A DNA stretch of 30,066 nt, taken from IMG/VR virus record IMGVR_UViG_3300020205_000528, positions 1-30,066 of that record. One strand, given 5' to 3'. Origin of the DNA: a virus. The translations under genes were made by a program, and so were the position numbers. The notes beneath the pieces are model-generated. The model saw only the letters and a list, made by a program, of their open reading frames with translations. It was not told the origin of the DNA and searched no databases. Shown piece after piece: positions 1 to 30,066 of the stretch (position 1 is the stretch's first letter; every line of letters starts with the position of its first letter).

Positions 1-420
1 AAGTTTGAGGACGACCATAACAAGAAGTTTCCGTACCAAATGCTGTTTGATGCAGTGCGTGGTGCGGACTACGAGTTCATTAGCCTACAGCGGGATGAGG
101 GTGCGGATGCTTGCCCAACATGGGTAAAACAAGTACCATTAGGAACGTGGGACGAGACTAAAAACGCTGTTGCATCCTGTGATCTGGTCATCAGTTCTTG
201 TACGTCCGTGAGCCATTTGGCGGCGGCTATGGGTGTGGAGACTTGGGTGGTTATCCCTGTGATGGGGTATTACCTGTATGCACTGGATGGTGACAAGTGT
301 CCGTACTACGACAACATGAAGCTGATTCGCCAAGAGGTTTTTGGTGACTGGCAGGCTCCGTTTGACAAGATCAAAGAAAGACTGAGCATGAACAAAGTAG
401 AACTAAGGATGGTGTCGTGA
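1..420 (+). CDS. Glycosyltransferase family 9 / TPR-linked glycosyltransferase-like protein, C-terminal part
   Basis: The frame is open from base 1, so the start lies outside the window and only the last 139 residues are seen; an internal ATG at 40 is probably not the start. The stretch DLVISSCTSVSHLAAAMG followed by ETWVVIP resembles the nucleotide-sugar-binding motif of GT-B heptosyltransferase-like enzymes (family 9), where DLV..DT...HLAGALG is usual. Here the usual Asp before Thr is replaced (SSCTS), so the activity may differ or be lost. In phages such domains often end TPR-containing proteins and may modify host glycans or virion proteins. The stop codon overlaps the GTG start of the next gene by four bases, so the two are probably translationally coupled. 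The family call rests on the motif only. Confidence 0.6.
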   Translation, partial: KFEDDHNKKFPYQMLFDAVRGADYEFISLQRDEGADACPTWVKQVPLGTWDETKNAVASCDLVISSCTSVSHLAAAMGVETWVVIPVMGYYLYALDGDKCPYYDNMKLIRQEVFGDWQAPFDKIKERLSMNKVELRMVS

Positions 421-1553
421 GCTTCAGATATGTTTCTGGGATCAACAAGCCGGGGTTCAACCCTCTAGCGGCTCAGACCTCGACTACTTTTTACAACTTG
501 TTTAGTTGGGGAAAAAACAATAGTGGACAACTTGGCTTAGGAAATACAACATATTATTCCTCGCCAAAACAAGTTGGTTCTCTTACTAATTGGAGTTCTT
601 TTGCAGGATTAAATTCTAGTGTTGCGGCTGTTAAAACAGATGGAACTCTTTGGTCGTGGGGTCAAAACCAATTTGGTCAACTAGGTTTAGGTAATATCAC
701 TTCTTACTCATCTCCTAAGCAAGTTGGGGCTCTTACAAGTTGGTTAAATGTTGCCGCAGGATATGGTTTTTGTTTCGCAGTAAAAACTGACGGCACATTG
801 TGGTCTTGGGGGAAAAATAATTTTGGTCAATTAAGTTTAGGGAACAGAACTTATTATTCTTCACCTAAACAAGTTGGTGCGTTAACTAATTGGTTAAATA
901 CTGCCTCGGGTTCTTATGCAAGTTGTTATGCTTTAAAAACTGATGGAACAATATGGTCATGGGGTTATGGTGGTCAAGGAGCACTTGGTTTAGGCAATAT
1001 AACTAACTATTCCTCCCCAAAACAAATTGGCTCATTGACTAATTGGTCACGTGTTTCACCATCAGGTGGTTATGCCGCAATTGCCGTTACAACTAGCGGA
1101 GCATTATACGCTTGGGGTGATAATTCTACTGGATCATTAGGATTAGGGAATACAACTAACTACTCAAGCCCCAAGCAAATTGGTGCATTAACAACTTGGT
1201 CAAAAATTTCTAATGCAGGGGGAGGTAGTTTTGCAATTAAAACCGATGGAACTATTTGGTCTTGGGGTACAAACCCCTCTGGTGTACTGGGTAATGGAAC
1301 TGTAACCAATAGTTCTAGCCCAGCTCAAATTGGAGCTTTAACTAATTGGCTATATTTATCTGCAAATAGTTATGCTTCTCAACATATGACCGCTATAAAA
1401 ACAGACGGAACTCTTTGGGCATGGGGAAGCAATAGTGTAGGGCAACTTGGCTTGGGAGACAGAACTAATCGTTCTAGCCCCGTACAAGTTGGGTCTTTGA
1501 CAACATGGGGATACTCTTCAAGAGCAGGCGGCTCAACGCTTGCCCTAGGATAA
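417..1553 (+). CDS. RCC1-repeat seven-bladed beta-propeller protein A (putative receptor-binding or tail protein)
   Basis: The protein has 378 residues and starts at GTG in a GTGA overlap with the previous stop. After about 28 leader residues it consists of seven repeats of about 50 residues, each with a WSWG or WAWG box, GQLGLGN, SSPKQ(V/I)G, a conserved Trp, and KTDGT. Seven repeats fit one complete RCC1 propeller. RCC1-type propellers mediate protein or glycan contacts. In this position, next to tail-type genes and a glycosyltransferase, a host-recognition role is an inference. The DNA looks more AT-rich than its neighbours, which may reflect transfer. A close paralogue follows directly. 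Confidence 0.85.
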   Translation: MSFRYVSGINKPGFNPLAAQTSTTFYNLFSWGKNNSGQLGLGNTTYYSSPKQVGSLTNWSSFAGLNSSVAAVKTDGTLWSWGQNQFGQLGLGNITSYSSPKQVGALTSWLNVAAGYGFCFAVKTDGTLWSWGKNNFGQLSLGNRTYYSSPKQVGALTNWLNTASGSYASCYALKTDGTIWSWGYGGQGALGLGNITNYSSPKQIGSLTNWSRVSPSGGYAAIAVTTSGALYAWGDNSTGSLGLGNTTNYSSPKQIGALTTWSKISNAGGGSFAIKTDGTIWSWGTNPSGVLGNGTVTNSSSPAQIGALTNWLYLSANSYASQHMTAIKTDGTLWAWGSNSVGQLGLGDRTNRSSPVQVGSLTTWGYSSRAGGSTLALG

Positions 1554-1556
1554 ATC

Positions 1557-2714
1557 ATGGCAACAACAGTCATTACAGGCGTTCAATACTCAGGCATCTG
1601 GAGTCTCTCTGGTCAAGCTAACGCTGTGGCGTTGGGGACTTGGCCTGTCCAACCCACGCCAAAATTGTTTAGCTGGGGCCGAGGTGCTGATGGAGCGCTT
1701 GGCCTTGGAAACACTACAAACTACTCGTCACCTAAACAAGTGGGGGCATTAAACACATGGTCAAAAGTTTCTGAAGGCGCTAACTTGTCGTTAGCTATAA
1801 AAACAGACGGGACACTTTGGTCGTGGGGGGCAAACACCAATGGTCAACTGGGTTTAGGAGATACCGCCAATAGGTCATCTCCTGTGCAGGTCGGGGCATT
1901 GACAACGTGGTCAAAGATTTCTGCTGGTCAGAGTTTTTCTATTGCAATTAAAACTGACGGTACTCTTTGGGCTTGGGGTGATAACAATGATGGTCAATTA
2001 GCACAAGGAAATATTACAAAGTACTCAAGTCCTAAGCAAGTAGGATCACTCACCACTTGGTATAATATTTCCGTGGGGGCGCAATTTACCATTGCCACCA
2101 AAACTGACGGTACTATGTGGGCATGGGGGGTGAATTCCTCTGGTCAGTTAGGCTTAGGAGACATCACTAACAGATCTAGTCCTGTTCAAATAGGAGCACT
2201 CCTTACTTGGCTCAATATTGCTTGTGGAAATTACCACTCCATTGCCACCAAAACTGACGGTACTCTTTGGACATGGGGTAATAACGCCTTTGGTCAATTA
2301 GCACAAGGAAATATTACAAAGTACTCAAGTCCTAAGCAAGTAGGATCACTCACCACTTGGGTAGCCGTTGCTGGTGGGGTGTATCACACTGTGGCAACCG
2401 CAACAGGTGGCTATATTTGGTCTTGGGGACAAAATAGCAACGGACAGTTAGGACTAGGCAACACTACTAATTACTCTTCCCCCAAACAAATAGGTTCGCT
2501 TACTACATGGCTTTTAATTTCGGCTGCTGGTTATGGGTGTGCGTCAATTAAAACTGACGGTACTCTTTGGGCATGGGGCTATAACACCACATTTGGAAGT
2601 TTGGGGCTTGGGGATACAACAAACCGCTCCTCCCCAACGCAAGTCGGTTTGCTAACTTCTTGGCAAACTGTAGAAGCCGGATCTAACGTGGTGCTTGCTA
2701 TTGCCATCGCATAA
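1557..2714 (+). CDS. RCC1-repeat seven-bladed beta-propeller protein B, paralogue of the preceding gene
   Basis: The protein has 385 residues and starts at ATG three bases after the previous stop. A leader of about 35 residues (with GVQYSGIWSLSGQANAV) precedes seven RCC1 repeats built like those of protein A. Repeats 3 and 5 share LAQGNITKYSSPKQVGSLTT and are identical over 70 bases of DNA, which points to recent exchange between blades. Some blades read NRSSPVQ in place of NYSSPKQ, giving alternating blade types. The tandem arrangement suggests gene duplication with divergent leaders. A receptor-binding or virion-decorating role is inferred from context only. Confidence 0.85.
   Translation: MATTVITGVQYSGIWSLSGQANAVALGTWPVQPTPKLFSWGRGADGALGLGNTTNYSSPKQVGALNTWSKVSEGANLSLAIKTDGTLWSWGANTNGQLGLGDTANRSSPVQVGALTTWSKISAGQSFSIAIKTDGTLWAWGDNNDGQLAQGNITKYSSPKQVGSLTTWYNISVGAQFTIATKTDGTMWAWGVNSSGQLGLGDITNRSSPVQIGALLTWLNIACGNYHSIATKTDGTLWTWGNNAFGQLAQGNITKYSSPKQVGSLTTWVAVAGGVYHTVATATGGYIWSWGQNSNGQLGLGNTTNYSSPKQIGSLTTWLLISAAGYGCASIKTDGTLWAWGYNTTFGSLGLGDTTNRSSPTQVGLLTSWQTVEAGSNVVLAIAIA
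1991..2360 (+). repeat. Perfect 70-bp direct repeat inside RCC1 gene B (1991-2060 and 2291-2360)
   Basis: The two copies are identical over 70 bases and start exactly 300 bases apart, which is two 150-base propeller blades. The bases on either side differ. The other blades have diverged much further, so this pair suggests recent gene conversion or unequal crossover within the gene. Confidence 0.9.
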
Positions 2715-2741
2715 ACTTTAATTTTTCACAAGGAGTCACAC

Positions 2742-3131
2742 ATGACACATTACGTTCAGGTAGTCGGAAACGAAGTTAAGCAGGTATGGGATACCCCACC
2801 CGCTGAAGGTGTAGGCAACAACGGCTGGCGCAATGCCGTCGAAGTACGTCCTGCTATCCAAGCTGGACGTCAAGGTTACACAGCACACCGCTTTGACCTC
2901 AACGTCGATCCAGTGCAAATCATTTGGGATACATACGAGATCTCTGTTGACGAGCGCAAGGGTGGCATGAAGTCCAACGCTGGCTTTGAGTTCCAACAGG
3001 TTGTGAATTCTCAAGCTCGTAATCCTGAGACATACGATGCTTCTGCCATTGAGACAGCACGTCAAGCAATGATCACTAAGCAAGCCGCAATTGATGCTTG
3101 TACAACCCACGATCAATTAGACGCTCTGTGA
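2742..3131 (+). CDS. Phage hypothetical protein, tail-fibre-associated or chaperone-like
   Basis: The protein has 129 residues and a strong AAGGAG site seven bases before ATG. It starts MTHYVQVVGNEVKQVWDTPP, followed by a Gly/Trp-rich stretch (GNNGWRNAVEVRP). This is the style of small proteins found after tail fibre genes, some of which are assembly chaperones. The C-terminal third is helical and Ala/Gln-rich (AIETARQAMITKQAAIDAC). No catalytic motif is visible. It lies between the RCC1 genes and a methyltransferase whose GTG start overlaps its stop. Function is not assigned with confidence. Confidence 0.7.
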   Translation: MTHYVQVVGNEVKQVWDTPPAEGVGNNGWRNAVEVRPAIQAGRQGYTAHRFDLNVDPVQIIWDTYEISVDERKGGMKSNAGFEFQQVVNSQARNPETYDASAIETARQAMITKQAAIDACTTHDQLDAL

Positions 3132-3694
3132 AGTTAAACCTTGGTTGTGGCTACAACAAGCTAGACGGCTATGTCAACGTAGACAGTGATCCAAACTGCC
3201 AACCTGACGTACTGGCTGACCTAGAAGATAGCTTGCCCTTTGAGGACAACTCCGTAGATGAGATTGTCCTGAACCATGTTCTTGAACATCTTGGGCAAAC
3301 AACAAAGGTTTACTTCCACGTCTGGAAAGAGATGTACCGTGTGTTGAAGGATGGGGCGTTGGTACTGATTACCGTTCCTCACCACAACCACGACAACTTT
3401 CACCATGACGCTACGCACGTCAGGAAGATCACACCTCTAGGGATTGACATGTTTAACCAACAGCGCAATACCCAGACCATAGAGAACGGTGGGCAGGAGT
3501 CCACGTTGGGTCTTCAGATCGGCGTAGATGTGGCGGTCATGGATGTTGGGTACGATCTGACACCGTGGTTCAATGAGCACGTTCAGGGTAAGCCAAGAGA
3601 GTTTGCTGAGTTGGAGATGAACAAGTACAACAACACTTGTTTTCAGGTGCATATCAAGGCAAAGGCGTTTAAACCAGCAAGGAGCCAGAGATGA
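3128..3694 (+). CDS. Class I SAM-dependent methyltransferase
   Basis: I chose the GTG at 3128, in a GTGA overlap with the previous stop, because the protein then begins directly with VKLNLGCGYNKLDGYVNVD, the usual start of this family; 188 residues result. Motif I is LNLGCGYN, the acidic residue after the second strand is in NVDSD, and a motif like DEIVLNHVLEHL follows, then a post-motif VLITVPHH. These mark a Rossmann-fold methyltransferase of the Methyltransf_11 kind. The substrate is unknown. With the glycosyltransferase upstream and the kinase downstream, sugar or surface-molecule modification is plausible, but this is inference. Confidence 0.85.
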   Translation: MKLNLGCGYNKLDGYVNVDSDPNCQPDVLADLEDSLPFEDNSVDEIVLNHVLEHLGQTTKVYFHVWKEMYRVLKDGALVLITVPHHNHDNFHHDATHVRKITPLGIDMFNQQRNTQTIENGGQESTLGLQIGVDVAVMDVGYDLTPWFNEHVQGKPREFAELEMNKYNNTCFQVHIKAKAFKPARSQR

Positions 3695-4131
3695 AGATCC
3701 TTATCATGGGCTTGCCCGGTGCGGGTAAAACCACCCTTGCTACAGCCTTGGCAAGAGAGCTTTCCTGCGTCCACTTCAATGCCGATGAGGTGCGCAAGGA
3801 AATCAATAAGGATCTGGGCTTTAGCGTGGCTGATAGGCTGGAACATGCAAGGCGCATGGGTGTGATGTGCGACATTGCTTCAAGGTACGGCGCTCATGTA
3901 ATCGCCGACTTTGTTTGTCCTACCCCTGAGACTCGAGAAGCCTTTGGCGCTCACTTCATTGTTTGGGTGGATCGCATCAAAGAAGGTCGATTTGAGGATA
4001 CCAACAAGCTATTTGTACCCCCAGAAAATCACGATGTGAGGGTTGATGGTCAGTTTGGCATGCAGTATTACGCAGAAGAGATTGCCAAGATGGTTGAGCC
4101 ACCACAACCTAAGAAACGATGGGCTTATTAA
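3691..4131 (+). CDS. Adenylylsulfate (APS) kinase-like P-loop protein
   Basis: The protein has 146 residues and starts in an ATGA overlap with the methyltransferase stop. The Walker A motif GLPGAGKTT is at residues 8-16. It is followed by HFNADEVRKEINKDLGFS and RLEHARRM, matching the D-N/A-D-x-(V/I)-R substrate region of CysC-type kinases, and by IADFVCPTPETREAF with IVWVDRI, also typical of APS kinases. True APS kinases phosphorylate adenylylsulfate to PAPS, the donor for sulfation. Relatives in phage genomes are common and mostly untested. It ends in a small basic tail. Whether it acts on APS or on another small molecule cannot be read from the sequence. Confidence 0.75.
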   Translation: MKILIMGLPGAGKTTLATALARELSCVHFNADEVRKEINKDLGFSVADRLEHARRMGVMCDIASRYGAHVIADFVCPTPETREAFGAHFIVWVDRIKEGRFEDTNKLFVPPENHDVRVDGQFGMQYYAEEIAKMVEPPQPKKRWAY

Positions 4132-4144
4132 AATTGGAGACACT

Positions 4145-4288
4145 ATGAACGAAATTAAACTTTCAACAAACTTGGTAAATGCCGTCCTTCAATACCTTGG
4201 AAATCGTCCTTACACGGAAGTGTTTCAGATCATAGAGGCTATCCAAAAGGAAGCCAAGGAACAAGCCTCCCCCCCTCAGGATGAGTGA
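4145..4288 (+). CDS. Small hypothetical phage protein, 47 aa
   Basis: ATG at 4145 is preceded by TTGGAG at good spacing. An earlier in-frame ATG at 4043 would overlap the kinase gene by 89 bases and is less likely. The protein is mostly helical with a conserved-looking LVNAVLQYLGNRPYTEVFQI segment and an acidic C-terminus. No membrane segment or catalytic motif is seen. It opens the lysis cassette, and its stop overlaps the next start. Function unknown. Confidence 0.7.
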   Translation: MNEIKLSTNLVNAVLQYLGNRPYTEVFQIIEAIQKEAKEQASPPQDE

Positions 4289-4482
4289 TGGACAACGTAG
4301 AGACCAAGCTTGCTGTGCATGAAGCGGTTTGTACCGAACGCTACAACAGCATTGATCGTTCCTTGAGGGATGGGGACAAGCGCATGTCGAAGATCGAATA
4401 CTTGTTGTATGCGCTTATTGTGTGCGTTCTGTTTGGGCCGGGCGTGGCTGGCGAGTTTGTAAAGAAAATCTTGGGGCTATAA
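4288..4482 (+). CDS. XhlA-like small membrane protein (putative lysis-associated)
   Basis: The protein has 64 residues from ATG at 4288, six bases after AGGA; a GTG at 4285 would add one residue. The N-terminal 37 residues are charged and helical (KLAVHEAVCTERYNSIDRSL), and one membrane segment (LLYALIVCVLFGPGVAG) follows near the C-terminus. This resembles haemolysin XhlA-type proteins, which sit beside holins and endolysins in phages. Its TAA stop at 4480-4482 is immediately followed, in the same frame, by the next gene. Confidence 0.6.
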   Translation: MDNVETKLAVHEAVCTERYNSIDRSLRDGDKRMSKIEYLLYALIVCVLFGPGVAGEFVKKILGL

Positions 4483-5163
4483 ATTGACCCAATCACCATC
4501 CTCTTCGCCGCAAAAGCCTGTGTTACTGCAATCCAAGAAGGAACCGCTTTGTACAAACAGTGCAAAGAGTCCTTCATGGAAGTCAAGTCCACTGTTGACG
4601 AAGCTATTGGTGTCGCAAACGAAGTCCGTGGGTTCTGGTCTAAGCTCTTTGGAACAAAACCAACAACGCCAAAGCCTATGGCGAAAAAGAAGGAAGCCTA
4701 TGTAGCCGTTGACGAAACCAAGGTGATGTCAGACATCGTGGAGCAATTGACCACGTTCTTTCGCCTTCAGGAGCAGTTAGCGGCACACATAAGGGAAGAG
4801 GAAGAGAAGTCAAAGAACGTCTACGACCCCAACGCTAACTTAATGGAAGCCGCCCTAAAACGGGTAATGGCGCAGGATCAAATGGCGCTTTTAGAGGTTG
4901 AGATAAGAGAGGCGATGGTGTACGGCGCTCCCAAAGAAATGGGCGCTTTGTACAGCAAGACGTTTGAGACTCGTGACATTATTAAAGAGGAGCAGGAACA
5001 AGCCAGATTGAAGGAAGAGGCAAAGGAGAGGTACAAGGCATGGCAACGTCGGGAGGCAAAAAGAAACTTCCAACAAAAGTCAGCGTATCTAATAGCGACT
5101 TCTATATTCCTACTTTACCTATGGATGTGGCTCCTGTTCATCAATCGTTGGGGGAAGACATAG
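4483..5163 (+). CDS. Phage membrane-anchored hypothetical protein with apparent ATT start
   Basis: The coding frame begins directly after the previous TAA, in the same frame, and reads I(M)DPITILFAAKACVTAIQEG. A start of the form MDPIT(I/L)-F.A is what I expect for this kind of phage protein, and a GGGG ribosome-binding stretch at 4473-4476 lies six bases before ATT at 4483. No ATG, GTG or TTG occurs until TTG at 4549, which would remove 22 plausible residues. With ATT the product has 226 residues: a helical N-terminus (YKQCKESF..VKSTVDEAIGVANEV), a charged helical middle (QEQLAAHIREEEEKSKNVYD), and a C-terminal membrane segment (YLIATSIFLLYLWMWLLFI). It is probably inner-membrane; role unknown. 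The gene is secure, the start less so. Confidence 0.75.
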   Translation: MDPITILFAAKACVTAIQEGTALYKQCKESFMEVKSTVDEAIGVANEVRGFWSKLFGTKPTTPKPMAKKKEAYVAVDETKVMSDIVEQLTTFFRLQEQLAAHIREEEEKSKNVYDPNANLMEAALKRVMAQDQMALLEVEIREAMVYGAPKEMGALYSKTFETRDIIKEEQEQARLKEEAKERYKAWQRREAKRNFQQKSAYLIATSIFLLYLWMWLLFINRWGKT

Positions 5164-5408
5164 TGGGATGGATCGCCGCATGTGTGTTGATTGCCCTACT
5201 TCTGCCCATGTTGGGTATGCTGTATTTGGATGTGCTGGAGACAAAGCATGAAGCCAAGGTGCAGATGGAGAAGGTTGAAAAGTTAAGACGAGAAATTGAA
5301 AGGGAGCGACGTGACAAGAAGCCTGATACCTTTGCTGATAACCCTGTGTTTGGTGGGGTGCGAAGATCGTTTTCGATACCCCTGCCAAAATCCGACAAAT
5401 TGGAATAA
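5163..5408 (+). CDS. Small inner-membrane protein with coiled coil, spanin-like topology
   Basis: I chose GTG at 5163, which shares its G with the preceding TAG stop and has GGGGGA seven bases upstream; an ATG at 5040 would overlap the previous gene by 124 bases. The 81-residue product has one N-terminal membrane segment (AACVLIALLLPMLGMLYL) and then a charged coiled coil (KVQMEKVEKLRREIERERRD), as an i-spanin has. A lipoprotein gene begins inside it in another frame. The true Rz-like i-spanin lies further on at 6059, so this may be a second, independent envelope pair. Confidence 0.65.
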   Translation: MGWIAACVLIALLLPMLGMLYLDVLETKHEAKVQMEKVEKLRREIERERRDKKPDTFADNPVFGGVRRSFSIPLPKSDKLE

Positions 5409-5490
5409 CGTCGAGTGCAAGCCTCCAATATGTACCGCTACTGGCACATGCCCAGAGCAACTTATTAAACCTGAACAGGAGAAGAAATGA
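5311..5490 (+). CDS. Small Cys-rich lipoprotein overlapping the upstream membrane protein gene
   Basis: GTG at 5311 follows AGGGAG at five bases and gives MTRSLIPLLITLCLVGC, a signal peptide with lipobox LVGC; a TTG at 5296 is a weaker start. The 59-residue product is Cys- and Pro-rich after the lipobox (YPCQNPTNW, ECKPPICTATGTCPE), so disulfides are likely in the periplasm. The first 98 bases lie in another frame inside the preceding gene, the same kind of overlap as Rz1 in Rz. Small lipoproteins with this Cys pattern occur in other phages. Role in lysis is inferred. Confidence 0.7.
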   Translation: MTRSLIPLLITLCLVGCEDRFRYPCQNPTNWNNVECKPPICTATGTCPEQLIKPEQEKK

Positions 5491-5810
5491 TGGCTACTGT
5501 TGGATACAAACCAAATAATCGCCTTTCCGCAGAAGAGATCGAAGTTCGTGTTTGGGCTTTTGTCATCGTCATTTTGGTGACGATTCTGCTTGGCGCTATG
5601 GTGGCATTTCTGTACTCAGTGACCTACGTCACTCAACCCATGGCTGGCATGGCTCCCATCGACAAGATCTACACCCAACAGATCTCAACAATAATGGTTT
5701 TCATCACTGGGGTGCTTGGTGGCGTGGCTGGAAGATCAGGGATCAAGGCGGTAGCTAATGCGGTAGCCAAAGCCGAAGCCAACGATACTGATGAGCCACC
5801 AAAACCATAA
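5487..5810 (+). CDS. Two-helix membrane protein, holin candidate
   Basis: The protein has 107 residues and starts in an ATGA overlap with the lipoprotein stop. Residues about 19-48 form a long hydrophobic segment (VWAFVIVILVTILLGAMVAF) and residues about 71-83 a second (ISTIMVFITGVLGGVAG), with a charged, Ala-rich, hydrophilic tail. Two membrane helices, small size and position inside a lysis cassette fit a holin or antiholin. A second two-helix protein follows directly, so which one triggers lysis cannot be said. Confidence 0.65.
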   Translation: MMATVGYKPNNRLSAEEIEVRVWAFVIVILVTILLGAMVAFLYSVTYVTQPMAGMAPIDKIYTQQISTIMVFITGVLGGVAGRSGIKAVANAVAKAEANDTDEPPKP

Positions 5811-5819
5811 GGAATAGGC

Positions 5820-6062
5820 ATGGAGCAAACACTACGAGGTAAGCTGACTTATAGGGTGACCTTAATGGTTGCATCAACTCTATGCATCGTTGTGTGTGGC
5901 ATGGTGTTTACCTTAATGATTGCGTTGTTTGACGACAAGGTAGACAACACCGAAATCTTCAAACTCATCAGCCCAGCGTTCCAAACGGTGGTGGGTGGAT
6001 TTATTGGTTTGTTGGCTGGCATCAAGCTGTCCCATGACGATGAAGAGGTTAATAAGCCATGA
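5820..6062 (+). CDS. Two-helix membrane protein, holin candidate
   Basis: The 80-residue product follows AAGGAA eight bases before ATG. It has two membrane segments, about residues 14-37 (VASTLCIVVCGMVFTLMIAL) and 53-70 (TVVGGFIGLLAGIKL), joined by a short charged loop and ending in an acidic tail. This matches class II holin layout. Its stop overlaps the Rz-like start by ATGA, which supports a lysis role. It may act with the preceding two-helix protein as a holin/antiholin pair. Confidence 0.65.
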   Translation: MEQTLRGKLTYRVTLMVASTLCIVVCGMVFTLMIALFDDKVDNTEIFKLISPAFQTVVGGFIGLLAGIKLSHDDEEVNKP

Positions 6063-6523
6063 GCTTGTTCAATCCTTACGTCCTACTAGGCATCGTTTTG
6101 GCGGTGTTGGGTAGCTTTGGCGCTGGATATTACAGCGGTGAACAGAATGAGTATGAACGCCAACAGATTGAGATTGCTCGTTTGAACCAACAGGCAAGAG
6201 AAACAGAACAGCGTATGGGGGAGGTTGCTCAAACATACGCCCAAACTTTGAGGAAAGCCAACAATGTTGCAAAAGCTAAAGAAACTAAGCTACGTACTGA
6301 TATTGCCTCTGGTGAGCGCAAGCTGTTCATCCCTGTTCAAACCTCCTGCCCCGTATCAGCCTCCTCAGATCCCACCTCTGCCGCAGGAAATACAGAAACA
6401 AGAGCCGAGCTTGACCCAAGAATTGCTCAATCTCTTGTCGATCTCACCAGTCGAGGCGACCAAGCCATCCGCAGTCTCAACGCCTGCATCGATCAATACA
6501 ACCAAATGAGGAGCTTTAAATGA
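6059..6523 (+). CDS. Rz: Rz-like i-spanin
   Basis: The protein has 154 residues. An N-terminal signal anchor (YVLLGIVLAVLGSFGAGYYSG) is followed by a long periplasmic helical region (residues about 27-100, with IEIARLNQQARETEQRMGEV) and a C-terminal part with two Cys. This is the Rz family layout: an inner-membrane spanin that bridges to the lipoprotein o-spanin and fuses the membranes after peptidoglycan is cut. The o-spanin gene is fully nested in another frame, as with lambda Rz1. The last codons overlap the endolysin start. Confidence 0.88.
   Translation: MSLFNPYVLLGIVLAVLGSFGAGYYSGEQNEYERQQIEIARLNQQARETEQRMGEVAQTYAQTLRKANNVAKAKETKLRTDIASGERKLFIPVQTSCPVSASSDPTSAAGNTETRAELDPRIAQSLVDLTSRGDQAIRSLNACIDQYNQMRSFK
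6264..6509 (+). CDS. Rz1: Rz1-like o-spanin lipoprotein nested in Rz
   Basis: The 81-residue frame lies wholly inside the i-spanin gene in another frame. GAGGAAAG precedes the ATG. A Lys-rich start (MLQKLKKLSYVLILPLVSASC) leads to a lipobox whose -3 position is Ser, so it is somewhat atypical. The following segment is Pro-rich (KPPAPYQPPQIPPLPQ), which is the hallmark of Rz1. It should be processed, lipidated and placed in the outer membrane, where it binds the C-terminus of Rz. Confidence 0.82.
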   Translation: MLQKLKKLSYVLILPLVSASCSSLFKPPAPYQPPQIPPLPQEIQKQEPSLTQELLNLLSISPVEATKPSAVSTPASINTTK

Positions 6524-6987
6524 CCCAACTGACAGCCAACTTCTCCATACACGAGATGACCAAGTCTGAGACAGCCTTGCGCTTGGATATTGACAATACG
6601 CCCAATGAGGCGGAAACACAGGCTTTGCGCCTGCTGTGCGAGAAGGTTCTCCAACCCGTGCGTGACCACTTTGGCAAGGGTGTTAAGGTGAATTCTGCGT
6701 TTCGTTGTGTCGAATTGAATAGAGCGGCGAATGGAAGTTTGACCTCAGACCATGTCAAGGGCATGGCGGCAGATATAGAGATCCCTAGCGTCCCAAATGC
6801 AGAGCTTGCCCAATGGATTATGGATAATTTGGACTATACCCAACTAATCCTTGAGTTCTACACAAGCGGAATACCTGACTCTGGATGGGTACACGTCTCC
6901 TATGACCCTAACAACCTCAAAAAACAAGAACTGACCGCTACCAAGGTGGCTGGGAAAACTACCTACCTAAATGGGTTGGTTGCCTAG
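6520..6987 (+). CDS. Peptidase M15 family endolysin (D-Ala-D-Ala-type peptidase)
   Basis: The protein has 155 residues, with GAGGAG upstream and ATGA overlap with Rz. It has the M15 zinc set: SAFR (R62), SDHVKGMAAD (H78 and D85), and WVHVSY (H125), with E112 a possible catalytic acid. These enzymes cut peptide bonds in the peptidoglycan stem. There is no signal peptide, so export through a holin is expected, and two holin candidates lie upstream. Length is typical for single-domain phage M15 endolysins. Confidence 0.9.
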   Translation: MTQLTANFSIHEMTKSETALRLDIDNTPNEAETQALRLLCEKVLQPVRDHFGKGVKVNSAFRCVELNRAANGSLTSDHVKGMAADIEIPSVPNAELAQWIMDNLDYTQLILEFYTSGIPDSGWVHVSYDPNNLKKQELTATKVAGKTTYLNGLVA

Positions 6988-7017
6988 TAGTTGCCATACA
7001 ACGACAGGAGGCTTAAA

Positions 7018-7086
7018 ATGAGGCAAATGGCTGTTTGGAAAAAGCGGCGTCAAAATATCCTTGAAACCCAAGAGGCGACTCCATGA
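7018..7086 (+). CDS. Possible 22-residue basic leader peptide or mini-gene
   Basis: A very strong AGGAGG site lies seven bases before ATG at 7018. The frame encodes a short basic peptide (MRQMAVWKKRRQNILETQEA and two more residues) and ends TGA in an ATGA overlap with the next start at 7083. Such spacing suggests translational coupling: the good ribosome site may serve the adaptor gene downstream. No function for the peptide itself is known to me. The alternative is that the site is a remnant of a longer gene. Confidence 0.5.
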   Translation: MRQMAVWKKRRQNILETQEATP

Positions 7087-7718
7087 CGACAGCTAGTGTA
7101 ATGACGTACGACTCACTCGTAGAGAACATCCAAAGCTATTTGGAACGTACTGATGCCGCTACGATTGAAAAAATTCCTTTGTTTATCATGTTGGCAGAAC
7201 AAGTTATTGCAAGCCAAATTAAGTTTCTTGGCAACTTGACAGTAAACACAAGCACGATGGTTATAGGTGATGCAACCATTCAAAAACCTGCTCGTTGGCA
7301 CAAGACGGTATCTATGAACGTCACTGTGGGTGGTGAGCGCCAACCCGTGTTGCTACGCAAGTACGAATACCTTCGAGAGTATTGGCCTAACCCCACGGAC
7401 ACAGACGTTCCCAAGTTCTATTGCGACTACGACTACGACCATTGGTTGATAGCTCCAACGCCTGATGTCGCATACAACTTTGAAGTGTTGTACTACCAAC
7501 GAGTCCAACCCTTGGATTCAAGCAATCAAACCAATTGGTTTACAAATTACGCCCCTCAGGCTTTGCTGTTTGGTTCACTCATGCAAGCAATGCCTTTCCT
7601 CAGAAACGATGAGCGCATGCCCTTCTTCCAACAGCAGTATGACTTGATCATGCAAACACTGATGGCGGAAGATAGGTTACGTGTTGCTGATCGACAAGCT
7701 ATAGCGGTGGACTCATGA
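7083..7718 (+). CDS. Phage head-tail adaptor protein (SU10 adaptor-like / tail tubular protein A-like)
   Basis: The protein has 211 residues. It begins with a helical segment (SYLERTDAATIEKIPLFIML), then a beta-rich core, with conserved-looking features LPxFIxLAEQ-type sequence, YYQRV, and a C-terminal WFTNYAPQALLFGSLMQA helix leading to QQQYD. These are typical of adaptor proteins that join portal to tail in short-tailed phages. It is followed by a fibre-like gene and a stabilisation gene in ATGA overlaps, the usual order. The exact family name is from memory of sequence style and could be refined by a profile search. Confidence 0.7.
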   Translation: MTTASVMTYDSLVENIQSYLERTDAATIEKIPLFIMLAEQVIASQIKFLGNLTVNTSTMVIGDATIQKPARWHKTVSMNVTVGGERQPVLLRKYEYLREYWPNPTDTDVPKFYCDYDYDHWLIAPTPDVAYNFEVLYYQRVQPLDSSNQTNWFTNYAPQALLFGSLMQAMPFLRNDERMPFFQQQYDLIMQTLMAEDRLRVADRQAIAVDS

Positions 7719-8953
7719 GTTATATATCTCCTTTCACTGGTGACGTCATCCTTCCAACGGATGTCAGTTTTCGTGCGATTGCATTAACCGCTGACATCAA
7801 TTTGTCGTGGCCTATCAACGGCAACGCAACAGACAACTATGCGGCTCGCATCATGAATGTGACGCCAAACGCCGCAGGACGCAAGCTGTATATGCCCCCT
7901 GCCAACCAAACCTCGGTTGGTACAGACGCCTTGATACGCAACATGACAGGAACTGCCTTTACGGTGGTTGACTATAGTGGGAATACCATTATTTCTGTTG
8001 CCGCAAACAAGGCTTCATACATCTACCTCACAGCCAACCCTACGGTAGATGGCACATGGTCTATTATTGACTTTGGTGCAGGTACATCTTCAGCAGATGC
8101 TACAACCCTTGCTGGACTTGGCTTACAAGCTATTTCTAGCACTCTTAACCTAACGCACCCAGCATCTAGTTTTTCAAATGGGTACACCTTTTTAAGCGCT
8201 GACAGAGCGCAGACAAAGGTTTGGGGTAGTGGTACAGGTACTGTGTACCTTCCAGTTGCCGTTAGTTTGGCTAATAATTGGTTCATGCTGTTGAAGAACA
8301 ATGGCACTGGATCATTGACTGTTACTTGTGATGCTTCAAACACAATTGATGGTTCTTTGACCAAGCTATACAACCCAAATGAATCGTCTTTCATCGTTTG
8401 CACAGGTACAGAATACATAACGATTGGATATGGCGTAAGCTCAACTTTTGCTTTTACTGCACTAGTTAAACCAATTGTTACGGGTAGCTACACTTTAAGC
8501 TCAAACGAAGTTCAGAATACGATTCAAGAGTTTGTGGGCAACTTGACGGGTAACGTGACCGTTACGTATCCGCCAGTGGTGAATTTGTATGTAGTGTCAA
8601 ATCAAACGACGGACAATGGGTACTCGTTGACTTTGACGACAGGGGTTGTGGGTGGGGCGAACGCCGTAATACCGCCCGGTCAACAAGCGACGCTCATCTG
8701 CGATGGCACAAACTTCCTCAACGCCAACACCTTCCAATCAGGCGCTACGTCGATCAGCTTGGTCAACGGCTCAGTGGGTACGCCTGCGTTGAACTTCTCG
8801 TCAGAGACTTCCACGGGCATCTATAGACCCGGGATCGGGGAGTTCGCCGTCTCCATCTTGGGAACCCAACGTCTTGATGTAACCGCCACGGGAATCCAAG
8901 TCACGGGGTCTGGGAACTTTACGACTGGCGTTGCTGGGGGCGTCTTTACATGA
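7715..8953 (+). CDS. Fibre-like structural protein
   Basis: The protein has 412 residues, starts in an ATGA overlap and is rich in Thr, Ser, Asn, Gly and Val with very few charged residues in the middle, which fits beta-structured fibre domains. The C-terminal part includes ETSTGIYRPGIGEFAVSILG and LDVTATGIQVTGSGNFTTG, a motif common in phage tail fibres and appendages. Middle repeats such as DASNTIDGS and GNLTGNVTVTYPP suggest stacked beta domains. It probably binds between adaptor and stabilisation protein or forms a short appendage. No enzymatic motif is seen. Confidence 0.7.
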   Translation: MSYISPFTGDVILPTDVSFRAIALTADINLSWPINGNATDNYAARIMNVTPNAAGRKLYMPPANQTSVGTDALIRNMTGTAFTVVDYSGNTIISVAANKASYIYLTANPTVDGTWSIIDFGAGTSSADATTLAGLGLQAISSTLNLTHPASSFSNGYTFLSADRAQTKVWGSGTGTVYLPVAVSLANNWFMLLKNNGTGSLTVTCDASNTIDGSLTKLYNPNESSFIVCTGTEYITIGYGVSSTFAFTALVKPIVTGSYTLSSNEVQNTIQEFVGNLTGNVTVTYPPVVNLYVVSNQTTDNGYSLTLTTGVVGGANAVIPPGQQATLICDGTNFLNANTFQSGATSISLVNGSVGTPALNFSSETSTGIYRPGIGEFAVSILGTQRLDVTATGIQVTGSGNFTTGVAGGVFT

Positions 8954-10929
8954 CGAAGAAGGTATTTGCCCTCGATACCCAGCCCGGCATCCAACGGGAT
9001 GGAACTATTTTCGATAAACAGTTCTACAACGACGGTAGATGGGTTCGCTTTCAACGTGGTCGTCCTCGCAAGATACTTGGTTATCGTGAGATCGTCAACA
9101 ACTTGGCAGGCCCTAGTCGTGGGATCTTTGTTAACCCACAACAAGCTTTCAACAACGTGTACAGCGGTTATGCGGATGGCTTGCAGTTGCTCCCAATTGA
9201 CAACAACGGAATTGGTGCAGGGCTCTTAAACTTTACGTTGAGTTACTTTACGCCAAACGCCACCAATTTGTGGCAGTTTGATGGGTTTTTTGATGTGGGT
9301 GGGGGAGGGCAGAGTGTGATTCTGGCGCACCCGGGTCAAAACCTCCAACTCATCGACAACGCCACCAACACCCCCGTTCTTGCTGGCTCCTCCACAGGAA
9401 CCACCATGACTCGCATTGGCGTATTTACAGCCACTGCCACCACCGTCAACACCAATACGACTATTACCTTGTCTGTTGCTAACTCTTTGGTTGGCGCTGG
9501 ACAAACCGTTACAGGCACTGGTATCCCTGCAAACACTACTGTGGTCTCCGTTTCAACTACTACCGTTGTCATCTCCAATCCAGCAACTGCTAGTGGTACT
9601 GTGACCGTCACCTTTGACAACAACGTATCCGTTTCTGGCGGTGTGGTTACCTTACACCCTTATGTTTTTGTGTATGGCAACAATGGTTTTATCAAGAACT
9701 GCTCTGCGGCTAATTTAAATGATTGGGTCTCTGCGGACGCCAGCGAGGTCAATGTAGCGACTGGCAAGATCGTCCAAGGGCTACCTGTTAGGGGTGGTTC
9801 AAACTCGCCTTCTGGGCTGTTTTGGAGCTTGGATAGCTTGGTTAGGGTGTCCTACATTGGTGGTGTTGGTACACCTGCGCAATATTGGCGCTATGACATC
9901 ATTACTAGCCAATCTTCAATTTTGTCTAGCCAATCTGCCATTGAATATGACGGCATTTATTATTGGTGTGGTGTTGATCGCTTCCTCATGTACAACGGTG
10001 TGGTCAAAGAGATCCCCAACAACATGAACCAAAACTACTTCTTTGACAACCTAAACTATTCGCAAAGGCAGAAAGTTTGGGCAACAAAGGTTCCACGCTT
10101 TGGTGAGATTTGGTGGTTTTACCCTCGTGGTGACGCTACAGAATGCACTGATGCAATCATTTACAACATACGTGAGAACACTTGGTATGACACTGGTCTT
10201 GCCAGTGGTTCGCAAAGATCTTCTGGATATTTTTCAGAAGTGTTTCACTACCCAATTAACGCTGGAACCACAATCAATGCAACTGGTGGCGTCAATTTAT
10301 TTTCTATTCAAGCTGGCGGCAGTTTGTATACCGATGGTACGTACCTCTCTACAGCTTTGACTGGTGGTACTGGTACTGGTGCAACAGCAAACATTACGGT
10401 TGCTGGAGGAATAGTAACCACAGTGGTAATTGCCAATCGTGGTACAGGGTATACAACATTAGATGTCTTGTCTGCCTCTCTTCCAGTTGGTTCAGGATTT
10501 CAATTGCGATTGAGCACTACCATGTCAACGGTGTCTTTGTGGCAACATGAAATTGGTACTGACTCTATTCAAGGAATAGCTATCAATGCGATTGAGAGCT
10601 ACTTTGAGACAAATGATCTTGGACTCGTCTCGGGTGGGCCTTCACAGCCTGCGATGGTTGGCGACAACGTATGGTTGCACTTAGAGTGGATAGAGCCTGA
10701 TTTTTTGCAATCAGGCGAGATGGAAGTTTACGTGACTGGTAGACCATATGCGCAGGCGTATGACAGCACGACAGGGCCTTACCTCTTTGAGCCTGACACC
10801 CATAGAGTGGACATGCGTGAACAACGTCGTGAACTGCGATTGAAGTTCCTAAGCAACACGCAGGGTGGTGACTATCAGCTTGGACGCCTACTGTTGGCGG
10901 CAAACATAGGGGATGTACGTGGCTACTAA
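8950..10929 (+). CDS. Packaged-DNA stabilisation / tail tube-like protein with inserted domains
   Basis: The protein has 659 residues, in an ATGA overlap with the fibre-like gene. The N-terminus (DGTIFDKQFYNDGRWVRFQR, then GRPRKILGYR) and blocks such as HPYVFVYGNNGFIKN, SLDSLVRVSYIGG, EYDGIYYWCGVDRFLMYNG and FGEIWWFYPRGDATECTDAI match stabilisation proteins of short-tailed phages, which close the tail channel. Two low-charge modules look inserted: about 9411-9626, with GAGQTVTGTGIPANTTV and NPATASGTVTVTF, and about 10261-10520, with TALTGGTGTGATANITVAGG and VVIANRGTGYT. Such Gly/Thr-rich modules occur in many phage structural proteins. Role by family; the family call is moderate. Confidence 0.7.
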   Translation: MTKKVFALDTQPGIQRDGTIFDKQFYNDGRWVRFQRGRPRKILGYREIVNNLAGPSRGIFVNPQQAFNNVYSGYADGLQLLPIDNNGIGAGLLNFTLSYFTPNATNLWQFDGFFDVGGGGQSVILAHPGQNLQLIDNATNTPVLAGSSTGTTMTRIGVFTATATTVNTNTTITLSVANSLVGAGQTVTGTGIPANTTVVSVSTTTVVISNPATASGTVTVTFDNNVSVSGGVVTLHPYVFVYGNNGFIKNCSAANLNDWVSADASEVNVATGKIVQGLPVRGGSNSPSGLFWSLDSLVRVSYIGGVGTPAQYWRYDIITSQSSILSSQSAIEYDGIYYWCGVDRFLMYNGVVKEIPNNMNQNYFFDNLNYSQRQKVWATKVPRFGEIWWFYPRGDATECTDAIIYNIRENTWYDTGLASGSQRSSGYFSEVFHYPINAGTTINATGGVNLFSIQAGGSLYTDGTYLSTALTGGTGTGATANITVAGGIVTTVVIANRGTGYTTLDVLSASLPVGSGFQLRLSTTMSTVSLWQHEIGTDSIQGIAINAIESYFETNDLGLVSGGPSQPAMVGDNVWLHLEWIEPDFLQSGEMEVYVTGRPYAQAYDSTTGPYLFEPDTHRVDMREQRRELRLKFLSNTQGGDYQLGRLLLAANIGDVRGY

Positions 10930-11185
10930 TAGTCCTCTTAATGTTGCGTTGGTATATGACCCAAGGGGACACACGTTTGACTCTTGGGGATGCTTGATGT
11001 GTGAGCTTTATGCGGCACAACAACTTGAAATACCAAGCCCTCAGACAGATTGGAAGATTTGGGGAAATGGTATTCGAGCTATTGACGTGTTTGGCAATGA
11101 GGCAATACCAATGACGGACGCATTCAACAATTGGCAAGACTGGGCGCAAGAGCTAGTCAATGCTGTCAACCCATCGGTTAACTGA
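10919..11185 (+). CDS. Small structural-cluster hypothetical protein
   Basis: The GTG at 10919 gives 88 residues and sits six bases after AGGGG; an ATG at 10913 would put the site directly against the start. The gene overlaps the end of the stabilisation gene by 11 bases. The sequence (SPLNVALVYDPRG, LYAAQQLEIPSPQTDWKIWG, IDVFGNEAIPMTDAFNNWQD) is aromatic-rich and compact with no membrane segment. It is of the type placed between tail and ejection genes. Function unknown. Confidence 0.65.
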   Translation: MATNSPLNVALVYDPRGHTFDSWGCLMCELYAAQQLEIPSPQTDWKIWGNGIRAIDVFGNEAIPMTDAFNNWQDWAQELVNAVNPSVN

Positions 11186-11186
11186 T

Positions 11187-11567
11187 ATGAAACCATCTGA
11201 AATTTTGATGATTGATGCCAAGCGCAATCCGCAAGGATTAGACGCCAATGGATTGGCTGAGTTGATCATGAGTTTTAAAGAAAAACGTGGTGCATCAGTT
11301 ATCCAAGAGGGAAATACTTTAATGATGTATCACCCAATAAGCGAATCTCACGCAGAATTTCATTGTTTTAATGCTGATGCGCCAGAAAACTTGGTCAAAA
11401 ATGTATCAAAGCTTTATGTTGTTTTAAAAAAAGAAGGCTTTAAAACAGCAGAAACATCGTACGACAACCCTAAGATCAACGATCTTATTGTGAGAACTAC
11501 CAATCCTGAAAATGTAAATATTTCTCAAGGTAAATCCCACAAATATATTGCGGAGGTAACCTTGTAA
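11187..11567 (+). CDS. Hypothetical protein, 126 aa, in the virion gene block
   Basis: ATG at 11187 begins MKPSEILMIDAKRNPQGLD two bases after the previous stop; an in-frame TTG-type start at 11160 would overlap the previous gene. The protein mixes alpha and beta segments (ASVIQEGNTLMMYHPISES, AEFHCFNADAPENLVKNV, KLYVVLKKEGFKTAETSY). The last block is reminiscent of small alpha/beta proteins such as N-acetyltransferase-fold proteins, but no acetyl-CoA motif is visible, so I do not assign it. The DNA here is AT-rich. Its TAA overlaps the next ATG (TAATG). Confidence 0.6.
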   Translation: MKPSEILMIDAKRNPQGLDANGLAELIMSFKEKRGASVIQEGNTLMMYHPISESHAEFHCFNADAPENLVKNVSKLYVVLKKEGFKTAETSYDNPKINDLIVRTTNPENVNISQGKSHKYIAEVTL

Positions 11568-14500
11568 TGGGAGCTTTAAAAAGTGCCGTAGGGATGGGTG
11601 ACGTAGATTTTGGTGGATCTATAACAGGGGCAGTTAACAACGCTGGTTCTGTTTTTAGTGGTAATTACAATTACCGTAATCCATTTAGACCAATTAGCAA
11701 TGTTTTAGCAAAATTTGATGACGCAGTTCTTCAGCCAGTTGTCAGCGTTTTGCCAAAAATTGATGATGCAATTCTTCAACCAGTTACCCAGCCAGTTAGC
11801 AATGTATTAGCAAAAGTTGATGATGCAGTTCTTAGACCAGTTTATCAACCAGTTGTTCAAGCGGCGGCAAAAGTTGAAGATGTTGTAAAAGAAGAGATCC
11901 TAGCAAAGCCTGCTGGACAACTTCTTGTAATGGTTGCAATGCCTTATGCGGCTTCGTATCTTGCGCCATATATGGTTGCCGCAGGTGTGCCAGCCGCTTA
12001 TGCTTCTGCTGTGGCAACCGCTGTTGCACAAACTACGGTTGCAGTAGCTTCTGGTGTTCCTTTTGAGAAGGCTTTACAAGCTGGAATTATCAATGCCTCT
12101 GTAAACATAGGTGCTGACAAACTTACGCCCTATGTCAGCGATTTGGTAAAAAATCCACAGGTTACATCAGCAGTTGTTAATGCAACAGCTACTGTTGCGC
12201 AAGGGGTGGCGACAGGACAATCTGCTGATCAGATTAAAGCGTCTTTGGGTGGGTCGTTGGCGGGATCGACGGCGGGTTTGTTGAATTTGATCCCCGGCTT
12301 CTCCGACCTTCCCGTACCCGCAAAGAATGTTTTTACCGAGAGCGTAAAGGCTGGACTACTTGACAAGCCCATTGAAGACGCCGCCACTCAATCTTTGCTT
12401 ACTTCTGGTCTGCAATCAGCCGCAAACGGTGTGGTTGCCTATAACAAGATTAGTGAAAAGTTTGGGCGACCAGCAACGCTTGATGAGATAAAGCAATTTG
12501 CTTTTTACTCGACCCCATCGCAAGTCAACAAAGACGTTGACACATACATCAAGTCCAGAACTGTTACTGAAGATCAGGCACGTGATGTATTTTCTCGTGA
12601 AGGCGTTACCAACTTAACACCTCAGCAAATTGAAAAGTATGTTAAGACTGATATTGACCAAGCGCAATTGTTAGCTCAAGCAAAAGCAGAGGCTGATCCA
12701 TTTGCCACAACTGAAGAAGAGATAGTTAATTTCTTCAACAGTTATTTGCAAAGAGATCCAACGCCAGAAGAAGTAATGGGGTTCAAAGGGCAGTTTGAAG
12801 AAGCCAAACAAGTGGCAAAAATGGAAGGATATGTAGATCCATTTATCACTGATATTGGCGAAGTTACTGAATTCTTCAAAGACAAGTTTGGACGTGATCC
12901 ATCTGAGGCTGAGACAAAAGCTCTTGCCAAAACTACCCCAGAAGACACGCTCAATACTCGTGCTGATCAAGCTATTCGCCAAGCTAATACAGAGGCGTTT
13001 GAGACATTGGCTGGGTACAAGCCAGAAGAAGGTGGCATTGGAATTAACGTGGTCACTGACCCCATGTTTGCCCAAGCTCGTTTGGGTGAGATGTCTGACT
13101 TCGAGCCGCCTCCTAAGCCTTTTGCAGATCCAAGCAAGTTAAACATCAATCCATTCTCGAAAGAGGCGTATGTAATTGACATTGATGCCAATGGAAATCA
13201 AAGACAAATTAAAGTTGTCATGGATTCGGCAACAAAAACATTGGTTTCCGCCACGGGGTCTTTGGAAGATGATGCTCGTGTTATGCGCTCGCTTAATCGA
13301 ATGGGTGTTAAGACTGCGACCATACCAAATGAACTAATGCAGGCGTTGGCTCATTTTAGACCCGATCTGATTAACAATGAGTATGTTCCTGTTGCTCAAC
13401 GAGCAAAGATTACAAAAGAAGAAGCAAATGCATTGCTTGGCATTATGGACATTGAGGCAAAGACAGCGCCTCAACAAGCAAGCAAGCTATACAAAGCAAC
13501 TGAGTTTTTCAAAACACTTGGCAAAGCCAGTCCTTTGGGCTCATTGTTTGAATTGTTGACATATACAGGAGAAGCTGGAGCGCCTGAAGAGATTGAATTT
13601 GAAAAGTTGCAACGAGCAAGAATTGAAGCCGCTCAATTGTGGGAAGCTTTGAATCCTGCCGCATTGAAGCCGCTGACATCAATTGAGATTGACCCAAGCG
13701 GACGAGAGGTAACAACATTAGTAACTGATTTTGATAGCAACGGCAATCCAATAGAGTATTACGTCCCAACCCTTGTAAAGCCACCAAAAGATACCGATGA
13801 TCCAAATGTTTTGGGTTACGACTCTTTGGGTCAACAAGTTACTCGTGAGGCTTACATCATTAGAGGTGAGTCTGGTGAACCAATGCGGGTGGATGAGTCT
13901 GCTCGAGAACCTCAGCGTGTAACGCAAGAAGACTTAGACAAAGGAATCATTGGTTACGGATTTGATGGAACTCCACTCAGTTTAGAAAGATTGTTTCCTG
14001 ATTCCGTAATAGCCAACGCAACCATTCTTCCAAAACAAGATACCAAACAAGATACCAAACAAGATACCAAACAAGATACCAAACAAGATTCTGTTATACC
14101 TACAAAGCCTTTAGACCTCATTCCTGATTGGAAGCCAAAACCGCCACCTCCCCCAATTAAAAAACCTGAAGACGAAGAAAAAAAACCTGAAGACGAAGAA
14201 AAAAAACCTGAAGACGAAGAGCCATTTCCGCCCGGCCCTCCGCCCTCCGATAAGCCAGTAATAAGGCTTCCAGACTACAGTATCACAATAGATCCTAAAA
14301 CTGGAACGCTTTGGGACTACGTAGCTCCGCCTCCAGAAAAAACACCTGACCTCAAGCCTGTCAAGCCCAAGGTAATAAAGACCAAAACGCCTGAACAACC
14401 TGAGGAGATGTCGTTTGCTCAACAGTTCAACCCTCAGGACGCTACATCGCTTGGAGTAGCGCCAAAACCGCTCAAAGCCACGTACTTGACGTCACAAGAG

Positions 14501-15265
14501 ACAGATGAACCTTTTGCCAGCCCCTTGTCTGCGCAAGCTCCTGCGGAGTCCCAAGACACCATTCAGGCTCCACAAGAGTTCCAAACATTTGCTGAAGAAC
14601 AACCCTCCGAAGTGGATCAGTTCAGGGAGTTGCTAAATCTGCAAAATGAGCAGATAGTTAACCCTAGTGAAGTTGAGCAGAACCAATTCGCTCAAATGCA
14701 ACCACAAGCACCACTTTCTTTATCTGACATGACACAATCAACCGCCCCTGAGATGCCCATGTACTACAAGTTTGGACAACTTGGTGCGCCAGAGACCAGC
14801 CCTTACTACAAGTTTGGCGAACTCCAACCCATTGAGAGCTTCTTTAACCCTGACTACCAAAACCTACAAGCCGCAAGTGGTGGTCTAGTTACCCCCTTGA
14901 TGGCGGCTGGAGGGGCTACAGGAACTCGTTATGGGCGTTATGCAGGTGGAGGCATGACCACACCTCTTATGGCTTCTGGTGGCAAGCTAAGGGTAGATTT
15001 CCGTGGTGGAGACGCTGTTTCTGGCGAGGGCGATGGTCAGTCAGATGACATTCCTGCCATGCTTGCAGACGGCGAATTTGTATTCCCTGCTGACGTGGTG
15101 GCGGCTATTGGAAATGGCTCAACAAAGGCTGGTTCGGATAAACTCTACGACATGATGCATGGGATTCGTGCTCACGTTAGATCAGCAAAACCAAAAGATC
15201 TTCCACCTGAAATCAAGTCACCCCTAGATTTTTTGCATCGCAAGCCTAAGAAGGCAAGGAGATAA
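11567..15265 (+). CDS. Large virion protein (1232 aa), putative internal/ejection or tail-associated
   Basis: The N-terminus has about three copies of a 20-residue repeat with K(F/I/V)DDA(V/I)L(Q/R)PV (about 11692-11841). An Ala-rich hydrophobic region follows (YAASYLAPYMVAAGVPAAYA), which could cross or insert in a membrane. Two similar acidic helical blocks (EEEIVNFFNSYLQRDPTPEE and GEVTEFFKDKFGRDPSEAE) lie in the middle. Pro- and charge-rich low-complexity regions include KQDT and KKPEDEE repeats. The C-terminus (GEGDGQSDDIPAMLADGEFV, then FPADVVAAIGNGSTKAGS) is a motif shared by many phage structural proteins near the ejection genes. Role is inferred; start chosen by TAATG coupling. Confidence 0.7.
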   Translation: MGALKSAVGMGDVDFGGSITGAVNNAGSVFSGNYNYRNPFRPISNVLAKFDDAVLQPVVSVLPKIDDAILQPVTQPVSNVLAKVDDAVLRPVYQPVVQAAAKVEDVVKEEILAKPAGQLLVMVAMPYAASYLAPYMVAAGVPAAYASAVATAVAQTTVAVASGVPFEKALQAGIINASVNIGADKLTPYVSDLVKNPQVTSAVVNATATVAQGVATGQSADQIKASLGGSLAGSTAGLLNLIPGFSDLPVPAKNVFTESVKAGLLDKPIEDAATQSLLTSGLQSAANGVVAYNKISEKFGRPATLDEIKQFAFYSTPSQVNKDVDTYIKSRTVTEDQARDVFSREGVTNLTPQQIEKYVKTDIDQAQLLAQAKAEADPFATTEEEIVNFFNSYLQRDPTPEEVMGFKGQFEEAKQVAKMEGYVDPFITDIGEVTEFFKDKFGRDPSEAETKALAKTTPEDTLNTRADQAIRQANTEAFETLAGYKPEEGGIGINVVTDPMFAQARLGEMSDFEPPPKPFADPSKLNINPFSKEAYVIDIDANGNQRQIKVVMDSATKTLVSATGSLEDDARVMRSLNRMGVKTATIPNELMQALAHFRPDLINNEYVPVAQRAKITKEEANALLGIMDIEAKTAPQQASKLYKATEFFKTLGKASPLGSLFELLTYTGEAGAPEEIEFEKLQRARIEAAQLWEALNPAALKPLTSIEIDPSGREVTTLVTDFDSNGNPIEYYVPTLVKPPKDTDDPNVLGYDSLGQQVTREAYIIRGESGEPMRVDESAREPQRVTQEDLDKGIIGYGFDGTPLSLERLFPDSVIANATILPKQDTKQDTKQDTKQDTKQDSVIPTKPLDLIPDWKPKPPPPPIKKPEDEEKKPEDEEKKPEDEEPFPPGPPPSDKPVIRLPDYSITIDPKTGTLWDYVAPPPEKTPDLKPVKPKVIKTKTPEQPEEMSFAQQFNPQDATSLGVAPKPLKATYLTSQETDEPFASPLSAQAPAESQDTIQAPQEFQTFAEEQPSEVDQFRELLNLQNEQIVNPSEVEQNQFAQMQPQAPLSLSDMTQSTAPEMPMYYKFGQLGAPETSPYYKFGELQPIESFFNPDYQNLQAASGGLVTPLMAAGGATGTRYGRYAGGGMTTPLMASGGKLRVDFRGGDAVSGEGDGQSDDIPAMLADGEFVFPADVVAAIGNGSTKAGSDKLYDMMHGIRAHVRSAKPKDLPPEIKSPLDFLHRKPKKARR
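11692..11841 (+). repeat. About three imperfect 45-60-base coding repeats at the start of the 1232-aa protein gene
   Basis: The encoded unit is roughly SNVLAKFDDAVLQPV, repeated as VSVLPKIDDAILQPV and SNVLAKVDDAVLRPV, with a weaker fourth unit (AAAKVEDVV) just after. The units are diverged at DNA level. Confidence 0.7.
14033..14089 (+). repeat. 12-base tandem repeat (AAACAAGATACC), four full copies plus a partial
   Basis: The unit AAACAAGATACC starts at 14033, 14045, 14057 and 14069, and a partial fifth starts at 14081. It encodes KQDT in frame, four times and then KQDS. Copy number could change by slippage without breaking the frame. Confidence 0.95.
14159..14221 (+). repeat. 21-base tandem repeat, three copies, encoding KKPEDEE
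   Basis: Three copies start at 14159, 14180 and 14201 and encode KKPEDEE. Copy junctions create two runs of eight A (14178-14185 and 14199-14206), which are possible slippage sites. The unit length keeps the frame. Confidence 0.95.
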
Positions 15266-15267
15266 CC

Positions 15268-16284
15268 ATGGCAGATATGTTCCAAGGCATTGCCGCACCA
15301 GACGTAACGACCAACAAGACAACTGCCGCAACTGCGCCGCAGTATTGGACTGACTACCAATCAAAGTTGGCAAGTGCTGGCACAACTGCCCTAGATAAGC
15401 CTGCGGGTCAGATGGTGGCTCCTTTAACAGAGATGCAGAACTTGGGGTATGGAAAGCTTCCAACTGCCGCCGCATCGTATGTGCCTCAATTGACTGCCGC
15501 AGAAACAACCGCAGGCAAAGCCGCCCAAGGCATGTCTCCTACGATGATTCAAAACTTCATGAATCCATACACGACGAACGTGGTGAATGAGATGGAGCGA
15601 CTGCAACAACAAAACATCCAACGCAACGTCATGCCTCAGATGAAGGCTGGCTTTGTGGGTTCAGGCGGTCTTGGTGGTCAACGCTATGCTGGCGCTTTGG
15701 GTCAAACCATGGCTGACATGCAGGCAAACTTGACTGGTCAACAGACTGGCGCACTGCAAAAAGGTTACGCTGATGCAATGACAGCGGCGTACAACCAAGG
15801 CAACTTGTTTAACCAAGCGGCTACTACACAGGGCAACTTGGCTGGTCAAGAGCAATTGCTTGGCTTGCAGGGTGCAGGAGCGTTGACCAAGGGTGGTGCG
15901 GAACAGCAGGCGTATCAGCAGTCGATCCTTGATGCGCCTCTCAAGAACGCAACAAACGTGTCTGCATTGATGCGTGGGTACACACAGCCAACGACCACAA
16001 CGGAGTCGGCGACAGGCCCCGTCCCCGGCGTCTACTCGCCCTCCGTTATGTCCCAAATCGCTGGTCTTGGAACTCTTTTGGGCTCTGGCTTGGGTGGTGT
16101 TACCGACCCTGTTACTGGCAAATTTACCAAGACTGGCTTCTTGTATGGCTTGCCATCGCTGTTAAAAGGCATTTCTCCAACCCTTCCAGATTTCACCGAT
16201 CTTTTTAAGACAACAACGACTACTGGATCTGGGGCAGGTGACTACACAGGCGATGCAGTACCCCCCTCCGATACTATGGGATAA
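15268..16284 (+). CDS. Putative internal virion / ejection-associated protein, 338 aa
   Basis: The protein starts two bases after the previous stop and is rich in Ala, Gly, Gln and Thr with few charges. A central block, FMNPYTTNVVNEMERLQQQN then IQRNVMPQMKAGFVGSGGLG, is followed by a helical Gln/Ala region (GALQKGYADAMTAAYNQGNL). The end is a Gly/Thr-rich flexible tail. This is the composition of small internal proteins that accompany the transglycosylase in short-tailed phages. No enzymatic motif is seen; the assignment comes from position between the large structural gene and the SLT gene. Confidence 0.6.
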   Translation: MADMFQGIAAPDVTTNKTTAATAPQYWTDYQSKLASAGTTALDKPAGQMVAPLTEMQNLGYGKLPTAAASYVPQLTAAETTAGKAAQGMSPTMIQNFMNPYTTNVVNEMERLQQQNIQRNVMPQMKAGFVGSGGLGGQRYAGALGQTMADMQANLTGQQTGALQKGYADAMTAAYNQGNLFNQAATTQGNLAGQEQLLGLQGAGALTKGGAEQQAYQQSILDAPLKNATNVSALMRGYTQPTTTTESATGPVPGVYSPSVMSQIAGLGTLLGSGLGGVTDPVTGKFTKTGFLYGLPSLLKGISPTLPDFTDLFKTTTTTGSGAGDYTGDAVPPSDTMG

Positions 16285-16293
16285 GGCAAAAAT

Positions 16294-17961
16294 ATGGCAA
16301 AACTAGCGTTAGCTCCATTGGCTGGCATCAACGAAGATGCGGATACCAAGTATCAAAGTGCTTTAGAGCGCATACAAGCCGCTTTGACGGCTCGTGAGAA
16401 CCCATCCATTGATCCAGTGATGTTGGCGATGGCGCAAGGGTTCTTGACGCCCGGCAAAACTGGCTCCTTCGCTGAAGGTTTAGGCGGAGCCGCTGGTAAT
16501 GTTATTCCTGTCATGGCTCAAAAGCAAAAAGACGCCATGGACAACGCTCAAATGCGTCTACAGCTTGCCCAAGCCGAACGTGAACAAGCTCGCAAGACCC
16601 AAGGACTACAGTTCTTGAATGATCGTGATCAACCTACAGCATCGCCCATAGGTGGAGCGCCACAAGGCGAAGCGCCAACAACAGGTACACCCCCCAAAGG
16701 CGACAACTCTGGCCCCGCTGTACAAACAAGCAAAGGCGTACTTACACCTCGTCAAATTGCCAGAATTATGTATACCAATCAAGAGCTTGGTAAAGCTCTC
16801 GAAGCTGAGTACAAGATGAACTTGGAGGCTATCTCTGTACAGCCAACTGGCGCATACGACAAGACAACACGTCAATACACACCTTTTGGTGGCAAGACTA
16901 CTGTTCAACGCTTTGCCCCTGCCGACCCAGCAACTGGTCGCAAGGCAATGAATATTGACATGTCTGAACAAGACGCAATTGAATACGATAACGCAAGAGC
17001 TTCTGGTAACTACAAAGCATTGAGTCAATTGATTGATCGATATACCACGTTCCCTACGCCTCCAGTTGTAGCGCCAATTACGGGAGCCACTCCTTCTGAA
17101 GCCAAGTCTACTGAAGTTACACCTGTTGGTCGACCTGTTGCTATGCCATTAGGTGCTTTGAATCCCACAGAATTGAAACAACAGCAAGAATTAGATTTGG
17201 CTACCCAAAAGGCTGAGATGGAAGCGTTATCTAAAGCTCGTGCAGATCGCACAACCGCCAAGATTAACGCTGGCAATGATGCTGGATCGAGACGACAAAC
17301 AGCGCAAGTGATACAAGATTTGTTCCAAGGTGAGGGAATGGATCAGGTGACGGGTGTACTAGAGCGACCCGGCTTCCTTAACGGTGTGTTGAAGCTTGCC
17401 GAAGATGGCATCAACCTTGGTCGAGGCTTCAGTATCAGCGTTCCTCAAGTGCGTGACATATTTACTGCCAACAAGATTAATTTGCCAAAAATTGCTGGTG
17501 AAACCAGACAACAATACGATCAACGTGTTGACACCGTAATTAGCAAGACTCAACAAGCCCTATCATTGTTTGCGCAAGTTACATTTGGTCTACGCTCGTT
17601 GGCGGCAGGTCAAGGGTCAATCTCAAACTTTGAACAAGTTATCTTTGATCGAATGGGGCCTACGGTTCGAGACACCTTCCAAACCATCATGGCTAAGTCC
17701 AAGCACATGGAAGAGCGAGCAAAGTTTGATGAAGCTGTCAAAAATGCTCTAGTTGACAGCAACATGTCTTTTGACAAATATTCCCGCACACCTGAATACA
17801 CGGACTTGGTTAAGAACTACGACAACACTATTCGTGGAATTTATACTAACGTAAAGTTTCCTGATCCTGTAAAGCCAACTTCGCCATCAACCAAGAAGTC
17901 GTCTGGTTCATCAAAAGTTAGCCCAGACGCCAAGGCAAGGTTGGACGCAGAGCTTAATTAA
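16294..17961 (+). CDS. Putative internal virion protein, 555 aa
   Basis: The N-terminal third is helical, with a coiled-coil stretch (QMRLQLAQAEREQARKTQGL). A Pro/Gly-rich linker follows (APQGEAPTTGTPPKGDNSG), then a mixed middle with a second coiled coil (LKQQQELDLATQKAEMEAL). The C-terminal half looks globular (VTGVLERPGFLNGVLKLAED, then FGLRSLAAGQGSISNFEQVI). It ends in a Ser/Lys-rich tail. The arrangement resembles phage internal or ejection proteins. It sits nine bases before the SLT-domain gene. I do not recognise a specific family. Confidence 0.6.
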   Translation: MAKLALAPLAGINEDADTKYQSALERIQAALTARENPSIDPVMLAMAQGFLTPGKTGSFAEGLGGAAGNVIPVMAQKQKDAMDNAQMRLQLAQAEREQARKTQGLQFLNDRDQPTASPIGGAPQGEAPTTGTPPKGDNSGPAVQTSKGVLTPRQIARIMYTNQELGKALEAEYKMNLEAISVQPTGAYDKTTRQYTPFGGKTTVQRFAPADPATGRKAMNIDMSEQDAIEYDNARASGNYKALSQLIDRYTTFPTPPVVAPITGATPSEAKSTEVTPVGRPVAMPLGALNPTELKQQQELDLATQKAEMEALSKARADRTTAKINAGNDAGSRRQTAQVIQDLFQGEGMDQVTGVLERPGFLNGVLKLAEDGINLGRGFSISVPQVRDIFTANKINLPKIAGETRQQYDQRVDTVISKTQQALSLFAQVTFGLRSLAAGQGSISNFEQVIFDRMGPTVRDTFQTIMAKSKHMEERAKFDEAVKNALVDSNMSFDKYSRTPEYTDLVKNYDNTIRGIYTNVKFPDPVKPTSPSTKKSSGSSKVSPDAKARLDAELN

Positions 17962-17970
17962 GGAATAAAC

Positions 17971-19257
17971 ATGGCTGACAAACAACCACCACTTGGATTC
18001 ATTGACGAACTTAATGAGTCACAAGCACAGAATGCTTTAGTCATTGCCAAAAAAGCTAAAGAAATGGGGATCAACCCACGCTTGGCTGTGTCTATTGCTT
18101 TTAAAGAAGGTAGTTTGAACTTTTCCAAAGAGGATGGTGAATCTGGCGAGATAGGTGTTATGCAAGTCTTGCCTAGCACTGGAAAGATGTTGGGGTTTAG
18201 CGAGAAAGACTTGCGTGATCCTCAAAAGAACATTGAAGCAGGATTGATGTATCTCAATCAAGGATTAAAACAGCATGGTGATCCTAAGCTTGCTGTGGCT
18301 GGATATAACGCTGGCATGGATCACAAGTTTTTTCAAAATCCTGAGTCAAAGCTACCATCAAGCACGGTTGAGTACGTCCAAAAGATCAAAGATTGGGGTG
18401 GCTTCTTAGAACCTACAGCAACTGTTGATGATACTGCTGAGGGAGCAGAACCATCTTCTGGAGACTTTAAAAAACCACCTTCTCAGCCTAATGAAGCAAA
18501 TTTAGAAGAAGGATTTTTAACCAAAAAAGTTAAAGATTCCATGTTTGATTTAGATAATTGGGCTGAAAAACAAACACCTGAAAGTCTTGCCGAAACAGTT
18601 GCCCCAACGGCTGGCGCTCTTACTGGAGCTTACGCAAGCAATAAAGCTGGTCAGGTAATGGATTACTTGAAAGAAAAAACTGTCACTGCGCCCTCAGGGG
18701 GGGATTTGTGGAGAGAAAATTGGGCTGGACAGAAAAACAAAACGTCTGGGATGAGTGTTCCTGAGTCTTCTGCCGAGTACCAAAGAACCAAGGGTCAAGG
18801 AAAGGTTTCAGGTCGAGTCACCAAGATGTACGGGCCTTCACAACCAACCGAGGCTGGGGTGTTTAAGCCGGGTCGCCTTTCCCTTGCCAACCAACCCACT
18901 TCCCCTATCTCTCCTTTGGCGGGAAAAGTTGCTGGCTACACTAGCGCCGCCCTTGACTCGCCACTTGGTAGAAAAGTAACTGGCGCTTTAGGTGGCTACG
19001 GAGCCGTTACACAGGGCATGGAAGCCGCCGATTTGTACAAGAAGGGTGATAAGGCGGGTGCGGCTATTACGGGGCTTGGTGCGCTTGGTAGCGGCATTGC
19101 CGCCATACCTACACCAGTCACTCGTGGCATAGGCGCTGGAATGAGCATGTTGTCACCAGCCGCTTTGTGGATGCTCCAACATTCAAGAAAAATGTCCCCA
19201 GAGAACGCACAGGGCGCTCTTGGGAACACTGATGCAATGGGTAACCCCATGCCATAA
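17971..19257 (+). CDS. SLT-domain lytic transglycosylase virion protein (putative internal ejection protein)
   Basis: The protein has 428 residues, with AAGGAA before ATG. The N-terminal domain carries the SLT signature: catalytic Glu at about residue 46 in AFKEGS, GEIGVMQVLPSTG (59-71), and AVAGYNAG (108-115). These enzymes cleave the glycan strand to let phage DNA through the wall. The remaining 300 residues are Gly/Ala-rich with Pro and Ser (GALTGAYASNKAG, GALGGYGAVTQGM), probably membrane-interacting or flexible. It is the last gene of the late block and is followed by a terminator. Confidence 0.85.
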   Translation: MADKQPPLGFIDELNESQAQNALVIAKKAKEMGINPRLAVSIAFKEGSLNFSKEDGESGEIGVMQVLPSTGKMLGFSEKDLRDPQKNIEAGLMYLNQGLKQHGDPKLAVAGYNAGMDHKFFQNPESKLPSSTVEYVQKIKDWGGFLEPTATVDDTAEGAEPSSGDFKKPPSQPNEANLEEGFLTKKVKDSMFDLDNWAEKQTPESLAETVAPTAGALTGAYASNKAGQVMDYLKEKTVTAPSGGDLWRENWAGQKNKTSGMSVPESSAEYQRTKGQGKVSGRVTKMYGPSQPTEAGVFKPGRLSLANQPTSPISPLAGKVAGYTSAALDSPLGRKVTGALGGYGAVTQGMEAADLYKKGDKAGAAITGLGALGSGIAAIPTPVTRGIGAGMSMLSPAALWMLQHSRKMSPENAQGALGNTDAMGNPMP

Positions 19258-19276
19258 ATTGGGTGTCTCCCCCAAT
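19258..19276 (+). other. Small inverted repeat just after the SLT gene stop
   Basis: ATTGGG and CCCAAT form a perfect 6-bp stem with a 7-base loop, directly after the TAA. There is no T tract here; it may support 3-prime end stability next to the terminator downstream. Confidence 0.4.
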
Positions 19277-19303
19277 ACTCCGCAGTTGCCACTATGGAGC
19301 TTT

Positions 19304-19332
19304 CCCCCAGTCTGAGTGCTGGGGGTTTTTTT
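19304..19332 (+). terminator. Rho-independent terminator of the late operon
   Basis: CCCCCAG (19304-19310) pairs with CTGGGGG (19319-19325) across an 8-base loop, and seven T follow (19326-19332). The layout works only for the plus strand: on the minus strand the hairpin is followed by A, not T. The TAA of the converging minus gene lies at 19331-19333, partly in the T tract. Confidence 0.93.
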
Positions 19333-19546
19333 ATGCGTTACCTGCTGTGCAGTTCATGAGAATGTAGGTTCTCTTGTTCATCAATTCCATGTCATCCATG
19401 GCTGTGGTGTACCCTTGCTCCCACATCAATCGCAATAACTTAGCCTTCGTGGTTTCTTCATTACGTTCGCCACGATCATAGGAACTCGCCAAGGCTTCTA
19501 AGTCCTTGTTGTTCCACTCTAGTTCCCCAGAGTCATTAATCTTCAC
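19331..19546 (-). CDS. Small hypothetical protein, last gene of the minus operon
   Basis: I place the start at GTG 19546, which overlaps the end of the previous gene by 11 bases and gives 71 residues beginning MKINDSGELEWNNKDLEALA. The open frame extends to 19672, but the part before 19546 lies wholly inside the neighbouring gene and reads less like protein. The product is charged and helical (DLEALASSYDRGERNEET, KAKLLRLMWEQGYTTAMDDM). The ribosome site is weak, so coupling or a frameshift from the preceding gene is possible. Function unknown. Confidence 0.55.
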   Translation of the reverse strand: MKINDSGELEWNNKDLEALASSYDRGERNEETTKAKLLRLMWEQGYTTAMDDMELMNKRTYILMNCTAGNA

Positions 19547-19769
19547 CAATAGGAAGTTTTCCAAGGTTGTCAACTGCGTTGTCAAACATGGTGAGATTGT
19601 CTCTCGAATTGGGTTCATTTGTAAACTCAATGTTAAAGGTGTTGTCTCTAAGGATGTAATACCTACCTGCATCTTGTGACCACTGTTGGATCATTTGAAG
19701 GAGGATGGGGAGCATTTCTTCCCTCCAATCCTCTCCAAGTAGGGTGGTAACAAACTCCTCAGGAGTCAA
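19536..19769 (-). CDS. Small hypothetical acidic protein
   Basis: The start is TTG at 19769 in a TTGA overlap with the previous stop, giving 77 residues; an ATG at 19715 has a much better GGAGGG site and would give 59 residues. The sequence (EEFVTTLLGEDWREE, LPILLQMIQQWSQDAGRYYI, FNIEFTNEPNSRDNLTMF) is a mix of helix and strand and has no motif I know. It runs directly into the next frame, where a +1 shift near CTTGGAAAAC would fuse the two products. Confidence 0.55.
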   Translation of the reverse strand: MTPEEFVTTLLGEDWREEMLPILLQMIQQWSQDAGRYYILRDNTFNIEFTNEPNSRDNLTMFDNAVDNLGKLPIGED

Positions 19770-20008
19770 AGTTTGCTTCGTTTCTCGTGCAAGGCAACGG
19801 CAACATCAGGGTTTAAAGACTTTACAAAGTCTACGCACATTGCCAATTCCACCTTACGTATCTCAGGCATTGCCGCCATGATGAAGCCATCAGCAAGCTT
19901 CAAAAGGTCGTCTTCAAGGAAGGAGTAGTTCTCCTCTAAATAGATATTTCTGAAGGCTTCGTTGACTTGTTCTTTAGTGATGTATGGGTTCTTCACTTTT
20001 TCTTCCAT
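19766..20008 (-). CDS. Small hypothetical helical protein, 80 aa
   Basis: The protein starts at ATG 20008 with GAGG directly against it; a GTG five codons later is an alternative. It is helical and acidic (NPYITKEQVNEAFRNIYLEE, YSFLEDDLLKLADGFIMAAM) without a membrane segment. It overlaps the end of the upstream gene by 16 bases. Its stop overlaps the next TTG start. Function unknown. Confidence 0.6.
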   Translation of the reverse strand: MEEKVKNPYITKEQVNEAFRNIYLEENYSFLEDDLLKLADGFIMAAMPEIRKVELAMCVDFVKSLNPDVAVALHEKRSKL

Positions 20009-20247
20009 CCTCGTGGTTTGCGATTAGCCATGATCTTTTTGCCTTCTGGAGTTTGCGTCCAATGAGGTTTTTTAAGTTTAATCACAGGATCCAATGTATT
20101 AGGGGACTTAAAAAAAACTGGTATTGGATCAAATTTCTCGTCTTCTTCTTCGCAAAATCTTTCATTCAACTCTTCGTAATAATTGAATAACGCCTCACGA
20201 ATAAAAATCAATTCATCTTTTGAAACTTTAATTTTAAAATTGTTCAT
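19993..20247 (-). CDS. Small hypothetical protein, 84 aa
   Basis: ATG at 20247 has a strong AAGGAG site six bases upstream. The N-terminal half is helical and acidic (DELIFIREALFNYYEELNER), and the C-terminal half is Lys/Pro-rich (KLKKPHWTQTPEGKKIMANR, then basic end GWKKK), which could bind nucleic acid. The DNA is AT-rich. No family recognised. Confidence 0.65.
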   Translation of the reverse strand: MNNFKIKVSKDELIFIREALFNYYEELNERFCEEEDEKFDPIPVFFKSPNTLDPVIKLKKPHWTQTPEGKKIMANRKPRGWKKK

Positions 20248-20257
20248 TTTTTACTCC

Positions 20258-20422
20258 TTAACTGAACCAAAGATAAAAGCCGTGCAATATCCCAATGGGG
20301 AAGAACAAGGCTCCAGCAACGAGAAACCCCCACATGGCTTGTGAAAAGCAGGTGAAGATGTGGGTAAGCCATGCGATGAAGCAGGCAATACCTAAAGCGC
20401 CAAACCAAAAGTCTGAGTCCAT
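20258..20422 (-). CDS. Small membrane protein, two predicted helices
   Basis: The internal ATG at 20422 is chosen because AAAGGG lies just upstream and the 54-residue product then starts MDSDFWFGALGIACFIAWL; the longer frame to 20569 overlaps the exonuclease gene. Two membrane segments are seen (FGALGIACFIAWLTHIF and FLVAGALFFPIGILHGFYL). It is likely in the inner membrane. Role unknown. Confidence 0.65.
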   Translation of the reverse strand: MDSDFWFGALGIACFIAWLTHIFTCFSQAMWGFLVAGALFFPIGILHGFYLWFS

Positions 20423-20432
20423 TTGTATCCCT

Positions 20433-21203
20433 TTATTTGTGTTGATTTTTGGCTTGCCAATAGGTGAGCAAGCCGTTGAACATTTCCCAACCACGAGCGA
20501 GATCTTCTTGTGACCATTTGTTGATGACGACGAGCCCCGGCACAGTGACCGAGACAAACACATTTGCACAATCAGCGTTCGGTAGATTCACCCCCACCCT
20601 ATACGCCGCTAGTTGCATCATGTGCTCGTCGTAGCCTGCTACCTTTGATGGGTCGCTGAACTCCTTGGTCTTGATGTCAATCACCAACCCTCGATCTTGG
20701 TAGTTAGTCGTAAACAAGTCCAACTTGCCACCAAACCCAAGCTCATGGGCAAAGGCTTTTTCGGGTTGGAACTCGGTAACACCAAACTCCTTCTCAATCT
20801 CTCGATAGACCCCTGCCTGATGGTCAGCAAACTCGGCATGCATGATTCCAGAGTACATGCTCTCCACAGCAGTGTGGACGGCTGTACCACGCTCTGCCGC
20901 CATCTTGGCGTGTTCCTTGGAGTCACGTTGGATGCGAGCTATGAACTCTTCTTCAGGCTCGTTGTCGACTCGTGGGAGGGTTAAGGCGGCAAGCATCATT
21001 TGGTTGAGCTTCCACATCTCTAGGGAGGGGCTAGCGGCGCTCTTGATGATGGTTGTTACCGAAGGTACAAGGTTCATCTTTCGAGCGTCTCTGAGGGTCG
21101 TAGATCGTTCCTTGCCGTTGGCTCCCATAACACTGTAGGCTGGCTTACCGTCTTTGGCGTACCAATGGTTTGATTCCGCCGCTCTTGCAACAATTGTGGT
21201 CAT
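20433..21203 (-). CDS. PD-(D/E)XK exonuclease of the Cas4/RecB-nuclease family
   Basis: The protein has 256 residues. The visible active-site pattern is RGTAVH (H110), FGGKLDLF (D162), VIDIKTKE (D176 and K178) and MMQLAAY (Q197, Y201), the full H-D-D-x-K-QxxxY set of Cas4/RecB-type nucleases. Phage members act in DNA recombination or replication with a single-strand-binding or annealing protein; a putative binding protein lies in the same operon. ATG at 21203 overlaps the upstream stop by four bases. The N-terminus (YSVMGANGKERSTTLRDARK) is typical of phage versions. Confidence 0.87.
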   Translation of the reverse strand: MTTIVARAAESNHWYAKDGKPAYSVMGANGKERSTTLRDARKMNLVPSVTTIIKSAASPSLEMWKLNQMMLAALTLPRVDNEPEEEFIARIQRDSKEHAKMAAERGTAVHTAVESMYSGIMHAEFADHQAGVYREIEKEFGVTEFQPEKAFAHELGFGGKLDLFTTNYQDRGLVIDIKTKEFSDPSKVAGYDEHMMQLAAYRVGVNLPNADCANVFVSVTVPGLVVINKWSQEDLARGWEMFNGLLTYWQAKNQHK

Positions 21204-21508
21204 TGATTTTCCTTGTTTATTTTGTTTAATTCACTTCCGCCACCAGTAGCGGCATCGTAAAAACTATCAACATTTTTTTTCTTATCTAATTTTGATATGT
21301 GTCTTCTGCCGCAATCTGAACAAGCATGAAAATAAGATGTCTTTACAAGCGGTAATCCATCTTTCCATTTTGGATAGGTGGTTATTTGATCTGTTCCTTG
21401 CACGGTAAATTTATCAATACACTGATTAAAGGAACAGGTTTTTTCCATTGTGACTGGATCAATGTAATCAACATCAATTTTGAGTTTGGAAAGCTTTTCG
21501 ATTTTCAT
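21200..21508 (-). CDS. Hypothetical protein with zinc-ribbon-like Cys pattern
   Basis: The 102-residue product carries TCSFNQCIDKF and ACSDCGRRHISKLDKKKN, so four Cys and a His could bind zinc. The rest is Lys-rich. It is placed between a lipoprotein gene and the exonuclease, in ATGA overlap with the latter. Such proteins may bind nucleic acid, but no family is recognised. Start at ATG 21508; the upstream region lacks a strong ribosome site apart from GGAG. Confidence 0.65.
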   Translation of the reverse strand: MKIEKLSKLKIDVDYIDPVTMEKTCSFNQCIDKFTVQGTDQITTYPKWKDGLPLVKTSYFHACSDCGRRHISKLDKKKNVDSFYDAATGGGSELNKINKENQ

Positions 21509-21521
21509 TTTTTCTCCAAGC

Positions 21522-21806
21522 TTAGTAAGTTTTCAGTTTTGGTGCGCAGGTGATGTCAAAGATAATGTCAGTGGCAAAACCGTTGATTTGGCGTTTGGTG
21601 GTGAGGACAATGGCTCGAAGACCACTCCCCTCACACTCCTGAACGGCGGTGATGACTTCGTTGCGGGACATTCCCTGCACCTGCTTGTCAACAATCAAGG
21701 TTTGAGTTGGTGGCGATGAACTGTCAGATGGGTGACCCATGCTGGCATTCCAAGACGACCCAGCGGCGCATCCGCCAAGCAAAAGTACAAAGAATAGTAT
21801 CCGCAT
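21522..21806 (-). CDS. Small lipoprotein
   Basis: ATG at 21806 follows AAGGAGAT. The N-terminus MRILFFVLLLGGC is a short signal peptide with lipobox LGGC, so the protein (94 residues before processing) should be lipidated. After a Ser/Pro-rich spacer the core (VQGMSRNEVITAVQECEGSG, then LRAIVLTTKRQING) is globular and has a second and third Cys. It is unusual for an early gene; it may be involved in superinfection exclusion, which is inference. Confidence 0.75.
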   Translation of the reverse strand: MRILFFVLLLGGCAAGSSWNASMGHPSDSSSPPTQTLIVDKQVQGMSRNEVITAVQECEGSGLRAIVLTTKRQINGFATDIIFDITCAPKLKTY

Positions 21807-21816
21807 AAAAATCTCC

Positions 21817-22458
21817 TTAAAAAGGCATGTCGTCTGTCATGTCATCGAACCCAGAGCCTGTTTTAGGCGTAGGTACAGCGGCTTTGGCTTTCCACTCTGG
21901 CGAGTCTTGGATGATCTTCTTTAGGTAATCAGAGAAGCCATCAAACATCGCCATATCAGGCTTGCTGATTTCAAATATCCTGCACATGTTGTGACCCTTT
22001 GGAAGCCCATTGAGCTTTAAAGCGCTTGGCACAGGGGTAACAGCAGAGACATTGGCGTACACGCCGTTGCCTTTCTTTTTGGGTTTGTGTGTGACGTTGA
22101 CCATGCACCACTTGTCCAACAGGTTTTTTAGGTCAAAGCGACGCTGTTCTTCCTCGGTGAAGGGTTTGCCCCTCCACGACTGCAAGTCAAGGCGTAGGTT
22201 GGCTTTATCAGCCCACGATAGGGTGTAGTCCTTGGTGACAATTAAGGGCTCGTTCTTGTCGGTTACCAAGGGGTTACCTTCCTCGTCAGATCCATGCACT
22301 TCCCAATGCATCTTGATCTTGTGCAAGAACTTGACGTTGCCCTCAAACTCGGTCTTTTGGGTTCCGAGGTCAACGATTTGGTAGCACCGAGCTAGGTGCA
22401 TGCCCGAGGGTACGGGTTTGAATGATGTTCCAATGTCTTCTACTATCATGATTTTCAC
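21817..22458 (-). CDS. Putative single-strand DNA-binding protein with acidic tail
   Basis: The start is GTG 22458 (213 residues) or ATG at 22449. The N-terminus has SGMHLARCYQIVDLGTQ, and the core KDYTLSWADKANLRLDLQSW, with conserved-looking KKGNGVYANVSAVTPVP. The C-terminus ends GFDDMTDDMPF, very like the acidic tip (DDDIPF) that single-strand-binding proteins use to recruit partners. The operon also encodes a Cas4/RecB-type exonuclease, which fits a replication or recombination module. The function is inferred from tail and context; a general phage-conserved family is likely. Confidence 0.65.
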   Translation of the reverse strand: MKIMIVEDIGTSFKPVPSGMHLARCYQIVDLGTQKTEFEGNVKFLHKIKMHWEVHGSDEEGNPLVTDKNEPLIVTKDYTLSWADKANLRLDLQSWRGKPFTEEEQRRFDLKNLLDKWCMVNVTHKPKKKGNGVYANVSAVTPVPSALKLNGLPKGHNMCRIFEISKPDMAMFDGFSDYLKKIIQDSPEWKAKAAVPTPKTGSGFDDMTDDMPF

Positions 22459-22558
22459 TTTCTGTAAGTTTCAGGTCTTCGGTTATTGCCCAGAGTTGGT
22501 ACTCCAGTTGTGCATCAGGACTAGCAAGCCACTCCTGATATTGCTCTTCTAAGGTCAT
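22370..22558 (-). CDS. Small hypothetical protein overlapping the SSB-like gene
   Basis: ATG at 22558 is in ATGA overlap with the previous stop. The first 35 residues (MTLEEQYQEWLASPDAQLEY, QLWAITEDLKLTES) read as a real helical protein; the last 20 or so run in another frame over the start of the SSB-like gene, an 89-base overlap. The product has 62 residues. Function unknown. Confidence 0.55.
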   Translation of the reverse strand: MTLEEQYQEWLASPDAQLEYQLWAITEDLKLTESENHDSRRHWNIIQTRTLGHAPSSVLPNR

Positions 22559-22992
22559 ATCAACCTCACTAAATTGATTGAGCGAGTGTCTACCTTGTAG
22601 AACTTCTCGCCCTTGGTAACGTACATGTTTGGAGACTCCAACAAAGGAGAAGCCAAAACGATTCGGTAATCACAAATGAATGCTCGTGTACCGTAACAGT
22701 TGACTGACACCAAGACGGTGTGTAGGTCGTTGACAAGAAGCTTTTTCTTGCGTTCAGGGACGTGAAGAGAGTCAAAGGGGAAAATGTTTTCCTTCCAAGA
22801 CTGTCTAACCTCAACTTCTACGTAACCAATCTTGTCTCCATCGTCATAGGCGATCAGATCCACCCCATACTTGTCTGGGTTGTTTCTAAGCTCTATTCCT
22901 TGATTGGCGTAATAGTTGATGATCTTGTCCCTTCCAAAAGTGTCGTATTGGTCGTGTAATTCCTGATCGAACTGTTTTCTTATGGTCGCCAT
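22555..22992 (-). CDS. Nuclease-like hypothetical protein (possible PD-(D/E)XK fold)
   Basis: The protein has 145 residues. KYGVDLIAYDDGDKIGYVEVEVRQSW has the D-x(n)-E-x-E arrangement on two strands that is seen in PD-(D/E)XK nucleases, though the last catalytic Lys is not evident (EVEVR). The N-terminus is helical (FDQELHDQYDTFGRDKIINY). An early nuclease or a protein that has lost activity are both possible. ATG at 22992 overlaps a 28-residue miniprotein frame upstream. Confidence 0.6.
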   Translation of the reverse strand: MATIRKQFDQELHDQYDTFGRDKIINYYANQGIELRNNPDKYGVDLIAYDDGDKIGYVEVEVRQSWKENIFPFDSLHVPERKKKLLVNDLHTVLVSVNCYGTRAFICDYRIVLASPLLESPNMYVTKGEKFYKVDTRSINLVRLI

Positions 22993-23066
22993 ACAAACAG
23001 GTCAAGGACAAGTACCGCCACAGCAACAATCAAAACAATGTTGAGGGCAAGCTTATTGGGCGGCAT
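22980..23066 (-). CDS. Possible 28-residue membrane miniprotein
   Basis: The frame begins ATG at 23066, after GGGGGT eight bases upstream, and encodes MPPNKLALNIVLIVAVAVLV followed by LDLFVWRP. It is a single hydrophobic helix with a charged start. It overlaps the ends of both neighbours by about 13 bases, filling what would otherwise be the only 60-base gap in this operon. No homologue is known to me. Confidence 0.55.
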   Translation of the reverse strand: MPPNKLALNIVLIVAVAVLVLDLFVWRP

Positions 23067-23280
23067 ACATCACCCCCATCACAAAGCCAACGGCAATGCA
23101 CATCAAATAGGCTCTAAAAAGATCCCAATCAAAGCTCCACCGCATGGGGTAGATGAAAGGCGAGTTGTGGTTTTGATCTAAGGGAAAGGCTTCTTTCAGG
23201 GTGCGTGGATAGCTTCTGAAGACTGTTGCCAAGTGCTTTTGCTTAGGCGGAAACGCATTGCTAATGTAGAATTTTTTCAT
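23053..23280 (-). CDS. Small membrane protein, first gene of the minus operon
   Basis: The 75-residue protein starts at ATG 23280 with GAAGGAAA upstream. The N-terminal 50 residues are hydrophilic with aromatic residues (KKFYISNAFPPKQKHLATVF), and one membrane segment lies near the C-terminus (AYLMCIAVGFVMGVMYAA). It takes the place where a lambda-like phage would carry a repressor divergent from cro, but it has no HTH. Function unknown. Confidence 0.65.
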   Translation of the reverse strand: MKKFYISNAFPPKQKHLATVFRSYPRTLKEAFPLDQNHNSPFIYPMRWSFDWDLFRAYLMCIAVGFVMGVMYAAQ

Positions 23281-23297
23281 CGATTTCCTTCAAAGAC

Positions 23298-23310
23298 CGC
23301 CGTATCGGCG
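23298..23310 (-). promoter_or_regulatory. 5-prime leader stem-loop of the minus operon
   Basis: CGCCG-TAT-CGGCG is a perfect 13-base inverted repeat. The predicted minus-strand transcription start is near 23311, so the stem would stand at the very 5-prime end of the message, a place where stems are known to protect transcripts from decay. Confidence 0.55.
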
Positions 23311-23317
23311 TGAACGA

Positions 23318-23346
23318 ATTAGAACACAGTTTTAACACCGTGTTTA
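23318..23346 (-). promoter_or_regulatory. Predicted promoter of the minus early operon
   Basis: On the minus strand, TAAACA (-35, at 23346-23341) and TCTAAT (-10, 5 of 6 matches, at 23323-23318) are separated by exactly 17 bases. The operator-like palindrome at 23330-23348 covers the -35 and most of the spacer, so a bound regulator would block this promoter. Confidence 0.6.
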
Positions 23347-23348
23347 AA
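23330..23348. promoter_or_regulatory. Operator-like palindrome, site 1
   Basis: TTTTAACA-CCG-TGTTTAAA: two 8-base arms with one mismatch pair around a 3-base centre. The same 8-3-8 layout recurs at 25637, 27384 and 28080. It is a likely target of the Cro/YdaS-like regulator encoded beside it. Confidence 0.7.
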
Positions 23349-23371
23349 TTGTTGAGTGAAACTGAGGGACT

Positions 23372-23398
23372 TTATCAAACAACGAGTTAAGGTATACT
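23372..23398 (+). promoter_or_regulatory. Predicted promoter of the regulator gene, probably giving a leaderless mRNA
   Basis: TATACT at 23393-23398 is a strong -10. Transcription would begin about seven bases on, at 23405-23406, where the ATG lies. The best -35 is weak (TTATCA at 23372-23377 with a 15-base spacer), so activation may be needed. An AAGG at 23389-23392 is 13 bases from ATG and would not be transcribed. Confidence 0.6.
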
Positions 23399-23405
23399 GC
23401 ATCGC

Positions 23406-23642
23406 ATGACATTAATCGAATACTTTTCTACCGAGCCTCGTGGGGCAAAAGCGGAGATGGCTGAGTACCTAGACATTACGCCCACCTACATAAGCTTGCT
23501 GATTCACGGCAAACGTCGTGCGTCACCACACATGGCGATCAACATTGAGAAGGCGACCCAAGGATTGGTCACCAGACAAGACTTGCGCCCAGATTTGTAC
23601 ATCGTATTGGACAGGATTGCGCAGGAGTCCGAGGCGGTGTAA
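23406..23642 (+). CDS. Cro/YdaS-like HTH transcriptional regulator
   Basis: The 78-residue protein has an HTH: AEMAEYLDITPTYISLLIHG (residues about 17-35), followed by KRRASPHMAINIEKATQGLV and TRQDLRPD, the pattern of YdaS/Cro-type phage regulators that bind short palindromes as dimers. It is expressed divergently from the minus operon and precedes the replication genes, the position of lambda cro. No repressor partner or integrase is visible in the window. The operator-like palindromes described here are its likely sites; its message is probably leaderless. Confidence 0.85.
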   Translation: MTLIEYFSTEPRGAKAEMAEYLDITPTYISLLIHGKRRASPHMAINIEKATQGLVTRQDLRPDLYIVLDRIAQESEAV

Positions 23643-23747
23643 GATAGTTTGAAACACGGCTAGATGAGGATTGATCCCCCCATCGAAAAGCGTCTCAACC
23701 CCCGCCTGCCGAGGTTTCTTTCAGGGGTGAATTTTTGGGGTTCGATA

Positions 23748-24461
23748 ATGCATTATTACCAATTGAATATTGGCGACTACAAGTCGCACACAAACCATCT
23801 GGACTTGCTAGAGGACTTGGCTTATCGTCGACTCCTCGACCTGTACTATCTTCACGAACGCCCGTTGAACGTCAGTGTGGCGGCAGTTGCACGTCAGATT
23901 GGCATGCGTGAGCACGAGGACAAGGTGTATTTAATCCTCGAGGAGTTTTTTCACAACTCTGAGGAAGGTTGGGTAAACCCTCGTGCGGATCGTGAAATTA
24001 AGCATTTCCACAGCAAAATTGAGCAGGCTTCAAGGGCTGGTAAAGCGTCCGCTCAACGCAGGAGTAACGGGCGTTCAACGGACGTTCAACCAAACAATAA
24101 ACAAGAACCAATAAACAAGAAACAAGAAACAAAGAATACAGCGACTAGCGTCGCTACGCCTGACGGCGTGTCATCAGAAGTTTGGGATCAGTTTGTTAAG
24201 CAGAGGAAAGTCAAGAAGGCGCAGATTACAGATCTGGTGATGGTTGGTATCCAACGAGAGGCAGACAAGGCTGGCTACACCTTGGAGAGGGCTTTGACTG
24301 AGGTGGTGGTGCGCAACTGGGTTTCTTTCAAAGCCGATTGGGTTGCGGAAAAAGCCGACAACAGCATGACCAAAACTGGCTTGTCAAACAAAACCGTGAT
24401 GTCTGGGCTAACTCGTGGACTTTTAGGGAGTGGACAAAATGTCAAATTACTCGGAAGCTGA
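23748..24461 (+). CDS. DUF1376-domain replication protein (initiator-like)
   Basis: ATG at 23748 gives MHYYQLNIGDYKSHTNHLD, the usual DUF1376 start, and has GGGG eight bases upstream; an earlier ATG at 23664 adds 28 unlikely residues. The 237-residue protein has the DUF1376 domain first (LLEDLAYRRLLDLYYLHERP, then VAAVARQIGM), a polar linker rich in Asn, Lys and Gln, and a C-terminal helical domain (EVWDQFVKQRKVKKAQITDL). Proteins of this kind occupy the place of lambda O. The next gene resembles a helicase loader, which fits. Repeats in the linker DNA may form the origin. Confidence 0.75.
   Translation: MHYYQLNIGDYKSHTNHLDLLEDLAYRRLLDLYYLHERPLNVSVAAVARQIGMREHEDKVYLILEEFFHNSEEGWVNPRADREIKHFHSKIEQASRAGKASAQRRSNGRSTDVQPNNKQEPINKKQETKNTATSVATPDGVSSEVWDQFVKQRKVKKAQITDLVMVGIQREADKAGYTLERALTEVVVRNWVSFKADWVAEKADNSMTKTGLSNKTVMSGLTRGLLGSGQNVKLLGS
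24050..24136 (+). other. Candidate phage replication origin inside the DUF1376 gene
   Basis: CGTTCAAC occurs at 24072-24079 and 24083-24090, with a one-mismatch copy CGCTCAAC at 24050-24057; the spacings are 11 and 22 bases, that is one and two helical turns. An A-rich, low-GC tract follows (24091-24136) with a 13-base direct repeat, CAATAAACAAGAA, at 24095-24107 and 24109-24121. Iterons next to an AT-rich stretch within the initiator gene are the lambda O arrangement. Confidence 0.45.
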
Positions 24462-24822
24462 TTTTGTGGATATTGATTCTGGTCTTGATTACGTTTTTGT
24501 AATGTTGGGCGGAATTTATGGTCAGGCATTCAACCGTAACTGGGATGGCATGGACTTGCCTGTTGTTCGTCAAATTTGGAAAGAACAGATTGGGAGTTTT
24601 TTAACATACAAGCCAAGCTTGGACTATGCCTTTGGACGCTTGAGTGGGGACTTTCCGCCGAGTGCTATCAAGTTCCGTGAGTTCTGCAATGCAGGCCCTG
24701 CTATCCCACGAAATGAGCCACAGATCGAATACAAGCCAACCCCTGTTGACCCAGAGGTGGTGCGCAAAGCCAAAGAGAATCTTGCCAAACTAAGGGGTAA
24801 GCCATGGACAAACCAGACGTAG
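24439..24822 (+). CDS. Lambda P-like replication protein candidate (helicase loader)
   Basis: ATG at 24439 gives 127 residues; it overlaps the end of the DUF1376 gene by 23 bases and has GGGAG upstream. The block LDYVFVMLGGIYGQAFNRNW, DLPVVRQIWKEQIGSFL, YAFGRLSGDFPPSAIKFREF then CNAG resembles the C-terminal part of P-like proteins, which recruit the host helicase. The usual N-terminus is not present, so this is a short version or a different helper. The position after the initiator-like gene is the main support. Confidence 0.5.
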   Translation: MSNYSEADFVDIDSGLDYVFVMLGGIYGQAFNRNWDGMDLPVVRQIWKEQIGSFLTYKPSLDYAFGRLSGDFPPSAIKFREFCNAGPAIPRNEPQIEYKPTPVDPEVVRKAKENLAKLRGKPWTNQT

Positions 24823-25004
24823 ACCTTTTGAAGTGCCAAGTGGCTGGATGTAACGCCAATTGGACAGTCAGTGCTGGTTGGAAGAAGTGCTCTAAGCATG
24901 CATGGGGCGAAGAAGAAAACTCAGTGCCAAAAATTAAAACGAGTTTCTTTGACAGACCGCCAGTTCGCCCATTCACCGAGGTGGATGACTATGAAATTTT
25001 CTGA
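24804..25004 (+). CDS. Small zinc-finger-like protein
   Basis: The 66-residue protein overlaps the previous gene by 19 bases. KCQVAGCNANWTVSAGWKKC with following SKHAWG holds C-x4-C-x12-C-x2-H, a probable zinc-binding set. The C-terminal half is acidic and Pro/Phe-rich (FFDRPPVRPFTEVDDYE). Role in nucleic acid or protein binding is inferred only. Confidence 0.6.
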   Translation: MDKPDVDLLKCQVAGCNANWTVSAGWKKCSKHAWGEEENSVPKIKTSFFDRPPVRPFTEVDDYEIF

Positions 25005-25287
25005 GATGACTCGTGAAGAAGCGAACCAAATCCTCGACCAAATCCGTGATGGCGTTTCCCACTCAGAGACTTGCGCCCTTGATTGCCTCTATCTCACAGG
25101 AGACCATAACCCACATGCGCCAATGCGAGGCGAGGGAATGGATCATGAGGTATCGCAAGAAGATTGGCGAAGTAGGGTCAGGGCAAGGGAAGGCTTGGTG
25201 GGCGCAGGTCAAGGAAGACATAGCAAAGCGTCGTGGAAAAGCGGCGCTGGATTCTTTGGTCAACCAAATGGAGACGGAGCGACGTGA
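24991..25287 (+). CDS. Small hypothetical protein, overlapping frame with the following gene
   Basis: ATG at 24991 follows GAGGTGG and overlaps the previous stop region. The first 55 residues (MTREEANQILDQIRDGVS, LDCLYLTGDHNPHAP, EGMDHEVSQED) read as a helical phage protein of a type known in replication regions. The later part (ARE..GAGQGRHSKASWKSG) lies over another frame and looks less protein-like. The stop is in GTGA overlap with rusA, which supports the frame to its end. The length is 98 residues. Confidence 0.5.
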   Translation: MKFSEMTREEANQILDQIRDGVSHSETCALDCLYLTGDHNPHAPMRGEGMDHEVSQEDWRSRVRAREGLVGAGQGRHSKASWKSGAGFFGQPNGDGAT

Positions 25288-25300
25288 GGGTCGAGTTTGA
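25115..25300 (+). CDS. Small hypothetical protein, overlapping frame
   Basis: ATG at 25115 has AGGAG 12 bases upstream and gives 61 residues, MRQCEAREWIMRYRKKIGE followed by AWWAQVKEDIAKRRGKAALD and a charged end. CEARxx(I/V)...R...Y..V...RG..A...L is a pattern common in small phage proteins. It lies almost wholly inside the 24991-25287 frame, and the codon content suggests that this frame is the real one over the shared stretch. Confidence 0.55.
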   Translation: MRQCEAREWIMRYRKKIGEVGSGQGKAWWAQVKEDIAKRRGKAALDSLVNQMETERREGRV

Positions 25301-25634
25301 CTTCCCCCCTGCCATCCTGTTCCCCAACAGAAGCAAGGGCAAGCATTGGGCTGTGATGCATAAACCCAAGACCGACTATCGAGAAGCCTGCTATTGGCTC
25401 ACCAAACAGCAGGCAAGAGGGTGGAAGCACGAGGGAGGTGACCTACACCTCACCCTTACCTTCATGATGCCTGATAAGCGCCACAGAGACGCTGACAACT
25501 GCCTAGCCGCCGCCAAGGCTGGATTGGACGGCATGGCTGACGCTTTAGGGGTGAATGATCGCTACTTTCAACCCATCACCATTTACCGCATAGCTGGCGC
25601 AAGCAAAGGGCTACTTATTGCCGAATTTGACTAA
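25284..25634 (+). CDS. rusA: RusA-like Holliday junction resolvase
   Basis: GTG at 25284 is in GTGA overlap with the previous stop and gives 116 residues starting MRVEFDFPPAILFPNRSKGK. The RusA pattern HRDADNCLAAAKAGLDG (Asp 69, 71 and 82) and GVNDRYF (Asp 92) holds the acidic metal-binding residues. RusA cuts four-way DNA junctions, needed to resolve replication and recombination intermediates. An in-frame start at 25233 would overlap two genes and is less likely. It is followed by an operator-bearing promoter. Confidence 0.87.
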   Translation: MRVEFDFPPAILFPNRSKGKHWAVMHKPKTDYREACYWLTKQQARGWKHEGGDLHLTLTFMMPDKRHRDADNCLAAAKAGLDGMADALGVNDRYFQPITIYRIAGASKGLLIAEFD

Positions 25635-25656
25635 TCCGTTAACAGCGTGTTAAAGT
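25627..25656 (+). promoter_or_regulatory. Predicted promoter with operator-like site 2
   Basis: TTGACT (25627-25632) is a good -35 and TTAAAG/TAAAGT (25650-25656) a weak -10, with 17 or 18 bases between. The palindrome CGTTAACA-GCG-TGTTAAAG (25637-25655) fills the spacer and -10, so binding would block transcription. It precedes the gene at 25680. Confidence 0.65.
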
Positions 25657-25679
25657 AAATCATCTTTAAAGGAGAGACC

Positions 25680-26081
25680 ATGAAATCGACATACACCAGA
25701 GGTTCTTTGATTCACCGCTCGATGGAGCACTTGGAGAGACAGCCAAGAACGCCTGAGAGCTTGCGCAACATGTTGCTCAACATTTCTATTGCCAGATTCA
25801 ATGAGTACGTGACAGCGCCATTGATTGCTGATGGATTTGCCAAGCACGAGGAAGATGTTTTGTATCTGACCACAAAGGGTCGAGAAAAATATTATGAGAT
25901 GGGTATGGTGAAGTCAAAGCTTCCTTCGTCTCACAAAACAGACATCATGGGAACCACGTACGACGGTGCTGAGTTGAAGTTAAGTGCTGTTCGATTGGGC
26001 GCTGATGACCACATGAAGTTTCCAAGCAGGAATGGAAATGAATTGAGATACCGTGATGGAACAGTGGAGGAGTTGGCATGA
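25680..26081 (+). CDS. Winged-helix-like hypothetical protein
   Basis: The 133-residue protein begins MKSTYTRGSLIHRSMEHLER after AAAGGAGAG. The segment RNMLLNISIARFNEYVTAPL with LIADGFAKHEEDVLYLTTKG and REKYYEMG has the pattern of a winged helix (helices followed by a beta hairpin and a Gly-Arg turn). The C-terminal half is less structured. It is the first gene after the operator-bearing promoter, which suggests a regulatory or early DNA-binding function. No specific family is claimed. Confidence 0.65.
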   Translation: MKSTYTRGSLIHRSMEHLERQPRTPESLRNMLLNISIARFNEYVTAPLIADGFAKHEEDVLYLTTKGREKYYEMGMVKSKLPSSHKTDIMGTTYDGAELKLSAVRLGADDHMKFPSRNGNELRYRDGTVEELA

Positions 26082-26332
26082 TGAACCCCGAAGACGAAGC
26101 ATTCAATGACATTGAAAGAAAAGCAAAACAACGCATGGAGGCGGTCAAGGCGGCAATGCTTAGAGAAGAAGACGATGACATCCAAGACTACAAGAAGGCG
26201 TGGGTCGAATTGACCGACAAGGAAATAAGAGCGTTAGCAAAACCTTCCGACGATATAGAAATTTCCATGACAGGAAGAATGTGGATATTTGTTGGCGACT
26301 TGATGACCAAACTCAAGGAGAAGAACACATGA
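26078..26332 (+). CDS. Small acidic hypothetical protein, 84 aa
   Basis: ATG at 26078 overlaps the previous stop by four bases. The first half is helical and charged (EDEAFNDIERKAKQRMEAVK), the second has AWVELTDKEIRALAKPSDD, a phrase seen in many small phage proteins near replication genes, and GRMWIFVGDLMTKLKEKN. No catalytic motif. Stop overlaps the next ATG. Confidence 0.65.
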   Translation: MMNPEDEAFNDIERKAKQRMEAVKAAMLREEDDDIQDYKKAWVELTDKEIRALAKPSDDIEISMTGRMWIFVGDLMTKLKEKNT

Positions 26333-26550
26333 CATTTAGAGAATCAACCATCAAGTACGTCAAAGACGTCTTGAGAGCAAGAACAATCCATGAGGTCATT
26401 GCCAAGGAGTTGCAAGAAGCACACCTCAGGAAGCTCGAGGCAGAAACCGCCGCCGAGTATGCCAATGCCGCAATTCAGTACAACGAGAAACGCATTACTC
26501 GTTTGCAAAAGCAGTTGATGGAGCACACACGAGAGGGTGACTATGCTTGA
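26329..26550 (+). CDS. Small coiled-coil protein, 73 aa
   Basis: ATG at 26329 is in ATGA overlap with the previous gene; a longer in-frame start at 26200 would overlap it by 133 bases. The product is helical throughout (YVKDVLRARTIHEVIAKELQ, EAHLRKLEAETAAEYANAAI, EKRITRLQKQLMEHT) and probably forms a coiled coil. Function unknown. Confidence 0.65.
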   Translation: MTFRESTIKYVKDVLRARTIHEVIAKELQEAHLRKLEAETAAEYANAAIQYNEKRITRLQKQLMEHTREGDYA

Positions 26551-26731
26551 TAAGCTGATCCTAAGCGTCGTGCTTGGAACAGTTGGGTTCAATGGGTTGT
26601 TCCCTGAACCGCCCCCACCAATGACGTTGCAACAAAAAGCAAAAGACAAATCAATAAGCCAAGTGTGTGAAAAAAAGAAAAAGTCCAAACAGTTAAAGAA
26701 ACTATGCGAAAGGTGGGGGAAACATGAATGA
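26543..26731 (+). CDS. Small protein with N-terminal hydrophobic segment and Lys-rich tail
   Basis: ATG at 26543 follows GAGAGG and gives 62 residues; a GTG at 26537 would add two. The N-terminus LDKLILSVVLGTVGFNGLF is hydrophobic (signal or anchor) and is followed by PEPPPP and a basic stretch (CEKKKKSKQLKKLCERW) with two Cys. It may be secreted or membrane-bound. Function unknown. Confidence 0.55.
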   Translation: MLDKLILSVVLGTVGFNGLFPEPPPPMTLQQKAKDKSISQVCEKKKKSKQLKKLCERWGKHE

Positions 26732-27068
26732 CAAGCTAATTGATCCAAACCAAGCCATTGACTACATCATTGCCAAGTCAGGCGAATACGCTCAAGCAAG
26801 GGCTAATCGAATCTACATGGAAGAGCTTCGCAAGACCCTAAAGGCAGAGCTTTGCAAGACAGCCCTACACCATGGGTTTGAGGCAGTGAACGCACAGGAG
26901 CGAGAGGCGTACAGCGACCCTAACTATCGAGCACACCTGTTAGCGATTAAACAAGCCGTAGAGGAGGAGGAAAAGATTCGATGGATGCTGATAGCCGCCC
27001 AAGCTCGAGTCGACGTGTGGAGGTCACAGGAGGCGTCCAACAGGGCTGTTGACAAGCTCACCCTATGA
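26724..27068 (+). CDS. Helical hypothetical phage protein, 114 aa
   Basis: The protein overlaps the previous gene by eight bases and has GGTGGGG upstream. It is helical (IDYIIAKSGEYAQARANRIY, MEELRKTLKAELCKTALHHG) and ends in IAAQARVDVWRSQEASNRAVD, a phrase common in small phage proteins of replication blocks. No motif for catalysis. The stop overlaps the HNH-like gene start. Confidence 0.65.
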   Translation: MNDKLIDPNQAIDYIIAKSGEYAQARANRIYMEELRKTLKAELCKTALHHGFEAVNAQEREAYSDPNYRAHLLAIKQAVEEEEKIRWMLIAAQARVDVWRSQEASNRAVDKLTL

Positions 27069-27343
27069 ACGAGAAGGCGTGGATGAACGCCGTGGCAGAG
27101 CTAGGCTGTGGCATGTGTAGGCGTATGGGGTACGGTGAGACCCCCGCCCAACTACATCATCCAAGGGAAGGTGTTGGAATGGCGCAACGCCAAAGCAATT
27201 GGCTGGTGATCCCCTTATGCCCAGCACACCATACAGGTTCTAAAGGTTGGCATGGGACGAGGGACGACTTTAAGCGCCACAGCGTGGATGAGCTAGACAT
27301 CCTTGCTGACACCATCGAGTTGATTACAAAAAACCACACTTAG
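27065..27343 (+). CDS. HNH-type nuclease, Ref-like
   Basis: The protein has 92 residues, ATGA coupled to the previous gene. ELGCGMCRRMG (C15, C18), QLHHPREGVGMAQR (H31, H32), PLCPAHHTGSKGWHG (C52, H55, H56, H63) match the zinc and metal residues of the Ref/HNH group of phage nucleases; P1 Ref acts with RecA on displaced single strands. The E. coli-like RecA requirement cannot be tested here. The stop codon TAG sits inside a small TAGGG/CCCTA stem that precedes promoter 3. Confidence 0.75.
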   Translation: MNEKAWMNAVAELGCGMCRRMGYGETPAQLHHPREGVGMAQRQSNWLVIPLCPAHHTGSKGWHGTRDDFKRHSVDELDILADTIELITKNHT

Positions 27344-27355
27344 GGTAAATCCCTA
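27341..27355 (+). other. Small inverted repeat before promoter 3
   Basis: TAGGG and CCCTA enclose a 5-base loop and include the stop codon of the HNH-like gene. There is no T tract. A larger relative stands in the same place before promoter 4. Confidence 0.4.
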
Positions 27356-27375
27356 CAAAATAGTTGAATAAACTA

Positions 27376-27423
27376 TTGCAAACCTTTAACAGTGTGTTAA
27401 AGTTACCTCACTGCAATAAGCAG
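27376..27423 (+). promoter_or_regulatory. Predicted promoter with operator-like site 3 and leader stem-loop
   Basis: TTGCAA (27376-27381) and TAAAGT (27398-27403) are 16 bases apart. The spacer and -10 hold the best palindrome of the set, CTTTAACA-GTG-TGTTAAAG (27384-27402), with perfect 8-base arms. Downstream, CTGC-AATAA-GCAG (27411-27423) is a leader stem followed by GGAACG, also found after promoter 4. Confidence 0.7.
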
Positions 27424-27443
27424 GAACGAAAGAAAGAAACCAA

Positions 27444-27773
27444 ATGAAAAACGATCTGCCCATCACCCAAGTCGACACTCTCGGTAACCTCTTGGCTCAA
27501 ATTGCTGAGTTGACCAAACAAGCTGACGCCATCAAAGACGTCATCAAAGAAAACGGTCAAACCGTTGAAGGTAACCTCTTCAAAGCCACATACATTGAAG
27601 CAAACCGTTCAACCATTGACTGGCTGGCATTGGTCTCAACCAAACTTGGTGTTGAGGCTGACTGGAAAAAAGTTGCAATCAAAATTGGTTACGAAGAAAA
27701 AGACGTGCCTAAAGCAATTGTTGACAACACCAAAATTACTGCTGTGTTCAGCGTCAAAGTCACTTCACGTTAA
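27444..27773 (+). CDS. Hypothetical phage protein, 109 aa, under promoter 3
   Basis: The first gene after an operator-bearing promoter. It begins MKNDLPITQVDTLGNLLAQI, with a coiled helical start (AELTKQADAIKDVIKENG) followed by a mixed part (GNLFKATYIEANRSTIDWLA, WKKVAIKIGYEEKDV) and a beta-like end. Proteins of this kind are frequent in myo- and podophages and remain uncharacterised. The DNA composition is regular for the region. Function unknown. Confidence 0.65.
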   Translation: MKNDLPITQVDTLGNLLAQIAELTKQADAIKDVIKENGQTVEGNLFKATYIEANRSTIDWLALVSTKLGVEADWKKVAIKIGYEEKDVPKAIVDNTKITAVFSVKVTSR

Positions 27774-27786
27774 TCAAGGAGCCATC

Positions 27787-28047
27787 ATGAAATACAAAGG
27801 TCACGGCAAAAAAGAATTTGTGGTTGTCATCAAAGATGATGATGGCTCTAAGCGGGTGTTCTCGCACCCTGTCACAGAAAAAAGTGCTGTGTTCATGATC
27901 CTTGGGTCATCACTGCCCTTGGACTACGTTGCAATTCGCCACATTGAAGAGCTTGGCATCAAGCCCAACAAACCATGGCAACACGACGCACCTATCAACC
28001 CCCAGTTTGCTGGCGCACAACCTGCTCGTGCAGGCGAAGACTATTAA
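27787..28047 (+). CDS. Small hypothetical protein, 86 aa
   Basis: ATG at 27787 follows AAGGAG; the in-frame extension to 27565 is a shadow of the previous gene. The sequence MKYKGHGKKEFVVVIKDDDG, then FSHPVTEKSAVFMILGSSLP, is a small beta-rich fold, and the end is Pro/Ala-rich (INPQFAGAQPARAGEDY). No motif recognised. Probably co-transcribed with the preceding gene. Confidence 0.65.
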   Translation: MKYKGHGKKEFVVVIKDDDGSKRVFSHPVTEKSAVFMILGSSLPLDYVAIRHIEELGIKPNKPWQHDAPINPQFAGAQPARAGEDY

Positions 28048-28054
28048 AAGGAAA

Positions 28055-28075
28055 GGGTAGGGAAAGTCCCTATCC
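28055..28075 (+). other. Stem-loop before promoter 4
   Basis: GGGTAGGGA (28055-28063) pairs with TCCCTATCC (28067-28075) apart from one G-T pair, with a 3-base loop. It lacks a proper T tract, so it is a weak terminator at best, and it overlaps the -35 of promoter 4. Confidence 0.5.
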
Positions 28076-28120
28076 AATCCTTTAACTCTGTGTTATACTA
28101 ACTTCACTGCAATCAAGCAG
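28071..28120 (+). promoter_or_regulatory. Predicted promoter with degenerate operator-like site 4 and leader stem-loop
   Basis: TATACT (28094-28099) is a strong -10 with a weak TATCCA (28071-28076) 17 bases upstream. CTTTAACT-CTG-TGTTATAC (28080-28098) is a degenerate form of the operator. The leader stem CTGC-AATCAA-GCAG (28107-28120) and following GGAACG repeat the leader after promoter 3. Confidence 0.65.
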
Positions 28121-28140
28121 GAACGTAAAAAGGAACAAAG

Positions 28141-28470
28141 ATGAAAACAGTAACTATGTATGGAACTGATCGTGTGGTGTACGAGGAGTCTGATCGTGAG
28201 ATGTTGGCACGATTAAAGAACATCTGTGAGTATGATTGGCACAACAATTGGGTCAAACAGGGTTCTAAGGACGAGGGAACCTGCTGTTTGGGCAAGGGCA
28301 TCAAGGTCTATTTCCTACCCAAGGGCAAGCGTTTGCCTCGTGAGGTGTACTTGGCACGTTGTGACTTCGTACAGGGCAACGTGGCGGCATTCAAGGCTTC
28401 TGAGCCTGTAATGGAGCGTTTGCAAAGCGAAGGCATTGCTTGTTGGTACGACGACGGAAGAATGGATTAA
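28141..28470 (+). CDS. Hypothetical phage protein, 109 aa, under promoter 4
   Basis: ATG at 28141 follows AAGGAAC. The sequence (KTVTMYGTDRVVYEESDREM, LARLKNICEYDWHNNWVKQG, GTCCLGKGIKVYFLPKGKRL) holds several Cys and aromatic residues, with no known motif. The C-terminus is acidic (GIACWYDDGRMD). Function unknown. Its expression is likely controlled by the operator at site 4. Confidence 0.65.
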   Translation: MKTVTMYGTDRVVYEESDREMLARLKNICEYDWHNNWVKQGSKDEGTCCLGKGIKVYFLPKGKRLPREVYLARCDFVQGNVAAFKASEPVMERLQSEGIACWYDDGRMD

Positions 28471-28480
28471 GGGGAACCAC

Positions 28481-28660
28481 ATGACACAAAACGATTGGAA
28501 AACAGGATTTGATGCAGGCGTTGACTTTGTTCTCACGTTTGCTAACGACCAGATAGGCTATGAGTTCAAAAACATTGGCGAGATGATGTTGGAGATTGAT
28601 CGCCTCAAAACCATCAATAGGCTTTACGAAGCGCAAATTAACGCAAAGGAGTCAGCATGA
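28481..28660 (+). CDS. Small hypothetical protein, 59 aa
   Basis: ATG at 28481 follows AAGGGGAA; an in-frame start at 28436 overlaps the previous gene. The protein (MTQNDWKTGFDAGVDFVLTF, then GYEFKNIGEMMLEIDRLKTI) is short and helical, without motif. The stop is in ATGA overlap with the next gene. Confidence 0.6.
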   Translation: MTQNDWKTGFDAGVDFVLTFANDQIGYEFKNIGEMMLEIDRLKTINRLYEAQINAKESA

Positions 28661-28857
28661 TTGCCTACTGCGACTACATTGCCAAGCGCATCAAGGATGC
28701 TTTAACAGCGCCTGATTTGGAAAACAATATCCTTGGTCACATTGGCAACGTCAACTATGACCTTGGCGACAATGGCGAGTTTTACAGCACCACAAAGACC
28801 ATTCACGTGTTGGATGTCACTGGGAAAAAATACAAAATTACCGTCGAAGAAGAGTAA
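28657..28857 (+). CDS. Small hypothetical protein, 66 aa
   Basis: The product (IAYCDYIAKRIKDALTAPDL, then DNGEFYSTTKTIHVLDVTGK) has a helical start and a strand-rich end. No motif is recognised. It is followed three bases later by a miniprotein gene. Confidence 0.6.
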   Translation: MIAYCDYIAKRIKDALTAPDLENNILGHIGNVNYDLGDNGEFYSTTKTIHVLDVTGKKYKITVEEE

Positions 28858-28860
28858 AAT

Positions 28861-28977
28861 ATGATCAATTACCTTATGATTGTTTTCCTTCTCACGTTGG
28901 GGACAATCATAGGTATTGGCGTCCTAATCATCTTCATCAACTTGATATGGTTCCTTGAAAGTGGAGAAAGCGATTGA
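28861..28977 (+). CDS. 38-residue membrane miniprotein
   Basis: The frame encodes MINYLMIVFLLTLGTIIGIG followed by VLIIFINLIWFLESGESD, a single long hydrophobic helix with an acidic C-terminal tail. The ribosome site is weak (AAGAGT). Its stop overlaps the TTG start of the next gene. It fills a gap that would otherwise be 116 bases long. Confidence 0.65.
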   Translation: MINYLMIVFLLTLGTIIGIGVLIIFINLIWFLESGESD

Positions 28978-29249
28978 ACTCATCACCACCTACACCTCTT
29001 CCCCTCGTGGAGATCACGGGAGCAGGGGACTCAAGATCACTTGGGGAAAAGCTTATAGGTGTACAGCTTGTCGACACGTATGGACGCTTCGGACAACAGC
29101 CGAGTCCCACGAGTGTCGAGGAGATATGGAGCGTGGAATACTGTCGCCAAAACCCTCAGAAAGCCGCTGAAGCCATTAAAACCCTTCAGTTGATGCTAGA
29201 CACCATAGAGGTAGAGCTAAAAGAAATCATGGCGATTGTGAGCAAATAA
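28974..29249 (+). CDS. Hypothetical protein preceding the terminase, 91 aa
   Basis: The TTG at 28974 (TTGA overlap) has GGAG seven bases upstream, better than the site of the competing frame at 28955-29170. The C-terminal half (NPQKAAEAIKTLQLMLDTIE, then VELKEIMAIVSK) is clearly helical; the N-terminus is Pro/Ser-rich. Function unknown. A second weaker frame in the same region shows a Cys pattern (YRCTACRHVW) but has no ribosome site. Confidence 0.55.
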   Translation: MNSSPPTPLPLVEITGAGDSRSLGEKLIGVQLVDTYGRFGQQPSPTSVEEIWSVEYCRQNPQKAAEAIKTLQLMLDTIEVELKEIMAIVSK

Positions 29250-29275
29250 GATTCCATGTAAACTACAGGTTAAAG
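29236..29275 (+). promoter_or_regulatory. Possible promoter and weak operator-like site 5 before terS
   Basis: TTGTGA (29236-29241) and TAAACT (29259-29264) are 17 bases apart. TGTAAACT-ACA-GGTTAAAG (29257-29275) keeps one good half of the operator and a poor second half. Both elements are weak, and the AAAGGAG site lies 14 bases before the terS ATG. Confidence 0.35.
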
Positions 29276-29292
29276 GAGCCGTTGAAATTATT

Positions 29293-29787
29293 ATGGCAAC
29301 ACAACCAAAACACGCAGGTGGGCGTCCATCCAAATACACCGAAGAGCTAGGCATCAAGATCTGCGCACTACTAGCCGCAGGTACACCTGTTACGAAAATA
29401 GTTCTCTTAGACGATATGCCTAGTCAACAGACTGTATATACGTGGTTAAGAAAACACCCTGAGTTTCTTGAGATGTATGAGATTGCAAGGCAAGACTTAG
29501 CTCATACGATGGCTAATCAAATCCAAGAGATCATTGATGAAAAGCCCCTACAGATCGTGGATGAGGCAGGCAACATCAAGTACGACTCAGGCAGTATTGC
29601 TGATAAGCGCCTACGTATGGATGGTAGGAAGTGGTTAGCGGCTAAGTACCTACCCAGAGTCTATGGTGAGCGCACTGTGGTGGCTGGTGACGCTGAAGCA
29701 CCACTGTCTCATAAGGTGAGCTTCGATACGTTTGAGACGGTGATCGAGGCAATCGAGACTCGTAGGCAGGCTAAGGCGCATGGCTGA
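29293..29787 (+). CDS. terS: Terminase small subunit
   Basis: The protein has 164 residues. KHAGGRPSKYTEELGIKICA followed by LLAAGTPVTKIVLLDDMPSQ, then QTVYTWLRKHPEFLEMYEIA is the HTH-bearing N-terminal region of terminase small subunits, and ARQDLAHTMANQIQEIIDE continues into the oligomerisation helices. The end is an acidic-to-basic tail. TerS binds the packaging site and stimulates TerL. It is followed in an eight-base overlap by the large subunit. Confidence 0.85.
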   Translation: MATQPKHAGGRPSKYTEELGIKICALLAAGTPVTKIVLLDDMPSQQTVYTWLRKHPEFLEMYEIARQDLAHTMANQIQEIIDEKPLQIVDEAGNIKYDSGSIADKRLRMDGRKWLAAKYLPRVYGERTVVAGDAEAPLSHKVSFDTFETVIEAIETRRQAKAHG

Positions 29788-30066
29788 CCATATTGTTGAA
29801 CTCCTGCGAAACCATGAAGTACGAGAGCAGTATGCCAACCTCCCCCCAGAACTCAGAGCCGCCTTCGATTGGCGAACAAAGTGGCTATCCCAAGCTCATG
29901 ACCATCAGATCGCCCCTCCCGACAGTTGGTGGTCGATATGGCTCCTGTTGGCTGGTAGGGGGGCTGGGAAGACCAGAACAGCCGCAGAACAGATCGGTTG
30001 GTGGGCATGGACAGAACCCAACACACGTTGGCTTGTAGCCGCTCCTACCTCCGCTGACGTACGTGC
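29780..30066 (+). CDS. terL: Terminase large subunit, N-terminal part (cut by the window end)
   Basis: The frame from ATG 29780 runs to the window end and gives 95 residues. The Walker A motif is GRGAGKT (residues 59-65), in LLAGRGAGKTRTAAEQIGWW, preceded by WWSIWLLL and followed by TRWLVAAPT. This is the ATPase start of large terminase subunits of phages. The nuclease domain is outside the window. Overlap with terS supports the start. Confidence 0.92.
   Translation, partial: MADHIVELLRNHEVREQYANLPPELRAAFDWRTKWLSQAHDHQIAPPDSWWSIWLLLAGRGAGKTRTAAEQIGWWAWTEPNTRWLVAAPTSADVR

Follow-up and report, generated by a model that had tools for sequence, protein, structure and literature searches.

Cro is taught as one half of the lysis-lysogeny switch. 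Among systems resembling the locus described here is prophage CP-933P of E. coli O157:H7, whose YdaS protein is reported to behave like Cro instead of a toxin, binding operators that cover its own promoter and the one opposing it (PMC8630535). CP-933P also has PaaR2, a CI analogue, and YdaT, a CII analogue, in addition to a bistable immunity region, and its operators are 18-bp repeats with the consensus GTTTAGTAA. Operators spread over a genome are known from cluster A mycobacteriophages, in which a single L5-type repressor recognizes many genome-wide sites in promoters and elsewhere (PMC9283540). The L5 sites are 13 bp long, asymmetric and bound by a monomer, they serve lysogenic immunity and many of them block elongation. 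The immB region of phiKO2/N15 has five operators over two regions, one of them at the replication gene repA (PMC4997575). There, all five are read by the CI-like protein CB, but only one by Cro.

We analyzed a stretch of 30,066 nucleotides of the IMG/VR virus record IMGVR_UViG_3300020205_000528 (the window), which would cover roughly half the genome of a seemingly virulent phage. The relatives of this phage are uncultured and for the most part environmental viruses. The putative regulator of the window phage belongs to the same family as CP-933P YdaS (PDB 8co2, 8c7k; 33% identity) and shares its fold, but no CI was found, the half-site reads TTTAAC, and the sites reach several kb downstream, unlike those of CP-933P. 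The arrangement of one repressor and many sites resembles the L5 type; however, L5-type stoperators are oriented with transcription and many of them lie off promoters, whereas the sites in the window are palindromic, located on or next to promoters, and not accompanied by lysogeny genes. With the Cro and CB proteins of phiKO2/N15 immB the locus has the lambda-like layout and the spread operators in common, except that in the window phage a Cro-like protein is the sole regulator found and appears, from the sequence comparisons, to read all sites.

This protein is encoded by the first gene of the rightward arm, located at divergent early promoters with a putative operator in its own promoter. 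It matches PF15943 above the curated cut-off (2.7e-14, 53.2 bits, cut-off 30) as well as phrog_35, a transcriptional repressor family, and resembles phage Cro-like repressors; the profile match to YdaS in the PDB reached 4.5e-08. The predicted model (pLDDT 92.2) shows a compact helical HTH fold and is closest to YdaS 8co2 (Z 11.5, rmsd 2.0, 73 aligned residues). Relatives of the regulator are encoded on no fewer than 215 viral contig stretches, and 80 loci were kept for comparison.

The original prediction described four 19-bp palindromes at 23330-23348, 25637-25655, 27384-27402 and 28080-28098. All four are present at these coordinates, and the site at 27384, which had been named the best one, indeed has perfect arms. 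When allowing at most one mismatch, TTTAAC-N5-GTTAAA has exactly these four matches in the window, compared to a mean of 0.13 in 300 shuffles (maximum 2). All four fall into the non-coding gaps, which account for 4.9% of the window. The longer form CTTTAACA-N3-TGTTAAAG with at most three mismatches gives five matches where 0.24 are expected; the fifth, at 17376, was rejected since it lies within the coding sequence of a structural gene. A candidate at 19620 was likewise rejected, being coding DNA that is kept as such in the related loci L005 and L006. A weak fifth copy proposed at 29257-29275 (+) did not hold up: it ranks only ninth in the window by matrix score, which corresponds to background level, and it does not overlap a promoter but the Shine-Dalgarno sequence of the terminase small subunit gene. 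The sequence at this position is conserved in L005-L007. A further site overlooked in the original prediction, ATCAAACAACGAGTTAAGG at 23374-23392, is located in the promoter of the regulator itself. Of the two sites near the regulator gene, 23374 can thus be assigned to the rightward promoter and 23330 to its divergent leftward counterpart. The coordinates of all features are summarized in Table 1.

Table 1. Regulator, putative operators and associated elements in the window
Feature	Position	Strand	Basis or remark
Likely extended -10 TGTTCTAAT, leftward promoter	23318-23326	-	Sequence; clade C leftward promoters
Hairpin CGCCG-ATA-CGGCG, 5' end of leftward mRNA	23298-23310	-	
Overlapping AAC-N3-GTT repeat	23322-23336		Encloses the leftward extended -10
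Operator OL (putative), adjoins leftward early promoter	23330-23348	.	TTTTAACACCGTGTTTAAA; kept in L005, L006
Operator OR (putative), regulator's own promoter	23374-23392	+	AAC-N5-GTT at -28; family-wide
-10 TATACT of regulator promoter	23393-23398		Directly 3' of OR
YdaS/Cro-type regulator, 78 aa (P0001)	23406-23642	+	PF15943, phrog_35, predicted structure
Dispersed operator (putative)	25637-25655	+	Over promoter TTGACT-18-TAAAGT; extended -10 25648-25656
133-aa gene	25680-26081		Downstream of 25637 operator
Inverted repeat TAGGG-TAAAT-CCCTA	27341-27355	+	Just 5' of 27384 module
Dispersed operator (putative), perfect arms	27384-27402	+	Over extended -10 TGTTAAAGT 27395-27403
5'-mRNA hairpin CTGC-AATAA-GCAG	27411-27423	+	27384 module
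109-aa gene	27444-27773		Downstream of 27384 operator
Inverted repeat GGTAGGGA-AAG-TCCCTATCC	28056-28075	+	Just 5' of 28080 module
Dispersed operator (putative)	28080-28098	+	Over extended -10 TGTTATACT 28091-28099
5'-mRNA hairpin CTGC-AATCAA-GCAG	28107-28120	+	28080 module
109-aa gene	28141-28470		Downstream of 28080 operator

Each site had been placed over or between predicted -35 and -10 elements, which applies only in part. A strict sigma-70 scan of the window returned a single promoter, at 25627-25656, covering the 25637 site. The sites at 27384 and 28080 overlap promoters of the extended -10 type, which are supported by comparison with relatives, while the 23330 site lies beside the leftward promoter. 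The circuit had also been called phage-wide; this holds for the early rightward arm and the divergent pair of early promoters but not for the structural arm, where neither the matrix scan of the window nor the comparison of sites across clades revealed a strong site.

For an unbiased test, we also picked modules in the window phage and its relatives by extended -10 and hairpin only, ignoring the left half-site (n=73). The left half-site was found at a distance of 5 bp in 38 of these modules and of 3 bp in 14, compared to about one for any other distance. Conversely, in modules chosen by operator and having a hairpin, T at -7 was present in 39/39 N5 and 11/11 N3 cases although it had not been selected for. 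The fixed distance of the left half-site together with the invariant T indicates that the right half-site is operator and -10 box at once. This position also bears on the sign of regulation. In lambda biology, Cro/CI operators over the -10 block polymerase. The weak -35 boxes would suit a regulator that activates these promoters instead of repressing them, yet the downstream operators cover the -10, by analogy the polymerase-blocking position of Cro/CI systems, making activation extremely unlikely.

A hairpin follows the operator and -10 box in most modules. Counted from the inferred mRNA start, a stem of at least 4 bp beginning at about +3, i.e. roughly 2 nt from the 5' end, was found in 50 of 92 modules, whereas about 3 are expected by chance; the 25637 module has none. 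Stems differ between modules (CTGC/GCAG, CGGTC/GACCG, CGCC/GGCG, CGACA/TGTCG and others) with pairing being kept. Stem-loops of the ompA type at the 5' terminus are described as stabilizing bacterial mRNA (Emory 1992, Bouvet 1992, as cited in PMC3997798). The hairpins share with this type the short stem-loop within a few nucleotides of the 5' end, based on the inferred start site, but unlike the ompA type they recur within a repeated operator-promoter cassette. By this analogy, the 5' hairpin is probably an mRNA stabilizer. A function as a lambda boxB-like antitermination site is unlikely because the loop sequence is not conserved. An Rfam search of the window gave no match. Inverted repeats like the one at 27341-27355 precede most modules, and this copy may separate the 27384 module from the upstream gene.

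We then compared the sites with those of relatives. Where the regulator is 95% identical, 4-5 sites are kept at the same promoters, with fixed arms and varying central bases. Within 53 distinct upstream regions of the wider regulator family, AAC-Nk-GTT beside the regulator gene has 22 occurrences with k = 5, and no other k exceeds four; the motif at the regulator's own promoter is thereby linked to the regulator family. Downstream sites with at most one mismatch all have the N5 spacing in clade A, the clade of the window (9 sites), and in clade C (30 sites), and all have the N3 spacing in clade B (14 sites); there is no crossover among these three clades, although the co-variation reflects one or few evolutionary events and the site counts are not independent. 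In clades D-G no downstream sites matching these half-sites were found at this threshold, and the dispersed part of the system may use other half-sites or be missing there. At the leftward and own promoters the picture within clade B is less uniform: in the N3 genomes L069, L072 and L076 these sites are also N3, neither spacing is a clean fit in L008, L010, L011, L014, L102 and L122, and L073/L075 use N5. In the tree, clade B and the window clade form one supported group; the spacing outside this group is N5, and N3 is therefore probably derived within an N5 background. In the N3 branch nearly all downstream sites thus appear to have shifted together by 2 bp with unchanged half-sites. The concerted change of many promoters in one genome points to one trans-acting reader.

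The regulators of TTTAAC-N5 and TTTAAC-N3 operators are about 70-80% identical and have nearly the same recognition helix (TY[IM]SLLI...RR), most of which is shared; the half-site is common to both classes. Residues 41, 42 and 46 separate N3 from N5 regulators within the TY clade only; no position was found that fully separates N3 from all N5 members.

These comparisons bear on two further explanations. One of them takes the motif for a promoter element only, consisting of an extended -10 and an upstream box recognized by a sigma factor of the host or phage, without a repressor bound. The right half does coincide with TGTTANRRT, and the T at -7 is invariant. However, the left half mirrors the right, and in one clade almost every downstream promoter has it displaced by exactly 2 bp relative to an unmoved -10; the center of the palindrome is free to vary, and the palindromes at 23330 and 23374 lie beside or upstream of a -10 and not on it. 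We consider this explanation very unlikely. The other one assigns the sites to a different ligand, either a host regulator or the sole further DNA-binding candidate, the 133-aa product at 25680, whose gene follows one of the operators and which shows a weak winged-helix match (HTH_45, below cut-off). This protein is present in only 9/25 records, none outside clades A and B, although the operators are also kept in clade C; we rejected it since it is missing from most clades. A host regulator, in turn, would leave the co-variation with the clade of the phage regulator unexplained, rendering a foreign ligand of either kind a most improbable choice. The family-wide AAC-N5-GTT at its own promoter and a downstream spacing that follows its branch, as well as the lack of the rival protein in branches with operators, rather support the regulator at 23406, which had been put forward originally as the obvious ligand.

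We also searched for lysogeny genes. Neither tyrosine integrase (PF00589) nor serine recombinase (PF00239) nor S24 repressor was detected in any of 32 related records including the window (0/32 each); many of these exceed 50 kb, although most records of relatives are fragments. HTH_3 matches in the related records correspond to the regulator, with the exception of the long records G013 and G014, each containing a second HTH_3 protein. MW202545.1, a complete circular relative of 57,457 bp, has neither a tyrosine integrase nor an HTH_3 match, and carries 5 operator modules in its early arm compared to 0 expected. Among 84,980 cellular species we found only one close relative, carried by a 3.4-kb contig from a metagenome bin. 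The 75-aa gene adjoining the regulator, at the position of lambda cI, has no family match. Of a lambda-type CI/Cro switch, neither a CI-type repressor nor an integrase was thus detected, agreeing with the earlier statement that no CI partner is visible, within searches that a CI analogue without similarity to HTH_3 or S24 would escape. Since no lysogeny genes were found and cellular relatives are almost absent, the lineage looks virulent.

The sites could nevertheless be immunity operators of a CI-type repressor whose gene was recently lost or lies in the half of the genome outside the window, with the Cro-like protein sharing them. In CP-933P the binding regions of YdaS and the CI-like PaaR2 do overlap (PMC8630535), and the window record is a fragment. 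This possibility is nonetheless unlikely considering the 32 records devoid of integrase, recombinase and S24 genes, the complete relative, the occupant of the cI position, and the single close match in cellular species, where prophages would be expected.

What we computed are the sites and the extent to which they overlap or adjoin promoters, are conserved and co-vary with the regulator. The full explanation we propose for these features, with a probability of about 0.82, is that a Cro-like repressor of a virulent lineage damps its own and other early promoters. We infer binding, dimerization, repression and timing, as well as the role of the hairpin, as follows. The regulator would bind as a dimer, each palindrome providing two TTTAAC half-sites 5 bp apart. 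It would occupy 23330 at the leftward promoter and 23374 at its own rightward promoter as well as the -10 regions of at least three early promoters of the rightward arm (25637, 27384 and 28080); as the right half-site is the extended -10 at the latter three, binding would block RNA polymerase. Made early, the regulator would accumulate and turn down its own synthesis along with early transcription by negative feedback, resulting in a pulse of early expression with no lysogenic option.

Dispersed operators are already known from L5 and N15/phiKO2, and so are YdaS/Cro proteins. What appears to be new, judged from sequence comparison, is a Cro-type regulon found throughout a family in which no CI could be detected, together with its cassette of operator, -10 and hairpin and the 2-bp change in spacing made in concert. 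In an incomplete coverage of the literature, no dispersed-operator Cro system in virulent phages was found, which is weak evidence of novelty. We regard the chances as even that, in an abundant uncultured virulent lineage, a Cro-type repressor alone runs the early genes via the cassette and that the N3 branch rewired dimer geometry and not base contacts, the latter because the gap changed from 5 to 3 bp with half-sites unchanged and the recognition helix nearly so. The persistence of a Cro-type protein and its putative operators without sign of lysogeny genes makes a purely lytic role testable. The N5 and N3 operator classes represent a natural experiment on a regulon-wide change in operator spacing, with residues 41, 42 and 46 as first candidates behind the spacing preference, and the cassette offers a sequence signature for early promoters in uncultured phages.

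In the window and in related loci, early mRNAs behind the putative operators carry a short hairpin at their 5' end, set off by about 2 nt from the inferred start, with stems in which pairing is kept and sequence is variable. Directly 5' of the operator modules, in the window and in most modules compared, we also observed TAGGG-N5-CCCTA-like inverted repeats, from which a T-run is mostly absent. The element AAC-N4/5-GTTAAAGGAG over the Shine-Dalgarno sequence of the terminase small subunit gene is conserved in the window and in the related loci L005-L007, L008 and L056.

Features in the window and in related phages
Feature	Position	Strand	Remark
Inverted repeat	27341-27355		5' of module
Inverted repeat	28056-28075		5' of module
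5'-mRNA hairpin	27411-27423	+
5'-mRNA hairpin	28107-28120	+
5'-mRNA hairpin	23298-23310	-
AAC-N4/5-GTTAAAGGAG	29250-29292		overlaps Shine-Dalgarno
133-aa protein gene	25680-26081		weak winged-helix match; downstream of one operator
RCC1-like repeat protein	417-1553		among tail genes
RCC1-like repeat protein	1557-2714		among tail genes
Betaproteobacteria-1 RNA (RF02932)	L091:6692-6809		related phage
Betaproteobacteria-1 RNA (RF02932)	L104:11037-11154		related phage

Between early promoter and regulator gene, L084, L104, L115, L122, L124, L128 and L131 hold a partly tRNA-like structured RNA with closing stems GTTGGNG...CNCCAAC; ARAGORN does not call this RNA, and Rfam does not assign it to tRNA. 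Real tRNA-Thr or tRNA-Met occupies the equivalent position in L008, L012, L013 and L014.

The 133-aa protein was found only in clades A and B of the regulator. Two RCC1-like repeat proteins are encoded side by side. The Betaproteobacteria-1 RNA in L091 and L104 hints that hosts of these related phages are betaproteobacterial.
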